Shown in pieces: positions 1-64,000 of a stretch of 64,000 nt of DNA. A model generated the notes under the pieces. The model was not told where the DNA came from. It saw only the letters and a program-made list of their open reading frames with translations, and ran no database searches. The translations under genes were made by a program, and so were the position numbers. Each line of letters opens with the position of its first letter. The first letter of the stretch is position 1. The stretch comes from Desulfurobacterium atlanticum (GTDB lineage Bacteria > Aquificota > Aquificia > Desulfurobacteriales > Desulfurobacteriaceae): NCBI RefSeq assembly GCF_900188395.1, contig NZ_FZOB01000008.1, forward strand, positions 14,391 to 78,390, in the 5' to 3' direction.

Positions 1-1
1 G

Positions 2-184
2 GCAAGGATAGAGAAGGTTGTTTATTCAACACCTGACCCGAAATTTGGAGGAGTTGAAAGCCTTTTTTCTATATTCTCAAATGGAAACCTCAACCATAAA
101 GTAAAGGTTGAAAAATATCCTCTTGAAGAACCAGAAAAGCTTCTGAAAGAGTTTTTCCGGAATCTTAGAAAAAAACAGGTATAA
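2..184 (+). CDS. tadA: tRNA-specific adenosine deaminase TadA, C-terminal part
   Basis: Only the last 60 codons lie in the window; the 5' part is cut off by the window edge. The segment reads STPDPKFGGVESLFSIF followed by LNHKVKVE, which matches the C-terminal core of TadA (DPKxGAxGSL..., LNHxxxV). TadA deaminates A34 to inosine in tRNA-Arg(ACG). The catalytic HAE and PCxxC motifs lie upstream and cannot be checked. It ends 27 bp before the next gene on the same strand, so the two may be co-transcribed. Confidence 0.8.
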   Translation, partial: ARIEKVVYSTPDPKFGGVESLFSIFSNGNLNHKVKVEKYPLEEPEKLLKEFFRNLRKKQV

Positions 185-211
185 TTTCCAAAACCGCTTT
201 AGGGAGGCATT

Positions 212-1390
212 GTGAAACCTTTAAAAGAAAGACTTATGACCCCAGGACCAACTCCAGTTCCTGAAAGAGTGCTTCAGGCTATGGCATCACACACAATGTA
301 TCACAGGTCACCTAAATTTAAAGAAATTTTTGCAGAAACTATAGAAAGACTTAAAAGACTGTTCAAAACAGAAAGGGATACACTTATACTAACATCTTCC
401 GGAACAGGTGCAATGGAAGCTGCTGTTTCCAATCTCTTTTCTCCTGGCGATAGTGCAGTTGTCATAGTTGGCGGAAAGTTCGGTCAGAGATGGAAAGAGC
501 TGTGCGAAACCTTTGGAGTTAATCCTGTAGTTATAGAACTTGAATGGGGAAAGTCGGTAAATCCTGAAGATGTTAAAAAGAAAATTGAGGAAAACAGAAA
601 TATAAAGGGTGTTCTGGTTCAGATATGTGAAACATCAACAGGAGCTTTCAACGATGTTAAAGCTCTCGGAGAGATAACTGCCAGATATGATAATGTAATT
701 CTTGTAGCTGATGGAATTACAGCCTTTGGTGTTTATGATATACCTGTTGATGACTGGAACATAGATGTTGCCATTACAGGCTCACAAAAAGCTCTGATGA
801 CACCACCGGGACTTGCTGTAATAAGCTTAAGTGAAAAGGCAAAATCAAGACTAAGCAGGAAAAAATGGGCATACTACTTTGACCTATCCAAAGAGATAAA
901 GAATCAGGCTAAAGGGCAGACAGCATACACTCCGGCAGTAAACCTTATTGTAGGTCTTAATGAAGCACTTAAAATGATAGAAGAGGAAGGACTTGAAAAT
1001 GTAGCTAAAAGACACGAAATACTTGCAAAATCAGCCCGCGCCGGTATAAAGGCTCTTGAACTTGAACTGCTCCCTGAACATCCTGCAAACGGCGTAACAG
1101 CAGTAAAACTTCCTGAACACATTGATGGACAAAAGTTTGTCTCATGGATAAGAGACAGACTCGGAATAGTTATTGCAGGAGGTCAGGAACACCTTAAAGG
1201 AAAAATTTTCAGATTGTCCCACATGGGATACATAGACATTTTTGACCTTTTAACTCAACTTGAAGCTGTTGAGTTTGCCCTGACAAGAATGGAGATGTAT
1301 CCAGCTTACGGAAAAGCTGTTGCAGCAGCAATGGAAACCTATATAGAACTTGTTCATCAATCCCCAATCAAATATAGAGGAGAGAGGTAA
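212..1390 (+). CDS. class V aminotransferase (alanine-glyoxylate / serine-pyruvate family)
   Basis: PLP enzyme of the alanine-glyoxylate/serine-pyruvate aminotransferase family, 392 aa, the usual full length. It opens with the family signature MTPGPTPVPE; the Schiff-base lysine is in TGSQKALMTPPG near residue 193, preceded by the PLP aspartate in VADGITAFG. The start is GTG, set by a GGGAGG ribosome site a few bases upstream; no ATG fits better. In autotrophic thermophiles this family often serves serine/glycine metabolism, but substrate cannot be read from sequence, so the name is kept at family level. It follows tadA closely and converges on the minus-strand operon ending at 1400. Confidence 0.85.
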   Translation: MKPLKERLMTPGPTPVPERVLQAMASHTMYHRSPKFKEIFAETIERLKRLFKTERDTLILTSSGTGAMEAAVSNLFSPGDSAVVIVGGKFGQRWKELCETFGVNPVVIELEWGKSVNPEDVKKKIEENRNIKGVLVQICETSTGAFNDVKALGEITARYDNVILVADGITAFGVYDIPVDDWNIDVAITGSQKALMTPPGLAVISLSEKAKSRLSRKKWAYYFDLSKEIKNQAKGQTAYTPAVNLIVGLNEALKMIEEEGLENVAKRHEILAKSARAGIKALELELLPEHPANGVTAVKLPEHIDGQKFVSWIRDRLGIVIAGGQEHLKGKIFRLSHMGYIDIFDLLTQLEAVEFALTRMEMYPAYGKAVAAAMETYIELVHQSPIKYRGER

Positions 1391-1399
1391 TCTCTCCTC
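1377..1399. terminator. hairpin between convergent genes
   Basis: A 9-bp perfect stem (GAGGAGAGA / TCTCTCCTC) with a 5-nt loop sits exactly between two convergent genes and overlaps the stop codon of the aminotransferase. On + it is followed by CTATTTCC, a weak U-tract. It probably acts as a bidirectional terminator. Confidence 0.5.
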
Positions 1400-2611
1400 C
1401 TATTTCCTATCATCATACTCTATCTTCACTTCCGGCTCTGGCGCTGGAAGAGTTTGAGCAGGTTTTGAAATTTCAAATTTCCCTTCTTCAATCCACTCCT
1501 TAAGAATCTGTGCTATCTCCCTTGCTTTGTAGTAGGAGGAAAGTGGTGATGCTGGAATTTTCTTACCCTCCACCTCTATAAATCCTTTTCTTAAATCAGC
1601 ATAACTTACATACGCCAAAGGTTCTACCGACTCTCCACTTGGATAATCGTGAGAATAATCAAACACAGGAGCAAAAATTTCAGAATCCTTAACAGAGGTA
1701 TAAAAAGCTATTCGTTCATTAAGTACAGGAATCGGAATACCAATTCCTACAAACAGCGAAACACCGTAACCAACTATTGAAGCAGCTCTTATAAACTCTG
1801 TACTCATCCCTTTCATATCACCGACAGTCATAATCGTTCCGCTACCTGCAAGGGGAATACCTCGCTCATTTCTTTTAACGTTCGGTGCGTGCTGAGTTCC
1901 ATGAAAAGCTATATATCCCACACCGCCGCCAAGGAAAATTCGCGTTCCGATTCCTATAGTTTCAAAAAACGGATCATTTAAAAGGGGGCTTAACTGTCCA
2001 GCACTTGAATAGGTTGCGTTTGAAAGATTTGGTTTTAAAACACCCATATACGTGTAAATCGTTCGTGAGGATTTATTAACTGCAACATTATAGTTCTGAT
2101 AACAGTTTCTCGGATTAAGCAGAATCGCATCCCTTACGGTATTTATGTTAATAATCTTTTTTATCTCTCTTCGCGGATAACAGTCTGTTCCGTAACCGTA
2201 AGCTTCAAGTTCTATGTCTTCCCCTGCAATAAGCTCTTCTATCACATGAGCTCCGCCATATTCAAACTTTCCCGGATAAACCTCGTTTCTTGGGTCATTT
2301 TCAGGAAGAGCCGTAGCACCTATATAAAGGTCAACAGCAGCAAGTCCTCCATAGGCAGGCACACCATTTAAATATATCTCCTCCATCTTCATTTTTGGCT
2401 TTGTATGACCAACATTTAAAAAAGCACCAGAAGAACACATAGCACCAAAAGTCCCTGTTGTTACAACATCCACCTCTTCAGCTGCCTTCACAACCCCCTT
2501 TTCTTCAACTATTTCTATCATCTCTTCAGCGGTAACAACAACCACTTCACCTTTTCTTATCTTTTCGTTAATCTCTTCATAGGTTTTATTTACTTTAAAC
2601 TCTTCTTTCAT
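1400..2611 (-). CDS. homocysteine biosynthesis protein HcyBio (DUF39 family)
   Basis: Matches the COG1900/DUF39 family that makes homocysteine from aspartate semialdehyde and a sulfide donor without the O-acylhomoserine route. Seen: the VTTGTFGAMCSSGAFLN block with Cys59, and GYGTDCYPRREI with Cys144; conserved cysteines are needed in characterised members. No CBS or ferredoxin domain is fused, and the companion NIL/ferredoxin protein is not nearby. Start chosen at the ATG at 2611 (MKEEFKVNKT), which has a GAGAGG site; an in-frame start 17 codons upstream would run into rimO and lacks support. Last gene of the dapA operon, 13 bp after rimO. Its substrate, aspartate semialdehyde, is also the DapA substrate, so the position makes metabolic sense. 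Confidence 0.8.
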   Translation of the reverse strand: MKEEFKVNKTYEEINEKIRKGEVVVVTAEEMIEIVEEKGVVKAAEEVDVVTTGTFGAMCSSGAFLNVGHTKPKMKMEEIYLNGVPAYGGLAAVDLYIGATALPENDPRNEVYPGKFEYGGAHVIEELIAGEDIELEAYGYGTDCYPRREIKKIININTVRDAILLNPRNCYQNYNVAVNKSSRTIYTYMGVLKPNLSNATYSSAGQLSPLLNDPFFETIGIGTRIFLGGGVGYIAFHGTQHAPNVKRNERGIPLAGSGTIMTVGDMKGMSTEFIRAASIVGYGVSLFVGIGIPIPVLNERIAFYTSVKDSEIFAPVFDYSHDYPSGESVEPLAYVSYADLRKGFIEVEGKKIPASPLSSYYKAREIAQILKEWIEEGKFEISKPAQTLPAPEPEVKIEYDDRK

Positions 2612-2624
2612 ACGCCAAACCTCT

Positions 2625-3923
2625 CTAAACAGGTTCTGCAAGCAGATCAACATTGCTTGCAAGACCTACTATTTTTCCTCTAACAAATTCTCCTGGCTTA
2701 AAATTCCCTTTAAGATAGACAATTCCATCTATCTCATAAGCACTTCTATAGCTTCTCGCTTCAACATATCCTTTCATATCCTGAGAAATAGCATCAACAA
2801 GAAGAGTAAACTCTTTTCCTACAAGTTTCTGACTGTTCTCCTCAAAAATAGCATACTGAACATCTTCAATAAAGTTAAGCCTTGAATCTTTAACATCCTC
2901 AGGTAAATCACCTAAGTTGTAAGCAGAAGTTCCTTCTTCTCTGGAATACTTAAAAAAACCTGCCCAATCAAGTTTCTTTCGCTTTAAAAAAGAAATTAGC
3001 TGTTCAAAGTCCTTCTCGGTCTCTGTGGGAAATCCAACTATAAAAGAACTTCTTATAGCAACATCAGGAATCTTTTCTCTTAGTTTATCAATCAACTCAT
3101 CAATATAAGAGTATGAATATTTTCTTCCCATTGACATTAAAACCTTATCAGAAACATGCTGAAAAGGAACATCTATATAGTTAACAATTTTCTCACTTTC
3201 AGCAATTAAACCTATTAAATCTTTTGAAACATGAGTTGGATAGGTGTACATCAATCTTATCCATTCTATACCTTTTACTTTCTCCAGCCTTTTTAAAAGT
3301 CTTACAAGGGCATCTTTTTCTCCCCTGTCAAATCCATACGCTGTTGTATCCTGAGCCACGACATAAAGCTCTTTTATCCCCTTTTTAGCAAGAAGTTTTG
3401 CTTCTTCAACAATTTCATCAGCAGGACGACTTCTTAAAGGCCCCCTTATTATAGGAATTGCACAGTAGGAACAGTTGTTTGAACACCCTTCTGAAATTTT
3501 CAGATAAGCAAAATGGGGAAGAGTAAGAATCTCTCTGTAAAGAAACGGTTTATCAGGCTGAAAGCGCTTATTAAGAATCTTTTCTACACTCTTTTCAAGC
3601 TCATCAACACCTATAAAAACATCAACTTCAGGAAGCTCTTTTTTAAGTTCTTCTCTATAACGCTGATAAAGACATCCTGCAACAACAACCTTCTTTTCAG
3701 GATTACGTTTCTTTTCCTCTACAGCGGTTAATATTTCATCAATAGATTCCTCTTTTGCAGACCTTATAAAACCACAGGTGTTCACAATAACTATATCCGC
3801 ATCTTCAACCCTATCCACAAAAATCACGTCTCCTGTGGCTTTTAAAAAACCAACCATAAGCTCAGTATCAACGTGATTTTTAGGACAACCAAGACTTATA
3901 ACGGCAATCTTCTTTTTTTCCAT
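2625..3923 (-). CDS. rimO: ribosomal protein S12 methylthiotransferase RimO
   Basis: Radical-SAM methylthiotransferase that adds a methylthio group to the conserved Asp of ribosomal protein S12. 432 aa, typical. The N-terminal UPF0004 domain carries Cys13 (SLGCPKN), Cys50 (VNTCGF) and Cys84 (AGCLYQR) for the auxiliary 4Fe-4S cluster; the radical-SAM motif is Cys147-x3-Cys151-x2-Cys154; a C-terminal TRAM domain covers roughly 370-432. SLGCPKNHVDTE and the RGPLRSR segment favour RimO over MiaB. Only 3 bp separate it from hisA, so it is co-transcribed although functionally unrelated. Confidence 0.93.
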   Translation of the reverse strand: MEKKKIAVISLGCPKNHVDTELMVGFLKATGDVIFVDRVEDADIVIVNTCGFIRSAKEESIDEILTAVEEKKRNPEKKVVVAGCLYQRYREELKKELPEVDVFIGVDELEKSVEKILNKRFQPDKPFLYREILTLPHFAYLKISEGCSNNCSYCAIPIIRGPLRSRPADEIVEEAKLLAKKGIKELYVVAQDTTAYGFDRGEKDALVRLLKRLEKVKGIEWIRLMYTYPTHVSKDLIGLIAESEKIVNYIDVPFQHVSDKVLMSMGRKYSYSYIDELIDKLREKIPDVAIRSSFIVGFPTETEKDFEQLISFLKRKKLDWAGFFKYSREEGTSAYNLGDLPEDVKDSRLNFIEDVQYAIFEENSQKLVGKEFTLLVDAISQDMKGYVEARSYRSAYEIDGIVYLKGNFKPGEFVRGKIVGLASNVDLLAEPV

Positions 3924-3926
3924 AAA

Positions 3927-4655
3927 TCACCCTTTTTTCTCAAGCCTTTTTACAACACTTTCAAAATCTATAGTGCCCTCATACACGGCCTTTCCTGTAA
4001 TAGCCCCCACGACATTAGGAATTTCTGCAAGTCTAAAAACGTCTTCTTCTCTCGCAATTCCACCAGAAGCTATAACCGGTTTTTTTACACTCCCTGCAAA
4101 CCGCTCAACCTCTTCAAAGTTCGGTCCTTCCAGAGTACCATCTCTTGAAATATCTGTATAGACAAAACCCCATATAGGCTCATCCTCATACTTTTTAGCA
4201 AACTCAACTGCTTTTAACTCTGTCTTTTCAACCCATCCACGAGTAGTCATATAACCATCTTTAGCATCCACTCCAAGCACCATACCATCAGGAAAAACAT
4301 CTATCATCTCTTCAAAAAGCTCAGGATTTTCAACAGCAACCGTCCCAACAATTATACGGTCAACACCTGCATCCTTTAAAGCTTTCACAGCTTCTACCGT
4401 TCTCACTCCTCCACCAAACTGAACAGGAATAGAAAGTCTTTTAACTATCTCCTCCACTATTTTTATATTTTTAGGAACTCCTTCAAAAGCCCCATCAAGG
4501 TCAACAACATGAAGCCTTGTTGCCCCTTTATTCTGCCACAAAAGAGCAGCTTCAACAGGATTATCAAAATACTCCTTTACAGCATCAGCCCTTCCTTTAT
4601 AAAGCCTAACGCACTTCCCATCTTTTATATCAACTGCAGGTATAAGCTCAAACAT
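3927..4655 (-). CDS. hisA: HisA, ProFAR isomerase of histidine biosynthesis
   Basis: 1-(5-phosphoribosyl)-5-[(5-phosphoribosylamino)methylideneamino]imidazole-4-carboxamide isomerase, a (beta/alpha)8 barrel of 242 aa. Catalytic Asp9 is in LIPAVDIKDGKCVRL and the second Asp is in YTDISRDGTL; phosphate-binding loops are QFGGGVRT and ASGGIA. The other histidine genes in the window (hisZ, hisG) are far away and on other transcripts, so the pathway is dispersed. Lies between dapB (9 bp) and rimO (3 bp). Confidence 0.95.
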   Translation of the reverse strand: MFELIPAVDIKDGKCVRLYKGRADAVKEYFDNPVEAALLWQNKGATRLHVVDLDGAFEGVPKNIKIVEEIVKRLSIPVQFGGGVRTVEAVKALKDAGVDRIIVGTVAVENPELFEEMIDVFPDGMVLGVDAKDGYMTTRGWVEKTELKAVEFAKKYEDEPIWGFVYTDISRDGTLEGPNFEEVERFAGSVKKPVIASGGIAREEDVFRLAEIPNVVGAITGKAVYEGTIDFESVVKRLEKKG

Positions 4656-4664
4656 TGAATCCTC

Positions 4665-5447
4665 CTAAATACCTAAAACATCAAACATACTGTAAAATCC
4701 ACAAGGCTTTCCATAAATCCACTTTGCCGCTACAACAGCTCCTCTTGCAAAAGTTTCTCTGCTTGTAGCCCTGTGTGTTAACTCTATCCTTTCACCAAAA
4801 GTTGCAAAATAAACGGTATGGTCACCTACAACATCGCCCATCCGTGCAGCAAGCACACCTATCTCTTCAGAACTTCTTTCACCAACAAAACCTTTCCTCC
4901 CAAAAACAAAAACATCTTCAGGATTTCTATCAAGGGTTTTTGCCACTATTTCAGCAAGTCTCATAGCAGTCCCGGAGGGAGCATCCTTTTTGAATCTGTG
5001 ATGAATTTCAAAAATTTCAACATCGTAATCTTTATCCTTCAAAGCTTTCGTCACTTCTTCAACTATCCTGAAAAGAATGTTTACCCCAAGACTCATATTC
5101 GGAGAAAAAAGCAGGGGAATTTTCTTCCCTGCAGCTTTAAGCTTTTCCATCTCCTCACTTGAAAAACCGGTAGTCCCTGTAACAACGGCAACCCCTTCAG
5201 CAACAGCATCTTCCACAAGGGTTAAAGTAGCACAGGGAACAGTAAAATCTATAACAACATCAGGTTTATCTTTAATCTCTTTCAAAGAACCAACAAACTT
5301 TAAATTTTCATCAAACGGTTCTCCCAATAAGTCGGACTCCGGATTTTCAATAACTCCTACAAGCTCCATATCTTCATTCTCTTTCACAAGAGAGGCAATG
5401 AGCCTACCCATTCTCCCATTTGCACCGTTAACAGCTATCTTTATCAT
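4665..5447 (-). CDS. dapB: 4-hydroxy-tetrahydrodipicolinate reductase DapB
   Basis: Second lysine/diaminopimelate-specific step: NAD(P)H reduction of the DapA product. 260 aa, normal length. N-terminal dinucleotide-binding loop NGANGRMG; catalytic block IHHRFKKDAPSGTA with the His pair, Lys and PSGTA loop; TGTTGF motif. Its start overlaps the stop of the globin-PsiE gene by 4 bp, suggesting translational coupling, and it stays linked to dapA across that inserted gene. Confidence 0.95.
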   Translation of the reverse strand: MIKIAVNGANGRMGRLIASLVKENEDMELVGVIENPESDLLGEPFDENLKFVGSLKEIKDKPDVVIDFTVPCATLTLVEDAVAEGVAVVTGTTGFSSEEMEKLKAAGKKIPLLFSPNMSLGVNILFRIVEEVTKALKDKDYDVEIFEIHHRFKKDAPSGTAMRLAEIVAKTLDRNPEDVFVFGRKGFVGERSSEEIGVLAARMGDVVGDHTVYFATFGERIELTHRATSRETFARGAVVAAKWIYGKPCGFYSMFDVLGI

Positions 5448-6382
5448 AACTCTCCCCTTTTATACTCATACCATTTAACTATTCCATATACTATACCAAG
5501 TATGAAAATAAGCGCTCCTATTCCAAGCTTAAAATCTATTGGTTTATCGTGCTGGAGAGAAAGAACAAGCGCTTCCCTGATGGTAGCAGCAAGGGCAACA
5601 CTTACAAAAGCACTTACAGCAAGTTCTCCACCCATCATAAACTTTATCTCACTGTTAAGAAGCTCAAGAACCGTCCAGAGAATCAAAAGGTCGCCAAGAG
5701 CAGCTATCAATCCATGAGTTAAATCTCCGCTAAACAGATGCATCACATCCTGAACAAACAGCCCAACCACAACCATACCTACAACCATCAATCCCAAAAT
5801 TATCGCCACATCCATAACAAAAGCAAACTTTTTGGAAAATCTAATAACAAACTTCTCTGCAGGATCTGCATCTATAAACGTTCTCATCTCATGGTCTATA
5901 TAAAAAGAAAGCATTACACTTAAATGAAGGTCAAGAAGCTTTGAGAACGAGCGGATGTGTTCCTCCACACCACTACAATCTTTACCCATCTTCTCACTTA
6001 CAACAGACACTATCCTTTTTGTGCAAAATCTCCTTACAAAGTTCATCATAGCAACTATAAGATTCGGGGGGATTCCTGCCTCTGCATGCACCCTTGCTAT
6101 TTTAAGGATATAAGTAAGATACTCAGAATCATACTTTCCTGTAAAAAGCATTTCATACCAGTGGATAACTTCTCTTCTTACTCTTCGATTATACTCCTCT
6201 TCACTTATAAACTTTGTAGCCTCCTCACACCTCATAAGCTGATTTAAAAAAGCATCCGCAAACTCTTCTTTATATTCAAGAAGATATTTTCCAATCTCTT
6301 TAAGGTTGTTAAAATCTTTTTCTCTTAACTCAAGCTGATAAAGAAGTTTTTCTATATCAGAATAGCTCACATACACACCCAT
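5444..6382 (-). CDS. protoglobin-type haem sensor fused to a PsiE-like membrane domain
   Basis: 312 aa. Residues about 5-165 are helical and resemble the sensor globin of globin-coupled sensors and protoglobins; the block IARVHAEAGIPPNLIVAMMN places His99 where the proximal haem ligand sits in this family (typically H-x-x-x-G-[IL]-P-P). Residues about 183-305 carry four hydrophobic segments, including LGDLLILWTVLELL and AATIREALVLSL, the pattern of PsiE (phosphate-starvation-inducible membrane protein E). It has no kinase, GGDEF, MCP or DNA-binding output domain. A strong GGAGGTGAT site inside the end of dapA drives it, and it overlaps dapB by 4 bp. A haem-bound O2/NO/redox sensor acting through the membrane domain is inference; PsiE has no established biochemical activity. 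Confidence 0.7.
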   Translation of the reverse strand: MGVYVSYSDIEKLLYQLELREKDFNNLKEIGKYLLEYKEEFADAFLNQLMRCEEATKFISEEEYNRRVRREVIHWYEMLFTGKYDSEYLTYILKIARVHAEAGIPPNLIVAMMNFVRRFCTKRIVSVVSEKMGKDCSGVEEHIRSFSKLLDLHLSVMLSFYIDHEMRTFIDADPAEKFVIRFSKKFAFVMDVAIILGLMVVGMVVVGLFVQDVMHLFSGDLTHGLIAALGDLLILWTVLELLNSEIKFMMGGELAVSAFVSVALAATIREALVLSLQHDKPIDFKLGIGALIFILGIVYGIVKWYEYKRGEL

Positions 6383-6383
6383 C

Positions 6384-7256
6384 TTATATCACCTCCATCT
6401 TCTCAAGAATCTGCTTTATTTTCGCTTCCTTATCAGCGGAGGTCGGACAAAGGGGTAATCTAAACTCCTTCTCCATCCTTCCCATAAAGGAAAGAGCCGT
6501 TTTAACAGGAATTGGATTTGTATCTATGAACATAATTTTGTGAAGAGGATAAAGAGAAAGATGAAGGTTTTTAGCTGTTTCAACATCACCTTCAATAAAC
6601 GCCTTATACATCTTAACCATCCTGTCAGGAACTATGTTGGCAGTCACAGAAATTACCCCTTTAGCACCTACAGAAAGTAGAGGATAGAAAGTTAAATCAT
6701 CTCCGGACAATACTTCAATCTTATCACCGCAAAGGTTAACTATTTCTGAAGCAACATTTGTACTTCCTGTAGCCTCTTTAATTGCAACAACATTTTCTAT
6801 TTCAGAAAGTCTTGCAACAGTTTCAGGAAGCATATTAACACCTGTTCTTCCTGGAACATTGTAGAGAACAATAGGAATAGAAACAGCATCCGCTATTGTT
6901 TTAAAATGAAGAAAAAGCCCCTCCTGATTAGGCTTGTTGTAGTAAGGAGTTATAAGAAGAGCTCCATCCGCTCCAGCCTTCTCTGCGTATTTTGTAAGTT
7001 CTATAGCTTCCTTCGTTGAATTTGAGCCGGTTCCGGCAATAACTTTTACCTTTCCTTTTGCCAGCTCAACAGCAAAAGCTATAACCTCTTCATGCTCTTG
7101 ATAAGAAAGAGTTGCTGACTCACCAGTAGTTCCACAGGGAACGATTCCGTCAACTCCATTTTCTATCAGAAAGTGGATATGCTTTTTCAACGCTTCCCAA
7201 TCAATATTTCCATTTTTAAAAGGTGTAGGTATGGCAACATAGATTCCTTCAAACAT
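6384..7256 (-). CDS. dapA: 4-hydroxy-tetrahydrodipicolinate synthase DapA
   Basis: Condenses pyruvate with aspartate semialdehyde, the committed step to diaminopimelate and lysine. TIM barrel of 290 aa. Schiff-base Lys is in VAIKEATGS near residue 161; VPCGTTGESATLS holds the Thr pair, and YNVPGRTGVN the catalytic Tyr and substrate Arg. Start set at ATG 7256: the GGAGGA site lies 5 nt upstream, while the in-frame GTG one codon earlier is too close to it. First gene of the six-gene minus-strand operon; the 146-bp gap to thrC must hold divergent promoters. Confidence 0.95.
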   Translation of the reverse strand: MFEGIYVAIPTPFKNGNIDWEALKKHIHFLIENGVDGIVPCGTTGESATLSYQEHEEVIAFAVELAKGKVKVIAGTGSNSTKEAIELTKYAEKAGADGALLITPYYNKPNQEGLFLHFKTIADAVSIPIVLYNVPGRTGVNMLPETVARLSEIENVVAIKEATGSTNVASEIVNLCGDKIEVLSGDDLTFYPLLSVGAKGVISVTANIVPDRMVKMYKAFIEGDVETAKNLHLSLYPLHKIMFIDTNPIPVKTALSFMGRMEKEFRLPLCPTSADKEAKIKQILEKMEVI

Positions 7257-7310
7257 CACTTCCTCCAGAAGTAATTTAAAATAAAATTAAACCGAACAAG
7301 TTATTTGTGA

Positions 7311-7339
7311 TTTTAGCAAATATGAAGTTTTTATATAAT
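7311..7339 (+). promoter_or_regulatory. candidate sigma-70-type promoter for thrC
   Basis: TATAAT at 7334-7339 with a weak -35 (TTTTAG) 17 bp upstream, in the divergent gap between dapA and thrC. The start would lie near 7346, giving a leader of about 55 nt. The dapA promoter on the other strand could not be fixed. Confidence 0.4.
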
Positions 7340-7402
7340 TTTGAATAAAGATAAAATAGGTCGTTACTTTTTAAATCAAGTTTACCGGAGGTTACAAATA
7401 GT

Positions 7403-8464
7403 ATGAAATTATGGAAAGGAGTGATAGAAGAGTTCAGAGAGTTTCTACCTGTATCAGACAAAACGCCAGTAATAACGTTAAAAGAGGGAAATACTCCTCT
7501 CATAGAGGCTGATAACCTTGCAAAAGCCATTAATCCAGATATTAAGATATTTCTCAAATATGAAGGACTGAACCCAACAGGCTCATTCAAAGACCGCGGA
7601 ATGACAATGGCCGTATCAAAAGCGGTGGAAGAAGGAGCAAAAGCTGTTATATGTGCATCTACAGGCAATACATCCGCAGCAGCAGCAGCATACGCAGCAA
7701 AAGCAGGAATAAAAGCTGTGGTTCTCATACCTGAAGGGAAAATAGCACTTGGAAAACTCTCCCAGGCGGTAATGTATGGAGCTGAAGTTATTCAGATAAA
7801 AGGCAACTTTGACGAAGCACTTGATATAGTCAGAGAAATAGGGAAAAAATATCCCATAACAATAGTAAACTCCATAAATCCTTACAGGCTTCAGGGACAA
7901 AAAACCGCGGCATTTGAAGTGTGTGAGCAGCTCGGGAAAGCTCCAGATTTCCACTTTATTCCCGTTGGAAATGCCGGAAACATAACAGCTTACTGGATGG
8001 GATACAAAGAGTACTTTGAAGCTGGAAAAATAAACTCTAAACCTAAAATGTGCGGATGGCAGGCAGCAGGAGCCGCTCCAATTGTCCTGGGACATCCTGT
8101 TGAAAACCCGGAAACAATAGCCACAGCGATAAGGATAGGAAACCCTGCAAGCTGGGAAGGTGCTGTTAATGCAGCTAAAGAATCCGGCGGTTTAATAGAT
8201 ATGGTTACAGATGAAGAAATTCTTGAAGCGTATAAACTTGTAGCAAGAACGGAAGGAATTTTCTGTGAACCTGCATCAGCGGCGTCCATTGCAGGAGTAA
8301 TAAAGGCAAACAGAGAAAAACAACTTTTCAATAAAGGAGACATTATCGTTTGCACTTTAACGGGCCATGGACTTAAAGACCCTGACACCGCAATTTCTAT
8401 GGGAGTAAAACCTGTAACCCTTCCAGCAGAAGAAAAAGCAATAGTAAAACATCTCGGATTTTAA
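7403..8464 (+). CDS. thrC: threonine synthase
   Basis: Converts O-phosphohomoserine to threonine. 353 aa, the short class without the N-terminal extension. PLP lysine is Lys63 in [11 protein letters not shown]; the phosphate loop is [21 protein letters not shown] is the C-terminal family block. ATG is preceded by GGAGGT at proper spacing. Followed 11 bp later by hisZ and then purA on the same strand, so it heads a mixed biosynthetic operon. Confidence 0.95.
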
Positions 8465-8475
8465 AAGGATAGATG

Positions 8476-9753
8476 ATGAAAGAAACAGAAATTCCGCAGG
8501 GTTTTAAAACCCATCTTCCAAAAGAGGCTCTGGAGATAGGATACATACTTTCAAAGTTTGAAGATGTTATGCAGCAGTGGGGGTATCTGCCTGTTATTCC
8601 CCCAACAATGGAATACCTAAACACATTCAAAAAGATAGACGAAGAGTTTGAAGAGTTATCTTTTAAAGTAGTGGATAAACTCACAGGAAGACTTATAGCT
8701 GTAAGACCAGACTTTACACCTCAAATATCAAGAATTGTGGCTTCCTCTTTCAAGAATGAACAACCTCCTTTCAGATTCTACTACAGCGGAAACGTTTTCA
8801 GAGATTCAAAAGGAAACAGAGAGTTTCCGCAGATAGGATTTGAGCTAATAGGGGTTAGTGATATTGAGGCGGATGCTGAAGTTGTAAGTATTATAGTAAA
8901 TATCCTTAAAGAGCTTGGCCTTAAATCGTTTCAAATAGATATAGGACAAATTGAATTTATAGACGGTGCTTTAGAAGAGCTTAAAATCCCTGAAAATAAA
9001 AAACTGGAGTTCATTCATCTCCTATCCACAAAAGACTTTTCAGGAATAGAACTTTTCTGTGAAAAAAACCAAATAACCGGAGAAAGAAAAAAGAAGATAG
9101 AGATACTCCTTGACCTTTACGGAAAAGAACAGATTCTTGAGAAAGCGGTAGAAACATTTAAAAATGAAACATCTCAAAGTGCAATAAATACTTTAAAAGA
9201 GATGTTTGAAATCTTAAAAACTTACGGCTTTGAAAAAAATATTTTTTTTGACCTTTCAGAAAGAAAAGGGATGAACTACCACAGCGGTATAACTTTTGAG
9301 ATATTTCATCCACTAATAGGAATATCCATTGGAGGTGGTGGCCGTTACGACCACTTAATAAATTCTTTTGGGAGGAATCTTCCAGCAACAGGAACCTCTA
9401 TAAGAATTGACCATATATATGAGCTTTTAAAAAGAAAAGATAGTTTAAACGTTAAACTTCCATGCGACATCTATCTCATAGACACAAAAAAGGAACTGAA
9501 AAAAGCCTATGAGGTAGCCAAAGAACTCAGGAAAAGAGGATTTAAAGTTGCAAGAGATATTGTTAAAAGACCGGTTGAAGAATCAATAGAAGTAGCTTTC
9601 AATAAAGGATTTAAATTTGCTATCGTCCTGAACCCAAAGGAGCATAAAAGTAAGTTTATAGTATGCGGTAAAAATTTCAGGAAAATCGCAGATGAAGGAA
9701 AAACAACTGAAGAAACTGTAAATACGATAATTGAAATACTGGAGGAGTGTTAA
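8476..9753 (+). CDS. hisZ: ATP phosphoribosyltransferase regulatory subunit HisZ
   Basis: HisRS-like paralogue lacking aminoacylation that forms a hetero-octamer with short HisG. 425 aa. It has class II synthetase core motifs: the motif-2-like FRFYYSGNVFRDSKG, FPQIGFELIG, and GGGGRYDHLI late in the catalytic fold; residues about 330-425 look like a degenerate anticodon-binding domain. A true histidyl-tRNA synthetase is unlikely because the N-terminus (LPKEALEIGYILSKFEDVMQQ) is HisZ-like and a short HisG lacking its regulatory domain is encoded at 26137. ATG 8476 has an AAGGA site at 6 nt; the ATG one codon earlier is also possible. Confidence 0.88.
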   Translation: MKETEIPQGFKTHLPKEALEIGYILSKFEDVMQQWGYLPVIPPTMEYLNTFKKIDEEFEELSFKVVDKLTGRLIAVRPDFTPQISRIVASSFKNEQPPFRFYYSGNVFRDSKGNREFPQIGFELIGVSDIEADAEVVSIIVNILKELGLKSFQIDIGQIEFIDGALEELKIPENKKLEFIHLLSTKDFSGIELFCEKNQITGERKKKIEILLDLYGKEQILEKAVETFKNETSQSAINTLKEMFEILKTYGFEKNIFFDLSERKGMNYHSGITFEIFHPLIGISIGGGGRYDHLINSFGRNLPATGTSIRIDHIYELLKRKDSLNVKLPCDIYLIDTKKELKKAYEVAKELRKRGFKVARDIVKRPVEESIEVAFNKGFKFAIVLNPKEHKSKFIVCGKNFRKIADEGKTTEETVNTIIEILEEC

Positions 9754-11042
9754 TGGCAACCCTTGCAATCGTTGGAACCCAGTGGGGCGATGAAGGAAAA
9801 GGAAAAATTGTTGATATTTTATCTGAAAAAGCCGACGTAATAGTAAGATTTCAGGGAGGAAACAACGCAGGACATACAGTAGTTATAAACGGCACAAAAT
9901 ATGTCCTTCACCTTCTCCCCTCTGGAATACTTCATGAAGGTAAAACCTGCATCCTTGGAAACGGAATGGTAATAGACCTTGAAGCCCTCGTAAATGAGAT
10001 TGAATTCATAAAAAGAGTTGGAAAAAGTGTTGACGGCAGAATCAAACTCTCTGAGAGAGCACACATAATTCTTCCTTACCACAAGCAGCTTGACGCAGCA
10101 TCGGAAAAAAGAAAAGGAAACGGCTCTATAGGAACAACCTTAAAAGGAATAGGACCAGCATACAGAGACAAAGCAGGAAGAGTAGGTATCAGGATAGCAG
10201 ACCTTAAAAATCCTGAAACATTTAAGCGCAGGCTTGTAGAAAACATAAAAGAGAAAAGCATAATACTTAAATACGTTTACGGATTTGAACCTGACCTTAA
10301 CGCAGACAAAATCTACTCTGCCACCATGAGAATCTTTGAAAAGCTTGAACCATTTGTATGCGATACAATTTCCTATCTGAACAAAGCAATAGATGAAGAT
10401 AAAAATGTTCTATTTGAAGGTGCACAGGCTACTCTTCTTGATATTGACGCCGGAACCTACCCTTACGTAACATCCTCAAACTCTTCAGCCCTTGGTATAG
10501 CATCAGGCAGCGGAATAAGTCCTAAAAAAGTGAAAAAAATAACCGGAATAGCAAAAGCTTATACAACAAGGGTTGGTGGCGGACCGTTTCCAACAGAGCT
10601 GTGTTGTCAGCTTGGAGAACTTTTAAGGGCAAGAGGGCACGAATACGGAGCAACAACAGGAAGACCAAGAAGATGCGGCTGGCTCGACCTTGTAGCTGTA
10701 AAATACTCTGCAATGGTTAATGACCTTGACACTCTCGTAATAACAAAACTTGATGTTCTTGACGCCTTTGAAGAGATAAAAGTGTGCACAGGCTATAAAA
10801 TTGATGGAAAGCTGATAAACACATTCCCTTCAACTGTGGAGGAGCTTTCCAGAGTTGAACCTGTATATGAAACACTTCCTGGCTGGAAAGCTAAAACAAC
10901 AGACATAAAAGAGTTTGATAAACTACCAGAAAATGCCCAGAAATTTATCAAATTTATAGAAGAATTTTTAAACATTCCTGTTTCCCTTGTTTCTACAGGA
11001 CCTCAGCGAGATGAAATAATCTGCAGAAAAACCCTCTGGTAA
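9753..11042 (+). CDS. purA: adenylosuccinate synthetase
   Basis: GTP-dependent conversion of IMP plus aspartate to adenylosuccinate. 429 aa, typical. N-terminal GTQWGDEGKGKIVD loop with the catalytic Asp, GGNNAGHTV with the catalytic His, GTTLKGIGPAY, and TTGRPRRCGWLD near the C-terminus. The start overlaps the hisZ stop (TAATG) and has GGAGG just upstream; an in-frame GTG two codons earlier sits too close to that site. Confidence 0.96.
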   Translation: MATLAIVGTQWGDEGKGKIVDILSEKADVIVRFQGGNNAGHTVVINGTKYVLHLLPSGILHEGKTCILGNGMVIDLEALVNEIEFIKRVGKSVDGRIKLSERAHIILPYHKQLDAASEKRKGNGSIGTTLKGIGPAYRDKAGRVGIRIADLKNPETFKRRLVENIKEKSIILKYVYGFEPDLNADKIYSATMRIFEKLEPFVCDTISYLNKAIDEDKNVLFEGAQATLLDIDAGTYPYVTSSNSSALGIASGSGISPKKVKKITGIAKAYTTRVGGGPFPTELCCQLGELLRARGHEYGATTGRPRRCGWLDLVAVKYSAMVNDLDTLVITKLDVLDAFEEIKVCTGYKIDGKLINTFPSTVEELSRVEPVYETLPGWKAKTTDIKEFDKLPENAQKFIKFIEEFLNIPVSLVSTGPQRDEIICRKTLW

Positions 11043-11046
11043 AAAC

Positions 11047-11075
11047 TTGCTGGAAACTTTATAAAATATTATATT
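11047..11075 (+). promoter_or_regulatory. candidate promoter for tRNA-Arg
   Basis: TTGCTG at 11047-11052, 17-bp spacer, TATATT at 11070-11075, 22 bp before the mature tRNA 5' end. Co-transcription with purA is also possible. Confidence 0.5.
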
Positions 11076-11097
11076 AACAATCAACGCTTAAAACGGT

Positions 11098-11174
11098 GCG
11101 CCCGTAGCTCAGTAGGATAGAGCGCGAGATTCCTAATCTCGAGGTCGCAGGTTCGATCCCTGCCGGGCGCACCA
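11098..11174 (+). tRNA. tRNA-Arg (anticodon CCU), CCA encoded
   Basis: Folds as a standard cloverleaf of 77 nt. Acceptor GCGCCCG pairs with CGGGCGC; anticodon stem CGAGA/TCTCG encloses the loop TTCCTAA with anticodon CCT (reads AGG); T-arm GCAGG-TTCGATC-CCTGC; the 3' end encodes ACCA. A T5 run follows directly. Confidence 0.96.
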
Positions 11175-11212
11175 TTTTTCTGGACGTACCGTTCTTATTC
11201 ATAGGGGGAATA

Positions 11213-12538
11213 ATGTTTGAAATAACCGATTCCACTGTTGACATCTCCAAATTCCTCATAGCCATCTCTTCAATGAGCAGCCTCTCTGACCCTTCAATAA
11301 ACAACCACAACTATAGGGTTGCATACATCGCTTTTCTTATAGGAAAAAGAATAAGTTATTCAAACGAATTTTTATACAACCTGATAGTATCAGGGCTTCT
11401 TCACGATATCGGCCTTCTTCTTGTTCACACAAAAGAAGACCTTGCTTTAATAAAAGAACCAGATGCTGAAGAAAATAAAATTGTTCACATCCACAGCGAA
11501 ATCGGATATGAACTTTTGAAAAATTTCCCCTTTTTCTCAAAGATAGCAAAAACAATAAAATATCACCACTATCCATACAAGGATATAGTAAAAATCAGAT
11601 TTCCTATAAGCTCTTCCATCATCTACATTGCCGACAGAATAGACATTTTCATTACAAACAACTTAAGAGAAGAGAATAAATTTTCTCAAATCTCTAAACT
11701 TATCCCGAAACTTAAACAATTTCTTTTAAAACAAAGAGGCACTTCCTTCAGTCCACGAACAGTTGATGTAGCAGTTGAAGAGATTATCAACAAAGAGTGT
11801 TTCTGGTTTGAAATTTTAAATGATCTCTACATAAAGGAAACCCTTGAAGACATTCTTAAAAACTTTGACAGAAAAATACCTGCCGAAGCGTTTTTTGACC
11901 TTGCCCAGATAATGGCTTACCTGATTGACTTTAAAAGTCCTTTCACCGCCACCCACTCTTCAGGAGTTGCTCATATTGCAGCTTCCCTTGCAAGCCTTTT
12001 TAAATTTACAGCTCCCGACCTGAAAAAGATGAAAATTGCAGGACTTCTTCACGATATAGGAAAGGTAGCCATTCCCATTGATATACTTGAAAAACCGGGA
12101 AGATTAACTCAAGAAGAAGTAAACATAATGAAATCTCATGTTTTTTACAGTTATAAAATAATTTCAAAATTAAACCTTGATCCCAATATAGTCCAATGGG
12201 CGGCTTTTCACCATGAAACACTAAACGGTAAAGGGTATCCTTTCCATTTAAGAGCAAAAGACCTTTCCCTTGGCTCAAGAATAATGGCTGTAGCTGACAT
12301 ATTTACAGCTTTGATGGAAGATAGACCTTACAAAAAGGGAATGCCTGAGGATAAAGCTTTATCAATAATTAAAGAGCTCGCCGATAAAAACATTCTTGAC
12401 AAAAGGGTTGTAAATATTCTCCAACAAAACATTAAAAGCATTAATATGCAAAGGGCAGAAGCTCAGAAAAAGGCAGCTGAAACCTACAAAAAAATAAGGG
12501 AAATCCCCGCAAAATTTAAAAAACAAAATCTGTTCTGA
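11213..12538 (+). CDS. tandem HD-domain protein with C-terminal HD-GYP
   Basis: 441 aa. The C-terminal half (about 225-420) is a canonical HD-GYP domain: HSSGVAHIAA, LLHDIGKVAIP, HHETLNGKGYP, ADIFTALMEDRPYK, with all metal ligands and the GYP motif. HD-GYP proteins hydrolyse cyclic di-GMP. The N-terminal half (about 25-150) is a second HD fold with HNYRVAY, GLLHDIGLLL, HIHSEIG, YHHYP and ADRID; it retains metal-ligand positions but lacks GYP, so it may bind rather than cleave. No membrane or sensor segment is seen, so it is probably cytoplasmic. ATG is preceded by AGGGGGAA. It is the only c-di-GMP phosphodiesterase-type gene here and could oppose the cyclase at 45090. Confidence 0.85.
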   Translation: MFEITDSTVDISKFLIAISSMSSLSDPSINNHNYRVAYIAFLIGKRISYSNEFLYNLIVSGLLHDIGLLLVHTKEDLALIKEPDAEENKIVHIHSEIGYELLKNFPFFSKIAKTIKYHHYPYKDIVKIRFPISSSIIYIADRIDIFITNNLREENKFSQISKLIPKLKQFLLKQRGTSFSPRTVDVAVEEIINKECFWFEILNDLYIKETLEDILKNFDRKIPAEAFFDLAQIMAYLIDFKSPFTATHSSGVAHIAASLASLFKFTAPDLKKMKIAGLLHDIGKVAIPIDILEKPGRLTQEEVNIMKSHVFYSYKIISKLNLDPNIVQWAAFHHETLNGKGYPFHLRAKDLSLGSRIMAVADIFTALMEDRPYKKGMPEDKALSIIKELADKNILDKRVVNILQQNIKSINMQRAEAQKKAAETYKKIREIPAKFKKQNLF

Positions 12539-12550
12539 AAACCTATCACG

Positions 12551-12579
12551 TTCTTACTCTATTCAACTTTTGGTATAAT
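12551..12579 (+). promoter_or_regulatory. candidate promoter of the glutamate synthase operon
   Basis: A perfect TATAAT at 12574-12579 with a poor -35 (TTCTTA) 17 bp upstream, in the only gap before the five-gene operon. Confidence 0.45.
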
Positions 12580-12631
12580 TTCTTCCACCTTTTAGCTTCT
12601 ATCTCTCTTACTGTGATTTTGGAGGTTAATT

Positions 12632-14149
12632 ATGCTTTTTAAAAAACCCCAGGTGGCTTTTTATCCTTTTACGGTTATAAGAAACCCTGACAGATGCGTT
12701 AAATGTAAATCCTGCGTTGATCAGTGCTCTTTTGAAGCCACTTACTATGATGAAGATTACGATAAGATTATGAACAGAAACGAAAACTGTGTTAACTGTA
12801 AAAGATGTGAAGCATTCTGTCCTACAGACGCAATCAAAGTTATTCCAAACCCTTCAACCTTCCATACAGACGCAAACTGGACACCTGAAGCTATAAGAGA
12901 TATCCACACTCAGATGCTCACAGGAGCAATAATCCTCACATCCACCGGGAACGATAAGCCATACAAAAATTACTTTGACCATCTCCTCCTTGACGCATGT
13001 CAGGTAACAAATCCATCAATTGACCCATTAAGAGAACCCATGGAACTTAAAACATTCCTCGGAAGAAAACCTGATAGGCTTGAAATAGATGAAGATGGAG
13101 TTTCCACCAAAACAACCATAGGAAAACAACTTGAACTTGATATTCCTGTTCTTTTCTCTGCAATGTCCTACGGCTCAATAAACCTTAACCTTCACAAAGC
13201 TATGGCAATGGCAGCTAAAGAAAACGGCACATACTGGAACACAGGAGAAGGTGGACTTCATAAAAGCCTTAAAAAGTTTAAAGACTGCACAATCGTTCAG
13301 GTGGCATCAGGACGTTTCGGAGTTGATATTGAATATCTTGAAACATCAGCAGCAATAGAGATAAAAATCGGGCAGGGAGCAAAACCGGGAATCGGCGGAC
13401 ACCTTCCGGGAGAAAAAGTAAATGAAGGTATAGCAGAAACAAGAATGATTCCTGTAGGTTCAGATGCTATTTCACCTGCTCCACATCACGACATCTATTC
13501 AATTGAAGATTTAAGACAGTTAATATATGCATTAAAAGAAGCTACAAACTATGAAAAGCCCGTATCTGTAAAGATTGCCGCTGTTCACAACGTCGCAGCG
13601 ATAGCTTCAGGTATAGCCCACGCCGGTGCTGACATCATAGCAATAGATGGATTTAGAGGCGGAACAGGAGCAACTCCAAAATCTCTAAGAGACTATGTTG
13701 GTATTCCCATTGAACTTGCAATAGCTGCTGTTGATGAAAGGCTCAGACAGGAAGGCTTGAGAAACAACGTTTCTCTTATAGCAGCAGGAGGATTTAGAAA
13801 TCCTGTTGATGTTCTAAAAGCGATAGCTCTTGGAGCTGATGCTGTATATATCGGAACAGTAGCCCTACTTGCTGCAGGATGCACTCAGTGCCAGCAGTGC
13901 CATACAGGTAGATGTGCCTGGGGTATAACCACAAACGATCCAAAACTTGCAAAAAGGTTAAATCCTGAAATAGTGGCAGAAAATCTTTCAAACATTCTAA
14001 GAGCATGGAAACATGATATAAAAGAGATGCTCGGTGCAATGGGAATAAATGCTATTGAAAGTATAAAAGGCAACAGATTGAGACTAAGAAGTATCGGTCT
14101 CACAGAACAGGAAAATAAAATCCTTGGCGTTCTACCTGCCGGAATGTAA
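12632..14149 (+). CDS. archaeal-type glutamate synthase, FMN/Fe-S synthase subunit
   Basis: Central synthase domain of glutamate synthase as a separate subunit, 505 aa. Residues 1-70 form a two-cluster ferredoxin (Cys22, 25, 28, 32 and Cys53, 56, 59, 63). The FMN barrel follows: FSAMSYGSINLNLHKAMA, TGEGGLHK, IKIGQGAKPGIGGHLPG, IDGFRGGTGATP, and a 3Fe-4S cysteine cluster in AAGCTQCQQCHTGRC. It makes glutamate from 2-oxoglutarate and ammonia delivered by the amidotransferase subunit. A TGGAGG site precedes the ATG. First gene of the operon; the amidotransferase, GXGXG and electron-transfer subunits are encoded downstream. Confidence 0.9.
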   Translation: MLFKKPQVAFYPFTVIRNPDRCVKCKSCVDQCSFEATYYDEDYDKIMNRNENCVNCKRCEAFCPTDAIKVIPNPSTFHTDANWTPEAIRDIHTQMLTGAIILTSTGNDKPYKNYFDHLLLDACQVTNPSIDPLREPMELKTFLGRKPDRLEIDEDGVSTKTTIGKQLELDIPVLFSAMSYGSINLNLHKAMAMAAKENGTYWNTGEGGLHKSLKKFKDCTIVQVASGRFGVDIEYLETSAAIEIKIGQGAKPGIGGHLPGEKVNEGIAETRMIPVGSDAISPAPHHDIYSIEDLRQLIYALKEATNYEKPVSVKIAAVHNVAAIASGIAHAGADIIAIDGFRGGTGATPKSLRDYVGIPIELAIAAVDERLRQEGLRNNVSLIAAGGFRNPVDVLKAIALGADAVYIGTVALLAAGCTQCQQCHTGRCAWGITTNDPKLAKRLNPEIVAENLSNILRAWKHDIKEMLGAMGINAIESIKGNRLRLRSIGLTEQENKILGVLPAGM

Positions 14150-14159
14150 GGAGTGAAAA

Positions 14160-14606
14160 ATGGGCAAAAGAAACGTTTACAAAATTTATCCAATAGAAGA
14201 GAACTGTATGTCCTGTAGATATTGTGAAGTAGCATGCACAATGGTGCACAGCCAATCACAGGACCCTGTAAAGGCTTACAAACTTGAAAATCTCATCCCA
14301 AGACCGAAAGTGGAAATTGAAGGAGCGGTTTCTCTGTCTGTAACATGCAGACACTGTAAACATCCATTCTGTGTTGATGCCTGCGTTTCAGGAGCTCTTT
14401 ATCAGGATGAAAACGGAACAGTTCATCTTAACGAAAGCAAATGTGTAGGATGCTGGAGCTGTGTCCTTATGTGTCCTTTCGGATGCGTCCATCCGAACCT
14501 TAACAAAAGATACACTTTCAAGTGTGACTTGTGCGAAGGAAGAGACTTTCCCGCATGTGTTGAAGCCTGTCCAAACAGAGCCCTCGTTTACGATAAGGAG
14601 AGGTAA
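14160..14606 (+). CDS. four-cluster 4Fe-4S ferredoxin subunit of glutamate synthase
   Basis: 148 aa with four CxxCxxCxxxC-type sets: CMSCRYCEVAC, CRHCKHPFCVDAC, CVGCWSCVLMC and CDLC...CVEAC, enough for four 4Fe-4S clusters. It belongs to the HycB/DmsB-like electron-transfer group. Placed 10 bp after the synthase subunit and 2 bp before the flavoprotein, it most likely wires NAD(P)H-derived electrons from the flavoprotein to the FMN subunit; that role is inferred from context. Confidence 0.85.
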   Translation: MGKRNVYKIYPIEENCMSCRYCEVACTMVHSQSQDPVKAYKLENLIPRPKVEIEGAVSLSVTCRHCKHPFCVDACVSGALYQDENGTVHLNESKCVGCWSCVLMCPFGCVHPNLNKRYTFKCDLCEGRDFPACVEACPNRALVYDKER

Positions 14607-14608
14607 AA

Positions 14609-15904
14609 ATGAAATATGTGATTGTTGGAAACAGTGCAGCAGCAGTCGGCTGTATAAACGGAATAAGAAAAAAGGATAAAGAAAGCGAAATTGTGGTTAT
14701 CACCTATGAAACGGAAGGTTGCTACTCAAAACCTCTTATTGCCGACATTCTTATAGACCTTCCCCTTGAAAAACTTATGTATAAAGAAAAATCTTTTTAC
14801 GAAAAGAACAACGTTAAACTAATGCTCGGCACAAGAGCAGAAAAAATAAATCCTGAGAAAAAAGAGATTATTCTTGATTCAGGAGTAGTTGAAAATTACG
14901 ACAAACTCCTCATATCAACAGGTGCTATACCTTTTGTCCCACCTATTGAAGGAAGTGACAAAAAAGGAGTTTTTACATTTACAGAACTTGGAAAAGCAAA
15001 GGCTGCAAAAGAGTACATTAAAAACAACGGCGTTGAAAACGTCGTTATAATAGGTTCAGGTTTTATAGGCCTTGAAGTTGCCTACTTTCTAAGGAAAAAG
15101 GGATTAAACGTTTCTGTAGTAGAACTTCTTGATAAGGTTTTAGGGAAAGCCCTTGACAATAGAGGCTCTCAAATAGTTGAAACAATTATGAGAGATAAAG
15201 GAATCAACTTCTTCTTCAAAAACACCGTAGAAGAGATAATAGGTGAAGAAAGAGTGGAAGCTGTGAGATTACAATCTGGAACAGTTCTTAAAGCTGAAGC
15301 TGTTATCATAGCAATAGGTGTAAGACCAAACACTCAACTTGCTGAAACAGCAGGCATAAAAGTTGATGGCGGGATAGATACAAACCTTCTCATGGAAACA
15401 TCCTGCCCTGACATATACGCTGCAGGTGACTGTGTGGTAAACATAGATATAATTGACGGGAAAAAGAAAAATCTTCCGCTTTTTCCACTGGCGTATGAAC
15501 AGGGATTTGTTGCAGGCCTTAACATGACAGGTGAAAAAACAGAATACCTTGGAGGATTACCACTAAACTCTCTGAAATTTCTTGAAGAAACACCGGTTCT
15601 TAACGCTGGTATTGTTGAAGCTCCCGATTCAACTTACGAAGTTATTATAAATGACCAGTTTGAAAGAAGAGGTTACTATAGAAAAGCGATAATAAAAGAT
15701 GACAGGCTGGTTGGATTTGTAGCAGTTGGAGAGATAGACAGAGTTGGAATATTGACAGGAATTATAAGACAGAAACTTGATGTCTCATCTTTCAAACATA
15801 AACTTGCAGATATTGACTTTGGGCTTGTTCATCTTCCTAAAAGCTGGAGAGAAAAGAGAATCCAGCAGGATAAAACAGGATACAAAAGCTGGAGGCCTGA
15901 ATAA
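14609..15904 (+). CDS. NAD(P)/FAD-dependent oxidoreductase subunit of glutamate synthase
   Basis: 431 aa pyridine-nucleotide-disulfide oxidoreductase fold. N-terminal FAD loop IVGNSAAAVGCI, second dinucleotide loop VVIIGSGFIGLEVAYFL near 145-160, and the FAD-ribityl motif DIYAAGDCV. There is no CxxxxC redox disulfide, so it resembles the nitrite-reductase/rubredoxin-reductase type. Its stop overlaps the next start (TAATG). It is the likely electron-input subunit; NADH or NADPH preference cannot be read. Confidence 0.85.
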   Translation: MKYVIVGNSAAAVGCINGIRKKDKESEIVVITYETEGCYSKPLIADILIDLPLEKLMYKEKSFYEKNNVKLMLGTRAEKINPEKKEIILDSGVVENYDKLLISTGAIPFVPPIEGSDKKGVFTFTELGKAKAAKEYIKNNGVENVVIIGSGFIGLEVAYFLRKKGLNVSVVELLDKVLGKALDNRGSQIVETIMRDKGINFFFKNTVEEIIGEERVEAVRLQSGTVLKAEAVIIAIGVRPNTQLAETAGIKVDGGIDTNLLMETSCPDIYAAGDCVVNIDIIDGKKKNLPLFPLAYEQGFVAGLNMTGEKTEYLGGLPLNSLKFLEETPVLNAGIVEAPDSTYEVIINDQFERRGYYRKAIIKDDRLVGFVAVGEIDRVGILTGIIRQKLDVSSFKHKLADIDFGLVHLPKSWREKRIQQDKTGYKSWRPE

Positions 15905-17022
15905 TGAAAAGTTACTCCGAAATGTCTGGCTGCGGCCTTGCAGGATTTATTAATAGAGACGGGAAAAGAGTTTCAGGAAAAGATATTTTTAACTCAATTA
16001 CATCCATGAAAGAGCGCGGCAACGGAATGGGAGCAGGATATGCCGCCTACGGCATCTACCCGGAAATGGCAGAATACTACGCCTTTCATGTAATGATAGA
16101 CGATATGGATAAGGTTACAGAAATAACAGGTGTTCTTAATAGATTTTTCCACATAATCAAAAGTGAGCTAATCCCTACAAAAAGTGTGCCTTCCCTTTAT
16201 AAAAAAACAACACCTCCTCTTTTTTACAGATATTTCGTTGCTCCGAAAAATGACGTAAAACTGCCCCTTGAAACGGAAGAAGATATGGTTGTAAGGGCAG
16301 TTATGACAATAAACGAAAAGATAGACGGAGCTTATGTAATATCAAGCGGTAAAAACATGGGAGCATTTAAAGGAGTCGGTGAACCTGACGAAATCGGAGA
16401 GTTCTTTGAAATAGACCAGTATGAAGGCTACATCTGGATAGCCCACACCAGATTCCCGACAAACACTCCCGGCTGGTGGGGCGGGGCACATCCATTCACA
16501 CTTCTTGATTGGTCAATAGTCCACAACGGAGAGATAACATCTTACGGAACAAATAAACGTTATGTTGAAATGTACGGATATAAATGCACCCTTTTAACAG
16601 ACACAGAAGTTGCTGCATACATATTTGACCTTCTTTTCAGAAAACACAAACTGCCCATTAAAGCAACCCTGCTTGCGATAGCAGCTCCTTTCTGGAAAGA
16701 TATAGAGTATTTAAAAGAAAATAAACTTGATAGAGTAAGCGAACTTGCAATGAAAATAAGAGAGGTTTATTCATCAGCAATGTTAAACGGACCGTTTGCA
16801 ATGCTGTTTGCATACAAGGATGGTCTTATAGGATTTAACGACAGAATAAAACTTCGTCCGTTTGTTGCAGCTGTAAATAAAGACACCGTTTATATGGCAA
16901 GTGAAGAATCTGCAATCAGAGTGATATGCAACAATCCAGAAAAAGTATGGATGCCAAAAGCAGGAGAACCTGTAATAGCCCTCATGAATTACTGTAAAAA
17001 CGGCTCATGCCATCCTGCATAA
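15904..17022 (+). CDS. glutamate synthase class II glutamine amidotransferase subunit
   Basis: 372 aa Ntn-type amidotransferase that releases ammonia from glutamine. The nucleophile is Cys10 (SGCGLAGF); the first nine residues are therefore a propeptide to be removed autocatalytically, as in GltB. Other family blocks: IAHTRFPTNTPGWWGGAHPF, VHNGEITSYGTN and TDTEVAAY. In bacterial GltB this domain is the N-terminus of a ~1500-aa chain; here it is a separate protein as in archaea. Confidence 0.9.
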   Translation: MKSYSEMSGCGLAGFINRDGKRVSGKDIFNSITSMKERGNGMGAGYAAYGIYPEMAEYYAFHVMIDDMDKVTEITGVLNRFFHIIKSELIPTKSVPSLYKKTTPPLFYRYFVAPKNDVKLPLETEEDMVVRAVMTINEKIDGAYVISSGKNMGAFKGVGEPDEIGEFFEIDQYEGYIWIAHTRFPTNTPGWWGGAHPFTLLDWSIVHNGEITSYGTNKRYVEMYGYKCTLLTDTEVAAYIFDLLFRKHKLPIKATLLAIAAPFWKDIEYLKENKLDRVSELAMKIREVYSSAMLNGPFAMLFAYKDGLIGFNDRIKLRPFVAAVNKDTVYMASEESAIRVICNNPEKVWMPKAGEPVIALMNYCKNGSCHPA

Positions 17023-17043
17023 TCTCTAAAAAAGAGGTAAAAA

Positions 17044-17838
17044 ATGGAAGTAAAACAGCTTAATGAAACAACTTATGAAATAACCTGTGGGACGACCCAT
17101 TATAAAATTGTCAATGAAAAGGTAAAGGAGCTTGTTAAAAAAGGTGCTGATAAAATCATCTTAAGAGAAGTTTACGGACAAAGATACATAGGCACAGGTA
17201 TAAAAGAACCTGTAAAAATAGAAATACATGGAATTGCAGGAAATGATCTTGGAATATTCCTATACAATCCAAAAATAGAGGTATTTGGAAACGCTCAGGA
17301 CTGTGTCGGCAACACAATGATGAAAGGTGAAATCATAGTAAGAGGACATGCTGGAGATGTCTGCGGTTATGGAATGAGAGGTGGTAAAGTTTATATTGAA
17401 GGCGATGTTGGATACAGAGTAGGTATCCATATGAAAGGGTATAAAGAGTTTGTCCCTACATTCATTATAGGCGGAAAAGCTGGAAACTTTTTCGGTGAGT
17501 ATATGGCAGGTGGAAGGTTGATACTTCTTGGACTTAACAGAAAGAACGGAGAAGAGATAGTCGGAGATTATTGCGCAACAGGAATGCACGGCGGAGTGAT
17601 GTATATAAGAGGCGAAGTCCCAGAAAGATACCTTGGAAAAGAAGTTAAAATATTTGAAATAGATGAAGAGGATAGAAAAATCCTTGAAGCGGAACTTAAA
17701 GGGTTCGCATCTGCATTTGGAATGAGTGTTGAAGAAATTATGTCTGAACCATTTATAAAAATTGTTCCTGTAAGTGCCAGACCTTACGGAAGACTTTACG
17801 CCCACAGATGGGGAATTGCAAGTGGAGTTATAAAATAA
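17044..17838 (+). CDS. glutamate synthase GXGXG beta-helix subunit
   Basis: 264 aa, matching the C-terminal GXGXG domain of GltB as a free subunit. Repeated glycine-rich strands are visible (DCVGNTMMKGEIIVRG, GDVCGYGMRGGKVYIEG, GKAGNFFGEYMAGGRLILLG, ATGMHGGVMYIRG). The domain is structural, a right-handed beta-helix that holds the other domains and the ammonia tunnel. Last gene of the five-gene operon, followed by a hairpin at 17841. Confidence 0.9.
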   Translation: MEVKQLNETTYEITCGTTHYKIVNEKVKELVKKGADKIILREVYGQRYIGTGIKEPVKIEIHGIAGNDLGIFLYNPKIEVFGNAQDCVGNTMMKGEIIVRGHAGDVCGYGMRGGKVYIEGDVGYRVGIHMKGYKEFVPTFIIGGKAGNFFGEYMAGGRLILLGLNRKNGEEIVGDYCATGMHGGVMYIRGEVPERYLGKEVKIFEIDEEDRKILEAELKGFASAFGMSVEEIMSEPFIKIVPVSARPYGRLYAHRWGIASGVIK

Positions 17839-17840
17839 AA

Positions 17841-17858
17841 TCCCCCTTTAACGGGGGA
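17841..17858 (-). terminator. intrinsic terminator, best oriented for mscS
   Basis: Stem TCCCCC/GGGGGA with a 6-nt loop between convergent genes. On the minus strand it is followed by ATTTTATTTTA, a good U-tract; on + the following bases are less U-rich, so it mainly ends mscS and may help end the glutamate synthase operon. Confidence 0.7.
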
Positions 17859-17865
17859 CTTACCT

Positions 17866-18681
17866 TTACTCTTTGTTTATCTTAACATCAGCATGAACAT
17901 CCATCTGAGGGTATGGAATAGAAATGCCGTTCTTATCAAACTCTTCTTTTATCTTTTCAAGCAGATCACTTCTTACAGACCAGTAATCCTCCTTTTTTAC
18001 CCACGGCCTTATAAATAGATTTATACTGCTGTCGGCAAGTTCTGCAACACCAACAGATGGAGCAGGTTCAGAAAGTATCCTTTCATCCGAGCTAATTATC
18101 TCCATTAACACATCTTTAGCCTTTTTAATATCATCTTCATAACCGATACCTATTGTTAGATCCACCCTCCTTATAGGCTCAAGAGAATAGTTTTTAATGT
18201 TTCCACCTATAATAGATGAATTGGGGACAAATATCACAACATTATCCGGTGTTTTAAGCTTGGTATTAAGGATTCCCAAAACTTCAACTGTTCCAGATGT
18301 TCCTGCAACTTCCACAAAGTCTCCCTTTTTAAACGGCTTAAGAAGAATAAGTAAAATTCCAGCACCGATGTTTGAAATGTTACTCTGAACTGCAAAACCA
18401 ACAGCAAGACCAAAAGCTCCGATAATTGCCGCAAAAGATGTGGTGTTAATCCCTAAAGTCCCAAGAGCAGCAATAATCACAAGAACAAGAAGAACGATAT
18501 AAGCTGTAGTCTCAAGAAACTTTACAAGCGTTTCATCAACCTTTGCCCTTTCAAGAGCCCTTCCAAGGAAAAGACTAATTCTTTTAGATATCCACTTACC
18601 AACTACAAACACAACCAACGCGGAAACTATCTTTACAATCCATGGAATTGCAAGTCCTATGAGTATACCCAGTACATCCAT
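17866..18681 (-). CDS. mscS: small-conductance mechanosensitive channel, MscS family
   Basis: 271 aa, the minimal MscS length. Three hydrophobic helices occupy about 1-120, the last being the glycine/alanine-rich pore helix (AAIIGAFGLAVGFAVQSNISNIGAG). The beta domain follows (KGDFVEVAGTSGTVEVLGI, FVPNSSI) and then the alpha/beta cytoplasmic domain. It releases osmolytes on hypo-osmotic shock. Start placed at ATG 18681, preceded by GGGAGGAAG; the longer in-frame start ten codons upstream would place that site inside the gene. Confidence 0.92.
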   Translation of the reverse strand: MDVLGILIGLAIPWIVKIVSALVVFVVGKWISKRISLFLGRALERAKVDETLVKFLETTAYIVLLVLVIIAALGTLGINTTSFAAIIGAFGLAVGFAVQSNISNIGAGILLILLKPFKKGDFVEVAGTSGTVEVLGILNTKLKTPDNVVIFVPNSSIIGGNIKNYSLEPIRRVDLTIGIGYEDDIKKAKDVLMEIISSDERILSEPAPSVGVAELADSSINLFIRPWVKKEDYWSVRSDLLEKIKEEFDKNGISIPYPQMDVHADVKINKE

Positions 18682-18781
18682 ACTTCCTCCCTCTTTAAAA
18701 TTTATTATCAACTACAAAGGGATTTTATCATAAAATTTCTTAAATTCAGAATTTTAGAATACAAAACGATATCCATTCAAA

Positions 18782-18808
18782 TTTACAAAAGTAAAAATTT
18801 ACTATAAT
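18782..18808 (+). promoter_or_regulatory. candidate promoter for the 18853 gene
   Basis: TATAAT at 18803-18808 with TTTACA at 18782-18787 (15-bp spacer) in the divergent, very AT-rich gap after mscS. Confidence 0.45.
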
Positions 18809-18852
18809 TTACTTAGAGAAATTAAATTTCCAGCAAAGTAAAGGGGAAAAAG

Positions 18853-20178
18853 GTGAGAAAACTTACCATAAGCAGAACCCTAATAAAGATAATCTTCGGC
18901 TTCCTTCTTATATTTTCAGTATCTCTCCCTGCAATAGCTCAACCCAGCAACGTGGAAAATAAAACAGAAAATCCACCAACAATAGAATCAATCATAGGAA
19001 AGCTTGAAACTAAACTTAAAGAAAATGCTCCCTTCTCTGAAATAGAAAACCTAACAAAAGAAACCTTTAGTCTAAAGAGAAAGTCCTCTATCTTTTATAT
19101 TCCAGAAATCAATTTCCTGCTGAATAGACAAGTAGAAAAAATACCTGAATCTCAAACTGCAACCTTCAGAAAAAGAATTCTACAAATGGATACTATTATA
19201 AGCGGACTTACAACTATCCTTACTATCTTTGGGGCTTTTTCCCTGATATATTTTGCTGATAAAGTTTTCTCTTCAGAAATAAAGCGAAATACCGCCATTC
19301 TTATAGGAGCATGCTTAATATTCACAGGACTGCTTTTTCAAGGTTATCTATTCTACGCGGTTTTTGGCATACTTGCAGGAATCGGATTTATATCAAGGAA
19401 CAAAATTCCTTTCTCCATTTTAATGCTAATTATTCTTTCTCTTCATTTAGTAAGCCAAACAGTAAACAAAGCCTTTTTTGAAGCAGCCAATCTACCGAAA
19501 AATCAGCTAATAGATAAACTTAAAAGAGACAATTACTCTCCCTATTTTCTGATATCAAACTCCTCTCTTTCTAAAATTGAAAAAGAGATAGCCACAATGG
19601 CAAACAAGCAAGCTCTACTTTATGAAATAAACATAGACACGTGGAAGAAATTACTTGAAAACAGACTCTCACCTGAGGAAAAAGCAATAATTCTTAACAA
19701 TATCGGTTGTATCCTTTATAAACACGGCAATCTGAAAGAAGCAATTAAATATTTTGAGGAAGCACGTAAAGTGTATCCTACACCGAAAACGTACTACAAC
19801 CTGTTTTTAACATATTCCTCTTTATTTGAACCAGATAAGGCAGACTTTTATTCAAAAAAATTGAAAAATTACAGTTATTTCTTCCAAAAAGAAATACCTC
19901 TTGTAGCTAACATCGGAGATGTTTATAAGATTATCCTCAAAGTAAATATACCTTTCACGTCTATAGTTATAATAATAGCAACATTTCTTATATCCAGTAT
20001 AACTGCAGGAAAATTTATCAAAAAGCTTTCTTTTATAAGCATCAACCCATTTTATAATAACTATCTCCCTGGATACTCCTTATATTATAATAACAATTAC
20101 GGTGGAATTATTTTATTTATTATAAGCATATTTATACTGGAATTGCTTGTGAGGAGCTTATGTTTAATGAACCTGTGA
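18853..20178 (+). CDS. unrecognised membrane protein with a TPR segment
   Basis: 441 aa, no family recognised. A signal peptide is clear (positive N-terminus, hydrophobic stretch at about 10-26, cleavage possible after AIA near 29). A helical exported segment follows to about 110, then several transmembrane helices (about 112-205), then a soluble helical segment whose ILNNIGCILYKHGNLKEAIKYF is a recognisable TPR unit near 285-310, then two more hydrophobic segments (about 360-385 and 415-437). Start is GTG with AGGGG upstream. It overlaps the next gene by 19 bp, so the two are translationally linked. The layout vaguely recalls BatE-like TPR membrane proteins, but no Bat neighbours are present. 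Confidence 0.6.
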   Translation: MRKLTISRTLIKIIFGFLLIFSVSLPAIAQPSNVENKTENPPTIESIIGKLETKLKENAPFSEIENLTKETFSLKRKSSIFYIPEINFLLNRQVEKIPESQTATFRKRILQMDTIISGLTTILTIFGAFSLIYFADKVFSSEIKRNTAILIGACLIFTGLLFQGYLFYAVFGILAGIGFISRNKIPFSILMLIILSLHLVSQTVNKAFFEAANLPKNQLIDKLKRDNYSPYFLISNSSLSKIEKEIATMANKQALLYEINIDTWKKLLENRLSPEEKAIILNNIGCILYKHGNLKEAIKYFEEARKVYPTPKTYYNLFLTYSSLFEPDKADFYSKKLKNYSYFFQKEIPLVANIGDVYKIILKVNIPFTSIVIIIATFLISSITAGKFIKKLSFISINPFYNNYLPGYSLYYNNNYGGIILFIISIFILELLVRSLCLMNL

Positions 20179-20984
20179 AGGGGAAAATAACCGACTTCGA
20201 ACAGTTTTTAAACCTCTTAAAATTTTTAGGAGACGATGTTCTTTTCAAATTAAAATGTGATGACGAAAGTATAGTTTTCTGCTCAAAACAAGGAAAATTT
20301 ATACTTATAAGTGAAGGACAACCTTTATCAGAAATGGAATTTAAAAAGAAATTAACAAATTGGATATTATCTGGAAATAGAAACATAAGTTTTACAATAA
20401 TACCTGCACTTGAAGATTGTCCTGAAGGAACACTTATAGATAAAGATAAAATTATAGAAATCATAGAGGCAGCTAAATATCTAAGACAGATACCGGAAGT
20501 TTTAAATATTAAAATTTTGAATCCTGATAACGTTCCAGAAAAATTGAAAGCATTTGCCAATCAAAAAATACCCAAAAATTTGTTAGTAAATAGCTCTTCA
20601 ATATCACTCATAGACCTCTGTCTTCTTGAGCAAAACGGAGCAATAACAATAGAAAAACCGGGAATATCCAGCAAAATATCCCCTTTAATAGGAGCAATAG
20701 CTGTGTTAATAATTATCATTTCTGGACTATTTTCTCTTCTTCCGTATGAAAGAAAAATGGTAACCCTAACAATAATGGAAAATCTAACAAATACACTAAC
20801 TGCTAAACGAATAATAAACCGTAAAATTCCAGAAAAGTTAAACGTAAAAGATGCATATTTAAACTACATATATTACAAAAATGGCAAACTGATAAGCCCT
20901 GGAATGGACAGAAAACCTGGAACAAAAGATGACATAATCTATAATTTACCAGAGCCAGATTCTCCGCTTTTTGCTATGCCTTAA
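20160..20984 (+). CDS. single-pass membrane protein, PATAN/DUF4388-like N-domain, pseudopilin-like tail
   Basis: 274 aa, not assigned with confidence. Residues about 5-85 (GKITDFEQFLNLLKFLG ... ILSGNRNISFTI) resemble DUF4388/PATAN domains in order of elements. One transmembrane helix lies at about 176-197 (SPLIGAIAVLIIIISGLF). The remaining ~75 residues should be outside the cytoplasm and end with SPGMDRKPGTKDDIIYN, strikingly like the C-terminal Ca2+ loop of type II pseudopilin GspG (SPGPDGKPGTxDDI). It starts inside the preceding gene and is followed 14 bp later by aroK. An envelope function with its partner is likely; nothing more can be said. Confidence 0.6.
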   Translation: MFNEPVKGKITDFEQFLNLLKFLGDDVLFKLKCDDESIVFCSKQGKFILISEGQPLSEMEFKKKLTNWILSGNRNISFTIIPALEDCPEGTLIDKDKIIEIIEAAKYLRQIPEVLNIKILNPDNVPEKLKAFANQKIPKNLLVNSSSISLIDLCLLEQNGAITIEKPGISSKISPLIGAIAVLIIIISGLFSLLPYERKMVTLTIMENLTNTLTAKRIINRKIPEKLNVKDAYLNYIYYKNGKLISPGMDRKPGTKDDIIYNLPEPDSPLFAMP

Positions 20985-20998
20985 AGGAATTAAATGAA

Positions 20999-21511
20999 AT
21001 GAGAATAGCTTTAATAGGATTTATGGGTTGCGGAAAAACAACCATTGGAAAACTCCTTGCAGAAAGGCTTAATTATAAATTTATTGATACTGATTCAGAA
21101 ATTGAAAAGAAAACAGGTTTAACAATCCCTGAAATATTTAAAAAACACGGAGAAAAGTTCTTCAGAGAAAAAGAAAGAGAAGTATTAATTGATATACTTA
21201 AAGAAGATAACATAGTAATCGCCACAGGTGGCGGACTTCCTGCATATAAAGACAACATGGAAGTTTTAAACGAAAATGCATTAACTATCTATCTTGATAC
21301 AGACTTTGAAACTTTATGGAATAGGATAAGCAAAGATAAAAACAGACCTCTTGTAAAAAAGGGAAAAGAATCTATACAGGAACTATACAATTTAAGAAAA
21401 CCTTTTTATAAACTATCCAAGATTATAGTTGCCCAAAAAGAAAATGAATCTCCTGAAAAACTGGCTGAAACAATACTTGAAAAAATTAAAAAAACTCAAC
21501 GAAAGATTTAA
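20999..21511 (+). CDS. aroK: shikimate kinase
   Basis: Phosphorylates shikimate at the 3-OH in the chorismate pathway. 170 aa, standard. Walker A GFMGCGKTT at 7-15, DTDSEIEKKTG with the shikimate-binding Asp, FREKEREVL, the GGGLPAY shikimate loop, and the lid Arg in KNRPLVKKG. The last 26 bp overlap the convergent bioD, so no separate terminator space exists. Confidence 0.94.
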   Translation: MRIALIGFMGCGKTTIGKLLAERLNYKFIDTDSEIEKKTGLTIPEIFKKHGEKFFREKEREVLIDILKEDNIVIATGGGLPAYKDNMEVLNENALTIYLDTDFETLWNRISKDKNRPLVKKGKESIQELYNLRKPFYKLSKIIVAQKENESPEKLAETILEKIKKTQRKI

Positions 21512-22115
21512 AATCCTCTGCGGTCTTAAACTTAAAAACAGGAACATTCAGCAACTCTTTTAAGGTATCAAAATTTGAAATCCTGCTCACATCCTTTCTT
21601 TCATTTTCCTTTCCAAAGTTGTTAAGGAAAACTCCCTTTAAATTTAAATTGTTATATTTGCACACTTCAACTGTTAAAAGAGTATGATTGATCACGCCAA
21701 GCTTATTTAAAGCAACAATAGCTACCTCATCAGCTATTTCTCTTGCAAAGTCAAGAAAAGTATAACTACCGGAAATAGGCACCATTATTCCGCCTGCACC
21801 TTCCACAATAAGCAGCTCCGTTTCACTCTCATACTCTCTTATTTTTTCTTTCAAAAGCCCAATATCTATCTTTCTATTTTCTAAAATCTCTGCCACAGAA
21901 GGAGCCACCGGAGTTTTAAACGAGTAAACAGGCGGTATCTCTTTTCCACACACTTCTGAAATTTTCGTAGCATCTTCACACACAGGGTCGCAACCTGTCT
22001 CAACAGGTTTAAACCCCAAAACATCTTTACCACTTTCTTTAAGTACCTTTAAAAGATTAACGGTAAAAAATGTCTTCCCAACTCCCGTATCTGTACCTGT
22101 TACAAAAAGAATCAC
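21486..22115 (-). CDS. bioD: dethiobiotin synthetase
   Basis: ATP-dependent closure of the ureido ring of dethiobiotin from DAPA and CO2. 209 aa, P-loop fold. Walker A GTDTGVGKTF at 6-15; FKPVETGCDP; VEGAGGIMVPI, the family signature. No other biotin genes are nearby. It begins 4 bp inside the end of the small flagellar gene upstream, so it rides on the flagellar transcript. Confidence 0.92.
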   Translation of the reverse strand: MILFVTGTDTGVGKTFFTVNLLKVLKESGKDVLGFKPVETGCDPVCEDATKISEVCGKEIPPVYSFKTPVAPSVAEILENRKIDIGLLKEKIREYESETELLIVEGAGGIMVPISGSYTFLDFAREIADEVAIVALNKLGVINHTLLTVEVCKYNNLNLKGVFLNNFGKENERKDVSRISNFDTLKELLNVPVFKFKTAEDFKSFVEFF

Positions 22116-22366
22116 TTTAAAAACCTCTTTGCATGTTGCTTTTTATTGAGGATTTCCACTATCTCAAGCTCTTTATTTTTTGCCTTTTCAAGGAAACAAT
22201 TTAGAGTATAAGATACCTTCTTTGCCTCTTCAAGAGATAACGATGAAAAGTCATAATTTAAAAGGTCATTGGAAAGCTCTGTTGCTTTTTTAAAATCCTC
22301 CATTTCAACAGCAATCGCCATTTCAGAAAGAATCTCTTTTAAATCTTTGATTCTATCTCCTCCCAC
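22112..22366 (-). CDS. small helical protein, FliT-like flagellar chaperone candidate
   Basis: 84 aa, almost wholly helical, with heptad-like acidic and leucine residues. The call rests on position (between fliS and bioD, downstream of fliD) and size, where fliT is usual; similarity itself is weak. FliT-type proteins chaperone FliD. The start is uncertain: GTG at 22366 overlaps the end of fliS by 28 bp, but a GGGAGGA site lies just inside the reading frame, so initiation may occur at a later non-standard codon. Confidence 0.55.
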   Translation of the reverse strand: MGGDRIKDLKEILSEMAIAVEMEDFKKATELSNDLLNYDFSSLSLEEAKKVSYTLNCFLEKAKNKELEIVEILNKKQHAKRFLK

Positions 22367-22695
22367 GCACTTTTAAGATTTGCAACAATTTCTATCAAAT
22401 CGTCAAGAAGTTTTACATCGTTTGAAGCGTTCACTTTAACAAGAGAATCCTCTATAAATTCGTAAAGAGCCCTTAAATTTTCAGCTATCTCCCCACCCTT
22501 CTCCATATCAAGAGAAGCGTTTAAAACTCTTATAATATCATGTGCCCTAAGAATACTCTCCACTTTTGTTTTAAGGTCATTTTCTTCAATTGCCAGCTTG
22601 GCATCTTCCATACATAAAATTGCCTTCTCATATAACATTATAACCTTCCGAGCCGGAGATGCTGTTTCAACATCCATTTTAAGATACGGATTCAT
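22339..22695 (-). CDS. fliS: flagellin export chaperone FliS
   Basis: 118 aa four-helix chaperone that binds the C-terminal D0 helix of flagellin in the cytosol. The N-terminal MNPYLKMDVETASPARKVIML matches the FliS pattern (Y..  ..v.TASP..LI.MLY) and LRALYEFIEDSLVKVN matches the late helix. Lies 14 bp downstream of fliD and overlaps the following small gene. Confidence 0.88.
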   Translation of the reverse strand: MNPYLKMDVETASPARKVIMLYEKAILCMEDAKLAIEENDLKTKVESILRAHDIIRVLNASLDMEKGGEIAENLRALYEFIEDSLVKVNASNDVKLLDDLIEIVANLKSAWEEIESKI

Positions 22696-22709
22696 GGTAA
22701 CCTCTTAAA

Positions 22710-24062
22710 CTATTTATTTTGGGTAGATGTGTTTAAAGATGTAAATGTTTGAGCCAATCTTGCCTGAACATCCTGCATTTTAGCCATAAAAAGCTGTGTT
22801 TGTATTAACTGCTTCTTCAAGCTTTCCATCTCTCTTTTTATCATCTCATTTGTAAAGTCTATCTGCTTCTCTATATAATCAATCTGTCTATTATATGCAT
22901 TTTGCTCAGATGTAATTGGCCCTGTTGGCCCTGTTAAATAATCAAGGTAGTCCTGCAAATTATTTTTCAAATCAACAGTAACTGCTTCTTTTATAGCATC
23001 AAAATTGTCATTTAAAGCCTTATCTAAATTCTCACTGTTAAGCGAAATATGGCCTGTATTATCATCTACATCAAAAATTCCGAACTTGGATAAAGGAGCA
23101 AGTTTGGAAAAAATAGTTGACCTAATAGTGCTTAATGTAGTATCACCTGCTAAAACTCCACCTTTACCTGTATTTTGAGATATAAAATCAACTATCTTAT
23201 TGTACGCATCCACTATTGAAGAAAGAGCACTTTTAATTTTTGAATAATCATTAGAAACTGAAACATTTACAGGAGTTGTGGTTAAATCTTTAGCTGTAAT
23301 ACTAAGTCCTGGAACAACATCATTAAATACCCCATTAGGGCTTGTTAATTGAGCACCATAAATTTCTATAATTGCATCCTGTGCTGTTTGAACATGACTT
23401 GATGTATAATTATCTCCAAGCTGGAGAACATCTAAAAGATCTCCACCGCCTATCTCGGTAATAGAAATTGTGTTATCAGCTCCAGTGCTGTTCCCAGAAA
23501 GCAGAAGCCTGTAGTTTGTTCCATCAAAAAAAACCGTTGCCTTTACATCTTCCTGCTGAGAATTTATAGCATCTGCTATCTCCTGTAATGTAGAAGGCGT
23601 ATCTGTTCCTAAATCTGTATCATAGTCTATAGTGGCTACAACACTTCCACCATAAGAAATCTGAAGTGTTCCACCAGTAGTAGCAACTGCTGTATCTAAG
23701 GAAGAAACTCCACTCTGGGAAAGCCATATATCATTTTCTGGAAGCTGAACTACAGATACATCAAAAGAGGTTCCACTATCCACCAATGTCTCATCAGAAA
23801 TTGAAGCTGAAATTTTAGAATCATCAGATACTGCAACCGATTTAGTATCAAAAATTGTATCATCAAAAAGAGGCTCTACTGCAGACTTAAATCCACTTAG
23901 CAAAGAATTAAACTTTCCCAATGCTGAAACTTTAGCCTGTAGAGTTTGCTCTCTAACCTGATACTGTTGTATCTTAATACTTTTAACTGCATACATCTGA
24001 TCAAGAATCTGCTGGTAATCAAAGTTACCCGCCAAATTACTTAAATATAACTCTCCTGCCAT
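22710..24062 (-). CDS. fliD: flagellar filament cap protein FliD (HAP2)
   Basis: 450 aa. FliD caps the growing filament and helps flagellin fold. N-terminal FliD_N region (about 10-105: DYQQILDQMYAVKSIKIQQY) and C-terminal FliD_C region (about 225-445) with helical ends that form the leg domain; YDTDLGTDTPSTLQEIADAI is the typical flagellin-hook IN-like motif. The length is normal. Downstream of flaG by 19 bp in the filament gene block. Confidence 0.92.
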   Translation of the reverse strand: MAGELYLSNLAGNFDYQQILDQMYAVKSIKIQQYQVREQTLQAKVSALGKFNSLLSGFKSAVEPLFDDTIFDTKSVAVSDDSKISASISDETLVDSGTSFDVSVVQLPENDIWLSQSGVSSLDTAVATTGGTLQISYGGSVVATIDYDTDLGTDTPSTLQEIADAINSQQEDVKATVFFDGTNYRLLLSGNSTGADNTISITEIGGGDLLDVLQLGDNYTSSHVQTAQDAIIEIYGAQLTSPNGVFNDVVPGLSITAKDLTTTPVNVSVSNDYSKIKSALSSIVDAYNKIVDFISQNTGKGGVLAGDTTLSTIRSTIFSKLAPLSKFGIFDVDDNTGHISLNSENLDKALNDNFDAIKEAVTVDLKNNLQDYLDYLTGPTGPITSEQNAYNRQIDYIEKQIDFTNEMIKREMESLKKQLIQTQLFMAKMQDVQARLAQTFTSLNTSTQNK

Positions 24063-24081
24063 TTTGGTCTCCTAAATAGCT

Positions 24082-24450
24082 TTACACTTTCTCTCTTAAA
24101 AGCAATCCTGTTATCTCATCAATATACTTTGCAATTTTAAGCATATATTCAGGCGGTATCTGTCTTATAACTTTATTTGTGGTTTTATCTATAACTTTAA
24201 CAACTGGAATTTCTTCATTATCCCCAACTTTTTCAACCTCTATCTTAAGCTGGGTATTTAAAAGAGATATTTTCTTCTGTAAATCCTCAAGAATCTTCTC
24301 AATATCTTTAGGAGATATTTTTTTAAGCTGCTGGTTTTCATTAGACGCGGATGAAGATTTCTGCATCTGCAGATTTGCCTGCTGATTAATTTTCTGAGAT
24401 TCGGTCATCTTTACAGAAACTTGAAGATTGGCAACATTCTTTATTTCCAT
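24082..24450 (-). CDS. flaG: FlaG-like flagellar protein
   Basis: About 122 aa. A low-complexity Gln/Ser/Lys N-terminal half is followed by the FlaG core (DNEEIPVVKVIDKTTNKVIR with QIPPEYMLKIAKYIDEITG), the family signature. FlaG proteins influence filament length; the mechanism is unclear. Start placed at ATG 24450 (MEIKNVANLQ), which has GGGGAAG upstream; ATG 24462 or TTG 24465 would add four or five residues. Sits between flagellin and fliD, the common order. Confidence 0.85.
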   Translation of the reverse strand: MEIKNVANLQVSVKMTESQKINQQANLQMQKSSSASNENQQLKKISPKDIEKILEDLQKKISLLNTQLKIEVEKVGDNEEIPVVKVIDKTTNKVIRQIPPEYMLKIAKYIDEITGLLLREKV

Positions 24451-24498
24451 CTTCTTCCCCATCAATCAAGTTCATATAACTAAATTAAAGCTTTCCTG

Positions 24499-24549
24499 CC
24501 CCTTTTACAACTGCCGAAGCAGCTCTAAAAGGGGCGGGACAACCCGCCC
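24499..24549 (-). terminator. two overlapping hairpins after flagellin
   Basis: Hairpin A: CCCGCCC/GGGCGGG with a 4-nt loop (24532-24549), followed on the minus strand by CTTTT. Hairpin B: CCCCTTTTA (24499-24507) pairs with TAAAAGGGG (24526-24534), enclosing CTGC-TTCG-GCAG with a UUCG tetraloop on the minus strand. The two share the GGGG at 24531-24534 and so are mutually exclusive. Together they probably end or process the flagellin transcript before flaG. Confidence 0.7.
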
Positions 24550-24555
24550 GAATAA

Positions 24556-26061
24556 TTATCTTAGAAGCTGAAGAACCATCTGTGGAAGCTGATTCGCCTG
24601 AGCAAGCATAGCCATACCAGACTGCATAAGAGTCTGCTGTTTTGTAAAGTTTGCCATCTCTTTAGCAAAGTCAACGTTTCTGATACGTGATTCAGCTTCA
24701 GATGTTTGTGTAGCTGCAAAGTCGTTGTTATCAATAATAGCCTGAAGATTTATTTGAATAGAACCAAGATCTGATCTTAAAGAATCCACTTTCTTTATTG
24801 CTCCATTTAATATCTTTAATGCATCCTCTGCAGAAGTATTATTAGTAACATCAATCGCCTGTAAAGAGGTAATATTGAAAGTTCCTGTTGTTATACCTAA
24901 GTCAGCATCAATACCACCCGTAGCACTTATAGTTATAGCTTCTGGTGACTCAAGAGTTATAGTTCCTATAGAATGTATATAACCTGTAGTATTTGTATCA
25001 TCAACTACGGTTGACGTAGCTGCCCCAAACTTGGCAAGATCTATTGACGTATTTCCAGATGTAGCTCCAGGTGAAACGGAAAAATCTAAGTTAAAGGTTC
25101 CTCCATTTTGAGTATAAAGAACAAGTTTTGTCCCTGTTGAATCTGCTTTTGCGAAAACTCCTGTATTATTAGATACTCCATTAATTAGACTTATCATAGC
25201 ATTCAAATCATACCCTTGGCCACTTGCCAAATTTATAGTTGCATTGCCTTCTGGCCCACTAATAGTAATTGTGGCAGAATCATCACTTCCTATAGAAATT
25301 GTTCCAAATTCAACAGTACCTGTAATCTCATTTTTAGCAGTTGCAGTCACTCCTTTTACATTTTCATTAATATTCTGAGCTATCTTAGCAGCATCTAAAT
25401 CATCTCCATCAGCAAAACCTTGAACTACAGATGTTCCATTGATTATTAAATCTTCACCAGAATTAAATTGAGTAGGATCTGAACCTGTATAAGTTCCAGT
25501 ATTAGCAGAAGTAATTAAAGGATTACCATTGTTTGATTTAACCAAAGCTGCACCTAAATCTTGAGGAAGAGCACTAGCTATAGAAATGGAAAGAGTCTGC
25601 CCAGCTCTTGGACCAAAATGAATAACTTTGTCTTGAAATGTCCCATCCAAAAGTTTTATACCGTTAAACTCAGCAGTAGATGCTATTTTTAAAATAGCAT
25701 CTCTCAATTTTTCTATATCTGTTTGTAATGCCGCTCTTGCATTCGGATCATTGGTATCATTTGCAGCCTGTTCAGCTTTTGTGTACATAGCTGTCAATTT
25801 ATCATAGATTTGTGAAAGGGAACTTTCAGCTATCTGAGCTGCAGAAATACCATCCTGGGCATTTCTTGAACCTTGATTTAAAGCTTTAGCAACAAGTCTC
25901 AACTGGTCAGCGATAAAAAGACCAGCAGCATCGTCTTTAGCAGAGTTAATTCTGTAACCTGTAGAAAGTCTCTCTAAAGATGTGTTCAAGTTACGCTCTG
26001 TTTTAAGAAGGTTAACATGTGTAAACTCTGCCTGAAAGTTGTAGTTAATCCTGAGGGACAT
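24556..26061 (-). CDS. fliC: flagellin
   Basis: Filament subunit, 501 aa. Conserved N-terminal D0/D1 (LNTSLERLSTGYRINSAKDD, then GLFIADQLRLVAKALNQGSRN) and C-terminal D1/D0 (SEAESRIRNVDFAKEMANF, then LAQANQLPQMVLQLL) flank a Thr/Ser/Gly-rich variable middle (about 170-400). It is exported by the flagellar type III system, so no signal peptide is expected. It has its own sigma-28 promoter at 26101-26127 and an AGGAGGTGG ribosome site, both signs of very high expression. The usual TLR5-recognition stretch in D1 is not conserved (LTAMYTKAEQ). Confidence 0.96.
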   Translation of the reverse strand: MSLRINYNFQAEFTHVNLLKTERNLNTSLERLSTGYRINSAKDDAAGLFIADQLRLVAKALNQGSRNAQDGISAAQIAESSLSQIYDKLTAMYTKAEQAANDTNDPNARAALQTDIEKLRDAILKIASTAEFNGIKLLDGTFQDKVIHFGPRAGQTLSISIASALPQDLGAALVKSNNGNPLITSANTGTYTGSDPTQFNSGEDLIINGTSVVQGFADGDDLDAAKIAQNINENVKGVTATAKNEITGTVEFGTISIGSDDSATITISGPEGNATINLASGQGYDLNAMISLINGVSNNTGVFAKADSTGTKLVLYTQNGGTFNLDFSVSPGATSGNTSIDLAKFGAATSTVVDDTNTTGYIHSIGTITLESPEAITISATGGIDADLGITTGTFNITSLQAIDVTNNTSAEDALKILNGAIKKVDSLRSDLGSIQINLQAIIDNNDFAATQTSEAESRIRNVDFAKEMANFTKQQTLMQSGMAMLAQANQLPQMVLQLLR

Positions 26062-26100
26062 CGTCCACCTCCTTACTTAGGTTTTAGTTTCTATTTTCCA

Positions 26101-26127
26101 TTATCGGAGAGGTGGGAATTTTTTTTA
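26101..26127 (-). promoter_or_regulatory. sigma-28 (FliA) promoter of flagellin
   Basis: On the minus strand TAAA (26127-26124), exactly 15 nt, then TCCGATAA (26108-26101). The sigma-28 consensus is TAAA-N15-GCCGATAA, so only one base deviates. It lies about 40 bp upstream of the flagellin ATG. Confidence 0.9.
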
Positions 26128-26136
26128 TACCTAAGT

Positions 26137-26787
26137 TTAAATTTGTTCAAACACAACTATTTTTCTTAAAGATTCAATAAAACTTTTTAACATCTCATAC
26201 TTCGTCTTCAAACTCGCCCGATTTACTATCAACCTTGCAGTTGAAACAAGTATAGTATCAACCTCTTTAAGACCGTTAGCTCTCAAAGTTGATCCTGTTT
26301 GAACAAGGTCAACTATTCTGTCTGTCAATCCAAGTAACGGTGCTATCTCCACAGAACCGTAAAGCTCTATTATCTCAGGGTGAACTCCCCTGCTTCTAAA
26401 ATATTTATCGGTAATTTTTGGATATTTTGTAGCCACTTTTATGAAAGAGAGCTTTTCTATATCGTAAGGTTCTGAAATCCTTTCAGGCTCTGCAACACAA
26501 AGACGGCAGAATCCAAACTTTAAGTCAAGCGGTTCATACACATCAAGCCCTTTCTCTTCAATAACATCCTTACCTGCTATCCCTACATCCGCCGCTCCAT
26601 AATACACATAGGTGGGAACATCCATAGGCTTAACAAGAATAAACTTATACTTCCCATTTTCAAAAATAAGCTTTCTCGTTTTTTCAAGTGTCTGCCTTGC
26701 ATCTATTCCAACTTCATAAAGCAGGTTAACTGCATCTTCAAGCAATCTGCCTTTTGGAAGAGCAAAAGTTATCTTATCTCTGTCCAT
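26137..26787 (-). CDS. hisG: ATP phosphoribosyltransferase, short form (HisG-S)
   Basis: First enzyme of histidine biosynthesis. 216 aa: the catalytic core only, without the ~80-aa C-terminal ACT-like regulatory domain of long HisG. Motifs: FALPKGRLLEDA, VGIAGKDVIEE, and the PRPP-binding GLTDRIVDLVQTGSTLRANGL. The short form needs HisZ, encoded at 8476. Upstream of flagellin on the same strand but separated from it by the sigma-28 promoter. Confidence 0.94.
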   Translation of the reverse strand: MDRDKITFALPKGRLLEDAVNLLYEVGIDARQTLEKTRKLIFENGKYKFILVKPMDVPTYVYYGAADVGIAGKDVIEEKGLDVYEPLDLKFGFCRLCVAEPERISEPYDIEKLSFIKVATKYPKITDKYFRSRGVHPEIIELYGSVEIAPLLGLTDRIVDLVQTGSTLRANGLKEVDTILVSTARLIVNRASLKTKYEMLKSFIESLRKIVVFEQI

Positions 26788-26842
26788 CTAAAAGCCTCAC
26801 TGAAAACTTTAATTTCCTTTCATTTTAACACACTAAACACCT

Positions 26843-26987
26843 GAGGGTGTTTGAAAATTCTCATTTATCTCTAAAAAATATTGAGATTCTTCGGCTGCAA
26901 AGCAGCCTCAGAATGACGATGAAAGTCATCCTGAGGGCAAAGTCCGAAGGATCTCTTAAAGTTCATAGCCATTTTTCAAACACTCTC
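26843..26987. repeat. MITE-like inverted-repeat element
   Basis: 145 bp bounded by 15-bp terminal inverted repeats (26843-26857 GAGGGTGTTTGAAAA and 26973-26987, one mismatch). Inside are two diverged inverted arms, 26883-26917 and 26925-26955, reading GAGATTCTTCGG...CAGAATGAC and GTCATCCTGAGG...GAAGGATCTC. This GTCAT(T/C)CTGAG...GAAG(A/G)ATCTC pattern recurs as a dispersed palindromic repeat in many bacterial genomes. It has no coding capacity and is the only copy in this window. Lies between hisG and purD. Confidence 0.75.
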
Positions 26988-27055
26988 ATTAAACACCTTA
27001 ATTTTCCATAAAAAAATCTATATAATTTGCCCAAAAGCCATTTTAAGGAGAAACT

Positions 27056-28333
27056 ATGAAGGTTCTTATAATAGGTTCAGGTGGAAGAGAACATGCACTT
27101 GCGTGGAAAGTCTCAAAAAGCCCTAAAGTAAGTAAAGTGCTTGCCATACCGGGAAACCCGGGAATTGGAAGGCTTGGAGAGTGCATTAACATCCCCATCA
27201 CAGATATCAAAAAAATAGCGGATTTTGCAGAATCTGAAAATATAGACCTAACAATAGTAGGACCTGAAGCTCCACTTGTAGCCGGAATTGTTGATGAATT
27301 TGAGAAAAGAGGACTTAAAATTTTTGGACCATCAAAAGAAGCTGCAAGACTTGAAGGAAGTAAAGTTTTCTCAAAGGAGATGATGAAAGAATTTGGAGTG
27401 CCAACTGCCGATTTTAAGGTATTTGATAATCCAGATGAAGCAAAAGAATATATAAAAGAAAAAGGCGCTCCAATCGTTGTAAAGGCAGACGGTCTGGCTG
27501 CCGGGAAAGGTGTAACAGTAGCCCAAACCGTTGAAGAAGCTATTGAAGCGATAGATAGGATAATGGTTAATAAGATATTTGGAGAAGCAGGGAACAGGGT
27601 AGTAGTAGAAGAGTGTCTTAAGGGAGAAGAAGCATCTTACCTTGTAATAAGTGACGGCGAAAGATATATACCTCTTGCACCGGCTCAGGATCACAAAGCG
27701 GTATTTGACAAAGATAAAGGACCAAATACCGGCGGAATGGGTGCATACTCTCCAGCTCCAGTTTTATCACCTGAAATTGAAAAAGAGGTTCAAAAAAAGG
27801 TTATAGAACCGATGATAAAAGGGATGAAAGAAAGGGGAACCCCATTTAAAGGAATACTTTACGCCGGGATAATGATAACAGATGACGGAATAAAAACACT
27901 TGAATTTAATGTAAGGTTTGGCGACCCGGAAGCTCAGGTAATCCTTAGAAGGCTCAAAAACGATTTTGTTGATATCTGCTTTGACACCATAAACGGAACT
28001 CTTCCTGAAAACTTAAACTGGGACGAGAGAACAGCAATTTGCGTTGTGCTTGCATCAAAAGGATATCCTGGGAAGTATGAAAAAGGAAAAGAGATAACCG
28101 GTATAGATGAAGCAGAAAAAATTGATGATGTTGTGGTATTTCACGCAGGCACAGCAATAAAAGATGGAAAACTTGTAACAAACGGCGGAAGAGTTTTAAA
28201 CGTAACAGCAATGGGAAAAGACGTAAAAGAGGCTATCAAAAACGTTTATAACGCAGTAGATAAAATCCATTTTGACGGAATGCATTTCAGGAAAGATATC
28301 GGAGCAAAAGCTTTAAAAAGAATTAAAGAATAA
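27056..28333 (+). CDS. purD: phosphoribosylamine-glycine ligase
   Basis: GAR synthetase, step 2 of purine synthesis: ATP-dependent joining of phosphoribosylamine and glycine. 425 aa, normal. N-terminal IGSGGREHALAWK, ATP-grasp residues KADGLAAGKGV, HKAVFDKDKGPNTGGMGAYSPAP and FNVRFGDPEAQV with metal ligands. Preceded by AAGGAG and by TATAAT at 27021-27026 just beyond the MITE-like element. Monocistronic here. Confidence 0.96.
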   Translation: MKVLIIGSGGREHALAWKVSKSPKVSKVLAIPGNPGIGRLGECINIPITDIKKIADFAESENIDLTIVGPEAPLVAGIVDEFEKRGLKIFGPSKEAARLEGSKVFSKEMMKEFGVPTADFKVFDNPDEAKEYIKEKGAPIVVKADGLAAGKGVTVAQTVEEAIEAIDRIMVNKIFGEAGNRVVVEECLKGEEASYLVISDGERYIPLAPAQDHKAVFDKDKGPNTGGMGAYSPAPVLSPEIEKEVQKKVIEPMIKGMKERGTPFKGILYAGIMITDDGIKTLEFNVRFGDPEAQVILRRLKNDFVDICFDTINGTLPENLNWDERTAICVVLASKGYPGKYEKGKEITGIDEAEKIDDVVVFHAGTAIKDGKLVTNGGRVLNVTAMGKDVKEAIKNVYNAVDKIHFDGMHFRKDIGAKALKRIKE

Positions 28334-28343
28334 TTTACAACTT

Positions 28344-28370
28344 AACCTGCCTGATATCAGGCAGGTTTTT
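28344..28370 (+). terminator. intrinsic terminator of purD
   Basis: A perfect 24-bp palindrome (AACCTGCCTGAT and its complement) followed by a T run. It lies 10 bp after the purD stop and also between convergent genes. Confidence 0.85.
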
Positions 28371-28373
28371 AAT

Positions 28374-29369
28374 CTACCTTGTTCCTATATAAATAAACGT
28401 GAAAAGATACACTGCAACTATAGCAAGGGATTCATAATCAAAACGCCCCAGAGCTTTTCTCTCAGAACGGTATATAAGCTCTATCATTATAATGGCAGCC
28501 ATTATTATAGAAGCCGTTGCAAGAACTCCCTGATCAGGACTTACATGGACAAAAATAGAACCTTTGGTAAAAAACAGGTCATCCACCGTAAGAGTAAATA
28601 TGTTAAAAATATTGCTGCCTAAAATATTTGAAACAGCCATTTCAACCATATCCATCTTTACAGCAAGCATAGAAACGGCTATCTCTGGCAAAGATGTCGT
28701 TATACCAAGCAGAATTCCACCTATAAAGCTTTCTCCTATCCCTGTCTCTATAGCTATAAGCTTCCCAAGATAAGGAAGTAACATTGCGGCAAAAATTATT
28801 ACAGTACTATGAATAATATACTGAATAACCGCTTCTTTCTTTGAAATTGCCTCTTCCTTTATCTCATAAACGGTCTTTTCTATCATCTTTTTCATTCTTC
28901 TTTTCTCGTAGGAAGAAGTAACAGAGATAGCAATCATATATACAACCAAAATAAGCACTGAAAATATACTGAACCAGCCTAAAGTAAGCTCTTTTTTAAG
29001 CCACAAAGGCATCATAGCAATTCCTATAAGAATAATTCCAAAAGCCGCAGAAAGAGATAAACCGTGATGGACCTTTTTTGTCATCGGAGTATCTTCAAGA
29101 AGAAAGTCAACAAACGCAAACACCATAAAATTGAACATACAGCTTCCAAAGATGTTACTTACAGCAATATCAGGACTTTTAGCTATTGTAACAGAACTTA
29201 TACCTGTAATAAGTTCAGGAAGAGATGTAATTGAAGCAACGAAAATAACACCGAAAAGACTCCTCCCAAGATTAAACTTATCAGCTAAAATATCTCCGTA
29301 AATTAATAGATTTCTTCCTGAATAAAACACAAGAACAACAAGGGCAAAAAATGCTATGTAGAGAACCAT
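28374..29369 (-). CDS. Na+/Ca2+-exchanger (CaCA) family membrane protein
   Basis: 331 aa, about ten hydrophobic helices in two inverted halves. Both alpha repeats are visible: GVIFVASITSLPELITG in the first half and GGILLGITTSLPEIAVSM in the second, the acidic TSLPE motifs that coordinate cation. YrbG-like size. Exchanges Ca2+ (or Mn2+) for Na+/H+; ion not determined. Start placed at ATG 29369 (MVLYIAFFAL) with AGAGGTG upstream; the longer in-frame start lies far inside the ATPase gene. It overlaps the ATPase end by 16 bp, implying coupled translation and a joint cation-efflux role. Confidence 0.88.
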   Translation of the reverse strand: MVLYIAFFALVVLVFYSGRNLLIYGDILADKFNLGRSLFGVIFVASITSLPELITGISSVTIAKSPDIAVSNIFGSCMFNFMVFAFVDFLLEDTPMTKKVHHGLSLSAAFGIILIGIAMMPLWLKKELTLGWFSIFSVLILVVYMIAISVTSSYEKRRMKKMIEKTVYEIKEEAISKKEAVIQYIIHSTVIIFAAMLLPYLGKLIAIETGIGESFIGGILLGITTSLPEIAVSMLAVKMDMVEMAVSNILGSNIFNIFTLTVDDLFFTKGSIFVHVSPDQGVLATASIIMAAIIMIELIYRSERKALGRFDYESLAIVAVYLFTFIYIGTR

Positions 29370-31852
29370 TTTTTCACCTCTATCATTAAGAAGAATGCAA
29401 TACCACTGGCAAGTATGTAGCCCCAATCGGTAAGAGCAAGGGGAACAGTGTTAAGCACTCCCGAAAGCAGATATACGGCAGCAAGCTGCAGAGCAAAACC
29501 TGCAAATATAGCAAGGAACATATACGGATTTACTTTAAAAGTTTCTATAACATTTGCAAAGAACGGCTTCTCTTTGATGGACTGAATTCCGTTAAACCAT
29601 TGAATAACAGCAAGAGATGTAAAAGCTGCAGTGTTTGCTCTTTCATAAGAACCGTGACCTAAAAGATATACAAACACAGCAACAACAAGAACACCCATTA
29701 AAACCGCCGCAAACGCAGTATCTTTAAGCTGTTTTTTATCAAAAAAAGCCTCTTCAGGCTTTTTAGGTTTTTCATTCATAGGATCCTTATCACTTTTCCC
29801 AAATGCAAACGTTTTATCCTGAACACCCTCAGTTACAAGGTTTATCCATAGAATCTGAACAGGCTGAAGTGGAAGTGGAAGATTAAGGAAAAATCCTGAA
29901 GTAACAACAAAAATCTCTCCAAAACTACAGGAAACAAGATAGTAAATAGCTTTTCTTATGTTTTTGGCAATTTCTCTTCCTGTTTTAATAGCTTCAACTA
30001 TTACAGATAAATTGTTGTCTGTAATAACCATTTTTGCTACTTCCCTTGCAGCCTGACTACCTCCACCCATGGCAATTCCTAAATCAGCAGCTTTTAAAGC
30101 CGGCACATCATTGACACCGTCACCTGTAACAGCAACAATCTCTTTTGCACTTTGAAGGACCCTTACAATTCTGTATTTATTCTCAGGCGTTGCCCTTGCA
30201 ATAACAGCAGTGTTTTTTAATGCTTCAAGAAGCTCCCCATCACTCATTTTGTCTATATCCGTTCCCTTTAATACCCTTTCACCTTCTTTCAGAATATCAA
30301 CAGAACGTGCTATAGCAGCTGCAGTGGCAGGATTATCTCCTGTAACCATCAACACCCTTATTCCTGCCTTTCTTGCAGTATTTACAGCTTCCTTAACCCC
30401 TTCTTTCGGAGGGTCTATAAAACCTACAAGTCCCACAATCTTAATTGTCAGATTATCTATGGAAAATTTATCATCAGAAACATCAGCAACACCAAAAGCA
30501 AGAACCCTTAATCCTTGAGAGGCAAGTTCATCATGAAGTTTTGAAAGCTTTTCAACCGCTTCATCTTTCAAAGAAAGCTCAACAAGTGACTCAAACGCTC
30601 CTTTTACAAGTACCTGTTTCTTTCCATCAATTTCTACACCCACCGCCATAAGCCTTCTCTTTGTATCAAAAGGATACTCCCACAGCTTAACAGCTTTCTG
30701 CCTTAAAAGTCTCCAGTTAATCCCCTCTTCCTCAAGCCACTTAAGTAGTGCAATCTCAAGAGGATCTCCTCTGTCAATATCAGCATCGTTGCACAACGCT
30801 GCAACGTTATAAAGCTCCTCTTTATCAATGGCAAAAGTGGAATAAACTTTCAGCTTTCCCTCTGTTATAGTCCCCGTTTTATCTGAAACTATATAGGTGG
30901 AACTTCCAAGGGTTTCAACGGCTGGAAGATACTTTACAAGAACTTTCTTTTTTGAAAGATAAACAGCACCTATCACAAGAACAAAAGTAACAACAAGTGG
31001 AAGCCCTTCAGGAACAGCAGAAACAAGCTCAGCAATAATAAGCATAATAACATCATAGATGTCTCTTTTCTCAAGAACAGCAACAACAAGAATAACAGCA
31101 AGAATAAGAAACAGGACAAGCATCCATCTTTTTGAAAAACTCTCAAGAGCACGGGTTAAAGGGGATTCTGGAGATGACTCTTTTGCTCTTTCTGCTATCT
31201 TCCCTATCTCTGTATTTTTTCCTGTAGCAAAAACAACACCTAAAGCTTTACCTCTTACAACAACAGTTCCTTTAAAAACAACATTCTCCCTTTTATAAAT
31301 CGGAGTATCTTCTTTATGAATAACATCAGCATTCTTTTCAACAGGAACAGACTCTCCGGTTAGTATCGCCTCATCAACAAGAAGGCCTGTTGATTTTACA
31401 AGCCTTATATCTGCAGGAACAACATCCCCTTCACCAAGAATCACTACATCCCCGGGAACAACTTCTGAAACAGGAATTTCAACCTCTTTTCCATCTCTTA
31501 AAACAACGGTTCTCTCTTCCGCTAATTTTTGTAGCGCTTCCATTGAAGATATAGCCTTTAACTCCTGCCAGAAGCCAAGAATACCGTTAAAAAGAATAAT
31601 AAAAACGATAATCAGGGAGTCTTTAGCATGCCCCATAAAAGCTGTTAATACAGCAGCACCTATAAGTATAAAAACAAGCGGGTTGTTAAACTGTCTTAGA
31701 AATATCTGCCACTTTTTTATCTCCTCTTTTTTAAGGGCATTATATCCGTAAACTTTCAAGCGCTCCTTAACTTCACTGGTTGCCAAACCTTTTAAAGAAG
31801 TTCTTAATTTTTTAAGGGTTTCATCAACAGAAAGGGAATGAAAAAAGGACAT
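29354..31852 (-). CDS. P-type cation ATPase, Ca2+ (P2) type
   Basis: 832 aa. N-terminal cation-ATPase domain (HSLSVDETLKKLRTSLKGL), actuator TGES in AILTGESVPVEK, helix M4 AVPEGLPLVVT (PEGL as in SERCA/PMCA types), phosphorylation motif SDKTGT with the Asp near residue 324, hinge VTGDGVNDVPALKAADLGIAMG, and a C-terminal four-helix region. No heavy-metal-binding domain, so export of Ca2+ or possibly Mn2+ is most likely. Start at ATG 31852 with GGAGG upstream. Followed by the exchanger with overlap and preceded by two mqnE genes and a DtxR-type regulator on the same strand. Confidence 0.9.
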   Translation of the reverse strand: MSFFHSLSVDETLKKLRTSLKGLATSEVKERLKVYGYNALKKEEIKKWQIFLRQFNNPLVFILIGAAVLTAFMGHAKDSLIIVFIILFNGILGFWQELKAISSMEALQKLAEERTVVLRDGKEVEIPVSEVVPGDVVILGEGDVVPADIRLVKSTGLLVDEAILTGESVPVEKNADVIHKEDTPIYKRENVVFKGTVVVRGKALGVVFATGKNTEIGKIAERAKESSPESPLTRALESFSKRWMLVLFLILAVILVVAVLEKRDIYDVIMLIIAELVSAVPEGLPLVVTFVLVIGAVYLSKKKVLVKYLPAVETLGSSTYIVSDKTGTITEGKLKVYSTFAIDKEELYNVAALCNDADIDRGDPLEIALLKWLEEEGINWRLLRQKAVKLWEYPFDTKRRLMAVGVEIDGKKQVLVKGAFESLVELSLKDEAVEKLSKLHDELASQGLRVLAFGVADVSDDKFSIDNLTIKIVGLVGFIDPPKEGVKEAVNTARKAGIRVLMVTGDNPATAAAIARSVDILKEGERVLKGTDIDKMSDGELLEALKNTAVIARATPENKYRIVRVLQSAKEIVAVTGDGVNDVPALKAADLGIAMGGGSQAAREVAKMVITDNNLSVIVEAIKTGREIAKNIRKAIYYLVSCSFGEIFVVTSGFFLNLPLPLQPVQILWINLVTEGVQDKTFAFGKSDKDPMNEKPKKPEEAFFDKKQLKDTAFAAVLMGVLVVAVFVYLLGHGSYERANTAAFTSLAVIQWFNGIQSIKEKPFFANVIETFKVNPYMFLAIFAGFALQLAAVYLLSGVLNTVPLALTDWGYILASGIAFFLMIEVKKWFST

Positions 31853-31883
31853 AAAACCTCCTGACAGGAAAGATAAGCTTTTG

Positions 31884-32987
31884 TTAATATACATTAATTA
31901 TATTATACAGAGCATCTCTTTCAACAGGTGTTTTGCCAGCTTCTCTTATAAGTCTAATAAGTCTCTCTTTAGGCATATATTTTCCTGCTTTAGCTCCTGC
32001 CGCTTGTGTTATCTCCTCTTCAACAACAGTTCCATCAAGGTCATCAACACCGTAAAACAGCGAAAGCTGTGCAACCTTCTCACCTAACATTATCCAGTAA
32101 GCTTTAATGTGGTCAAAATTATCAAGGAGAAGCCGTGAAACGGCAAGTGTTTTTATCTCATCAACGGCAGTAGTATAATCAGCCCCCTCTATCCTTGTAT
32201 TTATCGGATGAAATGCAAGGGGAATAAACGCCTGAAAACCGCCCGTCTCATCCTGAGCTTCACGAAGCATAAGAAGATGTTCCACCCTATCTCTGTAAGA
32301 TTCAACATGCCCAAAAAGCATCGTCGCATTGGTTTTTATGCCAAGCCTGTGAGCAGTTTTATGAATATCAAGATACTCTTTCGCTGAAATCTTTTCAGGA
32401 CAAAGCTTACTTCTCACTTCAGGATTAAAAATCTCTCCACCGCCACCTGGCATTGAAGAAAGCCCGACCTCTTTAAACTCCTTTAAAGTATCCTCTACAC
32501 TTTTACCACCTCTTTCTGCTATATACTTTATCTCTTCTGCAGTGAAAGCTTTTATCTGAATAAAAGGATACCTCTCCTTTATCCTTTTTACCATTTCAAG
32601 ATAGTATTCATACCCCCAATCAGGATGCAAACCGCCGACTATGTGAACCTCTGTAACTCCATCAAGATTTAAGGAATCAAGCTTTTCAAGAATTTTCTCT
32701 ATCGTTAATTCATACGCACCTTCATCCCCTTTGTCTTTTCTAAAAGCACAAAATTTACACGTTCCGATACATATATTTGTAGGCGTAATATGGACATTTA
32801 CATTAAAATAGACCCTATCCTGATTTTTCTTTTCATTAACATAGGATGCAAGATACCCTATAGAGAGCAAATCATTGCTTTCAAAAAGCTTTAAACCATC
32901 ATCAAAATCAAGCCGCTCTCCCGAAAAAATCTTTTCTGCCACAGAAATCAACTTCTTATCTTTAATAAAATTGATTACCTTATCCAT
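31884..32987 (-). CDS. mqnE: aminofutalosine synthase MqnE, copy 1
   Basis: Radical-SAM enzyme of the futalosine menaquinone pathway: adds the SAM-derived adenosyl radical to 3-[(1-carboxyvinyl)oxy]benzoate. 367 aa. Cluster ligands Cys73, Cys77 and Cys80 (CIGTCKFC); HIVGGLHPDWGYEYYLEM; GGGGEIFNPEVR; FGVDDLDG-type C-terminal block GVDDLDGTVVEEEI. These favour MqnE over MqnC. Shares its first base region with the end of the second copy (1-bp overlap). The rest of the pathway is not in the window. Confidence 0.85.
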   Translation of the reverse strand: MDKVINFIKDKKLISVAEKIFSGERLDFDDGLKLFESNDLLSIGYLASYVNEKKNQDRVYFNVNVHITPTNICIGTCKFCAFRKDKGDEGAYELTIEKILEKLDSLNLDGVTEVHIVGGLHPDWGYEYYLEMVKRIKERYPFIQIKAFTAEEIKYIAERGGKSVEDTLKEFKEVGLSSMPGGGGEIFNPEVRSKLCPEKISAKEYLDIHKTAHRLGIKTNATMLFGHVESYRDRVEHLLMLREAQDETGGFQAFIPLAFHPINTRIEGADYTTAVDEIKTLAVSRLLLDNFDHIKAYWIMLGEKVAQLSLFYGVDDLDGTVVEEEITQAAGAKAGKYMPKERLIRLIREAGKTPVERDALYNIINVY

Positions 32988-34108
32988 TACTCTTCTCCAT
33001 AGTAAACATTAACAACGTTATAAACAGAGTCTCTCTCCACGGGAATTTTACCGGCTTCCTTTATAAGCTTAATAAGACGGCTTTTAGGCATATAACTTCC
33101 GGTATCCGCACCTGCACAGCGGGTTATCTCTTCTTCAACAACAGTTCCGTCAAGGTCATCAACACCAAAGAAAAGAGAAGTTTGAGCAAGTTTTTCGCCA
33201 AGCATTATCCAGAAAGCCCTTATATGAGGAAAATTATCAAGTAAAAGCCTTGACACAGATAGCATTTTTAAGTCATCAAACCCTGTAGTTTTCTTCCCGC
33301 CAAGAGCCGTATTCTCAGGATGGTAAGCAAAAGAGAGAAAAGCCTGAAAGCCACCTGTCTCATCCTGAGCTTCTCTAAGCATGAGAAGATGCTCCACCCT
33401 GTCCCTGTAAGATTCAACATGCCCGTAAAGGATGGAAGCGTTGCTCCTTAAACCGAACCTGTGGGCAGTTTTATGAATATCAAGATATCTTTGAGCTGTA
33501 AGTTTTTCAGGACACAAAGAGTTCCTGATTTTACTGTTAAAGATTTCTGCCCCACCGGCAGGGATTGAACCAAGTCCCGCCCTTACAAGGTCAAACAGAA
33601 CCTCTTCCACATCTTTCTTACCTATTCTGGAAAGATAGTCTATCTCCTCTGCAGTAAAAGCCTGAATGTTAATATCTGGATAGGCTCTGTGAAGTTCCCT
33701 AATCATCTCAAGATAGTAGTCATAACTCCAGTCAGGATGAAGTCCGCCAACAAGGTGAATCTCTGTTATCCCTTTATCAACATACTCACCGGCTTTTTTC
33801 AAAATCTCTTCTATCGTTAGCTCATAAGCCCCTTCATCACCTTTATCTTTTCTGAAAGCACAAAATTTACAGTTTCCTATACAGATGTTAGTCGGATTTA
33901 TGTGTCTATTAACAACAAAATAAACAAGTTTTCCATTCTTTTTCTCATTAACGTAAGAAGCAAGTCTGCCGAGTGTAAGAATATCTGTGGTCTCAAAAAG
34001 TTTTAAACCATCCTCAAAATCAAGCCGTTCACCAGATTCTATCTTTTCATAAATCTTAAGCAGATCTCTATCCTCTGCAAACCTTTCAATATCTTCTCTC
34101 AAGCTCAT
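32987..34108 (-). CDS. mqnE: aminofutalosine synthase MqnE, copy 2
   Basis: 373 aa, clearly paralogous to the following gene along its whole length, with long identical stretches such as GHVESYRDRVEHLLMLREAQ. Cluster ligands Cys76, Cys80 and Cys83 (CIGNCKFC); HLVGGLHPDWSYDYYLEM; IPAGGAEIFNSKIR; GVDDLDGTVVEEEI. All catalytic elements are intact in both copies, so neither looks like a pseudogene. The two copies differ at the glycine-rich substrate loop (GGGGEIF versus AGGAEIF). Overlaps the DtxR-family gene upstream by 23 bp. Confidence 0.85.
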   Translation of the reverse strand: MSLREDIERFAEDRDLLKIYEKIESGERLDFEDGLKLFETTDILTLGRLASYVNEKKNGKLVYFVVNRHINPTNICIGNCKFCAFRKDKGDEGAYELTIEEILKKAGEYVDKGITEIHLVGGLHPDWSYDYYLEMIRELHRAYPDINIQAFTAEEIDYLSRIGKKDVEEVLFDLVRAGLGSIPAGGAEIFNSKIRNSLCPEKLTAQRYLDIHKTAHRFGLRSNASILYGHVESYRDRVEHLLMLREAQDETGGFQAFLSFAYHPENTALGGKKTTGFDDLKMLSVSRLLLDNFPHIRAFWIMLGEKLAQTSLFFGVDDLDGTVVEEEITRCAGADTGSYMPKSRLIKLIKEAGKIPVERDSVYNVVNVYYGEE

Positions 34109-34499
34109 CTATCAATCCTTTCTCTTTTAAAAATTGTGTTAATCTCCCTATACGTTCTACCGTATTACCACTTAAATGGTGCTCAAGTAAACAACCTTCC
34201 GTTTCTGCAAGATTATCAGGAAGCTTAAGAATCTCTCTCATAAACTCTTCAAGAATCCTGTGCTTCTCCAGCAACCGCTCAGCATACAACCTTCCTTTAG
34301 AAGTGATTTTTACAGTTCCGTAAGGCTCATAATCAACAAATCCTCTCTCAGAAAGCCTTTTCAACACATCAGAAACAGTTGGCATTCTGACGCCCCTTTC
34401 AGAGGCTATATCCTTAACCCTTGCAACACCTTTTTCTATCTCAAGTAGATATATCGTTTCAAGATAATCTTCAAGACGGGGAGGTAGTTTCTCTTCCAT
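34086..34499 (-). CDS. DtxR/MntR-family metal-dependent repressor
   Basis: 137 aa, the short MntR-like form without an SH3-like domain. Winged helix at about 8-70 (LEDYLETIYLLEIEKGVARV, TVSDVLKRLSERGF), followed by the dimerisation/metal region with Glu, Cys and His ligands (ETEGCLLEHHLSGNTVERI). The LEHHLS block matches family metal ligands. It is the first gene of a likely operon with mqnE x2, a P-type ATPase and a CaCA exchanger, suggesting control by Mn2+ or Fe2+; the operator was not identified. Confidence 0.88.
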   Translation of the reverse strand: MEEKLPPRLEDYLETIYLLEIEKGVARVKDIASERGVRMPTVSDVLKRLSERGFVDYEPYGTVKITSKGRLYAERLLEKHRILEEFMREILKLPDNLAETEGCLLEHHLSGNTVERIGRLTQFLKEKGLIDELERRY

Positions 34500-34624
34500 A
34501 GTTAAATCCTGTCAGTTTAATTGATTTAATTTTAACACAGCCAGAAGTTGAGCAAATTAAAGCAATACCGCTGCCAACAAATCCCATTTTCTTAACCAAA
34601 CTTTTAAAATTTCCCCTTTTAAAA

Positions 34625-34652
34625 TTGCACCTGTGGCTATTTAGCATATAAT
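34625..34652 (+). promoter_or_regulatory. promoter of speD
   Basis: TTGCAC (34625-34630), 16-bp spacer, perfect TATAAT (34647-34652). The predicted start near 34659 gives a ~70-nt leader that carries two ribosome sites: AGGAGG at about 34679 and AAAGGAGG directly before speD. Confidence 0.75.
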
Positions 34653-34728
34653 TGTAGGTTGCAACCCTAAAACTTTCAGGAGGCAAACCAGCCTTGATTG
34701 GGAAAATCGTTCTAAAGGAGGAGTGGAA

Positions 34729-35130
34729 ATGGCCAAGACTCTCGGCGTCCACATTGTAGCGGACATGTACGGATGTGATCCAGAAATCTTAAAATCAGCC
34801 GACAGAATGGCTGAAATTTTTGAGGGTGCTGTAAAAGAAGCAAACCTCAACAAACTATCTTCTCACTTTCATCAGTTTTACCCCCACGGTGCTACAGGGG
34901 TAATAGTAATATCAGAATCCCACCTGTCATTCCACACCTGGCCAGAACACGGCTATGTGGCGATAGATGTTTACACTTGCGGTGACCATTCTCTTGCGTT
35001 TAAAGCTTTTGACTACATTATGGAAAAACTAAACCCTGAAAGAGTGGAGAAAGAGGTCCACTTTAGAGGGGTGATTGATGAAAGTGAGGAGGTAGAATTT
35101 GCTTCCTCAAACTATTCAGTAGAAGCTTAA
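34729..35130 (+). CDS. speD: S-adenosylmethionine decarboxylase proenzyme
   Basis: Makes decarboxylated SAM for spermidine/longer polyamine synthesis. 133 aa, the class 1B prokaryotic type. Self-cleavage site ISE-SHL: Glu63/Ser64, Ser64 becoming the pyruvoyl cofactor; HTWPEHGYVAIDVYTCG carries the catalytic His and Cys. ATG 34729 has an ideal AAAGGAGG site; the in-frame GTG two codons earlier overlaps it. No spermidine synthase is adjacent. Confidence 0.95.
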   Translation: MAKTLGVHIVADMYGCDPEILKSADRMAEIFEGAVKEANLNKLSSHFHQFYPHGATGVIVISESHLSFHTWPEHGYVAIDVYTCGDHSLAFKAFDYIMEKLNPERVEKEVHFRGVIDESEEVEFASSNYSVEA

Positions 35131-35137
35131 ATTGGGA

Positions 35138-35158
35138 AGGGGCTTGAAAGCCCCTCCT
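35138..35158. terminator. terminator between speD and the DksA-like gene
   Basis: Stem AGGGGCT/AGCCCCT with a 4-nt loop, then CCTTT on +. It lies 7 bp after the speD stop and before the convergent gene's stop, so it may work in both directions. Confidence 0.65.
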
Positions 35159-35542
35159 TTATTCTGCTTCAAATTTCCTTTCAAGCTTCTCCTGTTTCAA
35201 CTTACAGTTTATACAAAGCTCGGCTACAGGTCTTAATCGCAATCTTTCATAAGAGATACACTTTCCACACTCCTCACATATTCCGTAAGTTCCTTCTTCT
35301 ATCTTCCTTAAAGCTTTTTCTATCTTCTTAAGATATTTTGCCTCTCTGTCTCTGATTCTCATCTCAAAAGTTCTCAAAATCTCTTCTGTTGACATATCAA
35401 CAAGGTCTCCAACCTCTCTTTCACTGCTTGCTTCTTCCAATATTCCTCGTTTAATATCTTCTATAAGCTCTTTCCTGCGCTCTTCAAGAATCGCTTTCAG
35501 CTCTTTTAGCTGTTCTGGAGTCAAACATTTATTCCCTTTCAT
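35159..35542 (-). CDS. DksA/TraR-family C4 zinc-finger protein
   Basis: 127 aa. N-terminal coiled-coil (about 8-85: LTPEQLKELKAILEERRKEL) and a C-terminal C4 zinc finger, CEECGKCISYERLRLRPVA...CINC. Typical of DksA-like RNA-polymerase secondary-channel proteins; the coiled-coil tip has acidic residues (EVGDLVDMSTEE) in place of the DxxDxA motif, so full DksA activity is uncertain. Start chosen at ATG 35542 because GGAGG lies 8 nt upstream; longer in-frame starts run through that site. Downstream of mraY by 61 bp. Confidence 0.82.
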   Translation of the reverse strand: MKGNKCLTPEQLKELKAILEERRKELIEDIKRGILEEASSEREVGDLVDMSTEEILRTFEMRIRDREAKYLKKIEKALRKIEEGTYGICEECGKCISYERLRLRPVAELCINCKLKQEKLERKFEAE

Positions 35543-35603
35543 CGGAGTATCCTCCATCCATTTTGGTGGTAATGTAAAAACAATTATCAATAATGTCAAC
35601 AAT

Positions 35604-36680
35604 TCAGCGAATTTTTAAGAAACTTAAAGAAACAAGAGCAAGGAGGATAGATATTATCCAGAATCTTACAGTAATTTTCGGTTCTTCCCAGCCCTTTTTC
35701 TCAAAATGGTGGTGGATAGGTGCCATCAGGAAAACTCTTCTTCCCTCACCAAATCTCCTTTTTGTGTACTTGAAATAAAGTCTCTGAATGATAACCGAGA
35801 TTGTCTCCATAACAAAAACTCCGCCGGCAATCGCAAGAACAAACTCCTGCTTAACAATCACCGCAACTGTTCCAAGAATAGCTCCAAGTGCAAGAGAACC
35901 AACGTCACCCATAAAAACTTCAGCTGGATAGGTATTAAACCACAAAAATACAAGAGAAGCACCGATAACCGCTCCACAAACTATAGAAAGCTCACCGGCT
36001 CCGGAAATATAGGGAAGGTGAAGGTAGCTTGAAAACCTTGCATGACCTGCAACGTACGCGTAAACAAGAAAAACAAGAGAAGTTGTTATAACAGGACCTA
36101 TTGCAAGACCGTCAAGACCATCTGTAAGATTCACAGCATTTGACGCTCCCACTATCACAAATATGACCCACAGAATAAACAAAATTCCAAGATTTAAATG
36201 AAGATGTTTAAAAACCGGAAAGTAAAGAACTGTTGAAAAACCTGAAGCATAGAGAATTACGGCAATTGTAAAAGAAACTATAATCTGACATATCAGCTTT
36301 TTCTTCTCTGAAAGCCCTTCAGGATTTTTCAATTTCGCCTTTATATAGTCATCAACAAAGCCTATAAGACCAAACCCAACAGCTGAAAAAAGAACAAGCC
36401 AGACAAAAAGATTATCCAGCCTGTTCCACAAAATCACAGCGAGAGTAAACGCAGAAAGAATTAGCACTCCACCCATTGTGGGAACACGCTTCTTTTTGTG
36501 AGTTTCTGGCATAAACTCTTTAATTGTTTGCTCAAACTGCATACCATCAAGAAACTTTTTAAGCCTGGGATATATGAAAAAGCCGGCAACAATAGCTGTC
36601 ATTGTGGCATACAAAAGCCTGAACGTTATGTATTTAAAGAGGTTAATGCCTAAAACAGCATAAAACAGCCAGTAAAACAT
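35604..36680 (-). CDS. mraY: phospho-N-acetylmuramoyl-pentapeptide transferase
   Basis: Transfers phospho-MurNAc-pentapeptide to undecaprenyl phosphate to make lipid I. 358 aa, about ten transmembrane helices. Signature loops: KKRVPTMGG, GFVDDYIKAK (catalytic DD), NAVNLTDGLDGLAIG, FMGDVGSLALGA and APIHHHFEKKGW. It stands alone here, without the mur/fts genes that usually flank it. Confidence 0.96.
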   Translation of the reverse strand: MFYWLFYAVLGINLFKYITFRLLYATMTAIVAGFFIYPRLKKFLDGMQFEQTIKEFMPETHKKKRVPTMGGVLILSAFTLAVILWNRLDNLFVWLVLFSAVGFGLIGFVDDYIKAKLKNPEGLSEKKKLICQIIVSFTIAVILYASGFSTVLYFPVFKHLHLNLGILFILWVIFVIVGASNAVNLTDGLDGLAIGPVITTSLVFLVYAYVAGHARFSSYLHLPYISGAGELSIVCGAVIGASLVFLWFNTYPAEVFMGDVGSLALGAILGTVAVIVKQEFVLAIAGGVFVMETISVIIQRLYFKYTKRRFGEGRRVFLMAPIHHHFEKKGWEEPKITVRFWIISILLALVSLSFLKIR

Positions 36681-36840
36681 TAAACACCCCTGAACTTACA
36701 AAACTTTGAAGAGTAATTCTATACTTTTTAAAACATTTTCAAACAAGAAAACCTTTAAAAAGGAAGAGAAGTGATTGGTGGAAAATCCCAGTAAACTCCG
36801 ATAAATTTAATTAGGGAAAAACCAATTTTTGAGGGAAATT

Positions 36841-37242
36841 ATGCCGATAAAAGAGATAATGGTTAGAAATGTTGTAACAGCCTTTCCAGACGAAACTTTA
36901 GAGTCTGTTGTGAAAAAACTTTACTCAAAAAATGTAGGATGTGTCGTGATAGTTGAAGATGATAAACCTATAGGAATAATCACAGACAGGGACGTTGCTA
37001 TACGAGGCTTCAAAAAAGCACCTGAAACACCTGTAAAGGAGATAATGACCCCTAAAGTCATAACCATCTCAGAAGATGATGGAATATTTGAGCTTACAAA
37101 AAAGTTTCGCAATCACGGAATAAGAAGAATACCTGTGGTTGACACAACCGGTAAATTGAAAGGTATAATTTCCATTGACGACATTTTTGAGCTTCTTGTT
37201 ACAGAATTTGCCAATCTCGTAGGTGCTATAAGGAGCATTTAA
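36841..37242 (+). CDS. CBS-pair protein
   Basis: 133 aa consisting almost entirely of two CBS motifs (about 1-60 and 65-125): MPIKEIMVRNVVTAFPDETL, IGIITDRDVAIRG, VKEIMTPKVITIS, RRIPVVDTTGKLKGIISIDD. CBS pairs bind adenine nucleotides or SAM and regulate partners. Start at ATG 36841 with GAGGGA upstream; TTG 36829 is an alternative only by frame. Ends 4 bp before scpA, so co-transcribed with it; no known link. Confidence 0.85.
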   Translation: MPIKEIMVRNVVTAFPDETLESVVKKLYSKNVGCVVIVEDDKPIGIITDRDVAIRGFKKAPETPVKEIMTPKVITISEDDGIFELTKKFRNHGIRRIPVVDTTGKLKGIISIDDIFELLVTEFANLVGAIRSI

Positions 37243-37246
37243 AAAC

Positions 37247-38002
37247 ATGTATAGAGTTGATATTGAGGTTTTTGAAGGGCCCCTTGACCTTTTAATCTAT
37301 CTCATAAGGAAAAAAGATGTAAGTATCTACGATATTCCGATTTCAGAGATTACAGAAGAGTTTTTAAACTACATAGAAACGATGAAAGAACTTAATATTC
37401 CTCTTGCCTCTGAATTTATAGTGATGGCGGCAACACTTGCAAAAATTAAATCTGAAATGCTTATTCCCAGAGATGACGATTACGACCCGAGAAAAGCGAT
37501 AGTGCAGGCGATAGAAGAGTATCTTAAAATAAAAAAAGGCGTTAAAAAACTTGAAGAACTTGAAAATATTCAGGCGGAGAAGTTTTCAAACAATCCTGCA
37601 GACATAGTTTTCCAGTTTCAGGATAAAATTAAAATAGACAACACTGTGGAAGACCTTAAAAATGCTCTCATATCACTTCTTGAAAGAAAAGAGGAAAAAC
37701 CGCCGATAGGTATCTCCCTTAACAGTGAAAAGTTTAAAGTATCAGTAAAAATTGAATACTTGAGAAAAGTTTTAAACAAAAAAGATGTGATTCTTTTTTC
37801 TGAACTTTCAGAGAAAGCATCATGCAAGCTTGAAGTTATAGTCTATTTCCTTGCAATCCTTGAACTTTGTAAAATGGGAGAGGCAGCAGTCTGTCAGCAG
37901 GGAGAGGAAATAGTTGTATCAAAAGTCTGTAAGCTTTTCACCAATAATCTCCTGCTTACTCTTGAGAGTGAGAACCCTGTAAAGGTAGGAAACCCTATCT
38001 AA
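37247..38002 (+). CDS. scpA: segregation and condensation protein ScpA
   Basis: Kleisin subunit that bridges SMC heads. 251 aa. N-terminal helix-bundle motif FEGPLDLLIYLIRKKDVSIY followed by DIPISEITEEFLNYI; winged-helix C-terminus ending about residue 225. The extra C-terminal 25 or so residues (KLFTNNLLLTLESENPVKVG) overlap the convergent gene and look less conserved. scpB is not adjacent. Confidence 0.9.
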   Translation: MYRVDIEVFEGPLDLLIYLIRKKDVSIYDIPISEITEEFLNYIETMKELNIPLASEFIVMAATLAKIKSEMLIPRDDDYDPRKAIVQAIEEYLKIKKGVKKLEELENIQAEKFSNNPADIVFQFQDKIKIDNTVEDLKNALISLLERKEEKPPIGISLNSEKFKVSVKIEYLRKVLNKKDVILFSELSEKASCKLEVIVYFLAILELCKMGEAAVCQQGEEIVVSKVCKLFTNNLLLTLESENPVKVGNPI

Positions 38003-38704
38003 AGGAACCTGTGAAAATTCAACAACAATATCAACAGGAAGCCCTTTCTTCAAAAGTCTATAAGCGTAATTTTCCCTGAAATCGTTAACAGAAAACTCCT
38101 TTCCAACAATTCTAAAAAACACAACCTTTAAACTATCAGGTTTTACCTTGAACCTAACAACTCCGTTCTCATCCTCCATCTCTTTAATGATTTTTAAAAG
38201 CCTGTCATCAACTATAAGCCTTTTTATACCGTTTTCATCTATTGCAGGCACTCTTCCAAAGAAACTGAGACGAAAGGTGGAGATTTTTACAATCTCCGAA
38301 GGTTTTAAGCCGAGAAAAAGAATCAGATAAAGGGCAAACTTCAAATCTTTTTTCCTTCTTTTCTCTACCATTTCAAGAATTTCTGAAAATTTTTCATCGG
38401 AAATCTCTTTAAATTCCCTGAAATCATCAACAAAAATCTCATCAAACCCTATTTTTACCCTCTTTTTAAAAACAAAAGAAAGATACCTTGAAATGGCTGA
38501 AACTGCAGTGTATAAGCTCTTTCTTGTTTTATATGTGGAAGAAAGAAAAGAGACAAGCTTTTCTTCATCAAACTTCTTCTCAGTAAAGCCGTAAAACTTT
38601 AAAAAAAGATAAAACTTTTCAACCGCTCTTATGTATGTGGAAACAGAGCTTTTAGAATAACCATTATCCTGCAAATATTTCCTGAATTCCTCAATCTTAT
38701 TCAC
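37919..38704 (-). CDS. Xer-like tyrosine recombinase homologue with degenerate catalytic site
   Basis: 261 aa with the two-domain XerC/D layout: N-terminal SAM-like helical domain (about 1-85: YLQDNGYSKSSVSTYIRAVE) and a catalytic-domain fold (about 105-250). Key residues have drifted: the first catalytic Arg motif GLRxSEL is GLKPSEI; the HxLR box is NDFR (His lost, Arg kept); the GH of the third box is SQ; a candidate nucleophile Tyr remains in SYLYRV. It is therefore probably not a normal recombinase. It overlaps scpA by 84 bp tail to tail. It could also be a very divergent active enzyme. Confidence 0.7.
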   Translation of the reverse strand: MNKIEEFRKYLQDNGYSKSSVSTYIRAVEKFYLFLKFYGFTEKKFDEEKLVSFLSSTYKTRKSLYTAVSAISRYLSFVFKKRVKIGFDEIFVDDFREFKEISDEKFSEILEMVEKRRKKDLKFALYLILFLGLKPSEIVKISTFRLSFFGRVPAIDENGIKRLIVDDRLLKIIKEMEDENGVVRFKVKPDSLKVVFFRIVGKEFSVNDFRENYAYRLLKKGLPVDIVVEFSQVPLDRVSYLYRVLTLKSKQEIIGEKLTDF

Positions 38705-38826
38705 ATATTCGCTCCTTTTAAAAACTCTGAAACAGAAGAATTATACCCAAACGTTAAGAAAATGTAATTGAAGGTTAAGAATATCGCAAATAAGATTTAG
38801 GAAAAGAGCGGTGTAAAAGGAATGAG

Positions 38827-39543
38827 ATGGAATTTTTCAACGTTTCAATACACGATGTTACAAAAAGTTCTCTTTCAAAGGTTAAGCGGATAAAGGAACT
38901 TTTAATGGAAGAAGGAATAGAAAAAATAACCTATCTGCTAATTCCCAACTATCACAGGGGGGAAACCATTACAGAGATAAAAGAGGAGATACAGGAATTG
39001 GTTTCTAACGGAGAGCCTGTCCTTCACGGATATACCCACAAAGGGAAGGAGTATTTCAAGCTCTCTCCGATGAAACTTTTCACATCAAATGAAGGAGAAT
39101 TTATCTCTTTTTCAGAAGAGGAGTTAAAAAAAAGGTTGAGGAAAGGAAAAAAGATACTGGAGGAGATTGGAATCAGACCTAAAGGATTCATCCCTCCTGC
39201 ATGGCTTATAAAGAAAAGCACCATAAAAACATTAAAAGAGGAAGGATTTGAATTTGCAACAAACAGATACTTCGTCTTCAACCTTAAAAATGAGCAGAAA
39301 CAGTTTTCACCTGTTGTAACGTTCAGCTGCAGAGAGCCGATTCAGTGGCTATCAAAAGAACTGTTTCTACTTCAGACAGACCTTTACGCAAGATTCTTAA
39401 AAGCTGTAAGAATCGCCATCCATCCCTGTGATATTGATAATACAGAAAAGGTTAATCTGATAAAAAAGGCTATCAACGACCTTAAAGCAGTCGGTCAGGA
39501 AAAATTTTTAAACGAAATAGCAAAGGGGGGACAAAATGATTAA
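38827..39543 (+). CDS. polysaccharide deacetylase-like protein (DUF2334 type)
   Basis: 238 aa, NodB-like barrel. FFNVSIHDVT supplies the SIHD (Asp) metal motif, EPVLHGYTHKG the HGxxH motif, FIPPAWLIKK a PPxW block, and IAIHPCDID the late His motif, as in DUF2334 deacetylases. Acts on an N- or O-acetylated sugar; no signal peptide, so probably cytoplasmic. Overlaps the following PHP-glycosyltransferase gene by 8 bp, so it should act on the same glycan or glycolipid. Confidence 0.78.
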   Translation: MEFFNVSIHDVTKSSLSKVKRIKELLMEEGIEKITYLLIPNYHRGETITEIKEEIQELVSNGEPVLHGYTHKGKEYFKLSPMKLFTSNEGEFISFSEEELKKRLRKGKKILEEIGIRPKGFIPPAWLIKKSTIKTLKEEGFEFATNRYFVFNLKNEQKQFSPVVTFSCREPIQWLSKELFLLQTDLYARFLKAVRIAIHPCDIDNTEKVNLIKKAINDLKAVGQEKFLNEIAKGGQND

Positions 39544-41878
39544 AGTGGATATGCATCTTCACTCAACAGCATCAAATAGACCTGCAGGATTTTTATCAAA
39601 AAAACTCGGTATATGCGAAAGTTACTCCCAGCCGATAAAGCTTTACGAAAAACTTATGGAAAGCGGTATGACCCTTTTTACACTTACAGACCACGATTCA
39701 ATTGACGGGTGCCTTGAAATAGCCCACCTGCCCAACGTTTTTATAAGCGAAGAGATAACTGCATATTTCCCTGAAGATAGATGTAAAATCCATGTACTTG
39801 CTTACGATATAAATGAAGAAATCCACCGTGAAATTCAGAAGCTAAAAGAAAACGTTTACGACCTTGTTGACTATCTCAATCAACAAAATGTTGCATTTGC
39901 ACTTGCCCATCCCTTCTACGATATGGTTGGGAAGCTCTCCAAAGAGCACGTTGAAAAATTTTTACTCCTATTTGACACATGGGAAATCTATAACGGAACA
40001 AGGTCAAGACTCTCAGCTGTGCTAACTGCAAAAGTCGCTCTAAAATTTAAATGGGATGACATTCTTAAACTCGCAGACAAACACGGCTTTCTGAAAAGAA
40101 AAAGGAAAAGAATCTCCTTCATCGGCGGTTCAGATGACCACAGCGGGCTTGATGCAGGTAAAACTTTTACCTTTGTTAAAGCCGGAGAAACCGTTGAAGA
40201 TTTAAAATTAGCAATAGCTGAATGCAGAACCCTGCCGTCAGGGATACACGGCTCACCAAAAAGATTAACCCACACAGTTATGAACATAGCTTTTCAGGGA
40301 GCAAACCAGAAGTATAACCTTGGAGAATTCAAACATATATTCTGCAATCTTTTCAATATTGAAAATGGTAATGAGAAAAAGTTCTCCATATCAAAATTTA
40401 TCAAAAACGGAAAAAGTGAACAGTTTATAAAAAAGATAATGGGAAACACTTACGAAGACGCAAAAGACAATGTTCATGCCAGAATCTACTCATTTGTTAA
40501 CTCATTAATCCCCTATGCTCTCGGTAGAATAACAAAGGAAGAAAGTATCACTTTCTCAACACTAACATCCTCTCTTGGATTAAGCGTATTATCCCTTCTA
40601 CCTATGGCAACTTATGCTGCTACCTACTGGCAGAGAGCCCTTGAAAAGAACAAATCAAAAGAACTTTACTTTGCCCTGACAGGACAGCAACACATTGAAG
40701 GAAAAATGGCGTGTTTCACCGATACTTTCTTTGAAATAAACGGTGTAGCAAGAACCTACCAGAAAATCATAGATGTAGCAAAAGAGGAGAAACTTAACCT
40801 TAAAGTTATCGTTACAGATGCAAGAGGAGAATCGGATGAGTATCTTAAAGTTTTCAGGCCGATAGCATCGTTCCCTCTTCCAGAGTATGAAGAGATTCCT
40901 ATAAACATCCCGAACTTTCTTGAAATACTTGACTATGTAGAGAAAGAAAACTTTGATGTTATCTATGCAGCAACACCTGGAGTACTCGGGATAGTTGCAT
41001 TTCTTGTGGCAAAAATCTTGAACCTACCCTTTGTAACAACATTTCACACAGACATTCCAGAGTATGTTTACAAATACACCGAAGACCACATAGCAAAAGA
41101 TATAACATGGAAACTTTTATCTGCTTTTTACAACAGTTCAACAAAAGTTCTTTCTCCATCACAATGCTACAAAAATGTGCTGGTAGAAAATGGTGTTAAA
41201 GAAGAACTTGTTGAGGTGTTTCAAAGAGGTGTTGACCTTCAAAAGTTTAACCCAAAATACAGAAAACCGGATTTCTTTAAAAAGTTTGACCCATCATATA
41301 AAGGTGAAAAGGTGGTTCTCTATGTGGGCAGAGTATCAAAGGAGAAAGAGATAGATGTTTTCATTGAAGTTGCAAGAAGAATGAAAGATAAAAAAGATGT
41401 GAAATTCATTATTGTGGGAGATGGCCCTTACAGAAAAGAAGCGGAAAGAAAGGCAGAAAATGTAATCTTCACAGGATACCTTGAAAAAGAGGCACTTTCC
41501 ACAGCTTATGCTTCTGCGGATATTTTCCTGTTCCCAAGCACAACAGAAACCTTTGGAAACGTCATCCTTGAAGCTTACGCAAGCGGCCTGCCTGTCCTTG
41601 TCTCAGACAAAGGAGCATCAAAGGAAAACGTTATTCATAAAGTTACCGGATTTGTAGTTGAAAACAACAGCGTAGAAAAATACATAAACTTCATAAAAAC
41701 ACTTCTTGATGACGAGATGTTTTATAAAAAGATGAGAGCAAATGCACTTTATTACATTAAGGATAAAGAGTACAAAAAGCTTCTACTTGAAGTCATAAAA
41801 ACCATGTCTCTTGGAAAGATTAAAAGAAAAGAGGAAGAGATTGAATTTCTTGAAGGAGTAATCTATGAAACTGTTTGA
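39536..41878 (+). CDS. fusion of a PHP phosphoesterase and a GT4 glycosyltransferase
   Basis: 780 aa. Residues about 1-250 are a PHP domain with its metal motifs: HLH (His7, His9), LTDHDSIDG, SEEITAYF, HVLAYDI, LAHPFYD, GGSDDHSG. Residues about 380-770 are a GT-B, family 4 glycosyltransferase: FFEINGVARTYQK, TTFHTDIPEY, LSPSQ, YVGRVSKEKEID, IVGDGPYRKEAE and the E-x7-E block TTETFGNVILEAYASGLP. The intervening ~130 residues are unassigned. A coupled phosphatase/glycosyl transfer (as in glycolipid or storage-sugar synthesis) is inference. Overlaps both neighbours. Confidence 0.82.
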   Translation: MIKVDMHLHSTASNRPAGFLSKKLGICESYSQPIKLYEKLMESGMTLFTLTDHDSIDGCLEIAHLPNVFISEEITAYFPEDRCKIHVLAYDINEEIHREIQKLKENVYDLVDYLNQQNVAFALAHPFYDMVGKLSKEHVEKFLLLFDTWEIYNGTRSRLSAVLTAKVALKFKWDDILKLADKHGFLKRKRKRISFIGGSDDHSGLDAGKTFTFVKAGETVEDLKLAIAECRTLPSGIHGSPKRLTHTVMNIAFQGANQKYNLGEFKHIFCNLFNIENGNEKKFSISKFIKNGKSEQFIKKIMGNTYEDAKDNVHARIYSFVNSLIPYALGRITKEESITFSTLTSSLGLSVLSLLPMATYAATYWQRALEKNKSKELYFALTGQQHIEGKMACFTDTFFEINGVARTYQKIIDVAKEEKLNLKVIVTDARGESDEYLKVFRPIASFPLPEYEEIPINIPNFLEILDYVEKENFDVIYAATPGVLGIVAFLVAKILNLPFVTTFHTDIPEYVYKYTEDHIAKDITWKLLSAFYNSSTKVLSPSQCYKNVLVENGVKEELVEVFQRGVDLQKFNPKYRKPDFFKKFDPSYKGEKVVLYVGRVSKEKEIDVFIEVARRMKDKKDVKFIIVGDGPYRKEAERKAENVIFTGYLEKEALSTAYASADIFLFPSTTETFGNVILEAYASGLPVLVSDKGASKENVIHKVTGFVVENNSVEKYINFIKTLLDDEMFYKKMRANALYYIKDKEYKKLLLEVIKTMSLGKIKRKEEEIEFLEGVIYETV

Positions 41879-43004
41879 TATAACCCACTTTTACGCCTGC
41901 GAAAGCGGAGGAGTTAAAACATACCTTGATAAAAAACACCAGTATCTGTTAGAAAACTCAGACACAGAACATGTGATGCTGCTTCCGTCAGACAAAGACA
42001 AAGTGGAAAACGGCAAAAAATACTTCATAAAATCTCCACTTATCCCTTTCTGGAAACCTTACAGATTACTGATAGAGAAACGTAAAATCTTACACATCAT
42101 AGAAGCGGAACAACCTGATATTGTTGAAGTAGGTTCACCCTACCTTCTGCCAAAGTGGATATGTAAACACAGTAAAAAACACGGCTATAAAACGGTTGGT
42201 TTTTTCCATGCCAATGTTGAAGAAAGCATAAAATCCATCCTAAAAAGTAACAGCAAGCAGATAAGCCACCTTATAAGAAGATACATTAGAAGGGAATATA
42301 AAGATTTTGATATCGTAATAGCCCCTTCACAATATATGAAAAGTTATCTTAAAGGAATAGGCATAGAAAACACATACACCGTTTATCTTGGAACAGATAC
42401 AGAAAACTTTTCCCCTGATAGAAAAGACCCAGACTTTAGAAAAAAATACAACATTCCCGAAAACAAAACACTTTTAATCTACACAGGAAGGCTCTCTTCA
42501 GACAAAAACATCTTTGAGCTTGTACAGATTTTCAAGAAACTTGATTCCATGTTTCCAGAAAAGTACCATCTTATAATCGCAGGAAGCGGACCAGACGAAG
42601 AAAAGTTAAAAGAGGAACTGCAGGAAAACACAACTTTCTTAGGATACATAAAGGACAGAAACAAGCTATCCACCATCTACAGCAGCTGTGACATTTTCAT
42701 CACACCTTCAAAAGCTGAAACTTTTGGGCTTGCAATTATAGAAGCTCAGGCAGCAGGTCTGCCTGTTGTTGCATTTAACACTGCATCTTTACCAGAAGTG
42801 GCCGTCAATCCAAATCTTCTTGCAGAAGATGTAACGGAATTTATAAGAAACATAATCCACGCAGAAAAACTGCTCAAAACACCTTACAGATACTTTATTT
42901 CTAACACTATCAAAGAAAAATTTTCCTGGAATAAGACATTCCAGAACCTGCTGGAGGTATATAACAACGTTTTAAGAAACAGCAAAAAACCTGCTTTTAT
43001 ATAA
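41865..43004 (+). CDS. family 4 glycosyltransferase
   Basis: 379 aa GT-B enzyme. Family landmarks: HFYACESGGVKTYLDKK glycine-rich acceptor loop, FFHANVEESI, APSQYMKSYL, YTGRLSSDKNI, IAGSGPDEEKL, and the nucleotide-sugar E-x7-E block KAETFGLAIIEAQAAGLP. No transmembrane segment. Overlaps the PHP-GT4 gene by 14 bp, so both probably act sequentially on one lipid- or sugar-linked acceptor. The donor sugar cannot be read from sequence. Confidence 0.85.
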   Translation: MKLFDITHFYACESGGVKTYLDKKHQYLLENSDTEHVMLLPSDKDKVENGKKYFIKSPLIPFWKPYRLLIEKRKILHIIEAEQPDIVEVGSPYLLPKWICKHSKKHGYKTVGFFHANVEESIKSILKSNSKQISHLIRRYIRREYKDFDIVIAPSQYMKSYLKGIGIENTYTVYLGTDTENFSPDRKDPDFRKKYNIPENKTLLIYTGRLSSDKNIFELVQIFKKLDSMFPEKYHLIIAGSGPDEEKLKEELQENTTFLGYIKDRNKLSTIYSSCDIFITPSKAETFGLAIIEAQAAGLPVVAFNTASLPEVAVNPNLLAEDVTEFIRNIIHAEKLLKTPYRYFISNTIKEKFSWNKTFQNLLEVYNNVLRNSKKPAFI

Positions 43005-43034
43005 AAATATCTATAGATAAGAACCTCTACCCCG

Positions 43035-43062
43035 TTGACACAGAAAAACAGAAGCCTATATT
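43035..43062 (+). promoter_or_regulatory. promoter of the initiator tRNA
   Basis: Perfect TTGACA (43035-43040), 16-bp spacer, TATATT (43057-43062), 16 bp before the tRNA. Confidence 0.8.
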
Positions 43063-43078
43063 ATTGGTTACCAATTGA

Positions 43079-43155
<77 letters not shown>

Positions 43156-43157
43156 AT

Positions 43158-43859
43158 TTAAACTTTAGGTATAGCTTCAAGCAACTCTTTTGTATAACCC
43201 TTCTTGGGACTTGTGAAAATCTCTTCAAGTGTTCCTTCTTCAACTACTTCTCCATCTTTCATAACCATTATTCTGTCACACACATACTTTGTAGTAAGCA
43301 GGTCATGAGTTATAAAAAGCATGGATAATCCATAAGTTTCTTTCAGCTCTCTCAAAGCTTTTAAAACCCACATCTTAAGAGTAACATCAAGCATTGAAAT
43401 CGGTTCATCAGCTATTATAAGGTCAGGCTCATTTAAAAGAGACCTGATAATAATTACCCGTTGTCTCTGACCACCTGAAAGTTGAGAAGGTTTCTTTTTA
43501 CCGATAATTTCATAATCAAGGTTAAACTTTTTAAACAGATTTCTTATCCTTTCTTCATCTGGCACTATGTCAAGAAGCTGTTTTCTTATAGATAGGTATG
43601 GATGAAGAGAAGCAAGGGGATCCTGAAACATACAGGATATTCTATTACCTTTAAAGTCTATCTTCCCTTCATAAGGAATAAGACCAAGAACTGCCCTCCC
43701 AATAGTGGTCTTTCCAGAGCCACTCTGTCCAACTATTCCAAGAACTTCACCTTTTTTTAACGAAAAACTTACGTTCTTTACAGCTTTAACTTCCTCTGAA
43801 GAGAAAATCCCATCATTTTTAAAGGTAACCGAAAGATTTTTTACTTCAAGCAGCGCCAA
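43158..43859 (-). CDS. ABC transporter ATPase, oligopeptide/nickel (Dpp/Opp) type, orphan
   Basis: About 233 aa. Walker A GIVGQSGSGKTTIGRA, signature LSGGQRQRV, Walker B PDLIIADEPISMLD, switch His in LFITHDL; the first strands (LLEVKNLSVTFKND) and the FKGNRISCMFQDPLASLHP loop match DppF/OppF/NikE. The OppF C-terminal extension with its Fe-S/zinc motif is absent. No permease or binding protein is nearby. Start is probably TTG 43859 with GGAGG 9 nt upstream; ATG 43877 would place that site within the gene. Confidence 0.82.
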   Translation of the reverse strand: MALLEVKNLSVTFKNDGIFSSEEVKAVKNVSFSLKKGEVLGIVGQSGSGKTTIGRAVLGLIPYEGKIDFKGNRISCMFQDPLASLHPYLSIRKQLLDIVPDEERIRNLFKKFNLDYEIIGKKKPSQLSGGQRQRVIIIRSLLNEPDLIIADEPISMLDVTLKMWVLKALRELKETYGLSMLFITHDLLTTKYVCDRIMVMKDGEVVEEGTLEEIFTSPKKGYTKELLEAIPKV

Positions 43860-43959
43860 TTTTTCACACCTCCACATATATTTAGATTTTTAAGTTTACC
43901 TTAAATTTGATAAAAATGTTATCTCATAGTAAAACCGCATTTCCTTTCAAGAGGTAAAA

Positions 43960-45030
43960 ATGTTTGAACAGGTAAAAAGGATTGTTATAAAAGTTGGAAG
44001 CCAGCTTTTAGCAGGAGAGGATGGATTAAACAGAAATTTTATAGATAAAATAGCAAATGAGCTATCCACAATAAAACAGCAGGGGAAAGAAGTTGTTCTT
44101 GTTAGCTCTGGAGCTGTTCTTGGAGGAATAAAACTTTTAAACTTTAAAAGAAAGCCAAAATCTATTCAGGAGAAGCAAGCACTTTCAGCCATAGGACAAC
44201 CATACCTTATGGCAGAATATACAAAAGCTTTTGCAAAGCACGGAGAGAAAATAGCACAAATTCTCCTTACAGCTGAAGACTTAAGGTCAAAAGATAGATT
44301 TATCCACGCTAAAGACACTTTTAATTCTCTCTTTAAGTTGAAAGTAATTCCAATTGTAAACGAAAACGACACAGTTTCAGTTGAGGAGATAAAAATCGGA
44401 GACAACGATAACCTGGCAGCACACGTATCTGTCGTTGTAGAAGCAGACCTTTTAATAATGTTAACAACCACTAACGGAATATTTGATAAAGACCCAAACC
44501 TGTTTAGTGATGCAAAAAAGATAGATGTTGTTGACGACATAAATCAACTTCAACTTACATGCAACTTTAACGGAAAATCCTCCTTTGGGACAGGAGGTAT
44601 GTGGACCAAGATAGAAGCAGCATTTAAAGCAGCAAGAAAAGGTATTCCTGTAATAATTGCAAACGGAAAGGAAGAAAACATAACCACCAAAATACTAAGC
44701 GGAGAGAAAAAAGGCACCCTTATTCTTCCTAAAAAGAAGCTTAAAGCAAAAAGTTACAGAATACTATACCTTGAAGAACCAAAAGGGAAACTCTTTATAG
44801 ACAAAGGAGCGGAAAAAGCTGTTCTTGAAAAGGGAAAAAGCCTTCTACCCAAAGGCATAAAGAAAGTGGAAGGGGTATTTCATAAAGGAGACGTTGTATC
44901 TGTATTCTCAGAGGATGGAAAACTTCTATTCAAAGGCATAGTAAAATGCAACAGTACAGAACTCTCAGAGTTTAACAAAGAATGTATCCACCGAGACGAT
45001 ATGGTTTTTATTGATAGAATTGAGGATTAA
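43960..45030 (+). CDS. proB: glutamate 5-kinase
   Basis: First step of proline synthesis. 356 aa: amino-acid-kinase domain (about 1-255; KRIVIKVGSQLL, VLVSSGAVLGG, NENDTVS, GDNDNLAAHV, FGTGGMWTKIEAA) plus a C-terminal PUA domain (about 270-350; KGKSLLPKGIKKVEGVFHKG). Proline feedback inhibition is typical of the family. proA is not adjacent. TTGATA-N17-TAAAAC at 43907-43935 is a plausible promoter. Confidence 0.95.
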   Translation: MFEQVKRIVIKVGSQLLAGEDGLNRNFIDKIANELSTIKQQGKEVVLVSSGAVLGGIKLLNFKRKPKSIQEKQALSAIGQPYLMAEYTKAFAKHGEKIAQILLTAEDLRSKDRFIHAKDTFNSLFKLKVIPIVNENDTVSVEEIKIGDNDNLAAHVSVVVEADLLIMLTTTNGIFDKDPNLFSDAKKIDVVDDINQLQLTCNFNGKSSFGTGGMWTKIEAAFKAARKGIPVIIANGKEENITTKILSGEKKGTLILPKKKLKAKSYRILYLEEPKGKLFIDKGAEKAVLEKGKSLLPKGIKKVEGVFHKGDVVSVFSEDGKLLFKGIVKCNSTELSEFNKECIHRDDMVFIDRIED

Positions 45031-45089
45031 AAGGATAACTGATATAATTCACCTTCAGCCGATAATACAAACAAAATTACAAGGAAGCA

Positions 45090-46310
45090 ATGGAAAAAAA
45101 GACATTACCTATAACATATAACGAAATAGGGGAAACTCTTGAAAAATTTATTTTCCCCATTGGTGGTTCCTTTAAAATCTTTGACAACAATATGGAAGAG
45201 AGGTACTCTACCACCACCAATCCTTCTCCGGTATGCAACATAATAACAAAGAAAGTGCCTCAAGTGTGTCAAGAATTTATAAAAGAGATGTTTCAGGAAG
45301 CAAAAAAAAGTAAAGAACCTTTTACAGAAAAATGCCCAATAGGAAAACTCGTTTTTGTTATACCTCTTCGCATAGAAGAAACTTTCATAGGAGCCGCAAT
45401 AGGCTCAATAGGTTTTGCAAGTTTTTCAAGAAGAAGAAGAAGAACACTAATTGAAATAGCAAAAAAGGCTAATATAGCAGAAGATAAAATTTTGAAAATT
45501 GCTGAAAATGAATTCCTAAACAGAAAATATGCAATATCAGAGCATCATAAAGATGTTTTTTTTAGAGAAATCAAGGGAAAAGATGGGCTGATAAACATTC
45601 TGAACCGTTTTATGAAAACTCTTGAAATAAAAATAGCCCTTAAGAAAATTAAACCTGAATGTAGATACACCTATGATATTGCAAACGCAATAGAATATAT
45701 TGTGGCAGGTAATTTTTCACAAAAAGAAAACATCGAAGGAACAACAGAAGAAAAACTTATACTTCAGCTGATTGAACTTGCGAAAGAAACCTGCAGGGAA
45801 CTGCTTGAAATTGCAATGTCAGAATCTATAAGATGGAAAGCTTATCATGATAACCTCACAGGTCTTTATAACAGATACGTTCTTGATGAAGAAATAAAAA
45901 AAATCAAAGAGTTAAAAATAGCACCTGTAGCTTTTATCCTGGTTGATATGGACAATCTTAAAAAGATTAATGATAAGTACGGTCATGAAATGGGAGACAA
46001 AGCAATATACGCAGTAGGACAGGCTTTAAAATCTGCTGTAAGAAGAAATGATGTGGTAACAAGAATCGGAGGAGATGAGTTTGTAATACTTCTCCCTGGA
46101 ATTTCTGAAAGAGAAGCCAAAGAGATAATATCTCGTATAGAACAGAACGTAAAGAACGCAAGAAAGGATTTTCAGCTACCATTTGATCTTACAGTTTCTA
46201 TCGGATATGAAATTATAGAGCACCCTGAAGAGGCTGATGAAGCGATAATAAAAGCCGACAAAAAAATGTACTCCTGTAAAAAATGTAAAAAAGAGGAGCA
46301 AAAGGATTAG
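45090..46310 (+). CDS. diguanylate cyclase with PocR-like sensor domain
   Basis: 406 aa. Residues about 10-125 resemble the PocR ligand-binding domain (cysteines in SPVCNIITKKVPQVC and KCPIGKLVFVIPL, then GAAIGSIGF). A helical linker leads to a GGDEF domain (about 245-400): NLTGLYNRYVLDEEI, VDMDNLKKINDKYGHEMGD, RIGGDEFVILLPG with an intact active site near 327-331 and the inhibitory RxxD site (RRND) five residues before it. So it is predicted to make c-di-GMP with product inhibition. A (AGA)n tract encodes RRRRR at about 116. It ends 4 bp inside the convergent gene. Confidence 0.85.
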   Translation: MEKKTLPITYNEIGETLEKFIFPIGGSFKIFDNNMEERYSTTTNPSPVCNIITKKVPQVCQEFIKEMFQEAKKSKEPFTEKCPIGKLVFVIPLRIEETFIGAAIGSIGFASFSRRRRRTLIEIAKKANIAEDKILKIAENEFLNRKYAISEHHKDVFFREIKGKDGLINILNRFMKTLEIKIALKKIKPECRYTYDIANAIEYIVAGNFSQKENIEGTTEEKLILQLIELAKETCRELLEIAMSESIRWKAYHDNLTGLYNRYVLDEEIKKIKELKIAPVAFILVDMDNLKKINDKYGHEMGDKAIYAVGQALKSAVRRNDVVTRIGGDEFVILLPGISEREAKEIISRIEQNVKNARKDFQLPFDLTVSIGYEIIEHPEEADEAIIKADKKMYSCKKCKKEEQKD

Positions 46311-47557
46311 TGTTCTTTAATTCTCACTTTTTTTATACGCTTTTTTTCAACATCTTCAATCTTAAGTTCAACATTATGGTATTTAATTACCTCTCCCTTT
46401 TTCGGAAATCTTCCAAGAGTTTTTAAAATAAAACCTGCTACCGTCACATAATCACCATCTACAGGAAGAGAAGTCTTTAAAAACCTGTTTACCTCCGCTA
46501 TTTCTATATTACCATCCACAATTAAAGAACCGTCAGAAAGTTTTTTTACCTTTGATTCAAAACTTCCAAATTCATCATCAATCTTTCCAACAATTTCTTC
46601 AAGTATATCTTCAATTGTCACAATCCCGAGAGTGGAACCAAATTCATCAACAACAGCAGCCATCTGTGTTTTTGCTTTTTTAAACTCTTTCATAGCATCA
46701 AGCAGATTCATATACTCAGGAAGTATTAAAATAGGCCTCATAAATCTTTTAACCGAAGCATATTTATCGTCAACATCAAGAAGATCGGTAATAAGAATAT
46801 AACCTACAATATCATCAAACCTCTCTTTATAAACAGGAAGCTTGGAAAAGCCAGTTTTATTAAACAGTCTTAAAGCTTCCTTAACTCTTGAATTTAAATT
46901 TACAGCAACAACATTAACAAGAGGAACATAAATATCTCCAAGGGTTTTCTCCTTTAAACGTAAAACATTTTTAAGAATTTTTCTCTCTGTTTTCTCAAAA
47001 GCGGAACGAGAAGCACTTTCCACAAGAAGCTCAAGCTCCTCCTTTGTCACAAACGGATTTTTAGTTGATCTATCTCCAACAAGGTCGGTTAAGAGCTTAG
47101 CAACAAAAGTAACCAGCATTCCAAGAGGTCTAAAAATCCTGTGAAAAAAATAGAGAGGATACACTATTTTAAATGCTATTTTATCTGAATACTTTTGAAA
47201 TAAACTTTTTGGTATAAGTTCTCCAAAAGTTATAGTTAAAGGAGTAAGAGAAATAACAGTAAAAAGTTCAGGATATTCTCTAACAAATGGATAAATATCT
47301 GCATAATATGACACTATATAGGTTGTAAATAAAGTAGCAGCCGTAACCGTTGCTACATTCGTTCCAATTAACGTCGTTGCAAGTATCTTTTCAGGTTCTT
47401 TTAAAAGTTCATTTAATAGAACAGCTGCTCTATCACCTTTTTTCAATCTCTTTTTAAGTTCAACTCTGCTAACAGAAATAATCGCTATCTCACTTCCTGA
47501 AAAAAACGCCTCAAAAGCGATACAACAAAAAATAGCCAGAATATAAAAAATACTCAC
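46307..47557 (-). CDS. CNNM/CorC-family membrane protein with CBS pair, paralogue 1
   Basis: 416 aa. DUF21/CNNM transmembrane domain (about 1-180; EAFFSGSEIAIISVSRVEL, TLTPLTITFGELIPKSLF), a CBS pair (about 205-325; AAVVDEFGSTLGIVTIEDI) and a C-terminal CorC/HlyC domain (about 335-415). The family is linked to Mg2+/Co2+ homeostasis and Na+-coupled Mg2+ transport. Overlaps its paralogue upstream by 4 bp. Confidence 0.88.
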   Translation of the reverse strand: MSIFYILAIFCCIAFEAFFSGSEIAIISVSRVELKKRLKKGDRAAVLLNELLKEPEKILATTLIGTNVATVTAATLFTTYIVSYYADIYPFVREYPELFTVISLTPLTITFGELIPKSLFQKYSDKIAFKIVYPLYFFHRIFRPLGMLVTFVAKLLTDLVGDRSTKNPFVTKEELELLVESASRSAFEKTERKILKNVLRLKEKTLGDIYVPLVNVVAVNLNSRVKEALRLFNKTGFSKLPVYKERFDDIVGYILITDLLDVDDKYASVKRFMRPILILPEYMNLLDAMKEFKKAKTQMAAVVDEFGSTLGIVTIEDILEEIVGKIDDEFGSFESKVKKLSDGSLIVDGNIEIAEVNRFLKTSLPVDGDYVTVAGFILKTLGRFPKKGEVIKYHNVELKIEDVEKKRIKKVRIKEH

Positions 47558-48828
47558 GTTTTCTCCACAATAAGAGATTTAATTCTATTCCCTTCCATCT
47601 TCTCCACTTTTATCTTCAAACCACACCAATTTATCTCATCACCTTCAACAGGAATTCTGTCAAGAATTCTCATAACAAGACCACCTACCGTATCAACATC
47701 CTTTTCCTCTTCAGTTATTTCATCAATACCAAAAAAATCCTTAAAATCTTCTATACTCACACTTGGATCAACCCTGTATCTGTTAGTCCCTATCTTCTCA
47801 AAATCCCTATCGCCAATATCTTTTTCATCAGGAATTTCCCCTATTAAAGAAGAGAGAATATCATCAAGGGTAACTATTCCAACCGTATTACCATACTCAT
47901 CAACAACCACAGCAAAGTGTCTTTTACTTTTTTGCATCTCCTCAAGAAGAACATCTATCTCTTTAAATTCCGGGACAAAAAACGGCTCATCAATAAATTC
48001 TGAAACAGGCTTCTCAAAATCCTCCTCTTTCAACTGAAGAGGAATTATTCTTCTTGTAAAGAGAATACCCTTAATATCATCAAGGCTTTTACCGTAAACA
48101 GGTATTCTTGAAAACCGTTTCTCTTTTATTTTTTCAATAGCTTCCTTAACTTTCATATTTGCAGGAAAAGCAAAAACCTCATGCTTTGGAACCATTATCT
48201 CCTTAACATCGCTATCATCAAGGTCAAGTGTTCTGTCTATAAGCTCCTTCTCCTCTTTGGCAATAATACCTTCCTTTGCCCCTTCTTCCACCAAAATCAT
48301 AAACTCTTCATCAGAAACTACACTCTGTTCACTAAAAAGCTCAATACCAAAGGGCTTAAGAAGGAGCGAAACAAAACCAAGAAGCACTATCCTTACAGGG
48401 GAAAGAAGCAGAGAGATAAATTTTATAAACCTTACAATAAAAAACGCATACTTCTCATTATATTTAACAGCAAATGTCTTAGGAGTCACCTCTCCAAAAA
48501 TAAGAAGGGTAATAACCGAGAAGGGAACCGCATAAGCAACCCCTTTTTCTCCAAAAAGGTCTATAAAAAGAAGGGCTGCCGTAGAGGAAATGGCAATATT
48601 TACCATCTCATTACCTATAAGTATGGTAGCTATAAGTTCAGCAGGATCTTTCAAGAAGTTATATATATCCTTGGCAATCTTATCCCCTGAAAGAGCAAGC
48701 CTTTCCACCCGCAATTTATTAAGGGAGAAAAAGGCAGTTTCAGAAGCGGAAAACAGGGCAGAAAGCCCTATAAGAAACAGAAGAATAAGAATTTCTACAA
48801 AAACTGCACTACTACTGCCAGGGTCCAT
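47554..48828 (-). CDS. CNNM/CorC-family membrane protein with CBS pair, paralogue 2
   Basis: 424 aa, same architecture as the gene after it: DUF21 (about 10-190; FSASETAFFSLNKLRVERL, LIFGEVTPKTFAVKY), CBS pair (about 215-335; FAVVVDEYGNTVGIVTLDD) and CorC/HlyC (about 345-424). Similarity to paralogue 1 is clear but far from identity, so the duplication is old and the two may form a heterodimer. Ends 4 bp inside the next gene; starts 3 bp after yidC's stop, placing both in the yidC operon. Confidence 0.88.
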   Translation of the reverse strand: MDPGSSSAVFVEILILLFLIGLSALFSASETAFFSLNKLRVERLALSGDKIAKDIYNFLKDPAELIATILIGNEMVNIAISSTAALLFIDLFGEKGVAYAVPFSVITLLIFGEVTPKTFAVKYNEKYAFFIVRFIKFISLLLSPVRIVLLGFVSLLLKPFGIELFSEQSVVSDEEFMILVEEGAKEGIIAKEEKELIDRTLDLDDSDVKEIMVPKHEVFAFPANMKVKEAIEKIKEKRFSRIPVYGKSLDDIKGILFTRRIIPLQLKEEDFEKPVSEFIDEPFFVPEFKEIDVLLEEMQKSKRHFAVVVDEYGNTVGIVTLDDILSSLIGEIPDEKDIGDRDFEKIGTNRYRVDPSVSIEDFKDFFGIDEITEEEKDVDTVGGLVMRILDRIPVEGDEINWCGLKIKVEKMEGNRIKSLIVEKT

Positions 48829-48831
48829 CCT

Positions 48832-50337
48832 TTAATTTTCCTTATGGTGAATCATCTTATTTATTATAAAGTTCTGAATGGCTGTAATAAGATTATTTGT
48901 AAACCAGTATAAAACAAGACCGGCAGGAAAGTTTGCAAACATAAAAGTAAACACAATAGCCATAATATAGAAAATCTTTTGCTGTTCAGGGTTAGCCGTT
49001 GGTGTCATCTTTTGCTGAAGAATCATTGAAAGTCCCATAAGAATAGGAAGCATATAGGTTGGGTCAGGGGTAGAAAGATCTTTAATCCATAAAAAACCTG
49101 CACCTTTAAGCTCAACTGCATTCAGGAATATCTCATAAAGTCCAAAAAACACAGGAATCTGAAGAAGCATAGGAAGGCAACCACCCATAGGATTTACACC
49201 GGTTTCCTTATAAAGCTTCATCATCTCTTCATTAAGCTTTTTAGGGTCCTCAGAATACTTCTTCTTAATCTCTTCCATTTTAGGTGCAAGCACCTGCATC
49301 TTTTTCATAGACTCATAACTTTTATGAGTAAGCGGATGCATTAAAAGCTTTATGATAAGAGTAAGAACAATTATTACAAGACCGTAATTAGGAATAAAAC
49401 GATGTAAAAACAGGAAAAATTTAAGAAGAGGTTTTGCAAGAAAACCGAACATTCCAAAATCTATGGCTTTATCCATTCCAAGTTTTTCAAGCTGTGAAAG
49501 CTCTTTCGGACCCAAAAATGCTTTATAGGAAGCTATCCTGTTTTTTACAATAGATGAACCATTTAAAGATGTTATATCAACTGAAAAGCTGTTATCCTTC
49601 ACTGCCATTAAAAAATACTTGTCTTCTTCACCTGCCCATCTTACAGATGGAAAAGATATATTTTTAAGCTTCTTAATATCTATCCGCTCCACCTTTCCAT
49701 CTGAAAGCTCAACCACAGGTCCTATATGTCCCATCCTGGATGTATGGGCTTCATTCACCTTTATGTCCGGTCCCACCAACACAGAAAGTTTAGCACCTTC
49801 AAGAGATTCCTTCACATCAATAGCATAAGTATCTGGATAAAAGGTAAACTGCTTTCTAAAAATCCTTCCGTCAGAAAGTTTTCCCTCAAGTGTAAGAATC
49901 TCTTTCTCCTTTTCAACTTTAACAGAAAGAGAAGAAGAGGAAAGCTCCATAGAAAGTAGTTGTGTTGTAGTATCCTTACTATCTGCAACGGTTGTTAAAG
50001 GATATACTCCCAACTTTTTAGCCTTATCAGAAACAAGCTCAGCTCTATACTTTTTCACATAAAAACTTCTTATGTTACCATTAATAGTAGAAATTGTTAC
50101 AGTGTAAAGAGGAGTATCAACTTTAACAACTTTTCCCTCACCTTTAACAGAAGGAAAATCTATAAGTTTTTGTGAACTATTTTCTGTTTTTACAACTTCA
50201 ACTGTTTTATTTGCAGCAGCAACATTTTCAGGTTTTTTATTTAGCCTGCTAAAGATAGCAAACATCAAAAATGTAACAGCAACAACCTGTATGATGAGTA
50301 TCAACTTATTATTCTGCCCTTTATCAGAACCTGCCAT
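48832..50337 (-). CDS. yidC: membrane protein insertase YidC
   Basis: 501 aa, the Gram-negative form: N-terminal transmembrane anchor (about 10-28), large periplasmic beta domain (about 55-290), then the conserved five-helix core (about 315-495; PNYGLVIIVLTLIIKLLMHP, NPMGGCLPMLLQIPVFFGLY, FANFPAGLVLYWFTNN). The catalytic groove Arg of many YidCs is not evident in the text reading. Start at ATG 50337 (MAGSDKGQNN) with AGGAG 9 nt upstream; the TTG/GTG codons upstream are unlikely. Confidence 0.94.
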   Translation of the reverse strand: MAGSDKGQNNKLILIIQVVAVTFLMFAIFSRLNKKPENVAAANKTVEVVKTENSSQKLIDFPSVKGEGKVVKVDTPLYTVTISTINGNIRSFYVKKYRAELVSDKAKKLGVYPLTTVADSKDTTTQLLSMELSSSSLSVKVEKEKEILTLEGKLSDGRIFRKQFTFYPDTYAIDVKESLEGAKLSVLVGPDIKVNEAHTSRMGHIGPVVELSDGKVERIDIKKLKNISFPSVRWAGEEDKYFLMAVKDNSFSVDITSLNGSSIVKNRIASYKAFLGPKELSQLEKLGMDKAIDFGMFGFLAKPLLKFFLFLHRFIPNYGLVIIVLTLIIKLLMHPLTHKSYESMKKMQVLAPKMEEIKKKYSEDPKKLNEEMMKLYKETGVNPMGGCLPMLLQIPVFFGLYEIFLNAVELKGAGFLWIKDLSTPDPTYMLPILMGLSMILQQKMTPTANPEQQKIFYIMAIVFTFMFANFPAGLVLYWFTNNLITAIQNFIINKMIHHKEN

Positions 50338-50373
50338 CGTCACCAACTCCTATCGCAATAAAATTTTAGACTC

Positions 50374-50583
50374 TTAAGGATAATCTACACCGCCTTTAGA
50401 AAAAGGGTTACATCTTAACACTCTCCAGAAAGCTTTCAGACTTCCTTTTAACACACCGTATTTTTCAATGGAAAGGATAGCATAATCGGAGCAGGAAGGA
50501 TAGAAACGGCAACTCTTAGGAAGAATTGGAGAAATTAACCTCTTATAAGCTTTTATTAAAGATATAACTATCTCTCCAAGCAT
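50374..50583 (-). CDS. yidD: membrane protein insertion efficiency factor YidD
   Basis: 69 aa. Family core YKRLISPILPKSCRFYPSCS with the three conserved cysteines, plus RCNPFSKGGVDYP at the end. An amphipathic peripheral inner-membrane protein that assists YidC; lies between rnpA and yidC as usual. Confidence 0.94.
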   Translation of the reverse strand: MLGEIVISLIKAYKRLISPILPKSCRFYPSCSDYAILSIEKYGVLKGSLKAFWRVLRCNPFSKGGVDYP

Positions 50584-50588
50584 TCTCT

Positions 50589-50951
50589 CTACCTTATTAT
50601 CAATCCAGCTCTTTCTGCAAGTTTTAAAAAATCCCTTTCCACATCCTTATAGGATGCATTTTTAATACCCTTTCTCGCAATTAAAACTATATCACAGGGG
50701 CGGAGTTTATGTTTGTTAAGTCTAAAAACCTCTTTCATAAGCCGCTTTGCTCTGTTTCTATCAACCGCCTTTTTTGAAAATCTTTTAGAAGCTATAAATC
50801 CTGCCCTTGAAAAACCTTCCTCTTTTAAAAGAAAATAAAGAGCCACGGTGGAACCACCAAGGCTCTTTCCGTATTCAAACACTCTTTTATATTCAGCACT
50901 TTTTTTTATCCTTTCCTCTTTTGATAAGGAAAAGCTTATCTTCTCTTCCAC
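50589..50951 (-). CDS. rnpA: ribonuclease P protein component
   Basis: 120 aa, basic. Assists the RNase P RNA in 5' processing of tRNA precursors. RNR box [20 protein letters not shown] is intact, with [10 protein letters not shown] upstream and DIVLIARKG downstream. Start is GTG at 50951, which lies inside the 3' end of rpmH (16-bp overlap), so translation is probably coupled to rpmH. Confidence 0.95.
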
Positions 50952-51097
50952 TCGTCACTTACCGTCAATTTCTTACGCCCTTTCTTTCTCCTTCTTCTGA
51001 GAATCTCTCTCCCTGTCTTGCTTTTCATTCTTGCTCTAAATCCGTGAACCCTCTTACCGTGTATTCTACTTGGCTGATATGTTCTCTTAGTTGACAA
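50936..51097 (-). CDS. rpmH: 50S ribosomal protein L34
   Basis: 53 aa, read directly from the minus strand: [20 protein letters not shown], then [20 protein letters not shown] and [13 protein letters not shown]. The L34 core is unmistakable. Start codon is TTG at 51097, fixed by a strong AGGAGGT site just upstream; there is no ATG at this end. L34 usually ends after KRLTV(S); here SDEWKRR extends it, and the extension exists because the frame runs 16 bp into rnpA. Confidence 0.93.
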
Positions 51098-51190
51098 TTT
51101 ACACCTCCTAACATTCCTTTAACCTTAAATTAATCACTCAAAAACAAAATGCTCAAATTGTAGAAGGAAATTATATGCAACATTTACGGT

Positions 51191-51220
51191 TTGTCAAAAA
51201 AGAAAACAAAATGCTAATAT
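51191..51220 (+). promoter_or_regulatory. candidate promoter for the 51254 gene
   Basis: TTGTCA (51191-51196), 18-bp spacer, TAATAT (51215-51220), in the divergent gap next to rpmH. Confidence 0.5.
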
Positions 51221-51253
51221 TTAAAGGAAATTTCCACAACAGGAAGTCAAATA

Positions 51254-52819
51254 ATGGAAGGATCAAATACACTAAATACAAACGTAAAAACCCCTGCTGG
51301 TCTGTTTCACGTCCAAACAGAACTTTACAGCAGCTCAAACAAAATAGTCACAATAATATTTCTCAAAGGTGAAACCTTTCTCAGAATAGAACACACGCCT
51401 GGAGAAAGTCCCGATACAGAGATAAAAGATATTCATAAATCTATCGTTAACAGACTTTCTCTTCTAATAAACCACTCCATTACCAGAGAAAAAATCAAGG
51501 AACTTTTAATAAAAACAACAGGTTTAGAAAATGTTAAATTCATAGAAGAATGTTTTCAATTAAAAAAAGAAAACAATGAATTGAAACAGTTTTCAAAACT
51601 CTACCTTTCAGGATTACCAGTTCCTCCCGGTGTTGCTGTTTTTGAAAGAGCCTGTTGGGATGAGATAGATATCGCTGCGAAAAAAATTAAGATAGACAAA
51701 ACAGCTCCAATTATCATAAAAGAACTGGAAACAGATTCTGGTGCCAGAATAGTAGAAAATCTTCATAAACTAAAAGAAAACCTTAAAGAAATAAAGAAAC
51801 CTTTTATAATTTTAAACGGGAAAGCTCTCTGCAAAACGAAAAGTTCAGGATTCATTCTTACTTTTGACCCTCTAAGTGAGGAGAAAGTTGTAATAATTGA
51901 AAGCACTCTGGGAATAGGAGGTATTCTCAACACACCCAAACAGTATCTTGACAAATTCAGAGTTGATAGGGAAACTTTTGAGTTCTGGCGAATAAAAAAG
52001 GAAATTATAAAAAAGCAGCTCAAGCTAACCATAAGAAAAGGTAATATCTTCACTGAAACAGTAGCCGATGAAAGAGAACTAACATCAAGCCTCTCCGACG
52101 AAGAGATTCTAAAACTAACAAAACTCGCCCTATCACTTGAAAAAAATTTCTCAAAGCCGATAAAAATAGCTTTTCTGATTACAGAAGAAGATGAAATTCT
52201 ATTCCTCACCGCTTCTACTATCACACCAAAAGAAAAAAGGGAAATTTTAAGAAAAGTAAGTTCCCTTGAAGAACCATTCTCATACCCAACGGGAACCAAA
52301 ATTCTTATAGAAATTGGAACAGTAGAAGAAGGGAAATTGTGCAATCTTATACCTTCAAGTGGCGTGCTTATAAAGGCAGAAAACTTCTCGCTTTTAGAGT
52401 TTAATCCCCTTTTGCTCTATATAGCTGAACTCATATTTCCAAAACTTGTAATAGTTAATTCAAACAAAAAAGATTTTGTTTCCGTAATAAAATCTGCGAG
52501 AGAAAAAGGGTTTACAAATATCTACATAGCTTCTTCTTTAAAAGATATACCTCCTGATATTCCTTACTTTAAAGAAGTAGAATCACCATTTATAGCCGGG
52601 AAAACATTTAAAGGAACGCTGGGAAAACTTTTCACCGGGTACAAAGATACACTTTCATCAAATCTATCTCTTGTAAGAGAACTAATATCGTCAGGATTTG
52701 ACTTTATAAGTGCACCTGCTGACGAAATAAACACATTAAAGAAGCTAATAGCTTCTGAAGAGAAAGCCCTGCTCCTTAAAATGGCACGTAAATTCCTTCT
52801 TCTTAAAGAAAGAATCTGA
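51254..52819 (+). CDS. FHVQTE-domain protein with PEP-synthase-like segments
   Basis: 521 aa, no established function. Residues about 12-75 (TPAGLFHVQTELYSSSNKIV) carry an FHVQTE motif that I recall at the N-terminus of diverse regulatory proteins, especially in deltaproteobacteria. Residues about 210-340 resemble the C-terminal part of the PEP-synthase/PPDK ATP-grasp domain: VVIIESTLGIGGILNTPKQY, then LTSSLSDEEILKLTKLAL, but the DIEWA metal motif reads KIAFLIT. The phosphohistidine swivelling motif (TCHAAI) is absent, and the C-terminus (SGFDFISAPADEI) resembles the end of PEP synthase. It looks like a catalytically dead relative; a regulatory role is inference. Confidence 0.55.
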   Translation: MEGSNTLNTNVKTPAGLFHVQTELYSSSNKIVTIIFLKGETFLRIEHTPGESPDTEIKDIHKSIVNRLSLLINHSITREKIKELLIKTTGLENVKFIEECFQLKKENNELKQFSKLYLSGLPVPPGVAVFERACWDEIDIAAKKIKIDKTAPIIIKELETDSGARIVENLHKLKENLKEIKKPFIILNGKALCKTKSSGFILTFDPLSEEKVVIIESTLGIGGILNTPKQYLDKFRVDRETFEFWRIKKEIIKKQLKLTIRKGNIFTETVADERELTSSLSDEEILKLTKLALSLEKNFSKPIKIAFLITEEDEILFLTASTITPKEKREILRKVSSLEEPFSYPTGTKILIEIGTVEEGKLCNLIPSSGVLIKAENFSLLEFNPLLLYIAELIFPKLVIVNSNKKDFVSVIKSAREKGFTNIYIASSLKDIPPDIPYFKEVESPFIAGKTFKGTLGKLFTGYKDTLSSNLSLVRELISSGFDFISAPADEINTLKKLIASEEKALLLKMARKFLLLKERI

Positions 52820-52906
52820 AATCAGCAAAACTCCTTATTTTTAAAGCTTGCAAAAGGTATTTTTATACAGAAAGATCTGTCTGCAGGAAAATTTCAACCC
52901 CACACC

Positions 52907-52935
52907 TTGACAAATCCAGATTTTGAATGTAAATA
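52907..52935 (+). promoter_or_regulatory. promoter of the rplY-rplI operon
   Basis: Perfect TTGACA (52907-52912), 17-bp spacer, TAAATA (52930-52935), about 40 bp before the rplY ATG. Confidence 0.75.
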
Positions 52936-52975
52936 TTGCGTGCTTTCCCGCAAAAAATTTTTTCAGGAGGTAAAA

Positions 52976-53566
52976 ATGGAAACAGTAAAACTGCAGGCTA
53001 CCCTGAGAAAGGGAACAGGAAAAGGGGTAGCAAGAAAACTACGCAGGGAAGGCCTTCTTCCAGCTGTAATATACGGCGGAGGAAGACCGGAAGCTACACC
53101 TATCGCTATAAAAGCAAGCGATATCAAGAAAATCAAACACCACTCAGGGCTTATCTATATCGACCTTGAGGGTGAAGAGAGAGTTTGTATTCTGAAAGAT
53201 ATTCAGTACAACTATCTTGGAGATGTTCCTCTCCATGTTGACTTCCACGAAGTAACTTTCGGTGAAGTTATAACCACCACTGTTGAAATTGAATTCGTTG
53301 GAACACCTGTTGGAGTGAAAGAGGAAAACGGTGTCCTTGAAATCTTCTTAAGAGAAGTTGAAATTGAAACTCTTCCAAAATCTATCCCGGAAAAGCTTGT
53401 TGTTGACATTTCCAACCTTCATGCAGGAGACGCACTTCACGTAAGTGATATTCCTGTGCCTGAAGGTGTTAGAATCCTTGAAGACCCAGAAACAGCCGTT
53501 GTTGTTGTTTCTGAGCAAGAGGAAGCTCCTGCTGAAGAAGAATCTGAAGAAGAGGCTTCTGAATAG
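52976..53566 (+). CDS. rplY: 50S ribosomal protein L25/CTC
   Basis: 196 aa long-form L25 (CTC/TL5 type) that binds 5S rRNA. N-terminal L25 domain (about 1-90; KGTGKGVARKLRREGLLPAV, IYGG) and C-terminal TL5 domain (about 95-185; VPLHVDFHEV, VDISNLHAGDALHVSDI), ending in a Glu-rich tail. ATG 52976 has CAGGAGG upstream; the in-frame upstream extension overlaps the promoter and is rejected. Leads an operon with pth, rpsF, ssb, rpsR and rplI; rplY-pth pairing is common. Confidence 0.95.
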   Translation: METVKLQATLRKGTGKGVARKLRREGLLPAVIYGGGRPEATPIAIKASDIKKIKHHSGLIYIDLEGEERVCILKDIQYNYLGDVPLHVDFHEVTFGEVITTTVEIEFVGTPVGVKEENGVLEIFLREVEIETLPKSIPEKLVVDISNLHAGDALHVSDIPVPEGVRILEDPETAVVVVSEQEEAPAEEESEEEASE

Positions 53567-53568
53567 TC

Positions 53569-54129
53569 ATGGTAAAACTGGTGGTTGGACTTGGCAATCC
53601 TGGAAAAGAGTATGCCAAAACAAGGCATAACGTTGGATGGATGGTTCTTGACAAAGTAGCAAATCAATTTGAAGAGCCGTTTTCAAAGGAGAAATTTAAA
53701 GGAGTAATTGCTGAAATCCAATCGCCACACGGAAAAGTTATACTGCTAAAACCTTTAACATACATGAATAGGAGCGGTGAAAGCGTCGCCGAAGCTGTAA
53801 AGTTTTACAAACTAAATCCAGAAGAGATTCTTGTGATCTCTGACGACCTTGATATGCCTGTCGGTAAAGTAAGGATGAGAAAAGAGGGAAAGCACGGCGG
53901 GCACAGAGGGCTCATGTCAATAGAGGAAAAACTCGGCAGCAGCCGCTTCCCGAGAATAAAAATCGGGATAGGAAGACCAGAAAGAAAAGAGATGGTCGCA
54001 AATTATGTACTGCAACCATTTTCTAAAGAGCAACTGCCGATTATAGAGATGGCAATTGATGAAGCTACCAGATGGGTAACCGAGATAATAGATGGAAAAC
54101 CGATAGAAGCAAAAACATGTAGTTTCTAA
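53569..54129 (+). CDS. pth: peptidyl-tRNA hydrolase
   Basis: Recycles peptidyl-tRNA released from stalled ribosomes. 186 aa. GLGNPGKEYAKTRHNVGWM with the catalytic His, KPLTYMNRSGE, SDDLDMPVGKVRMR and GKHGGHRGLMSIE are all present. Starts 2 bp after rplY. Confidence 0.96.
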   Translation: MVKLVVGLGNPGKEYAKTRHNVGWMVLDKVANQFEEPFSKEKFKGVIAEIQSPHGKVILLKPLTYMNRSGESVAEAVKFYKLNPEEILVISDDLDMPVGKVRMRKEGKHGGHRGLMSIEEKLGSSRFPRIKIGIGRPERKEMVANYVLQPFSKEQLPIIEMAIDEATRWVTEIIDGKPIEAKTCSF

Positions 54130-54151
54130 GCCAATTTTAACGGAGGTAAAG

Positions 54152-54508
54152 ATGAGGGAATACTATTATGAGACAGTTTATATAATGAGACCCACTCTTT
54201 CTGAAGAGGAAGTAGAAAAAGTGATGGAAAAGGTTTCTGGTGCTGTAGAAAAGTTTAACGGAGAAATAATCCACACAGAAAAATGGGGTAAAAAACAGCT
54301 TGCATACCCTATCAATGACTATCCAATGGGATACTACGTTTTACTTCACATCAAGACAAACGAAAGAGATTTTGTAAAGAATCTGGAAAACTTCTTTAGA
54401 ATTAACGAGGATATAATCAGGTTTCTCTCATTCAGAATAAAACCGTCTGAAGTTAAAGGATTAAAAAAGGAAGAATCCAAACCTAATTCTGAGGAAGCAA
54501 ATGGCTAA
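54152..54508 (+). CDS. rpsF: 30S ribosomal protein S6
   Basis: 118 aa. YYYETVYIMRPTLSEEEVEK, EKWGKKQLAYPIND and GYYVLLHIKTN match S6; the C-terminal KEESKPNSEE tail is variable. S6 binds the 30S platform as a dimer with S18, encoded two genes later. GGAGG precedes it; overlaps ssb by 8 bp. Confidence 0.95.
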   Translation: MREYYYETVYIMRPTLSEEEVEKVMEKVSGAVEKFNGEIIHTEKWGKKQLAYPINDYPMGYYVLLHIKTNERDFVKNLENFFRINEDIIRFLSFRIKPSEVKGLKKEESKPNSEEANG

Positions 54509-54881
54509 TTTAAATAAAGTCTTTCTCGCAGGAAGACTCACCAGAGACCCTGAACTTCAGCATACAAGTCAGGGAACGCCGTTCACAAGATTTACAATAG
54601 CCGTAAACAGAAGCTACAAAGACCGAAACGGCAACTGGCAGGAAGAAACATCTTTTATAGATATTGTTGTATGGGGAGATGCAGCAGACAGAGCCGTTAG
54701 CAGATTTAACAAAGGAACAGAAGTTTTAGTAGAAGGACGTTTAAGACAGTCTTCCTGGGAAACTGACTCAGGAGAAAAGCGTTCAAAAATAGAAGTTGTA
54801 GCTGACAGAGTTCAACTTCTTTCCCAACCTGGAGGAAAAGGTTCTGAAAGTTCGGAAGAGATTGATGACATTGAATTTTAA
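54501..54881 (+). CDS. ssb: single-stranded DNA-binding protein
   Basis: 126 aa: OB fold (about 1-105; [50 protein letters not shown]) and a short acidic tail ending EEIDDIEF. The canonical DDxxPF tip is thus DDIEF, lacking the Pro but keeping acidic residues and the final Phe used to recruit partners. Sits between rpsF and rpsR, the standard order. Confidence 0.95.
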
Positions 54882-54892
54882 GGAGGTTAAAA

Positions 54893-55126
54893 ATGGCTGA
54901 ACAGAGAAGATTTATCAGAAGAAAGAAATACTGCAAATTTTGTGCTCAAAAGATAGAAAAAATAGATTATAAAAATGTTGAACTTTTAAAGCCTTTCATT
55001 AGTGAAAGAGGAAGAATCATTCCAAGAAGAATATCCGGAGTTTGCTCTAAACATCAAAGACAACTTGCAAAAGCTGTTAAAAGAGCAAGACACCTTGCAT
55101 TATTACCGTTTGTTAAAGTGGACTAA
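54893..55126 (+). CDS. rpsR: 30S ribosomal protein S18
   Basis: 77 aa. [20 protein letters not shown] contains a CxxC pair seen in zinc-type S18 of thermophiles; [20 protein letters not shown] and [11 protein letters not shown] complete the family pattern. Translated from an AAGGAGG site; its stop overlaps the next start by 1 bp. Confidence 0.95.
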
Positions 55127-55920
55127 TGAACAGGTATAAAGTAACCTTTGTGATTTTAATTCTCATATGTGTTGCAGGTTTTACACTTGGAAGGGAGTCC
55201 CTGGCACCCTTTGGATGGGGACTTTCCCTGTTTATTCCTGCAGCTATATATACAGGGATAAAAAACGAAGGAATTGTTCCTGTTTCTTTTGTATCGGTTG
55301 CAGGAATCGCTGCTGTCTTTTTACTATCCGGCTGGGAAACAGCTTTAAGTATAGCAGAGATGGCACTTCCAGGATATTTACTTACAGGAGCTATAAAAAA
55401 AGGTATAAAAGATGGAAGGCTTGCACTACTCTTAACATTGTACTTTTACCTTGTCAGTATTGCTGAGGATTTTCTGTTTGGACCACCTAAAGATTTTACC
55501 GCCATTCAAACTATACTCCCCTTTAGGTGGGGTATTTACTTTTTCTCTTCAGCATTTTTTGCAGTGATAGTTATAGGAACAGTAGCTGTAATAGGAAAGG
55601 AGAAAATTAATTTCAAAAACATAAATTTTGGCGCCATTCCTGTAGTAATATTCATTTTAGGCGGAATTCTATCCCTGATTAAATGGTTACCAGAGCTTCA
55701 AATCATTGGAGCCAATTTAACAATAGCAACAGTAGGTTTTTTCTTGATACAAGGATTTGCTGTTACAGTCTCACTTATAGACAGACTGGGAACATTTTCA
55801 AGACTTGTTATTTTTTTTGTAGCAATAATTTTTCCTTTAATAGCCCTGCTCATTGTAAGTCTTATGGGGCTTTTTGATTTCTGGTTTGACTTTAGAAAAC
55901 TTAAAGGAGGTAGAACATGA
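55126..55920 (+). CDS. DUF2232 (YybS-like) membrane protein
   Basis: 264 aa, about eight hydrophobic segments and almost no soluble loops. Family call rests on the hydrophobic pattern and on position: DUF2232 proteins lie between rpsR and rplI in several phyla. Function unknown. It overlaps both neighbours by 1-4 bp, so it is translated together with the ribosomal proteins. Confidence 0.7.
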   Translation: MNRYKVTFVILILICVAGFTLGRESLAPFGWGLSLFIPAAIYTGIKNEGIVPVSFVSVAGIAAVFLLSGWETALSIAEMALPGYLLTGAIKKGIKDGRLALLLTLYFYLVSIAEDFLFGPPKDFTAIQTILPFRWGIYFFSSAFFAVIVIGTVAVIGKEKINFKNINFGAIPVVIFILGGILSLIKWLPELQIIGANLTIATVGFFLIQGFAVTVSLIDRLGTFSRLVIFFVAIIFPLIALLIVSLMGLFDFWFDFRKLKGGRT

Positions 55921-56372
55921 AAGTTATACTCATTAAAGATATGGAAAATCTTGGAAAGGTCGGTGAAATAGTAGAAGTGAAAGATGGATATGCAAGAAAC
56001 TATCTGATACCTCAGGGGATAGCTCTCCCAGCTACAGATTCCAACGTAAGAAAAGTTAAAAACGAAATAAACGCTCTCAAGAAAAAAGCTGCAAAGCAGC
56101 TTGAAAGATTTAAAGAACTTGCTGAAAAACTTTCATCTGTAAGAGTCACAATAAAACATGAAGCTGGTGAAGAAGGTAAACTGTTCGGTTCTGTTACTAC
56201 CTCTCAGATAGAGAAAGCTCTCAATGAAGCAGGATTTGATGAGATTGAAAAGAAACAGATAATACTTGAAAAGCCTATAAGAGAAACAGGCACTTACGAC
56301 GTGAAAATCCATCTGTTCCAGGATATTGAAGCTACAATTACAGTTGATGTAGTTCCACTTAAAAAAGACTAA
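55917..56372 (+). CDS. rplI: 50S ribosomal protein L9
   Basis: 151 aa. N-terminal domain (MKVILIKDMENLGKVGEIVE, VKDGYARNYLIPQGIA), long connecting helix, and C-terminal RNA-binding domain (GKLFGSVTTSQIEKAL, KKQIILEKPIRETGTYDVKI). Ends the operon, followed by a hairpin. Confidence 0.96.
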   Translation: MKVILIKDMENLGKVGEIVEVKDGYARNYLIPQGIALPATDSNVRKVKNEINALKKKAAKQLERFKELAEKLSSVRVTIKHEAGEEGKLFGSVTTSQIEKALNEAGFDEIEKKQIILEKPIRETGTYDVKIHLFQDIEATITVDVVPLKKD

Positions 56373-56377
56373 CTTCC

Positions 56378-56400
56378 AAAGGGCTGCCAGTCAGCCCTTT
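56378..56400. terminator. hairpin after rplI
   Basis: Nine-pair stem AAAGGGCTG/CAGCCCTTT with a 5-nt loop, overlapping the 3' end of the convergent glycosylase gene. The U-tract on + is short (TTTCTCTC). Confidence 0.6.
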
Positions 56401-57038
56401 CTCTCATAAAACCTGCACATTCTGACAATCGGACAGTTTTCACAAACAGGCTTCTTCCTGCAAAATTCCTTACACTCTCTAACAATTAATGCATGAAATT
56501 CATTATAGATAGTAATATCTGCGGGAATATTTCCCTCAATAATTTTACGTAATTTATCGTAATCTATTTTTTCACTATCAATTAGCCCGAGTCTATAGAA
56601 CAAACGTTTCGTATAAGCATCAACAACAAAAATCGGTTTACTAAAAGCATAAAGGAGTATTGAATCGGCCGTCTCTTTTCCTATACCTTTTAAGGAAAGC
56701 AGTGTTTCTCTCAAACTGTAATTAGACAACTTTGAAAGTGATTCAAATCCCCCACTTTCAAGAAGAAAACGAGAGAAAATTTTAAGTCGCTCGGCCTTCT
56801 GATTATAAAAACCTGCAGGACGTATCAAACTTTTTAGAATATCTGAATCAAGCTCTAAAATCCTCTCTGGAGAAAGATAGCCATGAACTTTTAAATTTCT
56901 TATAGCTTTCTCAACATTGCTCCATGAAGTATTCTGAGTCAAAATAGCACCTACACAAACCTCAAATCTATCGTCTGCCGGCCACCAATTTTGAGGACCG
57001 AAAAATTTAAAAAGAACTTCATAAACATTTAAGAACAT
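56391..57038 (-). CDS. endonuclease III-related HhH-GPD glycosylase (MagIII-like)
   Basis: 215 aa, with helix-hairpin-helix LLSLKGIGKETADSIL and the catalytic Asp in FVVDAYTKRL. The lysine used by bifunctional Nth (G[VI]GxKTA) is replaced by Glu (GKETA), as in MagIII-type monofunctional 3-methyladenine glycosylases. The C-terminal 4Fe-4S cluster is present (CRKKPVCENCPIVRMC). Also FEVCVGAILTQNTSW, the Q/N helix typical of the group. It likely removes alkylated bases. Confidence 0.82.
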   Translation of the reverse strand: MFLNVYEVLFKFFGPQNWWPADDRFEVCVGAILTQNTSWSNVEKAIRNLKVHGYLSPERILELDSDILKSLIRPAGFYNQKAERLKIFSRFLLESGGFESLSKLSNYSLRETLLSLKGIGKETADSILLYAFSKPIFVVDAYTKRLFYRLGLIDSEKIDYDKLRKIIEGNIPADITIYNEFHALIVRECKEFCRKKPVCENCPIVRMCRFYERKG

Positions 57039-57078
57039 AAATATCTCCTGTTTTTCCGAATAAAATGAAAACCAAAAT

Positions 57079-57107
57079 TTGCTAAAAATAGATTTCTGTC
57101 CTAAATT
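57079..57107 (+). promoter_or_regulatory. candidate promoter of the rimP-nusA operon
   Basis: TTGCTA (57079-57084), 17-bp spacer, TAAATT (57102-57107). It would give a ~105-nt leader that includes the hairpin at 57162. Confidence 0.5.
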
Positions 57108-57161
57108 TATAAGCAGCGGTTAAGAGCTGTCTGTGTTCATCGCATTCATATTCCGTGTGAA

Positions 57162-57189
57162 GAGCGGGTTTTCATGCCCGCTCCTTTTT
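57162..57189 (+). terminator. leader terminator/attenuator upstream of rimP
   Basis: Perfect 7-bp GC-rich stem GAGCGGG/CCCGCTC with an 8-nt loop, then CTTTTTATTT. It lies between the nearest plausible promoter and the rimP ATG (57220), with no + strand gene between 56372 and it. So it is best read as an attenuator in the rimP-nusA leader rather than as the end of an upstream gene; NusA-responsive leaders are known for this operon in other bacteria. Confidence 0.75.
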
Positions 57190-57219
57190 ATTTAATCTAA
57201 CAAAATTTAGGAGAAAGTC

Positions 57220-57711
57220 ATGAACGAGGAAAGAGTTTCCCAAATTATAGAAAAAGTAAAAGAACTTTTGATACCCATTCTTGAAGAAGGTGGCTTTGAA
57301 CTTATTGACATAGAATTTGTAAGAGAACCTATTGGATGGGTTTTAAGAATATATGCGGACAGAGAAACTGGCGGAATCACAATAAACGATTGCCAGTGGA
57401 TAAGTGAAAGGATAGGAACGGTTCTTGATGTTGAAGATGTGATACACCATCCTTACAACCTTGAAGTTTCATCGCCAGGACTTGATAGACCGTTAAAAAC
57501 ACGGAAAGATTTTGAAAAACAGATAGGAAATGTAGCAAAGATTAAAACAACAGAGCCTTTAGATAACCAGAGAAACTTTAAAGGAGAGATTGTTACAGCT
57601 TCTGAAAAAAGCGTAACTATACACGATGTTTCAAGAAACGCAGAGGTTGAAATACCTTTTGAAAAGATTAAAACGGCAAAACTCGACCTTGATGCTCTTT
57701 TTAACAAGTAA
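57220..57711 (+). CDS. rimP: ribosome maturation factor RimP
   Basis: 163 aa. Needed for late 30S assembly. N-terminal alpha/beta domain (GGFELIDIEFVREPIGWVLR, HPYNLEVSSPGLDRPLKTRK) and C-terminal SH3-like domain (about 90-160). The SPGLDRPL motif is diagnostic. First gene of the nusA operon, 15 bp before nusA. Confidence 0.94.
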   Translation: MNEERVSQIIEKVKELLIPILEEGGFELIDIEFVREPIGWVLRIYADRETGGITINDCQWISERIGTVLDVEDVIHHPYNLEVSSPGLDRPLKTRKDFEKQIGNVAKIKTTEPLDNQRNFKGEIVTASEKSVTIHDVSRNAEVEIPFEKIKTAKLDLDALFNK

Positions 57712-57726
57712 ATAAGGAGGACAATA

Positions 57727-58854
57727 ATGGAAAGTCTTGGTAAAACAATTGAAATGCTGTGTAAAGAGAAAGGAATTTCAAAAGAGGATGTTATTGAAGC
57801 TGTAAAAACAGGAATTATAAATGCAGCAAAAAAGGCCGGATATAAAGGAAATCTTGTTGTTAAAATAGATGAAGATGGAAAAGATTTCGGCATTTTTCAG
57901 GAGAAGGTAGTTGTTGAAAATGTGGAAAATCCTGATTATCAGATAACACCTGAAGAAGCGAAAGAGGTTACCGGAGAAGAGAAAAAGTTAGGAGACAAAG
58001 TTCTTGTCGAAATTAAAGCAGAAGAACTTGGCAGAATAGCTGCAAAAGCTGCTGCTCAGGTAATTCATGAAAAGATAACAGAAGCTGAAAGAAAAGCGCT
58101 TTACGACTACTACAAAGAAAAAATAGGAGATATTATCTCCGGTACAGTAAAGCAAATTTTAAAAAACAGAGACATAGTTATAGACCTTGGGAGAGTTGTC
58201 GGCATTCTTCCAAGGGAAGAGCAAATTCCGAAAGAAAGATACAACCTTGGAGACAGAATTAGAGCATACATTTACGACATCGTTTTTGATTACAGACAGT
58301 ATAAGAAAAGAGCCAAAAGCAGGATAGGAGATTACTCTCCTCCTTACGTTATTCTCTCAAGAACTCATCCAAAGTTTATTAAAAGACTTATGGAAATAGA
58401 AATTCCAGAAGTTACAGAAGGACTGGTTGAAATAAAGGCGGTGGCAAGAGAACCTGGCGTGAGAGCAAAGGTTGCTGTTGACACTAAAGAGGAACACATA
58501 GATCCTGCAGGTGCATGTATAGGAGTTAAAGGTAACCGTATTATGCCAATCAGGAGAGAACTTTCAGGAGAAAAAATAGAAATCATAAGATGGACAGATG
58601 ACATAGCAGAGCTTGTTGCAAGAGCCCTTTCTCCTGCAAAAGTACTTCATGCAGAAAGCTACGAAGATGAGGATGGAGAATTGAGAGTTGAAGTTGTTGT
58701 TCCTGATGACCAGTTATCTCTTGCTATTGGAAAACATGGAGTAAACGCAAGACTTGCATCAAAACTTGTAGGACAAATTGTAGGAATAGATATAATAAAA
58801 GAATCCGACTTTAAGAAAATCCAGGAACTTGAAGCTTTAGATGCAGAAGAATAA
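57727..58854 (+). CDS. nusA: transcription elongation/termination factor NusA
   Basis: 375 aa: N-terminal polymerase-binding domain (about 1-125), S1 domain (about 130-200; GDIISGTVKQILKNRDIVID), KH1 (about 215-280; EIPEVTEGLVEIKAVAREPG) and KH2 (about 285-350; GKHGVNARLASKLVG). No C-terminal AR repeats, as in most bacteria outside proteobacteria. Translated from an AAGGAGG site. Confidence 0.95.
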   Translation: MESLGKTIEMLCKEKGISKEDVIEAVKTGIINAAKKAGYKGNLVVKIDEDGKDFGIFQEKVVVENVENPDYQITPEEAKEVTGEEKKLGDKVLVEIKAEELGRIAAKAAAQVIHEKITEAERKALYDYYKEKIGDIISGTVKQILKNRDIVIDLGRVVGILPREEQIPKERYNLGDRIRAYIYDIVFDYRQYKKRAKSRIGDYSPPYVILSRTHPKFIKRLMEIEIPEVTEGLVEIKAVAREPGVRAKVAVDTKEEHIDPAGACIGVKGNRIMPIRRELSGEKIEIIRWTDDIAELVARALSPAKVLHAESYEDEDGELRVEVVVPDDQLSLAIGKHGVNARLASKLVGQIVGIDIIKESDFKKIQELEALDAEE

Positions 58855-58855
58855 A

Positions 58856-59389
58856 ATGCCTGAAAGAGTATGTGCAGCCTGTAGAAAAAAAGGGGAAAAA
58901 GAAGAGTTTATTAGATTTGTTGAATTTAATGGACTTCCCGTTCCGGATATAAAAAATCGTCTTCCGGGACGGGGGTTTAATGTTTGTCCATCAAAAAAAT
59001 GTATATCAATTTTTATAAAGAAACGGTTTGGAAAAGAAGTGAATCAGGATAAGGTTATAGAAGAAACGGTTAAACAACTCCAGAACTACGCACTTTCACT
59101 TCTTTCCATCGCCCACAAATCAAGAAATACCGTTATCGGACAGGATAATGTAAAAAACCTAAAAAAGCGTTCAGGCACACTTATTCTTGCCTCAGATTTA
59201 AGCGACAAAACCGCCGTATCTCTTGAAAAAAGTTTTAAAAACAGCTTCAGACTGCCTTTTAACAAGGAAGAGCTTGGAAAAGTTATAAAAAAAGATTCTC
59301 AAATAGGTGTTATATACATTAAACCCTGTGGAATAGAAGAAAAATTAAAAAGAACCTTACAAAAACTCAAGCAAATAGAAAAAACTTAA
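58856..59389 (+). CDS. YlxR (DUF448) domain fused to an L7Ae-like domain
   Basis: 177 aa. Residues about 1-75 are YlxR-like (RVCAACRKKGEKEEFIRFVE, PGRGFNVCPSKKC), an RNA-binding domain usually encoded after nusA. Residues about 85-170 resemble the L7Ae/YlxQ fold (LLSIAHKSRNTVIGQDNV, TLILASDLSDKT), normally a separate next gene. So two adjacent genes of the canonical operon are joined. ATG 58856 is preferred; an ATG at 58841 inside nusA is in frame. infB, the usual next gene, is missing from this position. Confidence 0.82.
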   Translation: MPERVCAACRKKGEKEEFIRFVEFNGLPVPDIKNRLPGRGFNVCPSKKCISIFIKKRFGKEVNQDKVIEETVKQLQNYALSLLSIAHKSRNTVIGQDNVKNLKKRSGTLILASDLSDKTAVSLEKSFKNSFRLPFNKEELGKVIKKDSQIGVIYIKPCGIEEKLKRTLQKLKQIEKT

Positions 59390-59419
59390 GATATAATATT
59401 AGAAAATGGAGACCGGTAA

Positions 59420-60406
59420 ATGAAAGAAAGAGATATCCTCGCCTTTGGTTCCATAGTTATAGACAATCTTCTAATAGTCAACAAATTTCCTGCACTAAAT
59501 GAAACTATTCAGGTAGAAAAATACAGATACACTTTCGGAGGAGCTGGAGCAAATGTAGCTGTTGCTGTTTCAAGACTTGGTGGTAAAAGTGGAATATTTG
59601 CAGTTTCCGGATACGATTTCAAAAAAATGGGATATGAAAAGTGTCTAACAGAGCAGCTTGTTGATATAAGAGGTGCGATATTTACAAAAGAATTTCCTAT
59701 GGCAAGAAGCTTTATTGTAAGTAAAGAGAACAGTGAAGACCAGATTCTTTACTACTATGAAAAAAAGAAAAGAACCGTTCAACTGCTTTTTGAAAACAGA
59801 AATTTAGCCGAGAAATTATCAAAAGATTATAAAATTCTCCACTTCTCAACGGGCCACTTTGAATTTTACAAAGCTTTTCTTGAAAAGCATAAGACAAAAC
59901 ATCTTATCAGCTTTGACCCCGGACAGGAAACGTTTTCATACCCTTATAGAGTGGTAAGGCTTCTCAAATACACAAACATTCTTTTCATGAATAATCACGA
60001 AGCTAAGAGAATCAAAGAAGTGCTAAAAATCAAAAGTATAAAACAATTAAGAGGACCATCCCTTATATGTGTATCTCTTGGAGCTGAAGGCTCAATTATT
60101 CTTTATAAAGAAAAAGTTTACCGCATTCCGGCTGTAAAACCTTCAAAAGTAATAGACCCAACAGGAGCTGGAGACTCTCACAGAGCTGGATTTTTAGTGG
60201 CTCTTCTAAAAGGTTATGACATAAAAACTGCAGGCAGAATCGCTTCAACAGTTGCATCATTTACAATAGAAGCAGAAGGAGCACAAACAAGCTTACCAAC
60301 CTGGGAAAAGGTAGTAAGACGGTATGAACACTTTTTTAAAGAACCGTTTCCCGAACCTTCAACATCGTGGAAGGAAACAGAAAAAGAACTTCTGTCAAGA
60401 AACTAA
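59420..60406 (+). CDS. PfkB-family carbohydrate/nucleoside kinase
   Basis: 328 aa ribokinase fold. Substrate-side GGAGANVAVAVSRLGGKSG and the catalytic anion-hole motif DPTGAGDSHRAGF with the base Asp. The short lid and overall pattern recall adenosine/nucleoside or sugar kinases of archaea and thermophiles; the substrate cannot be told. Preceded by a weak site; ends 12 bp inside the convergent TPR gene. Confidence 0.8.
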   Translation: MKERDILAFGSIVIDNLLIVNKFPALNETIQVEKYRYTFGGAGANVAVAVSRLGGKSGIFAVSGYDFKKMGYEKCLTEQLVDIRGAIFTKEFPMARSFIVSKENSEDQILYYYEKKKRTVQLLFENRNLAEKLSKDYKILHFSTGHFEFYKAFLEKHKTKHLISFDPGQETFSYPYRVVRLLKYTNILFMNNHEAKRIKEVLKIKSIKQLRGPSLICVSLGAEGSIILYKEKVYRIPAVKPSKVIDPTGAGDSHRAGFLVALLKGYDIKTAGRIASTVASFTIEAEGAQTSLPTWEKVVRRYEHFFKEPFPEPSTSWKETEKELLSRN

Positions 60407-61849
60407 TCCTGCCTCTCTATACCAGAAGGCAGCTTTTGGTTTATCTCCTATCTCTTCATATATTTTCGCTATTGTCTCTTTAATATTTCTCTCCTCTTCA
60501 GGTTTTAAAGAGTAATTTTTTAAAGAATCAATAAGAAAACTTAATGCATCACTGTGCTTTCCCATAAAAGAGTAAGCAGAAGCTATAAGAGAAATAGCTC
60601 TGAATCTGACCTCTGGATACTCCAAACATTCCTTGGCCAGAGCCACCGCCTTTTCATAGTTTCCAAGCCCAAGCATAGCTTCTGCCATAGAAATTTTATG
60701 AATTGAACCGTTAAGCCTCCCGCTTGTTTGAGCTATTTCAGAGTCTGAAACAGAATATTTAGATTCTTCAGTTTCATCCAAACGCAACAATTCCTCATCT
60801 GCATCTTCATCTTCACCTTCATCAACAACTGAAAACAGAGAGGAAAGAATATCCTCAGAAGAAGGAATATCAGAAACCGGCTTTTCAAACTCATAGTCCA
60901 TTGCTTCTGGATGTTTCGCTAAAAGTTTACCTTTCAATTTTTCAGCAAGAGAGGCATCAATTTTTAAAATATTCTCTATGGTTTCAAAGGCTTCCTCTAT
61001 CTCTCCAACCTCAATGTCTCTCAAAACAGAAACCACCCACTTTAGCTTAGGATCTTTTAAAGAAAGGATAACCTTATCAACATCATCAACATTCCCATTA
61101 TTTATAAACTCTCTCACCGCATTATGAATAAAATCAACATTCTGCTGATTGCTTAAAACCAAACCTTTCAAAATCTTGTATCTAAAATTGGAATCTTCTA
61201 CTTTCGGAACTATTTCCGAAATTTTGGTATCAACAACATCGCTTTGCTTTATCTCCCGCGCTCTCAAATAGCAATCAATAGCTTCCCTATATTTTGACAG
61301 AGAAGCAAACATACTTCCTGCCATCATGTAGTTTTTATAAGCTTCCTCCAAATAACCATAAGATTCAAGAATCTCCCCATAGAGCTTATAAAAGGTAGGA
61401 TGAGAATGTTTATCTATAAAATACTCTATCTGTTCCTTTAGTTTTGAAGCATCTCTTCCTTCCTTTAAAAACTCTTTTAAAAGTCCAAGAAAAACATTAA
61501 AAGCTTCAAAATAAAGATTTTTTTTCACATAAGCATTCGACAGAAGCTTTGCTGCCTTAATATTGTAAGGATCATATTTTAAAGCTTTTTTTAAAAAAGC
61601 TATTGCTGAAGAGTAATAACCGTTCTTCAACTTCTCTTCTGCATAGTTTATAAGAAAAGCAACCGCTTGTTCCTTGTTACCTATTCTAATCAAAGCATCC
61701 ACATACTGATTTATAACAGAAGTGTTTATTTCCCCCTTACTTATCAATTCTTTCCCATAAGAAACTATCTTAAGATAATTTCTTTCCTTAACCGCTTCCC
61801 TGAATAGCTCCTCTACCGTCTTTTTCCTGAAAAAATCGGAAAAACCCAC
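60395..61849 (-). CDS. TPR-repeat protein
   Basis: 484 aa, soluble and helical. TPR-type helix pairs run through about 20-240 (GYYSSAIAFLKKALKYDPYN is a clear unit) and again at about 395-480 (MLGLGNYEKAVALAKECLEY), separated by an acidic, probably disordered stretch near 330-365 (DEGEDEDADEELL). No signal peptide. A scaffold role is likely, partner unknown. Start is GTG at 61849, just after GGAGG. Confidence 0.75.
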   Translation of the reverse strand: MGFSDFFRKKTVEELFREAVKERNYLKIVSYGKELISKGEINTSVINQYVDALIRIGNKEQAVAFLINYAEEKLKNGYYSSAIAFLKKALKYDPYNIKAAKLLSNAYVKKNLYFEAFNVFLGLLKEFLKEGRDASKLKEQIEYFIDKHSHPTFYKLYGEILESYGYLEEAYKNYMMAGSMFASLSKYREAIDCYLRAREIKQSDVVDTKISEIVPKVEDSNFRYKILKGLVLSNQQNVDFIHNAVREFINNGNVDDVDKVILSLKDPKLKWVVSVLRDIEVGEIEEAFETIENILKIDASLAEKLKGKLLAKHPEAMDYEFEKPVSDIPSSEDILSSLFSVVDEGEDEDADEELLRLDETEESKYSVSDSEIAQTSGRLNGSIHKISMAEAMLGLGNYEKAVALAKECLEYPEVRFRAISLIASAYSFMGKHSDALSFLIDSLKNYSLKPEEERNIKETIAKIYEEIGDKPKAAFWYREAGLVS

Positions 61850-61948
61850 CAGGCCTCCACAACAAAAAAATCAAATTCAGAAAAATCCACTCAAATAATT
61901 ATACAACAACACTCCAACAGATTTTTTATTTCAAATTTTTCAATTTTT

Positions 61949-63190
61949 CTAAGAAAAGATCCTTTCAAGAAAGAAGGCAACCACTTTTTTTTCATCAATT
62001 TCACTTTTAAGAAGTTCAGAAGCCATACTTAAATACTTTTCAGGAATGTGTGCATTTTTTATTTCATCAGCCAGATCTGAAATGGTATAACCTTTAAATT
62101 TCTCTTTCTTAACTTTTGAAAGAGCTTTAATTTTATACATTCTACTCTTCTCTCTTTCAGAAACAAGGCTGACAGCTGTTCCTTCTCTACCGGCCCTTCC
62201 AGTTCTTCCTATCCTATGAACGTAAATCTCAGGATTCTCCGGTAGTTCATAATTAATTACCATCCCAACATCTTTAACATCTATTCCTCTGGCTGCAACA
62301 TCCGTAGCCACAAGAACCTTAACTCTTCCCTTTCTAAAGGCATTCATAACATTTTCTCTTTGCCTTTGAGTTAAATTACCATGAATCGCTCTTGCTTCTA
62401 TACCTTTATTCTGAAGACTTCTTTCAAGATCAGCAGCATCTTTTCTCGTCTTAACAAAAACAATAGTAGTTTCTTTCCTGTTTTCTTTCAAAAGCTTCTC
62501 CAGAGCTTTCAGCTTATCACCACTTTTCACAAAAATTATCTTCTGATTAACCTTTGGAGTAATAAGGGATTTTCCAACTCTTACAGTTTTATAATTACTT
62601 TTCAAATAGCGAGAAATCAGCTTTTTTATTTCAACCGGTAAAGTTGCTGAAAAAAGCATGGTTTGTCTTTCAACGGGAGTCTTCTTCAAGATATACTCTA
62701 TATCCTTTATAAAACCCATATCAAGCATCTGGTCAGCTTCATCAAGAACAACAAACCGTACACCAGAAAGATCAAGAACTCCTCTATCTATAAGATCTTT
62801 AACCCTTCCTGGTGTTCCAACAAGCACGTTACACCTGCCACTTTTAAGAAGAGATATCTGTTTCCCTATAGAAACTCCACCATATATTGAATATATGCCA
62901 AGTCTTCGTTTCTTAGCTATAGATGAAAGTTCATCTGAAACCTGTAAAGCAAGCTCCCTCGTAGGAACAAGAATAAGAGCTTTTACACCTTTCACATTTT
63001 TTAACTTTTCTATTATAGGAATCCCAAAAGCAGCAGTCTTACCAGTTCCCGTTTGAGCCTGCCCCACAATATCACAGCCTTCAAGAGCTAAAGGTATAGC
63101 TTCCTTCTGTATAGGTGTTGGCTCCTTAAATCCTCTCTCCTCTAAAGAAGCCTGAACATCACTACTTAAATCTTTAAATGAAAAACTCAT
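61949..63190 (-). CDS. DEAD-box RNA helicase
   Basis: 413 aa. All motifs are present: Q motif (GFKEPTPIQ), I AQTGTGKTAAF, Ia PTRELALQV, Ib TPGRVKDL, II DEAD, III SAT, IV-VI with RGIDVKDVGMVINYELP and HRIGRTGRAG. The short C-terminal extension lacks an RNA-binding domain, resembling the RhlE/CshA core. ATG 63190 has AAGGAGAT 8 nt upstream. It lies beside a cold-shock gene; both help unwind RNA at low temperature. Confidence 0.93.
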   Translation of the reverse strand: MSFSFKDLSSDVQASLEERGFKEPTPIQKEAIPLALEGCDIVGQAQTGTGKTAAFGIPIIEKLKNVKGVKALILVPTRELALQVSDELSSIAKKRRLGIYSIYGGVSIGKQISLLKSGRCNVLVGTPGRVKDLIDRGVLDLSGVRFVVLDEADQMLDMGFIKDIEYILKKTPVERQTMLFSATLPVEIKKLISRYLKSNYKTVRVGKSLITPKVNQKIIFVKSGDKLKALEKLLKENRKETTIVFVKTRKDAADLERSLQNKGIEARAIHGNLTQRQRENVMNAFRKGRVKVLVATDVAARGIDVKDVGMVINYELPENPEIYVHRIGRTGRAGREGTAVSLVSEREKSRMYKIKALSKVKKEKFKGYTISDLADEIKNAHIPEKYLSMASELLKSEIDEKKVVAFFLERIFS

Positions 63191-63268
63191 AACTGTATAT
63201 CTCCTTAAATTCAGATTTAGTTCTAACACTTTAGTTAATTTATCTTATATTGTAAAGTTAAAATAAAA

Positions 63269-63311
63269 ATCGCCACAGCAATGCCGCCGTTTCAGACATC
63301 ACCGTGGCGAT
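63269..63311 (-). terminator. terminator after the cold-shock gene
   Basis: Outer stem ATCGCCAC/GTGGCGAT and inner ATGCC/GACAT pairing, followed on the minus strand by ATTTTTATTTTA. Confidence 0.75.
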
Positions 63312-63351
63312 GCTAATCTATTATCTTACGTTTATTTTTCTTTTCTACTTT

Positions 63352-63558
63352 TTATTCTTTTTCAACATCAACAGCTTTTAAACCTTTATCAGTTTCTGTA
63401 ATGTTAAAAGAAACTCTTTCACCCTCTTCAAGGGTTTTAAATCCATCTCCAGAAATCCCTGTGTAATGAACAAAAACATCCTGACCGTTGTCGGCTGTAA
63501 TAAAGCCGTACCCCTTCTTAGAATCAAACCACTTAACTGTTCCTGTAAGCTTCTCCAT
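63352..63558 (-). CDS. csp: cold-shock protein, CspA family
   Basis: 68 aa single cold-shock domain. RNP1 KGYGFITA and RNP2 DVFVHYTGI are intact; TGTVKWFDSKKGYGF is the family opening. Binds single-stranded RNA/DNA and can act as an RNA chaperone and antiterminator. It is preceded by a strong hairpin terminator only 34 nt upstream of its ATG, within its probable leader. Confidence 0.95.
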   Translation of the reverse strand: MEKLTGTVKWFDSKKGYGFITADNGQDVFVHYTGISGDGFKTLEEGERVSFNITETDKGLKAVDVEKE

Positions 63559-63591
63559 GCGTCCTAACCTCTCTAAAATGTTGTTGTAAAT

Positions 63592-63634
63592 AAAAAAAGC
63601 CCTGAAGGCAGAAACGGCATGCCTTCAGGGCTTT
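63592..63634 (-). terminator. strong terminator inside the csp leader
   Basis: Perfect 15-bp stem (AAAGCCCTGAAGGCA and its complement, 9-nt loop) followed on the minus strand by seven U. Only 34 nt separate it from the csp ATG. Confidence 0.85.
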
Positions 63635-63808
63635 AAAGTTCTTAAAGTTCAATCAAGTCCCTGATACTAATGCAATAGCACTTCTTAAGGGATATCCCTT
63701 AAAACTTCCAAGGTTCAAAACCTTAAAAGTAGCTAAAAAACTGCTTCCGCAAACTGCCTTCAAAACAACCTTTGAAAGTAATTTTATACATATATCTAAA
63801 AAAGTCAA
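63635..63808 (-). promoter_or_regulatory. csp promoter and structured leader, or a small RNA
   Basis: This is the only gene-free stretch over 300 bases (63559-63916). On the minus strand TTGACT (63808-63803), 16-bp spacer, TAAAAT (63786-63781) form a promoter; the start is near 63774. The leader has an AAGGTT/AACCTT hairpin (63710-63724), an 18-nt palindrome TTAAGGGATATCCCTTAA (63685-63702), and TCAGGG (63664-63659) that can pair with CCCTGA in the terminator's 5' arm, a possible antiterminator. Either an attenuated csp leader or a ~180-nt independent RNA. The remaining 63809-63916 must hold the tuf promoter; TTGAAT-N16-TAAATT at 63841-63868 is a weak candidate. Confidence 0.6.
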
Positions 63809-63865
63809 GAAGTAAAGACAGAAATTTCCAGAATCACCTATTGAATTTTCTATTTTAAATGTTAA

Positions 63866-64000
<135 letters not shown>

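Follow-up and report, generated by a model that had tools for sequence, protein, structure and literature searches.

What does a putative haem sensor joined to a membrane domain do in the middle of a lysine biosynthesis cluster? The question is raised by a stretch of 64,000 nucleotides from Desulfurobacterium atlanticum, a heat-loving bacterium; we call this stretch the window, and positions are counted from its first letter. A sequence-only reading had placed there, between dapA and dapB, a gene for a haem-globin sensor domain fused to a PsiE-like membrane domain, and had regarded the pairing as an unusual one. PsiE is a very widespread family, but to our knowledge no activity has been established for it.

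We confirmed that the protein consists of a sensor globin followed by a PsiE membrane domain. The Protoglobin profile matches with an E value of 2.3e-22 and 80.2 bits (cut-off 25) and the PsiE profile with an E value of 4.5e-18 and 66 bits (cut-off 23.9), so that both of the proposed domains lie far over the Pfam cut-offs at the residues given in Table 1; NCBIfam holds no model that fits the fusion protein. The four membrane segments that had been proposed are backed by hydropathy and by the predicted model, and a kinase, cyclase or chemotaxis module is absent, in keeping with the earlier claim that the fusion carries no known output domain. The window genome has a single copy of Protoglobin and a single PsiE domain, both within this gene. 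Gene order bears out the location inside the dap (lysine) cluster, and the coordinates agree with a 1-bp gap between dapA and the fusion (dapA ends at 6384) and a 4-bp overlap, ATGA, between the fusion and dapB (which starts at 5447). A strong ribosome site, GGAGGTGAT, lies upstream of the fusion ATG. Two congeners give 90 nucleotide differences, of which 76 fall at third codon positions, with 9 amino-acid changes, indicating a real gene under strong purifying selection. The gene downstream of dapB we take to be hisA, from its sequence and from knowledge of the family.

Table 1. Features of the globin-PsiE locus in the window, with the positions of BLUF-PsiE genes elsewhere.
Feature	Position	Strand	Basis or remark
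Globin-PsiE fusion gene	5444..6382	-	312 aa, ATG start, TGA stop; ORF and translation, Pfam, congener comparison
Sensor-globin domain, residues 8-166	5885..6361	-	PF11563; Foldseek vs 5ohf/2w31/1or6
PsiE domain, residues 193-304, four membrane helices	5471..5806	-	PF06146; model helices
His99 codon, predicted proximal (F8) haem ligand	6086..6088	-	Falls on the F8 His in alignment to sensor-globin structures
Glu240 codon (TM2)	5663..5665	-	Invariant in 57/57 fusions; Glu or Asp in BLUF-PsiE
Arg269 codon (TM3)	5576..5578	-	Invariant in 57/57 fusions; 21/22 diverse PsiE domains
Ribosome-binding site GGAGGTGAT	6388..6396	-	Within dapA 3' end; direct sequence reading
dapA (dihydrodipicolinate synthase), upstream neighbour	6384..7259	-	Pfam DHDPS E 1e-104
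dapB (dihydrodipicolinate reductase), downstream neighbour	4665..5447	-	Pfam DapB_N and DapB_C
Presumed hisA, directly downstream of dapB	3927..4655	-	ORF; synteny in relatives
BLUF-PsiE loci	L116:1620-2501; L117:1620-2501; L118:1986-2867; L148:474-1355; L128-L132	+; +; -; -;	Nitrospinota, Nitrospirota, Proteobacteria

An AF2 model built with 57 sequences (mean pLDDT 84) predicts how the two halves are joined. A single long helix leads out of the cytosol into the membrane and is followed by three further membrane helices (174-218, 221-249, 256-276 and 282-311), with no separate output domain. Structure prediction had been suggested as a check on the globin assignment, and the globin half of the model does have the sensor-globin fold (target TM about 0.9): in Foldseek comparisons with the solved domains of AfGcHK, GsGCS and HemAT, target TM ranged from 0.81 to 0.93 and rmsd from 1.3 to 2.3 A. 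Against 5ohf, 2w31 and 1or6 the target TM was 0.86-0.93, and against 5ohf and 2w31 alone 0.89-0.93.

The supposed rarity of the pairing did not survive the genome survey that had been proposed alongside it. A genome-wide scan yielded 62 loci, spread over Aquificota, Nitrospinota, Nitrospirota and a few other groups, and a class-wide search of relatives gave matches to the whole fusion or to parts of it in 47 of the 54 good genomes. The fusion is present in about 29 of the 77 Nitrospinota genomes, and an open frame of ~300 residues ending in PsiE in about 50 of the 198 from Nitrospirota. Thus the fusion is widespread across these three phyla. We ruled out a mobile element, having found zero copies in the plasmids and viral contigs searched. 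Some stand-alone PsiE proteins resemble the PsiE half of the fusion (L119 in Aquificota, L120 in Nitrospinota and L094 in Anaerospora), which suggests that the globin was either lost or acquired at a later stage. In two genomes from other lineages, the matches (L028 and G076:C190:35686-36588) cross an in-frame TAA, possibly through decay or an assembly error.

Which part of the protein carries the response? The strongest evidence that it is PsiE comes from proteins in which two unrelated sensors sit on one membrane domain. In Nitrospinota there are BLUF-PsiE proteins of 294 residues, with BLUF (E 6e-30) ahead of PsiE (E 4e-37), and Nitrospirota and at least 5 of the 299 Proteobacteria also have BLUF-PsiE-like proteins. 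They resemble the globin-PsiE proteins in having the sensor in front, PsiE behind and an equal length, but a flavin blue-light sensor replaces the globin, and their PsiE half belongs to a different branch of the PsiE family. Since BLUF, an unrelated sensor, is fused to PsiE at the equivalent place, PsiE is the constant part, and it appears to behave as an output module to which different sensors can be fitted. An acid in TM2 and an Arg in TM3 are common to globin-PsiE, BLUF-PsiE and nearly all stand-alone PsiE, and Glu245, like Glu240 and Arg269, is present in 57/57 fusions. In the open-access literature searched, we found no work linking PsiE with a globin or BLUF in such fusions. There is perhaps an even chance that PsiE acts generally as a membrane effector gated by signals, placed behind interchangeable cytosolic sensors: a haem globin (sensing NO/O2 or redox), BLUF (sensing blue light) or nothing at all. 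If this is true, a natural, light-switchable BLUF-PsiE would make the long-uncharacterised activity of PsiE directly assayable.

The stand-alone members of the PsiE family share the Pfam domain, the TM2 acid and the TM3 Arg with the fusion but have no cytosolic sensor. Stand-alone PsiE is under the control of PhoB and CRP in Escherichia coli (PMC4415409), accompanies genes for heat and oxidative stress (PMC7685784, PMC7010813) and appears together with membrane and envelope genes in the Bacillus YrkP regulon (PMC10128005). For the PsiE half, modelled alone, neither sequence nor fold comparison turned up a convincing relative of known structure, and Foldseek gave no significant match. The PsiE half reached a Z score of about 10 to Orai (127 residues) and Vtc1 (103 residues), but unrelated helical bundles score as high; such a score lies under what helical bundles attain by chance, and we did not take the Orai/VTC likeness as evidence. 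Kinship with DUF202/VTC (Pfam E 0.78) was also dropped, the two DUF202 proteins in 12 genomes being too few for a profile test. Because there is no clear match to a solved fold, a conductance of PsiE is a guess.

Altogether, we consider it probable that the protein is a membrane-anchored globin-coupled sensor, in which a haem globin for a diatomic gas (likeliest NO) or for redox acts via PsiE as its output. In this scheme the cytosolic globin domain, presumably as part of a dimer, would bind haem, most likely through His99, and would respond to a diatomic gas, most probably nitric oxide, or to the redox state of the haem. The long helix, unbroken in the model, would carry the signal to the four-helix PsiE domain, and PsiE would itself be the direct output in the inner membrane. 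The likeliest output would be a change in the state of the membrane, for example in small-ion or proton conductance, or a function as stress effector or scaffold, and it may be set by the conserved Glu240/Arg269 pair.

The neighbours of the fusion in one phylum point to nitric oxide. At 11 of the 23 Nitrospinota fusion loci, a truncated haemoglobin gene lies within about 3.2 kb on the same strand. With about 46 truncated haemoglobins in roughly 67 Mb of genome, about 0.2 such neighbours would be expected by chance, although the 11 loci are not independent, because the linkage is seen in Nitrospinota alone and the loci share ancestry. A gene for a two-CBS protein is present at 7/23 loci, in six cases on the same strand and no more than about 50 bp away, and the 23 loci also include ScdA/YtfE-type genes (four), single-domain globins (two) and NnrS (two). 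ScdA/YtfE and NnrS are nitric-oxide response proteins. The Nitrospinota loci with such clusters are L058, L062, L064, L065, L066, L069, L071, L076, L080, L081, L086 and L088. The linkage to NO genes was not seen in Aquificota or at the 20 Nitrospirota loci; a CBS gene adjoins 3 of the 20 Nitrospirota fusions. PF03460 (the sulfite/nitrite reductase family) had no match in the window genome, a result that says little about NO metabolism. The BLUF-PsiE proteins and the Nitrospinota neighbourhood strengthen the case for PsiE as a putative sensor-gated membrane module. Two unrelated sensors in front of PsiE, together with NO-related genes nearby in one phylum, make a hitherto uncharacterised domain testable as a signalling part.

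The same neighbourhood can, however, be read in another way. Truncated haemoglobin, ScdA/YtfE and NnrS neighbours suit nitric oxide detoxification equally well with sensing, and no adjacent downstream signalling partner is conserved across lineages. The protein might then be a membrane-tethered haem enzyme or scavenger, such as an NO dioxygenase, an NO reductase or a superoxide generator, with PsiE mainly an anchor near respiratory complexes. We regard this as unlikely, since the globin belongs to a sensor lineage and a light sensor, which has no detoxifying role, is fused to the same PsiE domain. Among relatives PsiE is also strongly conserved, above the globin half, which would be unexpected for a mere anchor.

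The haem pocket is altered in the window genus. His99 is present in RVHAEAGIPP, as had been claimed, and corresponds in alignment to the proximal (F8) His of sensor globins with solved structures. Among the 57 aligned fusion sequences, 56 have the proximal His, 54 have Tyr B10 and 47 have His at E7, and His-Tyr occupies positions 107-108 in 55 to 56. Of these pocket residues, the window protein keeps the proximal His99 alone, with Leu46 at B10, Val68 at E7, and Asn107 and Leu108 in place of His-Tyr. Two congeners also keep His99 and lack both Tyr B10 (Phe or Ser instead) and His-Tyr (Asn-Leu instead). Tyr B10 is typical of O2 sensors and is not required for membership in the globin-coupled sensor family. 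With Tyr B10 and His-Tyr missing in the window genus, the haem pocket may bind differently, and ligand preference has probably been altered in this genus. Loss of Tyr B10 would argue against tight O2 binding and would leave NO, CO or redox as the candidate signals. The globin has an insertion of ~30 residues before the last helix (after residue ~132) in all other Desulfurobacteriaceae genera (L004-L019), and the window genus is without it. A more distant relative, a metagenome-assembled fusion from Aquificota (L041:5974-6918, + strand), has Phe in place of the proximal His and is possibly a haem-free version.

These replacements could also mean that gas sensing has gone from the window genus. 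The globin would then sense haem redox or haem occupancy, or it would be a structural domain free of haem that controls PsiE via its dimer state. Apart from the shared loss of Tyr B10 and His-Tyr in the window species and its two congeners, this reading can draw on the complete loss of the proximal His in L041 and on the precedent of RsbR of Bacillus subtilis, a known haem-free sensor globin (PMC4476040). We think it improbable all the same, given that the window species and both congeners retain His99 and that the gene is under strong purifying selection. Moreover, haem proteins in general do not need Tyr B10 to bind NO and CO.

That the gene serves lysine or diaminopimelate supply, for instance by coupling cell-wall precursor synthesis to redox state, is very improbable, for although the dapA-fusion-dapB order holds at all Desulfurobacteriaceae loci with flanks reaching both genes, and the overlapping gene ends suggest translational coupling, the fusion adjoins no dap genes at any of the loci with flanks compared outside this family. 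Its neighbours there are cysS-ubiE, bioW-surE, a polysaccharide deacetylase, globins and others. Since the dap synteny is confined to Desulfurobacteriaceae, the position goes back to that family and says little about function, and we dropped a link between the haem sensor and lysine synthesis.

The preferred reading, that of a membrane-anchored globin-coupled sensor with PsiE as its output, can be set beside the known sensor globins. The best solved globin match to the family profile is GsGCS of Geobacter sulfurreducens (PDB 2w31; E 2.7e-43), well ahead of the others. In a globin-domain tree the GsGCS globin nests in the globin-PsiE clade with support of 0.975 and 0.967, and it is 43-45% identical to the globin domains of Nitrospinota fusions. 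A YREEE linker signature is common to the end of the GsGCS globin and the globin-PsiE fusions. The two differ at E11, where GsGCS has the haem-binding His66 of its bis-His haem and the window protein has Val72; E11 is Ile, Leu, Val or Phe in 57/57 fusions, and the GsGCS-type His in 0/57. A review describes GsGCS as signalling to a transmembrane protein (PMC3500211). The structure of its globin is credited in two later accounts to Pesce et al. 2009 (PMC4476040, PMC4686822), and the PDB entry covers only the 162-residue globin part. From the clade position of 2w31, the YREEE linker and the transmembrane signalling given in the review, we read the architecture of the fusion as the GsGCS type, and we strongly infer from the sequence comparisons that the C-terminal half of GsGCS is PsiE. 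The soluble globin-coupled sensors (HemAT, AfGcHK, DosC and globin-RsbR) share the globin fold and the proximal-His block with the fusion, but their outputs are cytosolic chemotaxis, kinase, diguanylate cyclase and STAS domains, whereas that of the fusion would be a four-helix membrane domain. The fusion is best filed as a member of the transmembrane globin-coupled sensors, with an output domain that can be named as PsiE. This naming would supply the probable missing output domain of GsGCS, the globin half of which was solved in 2009.
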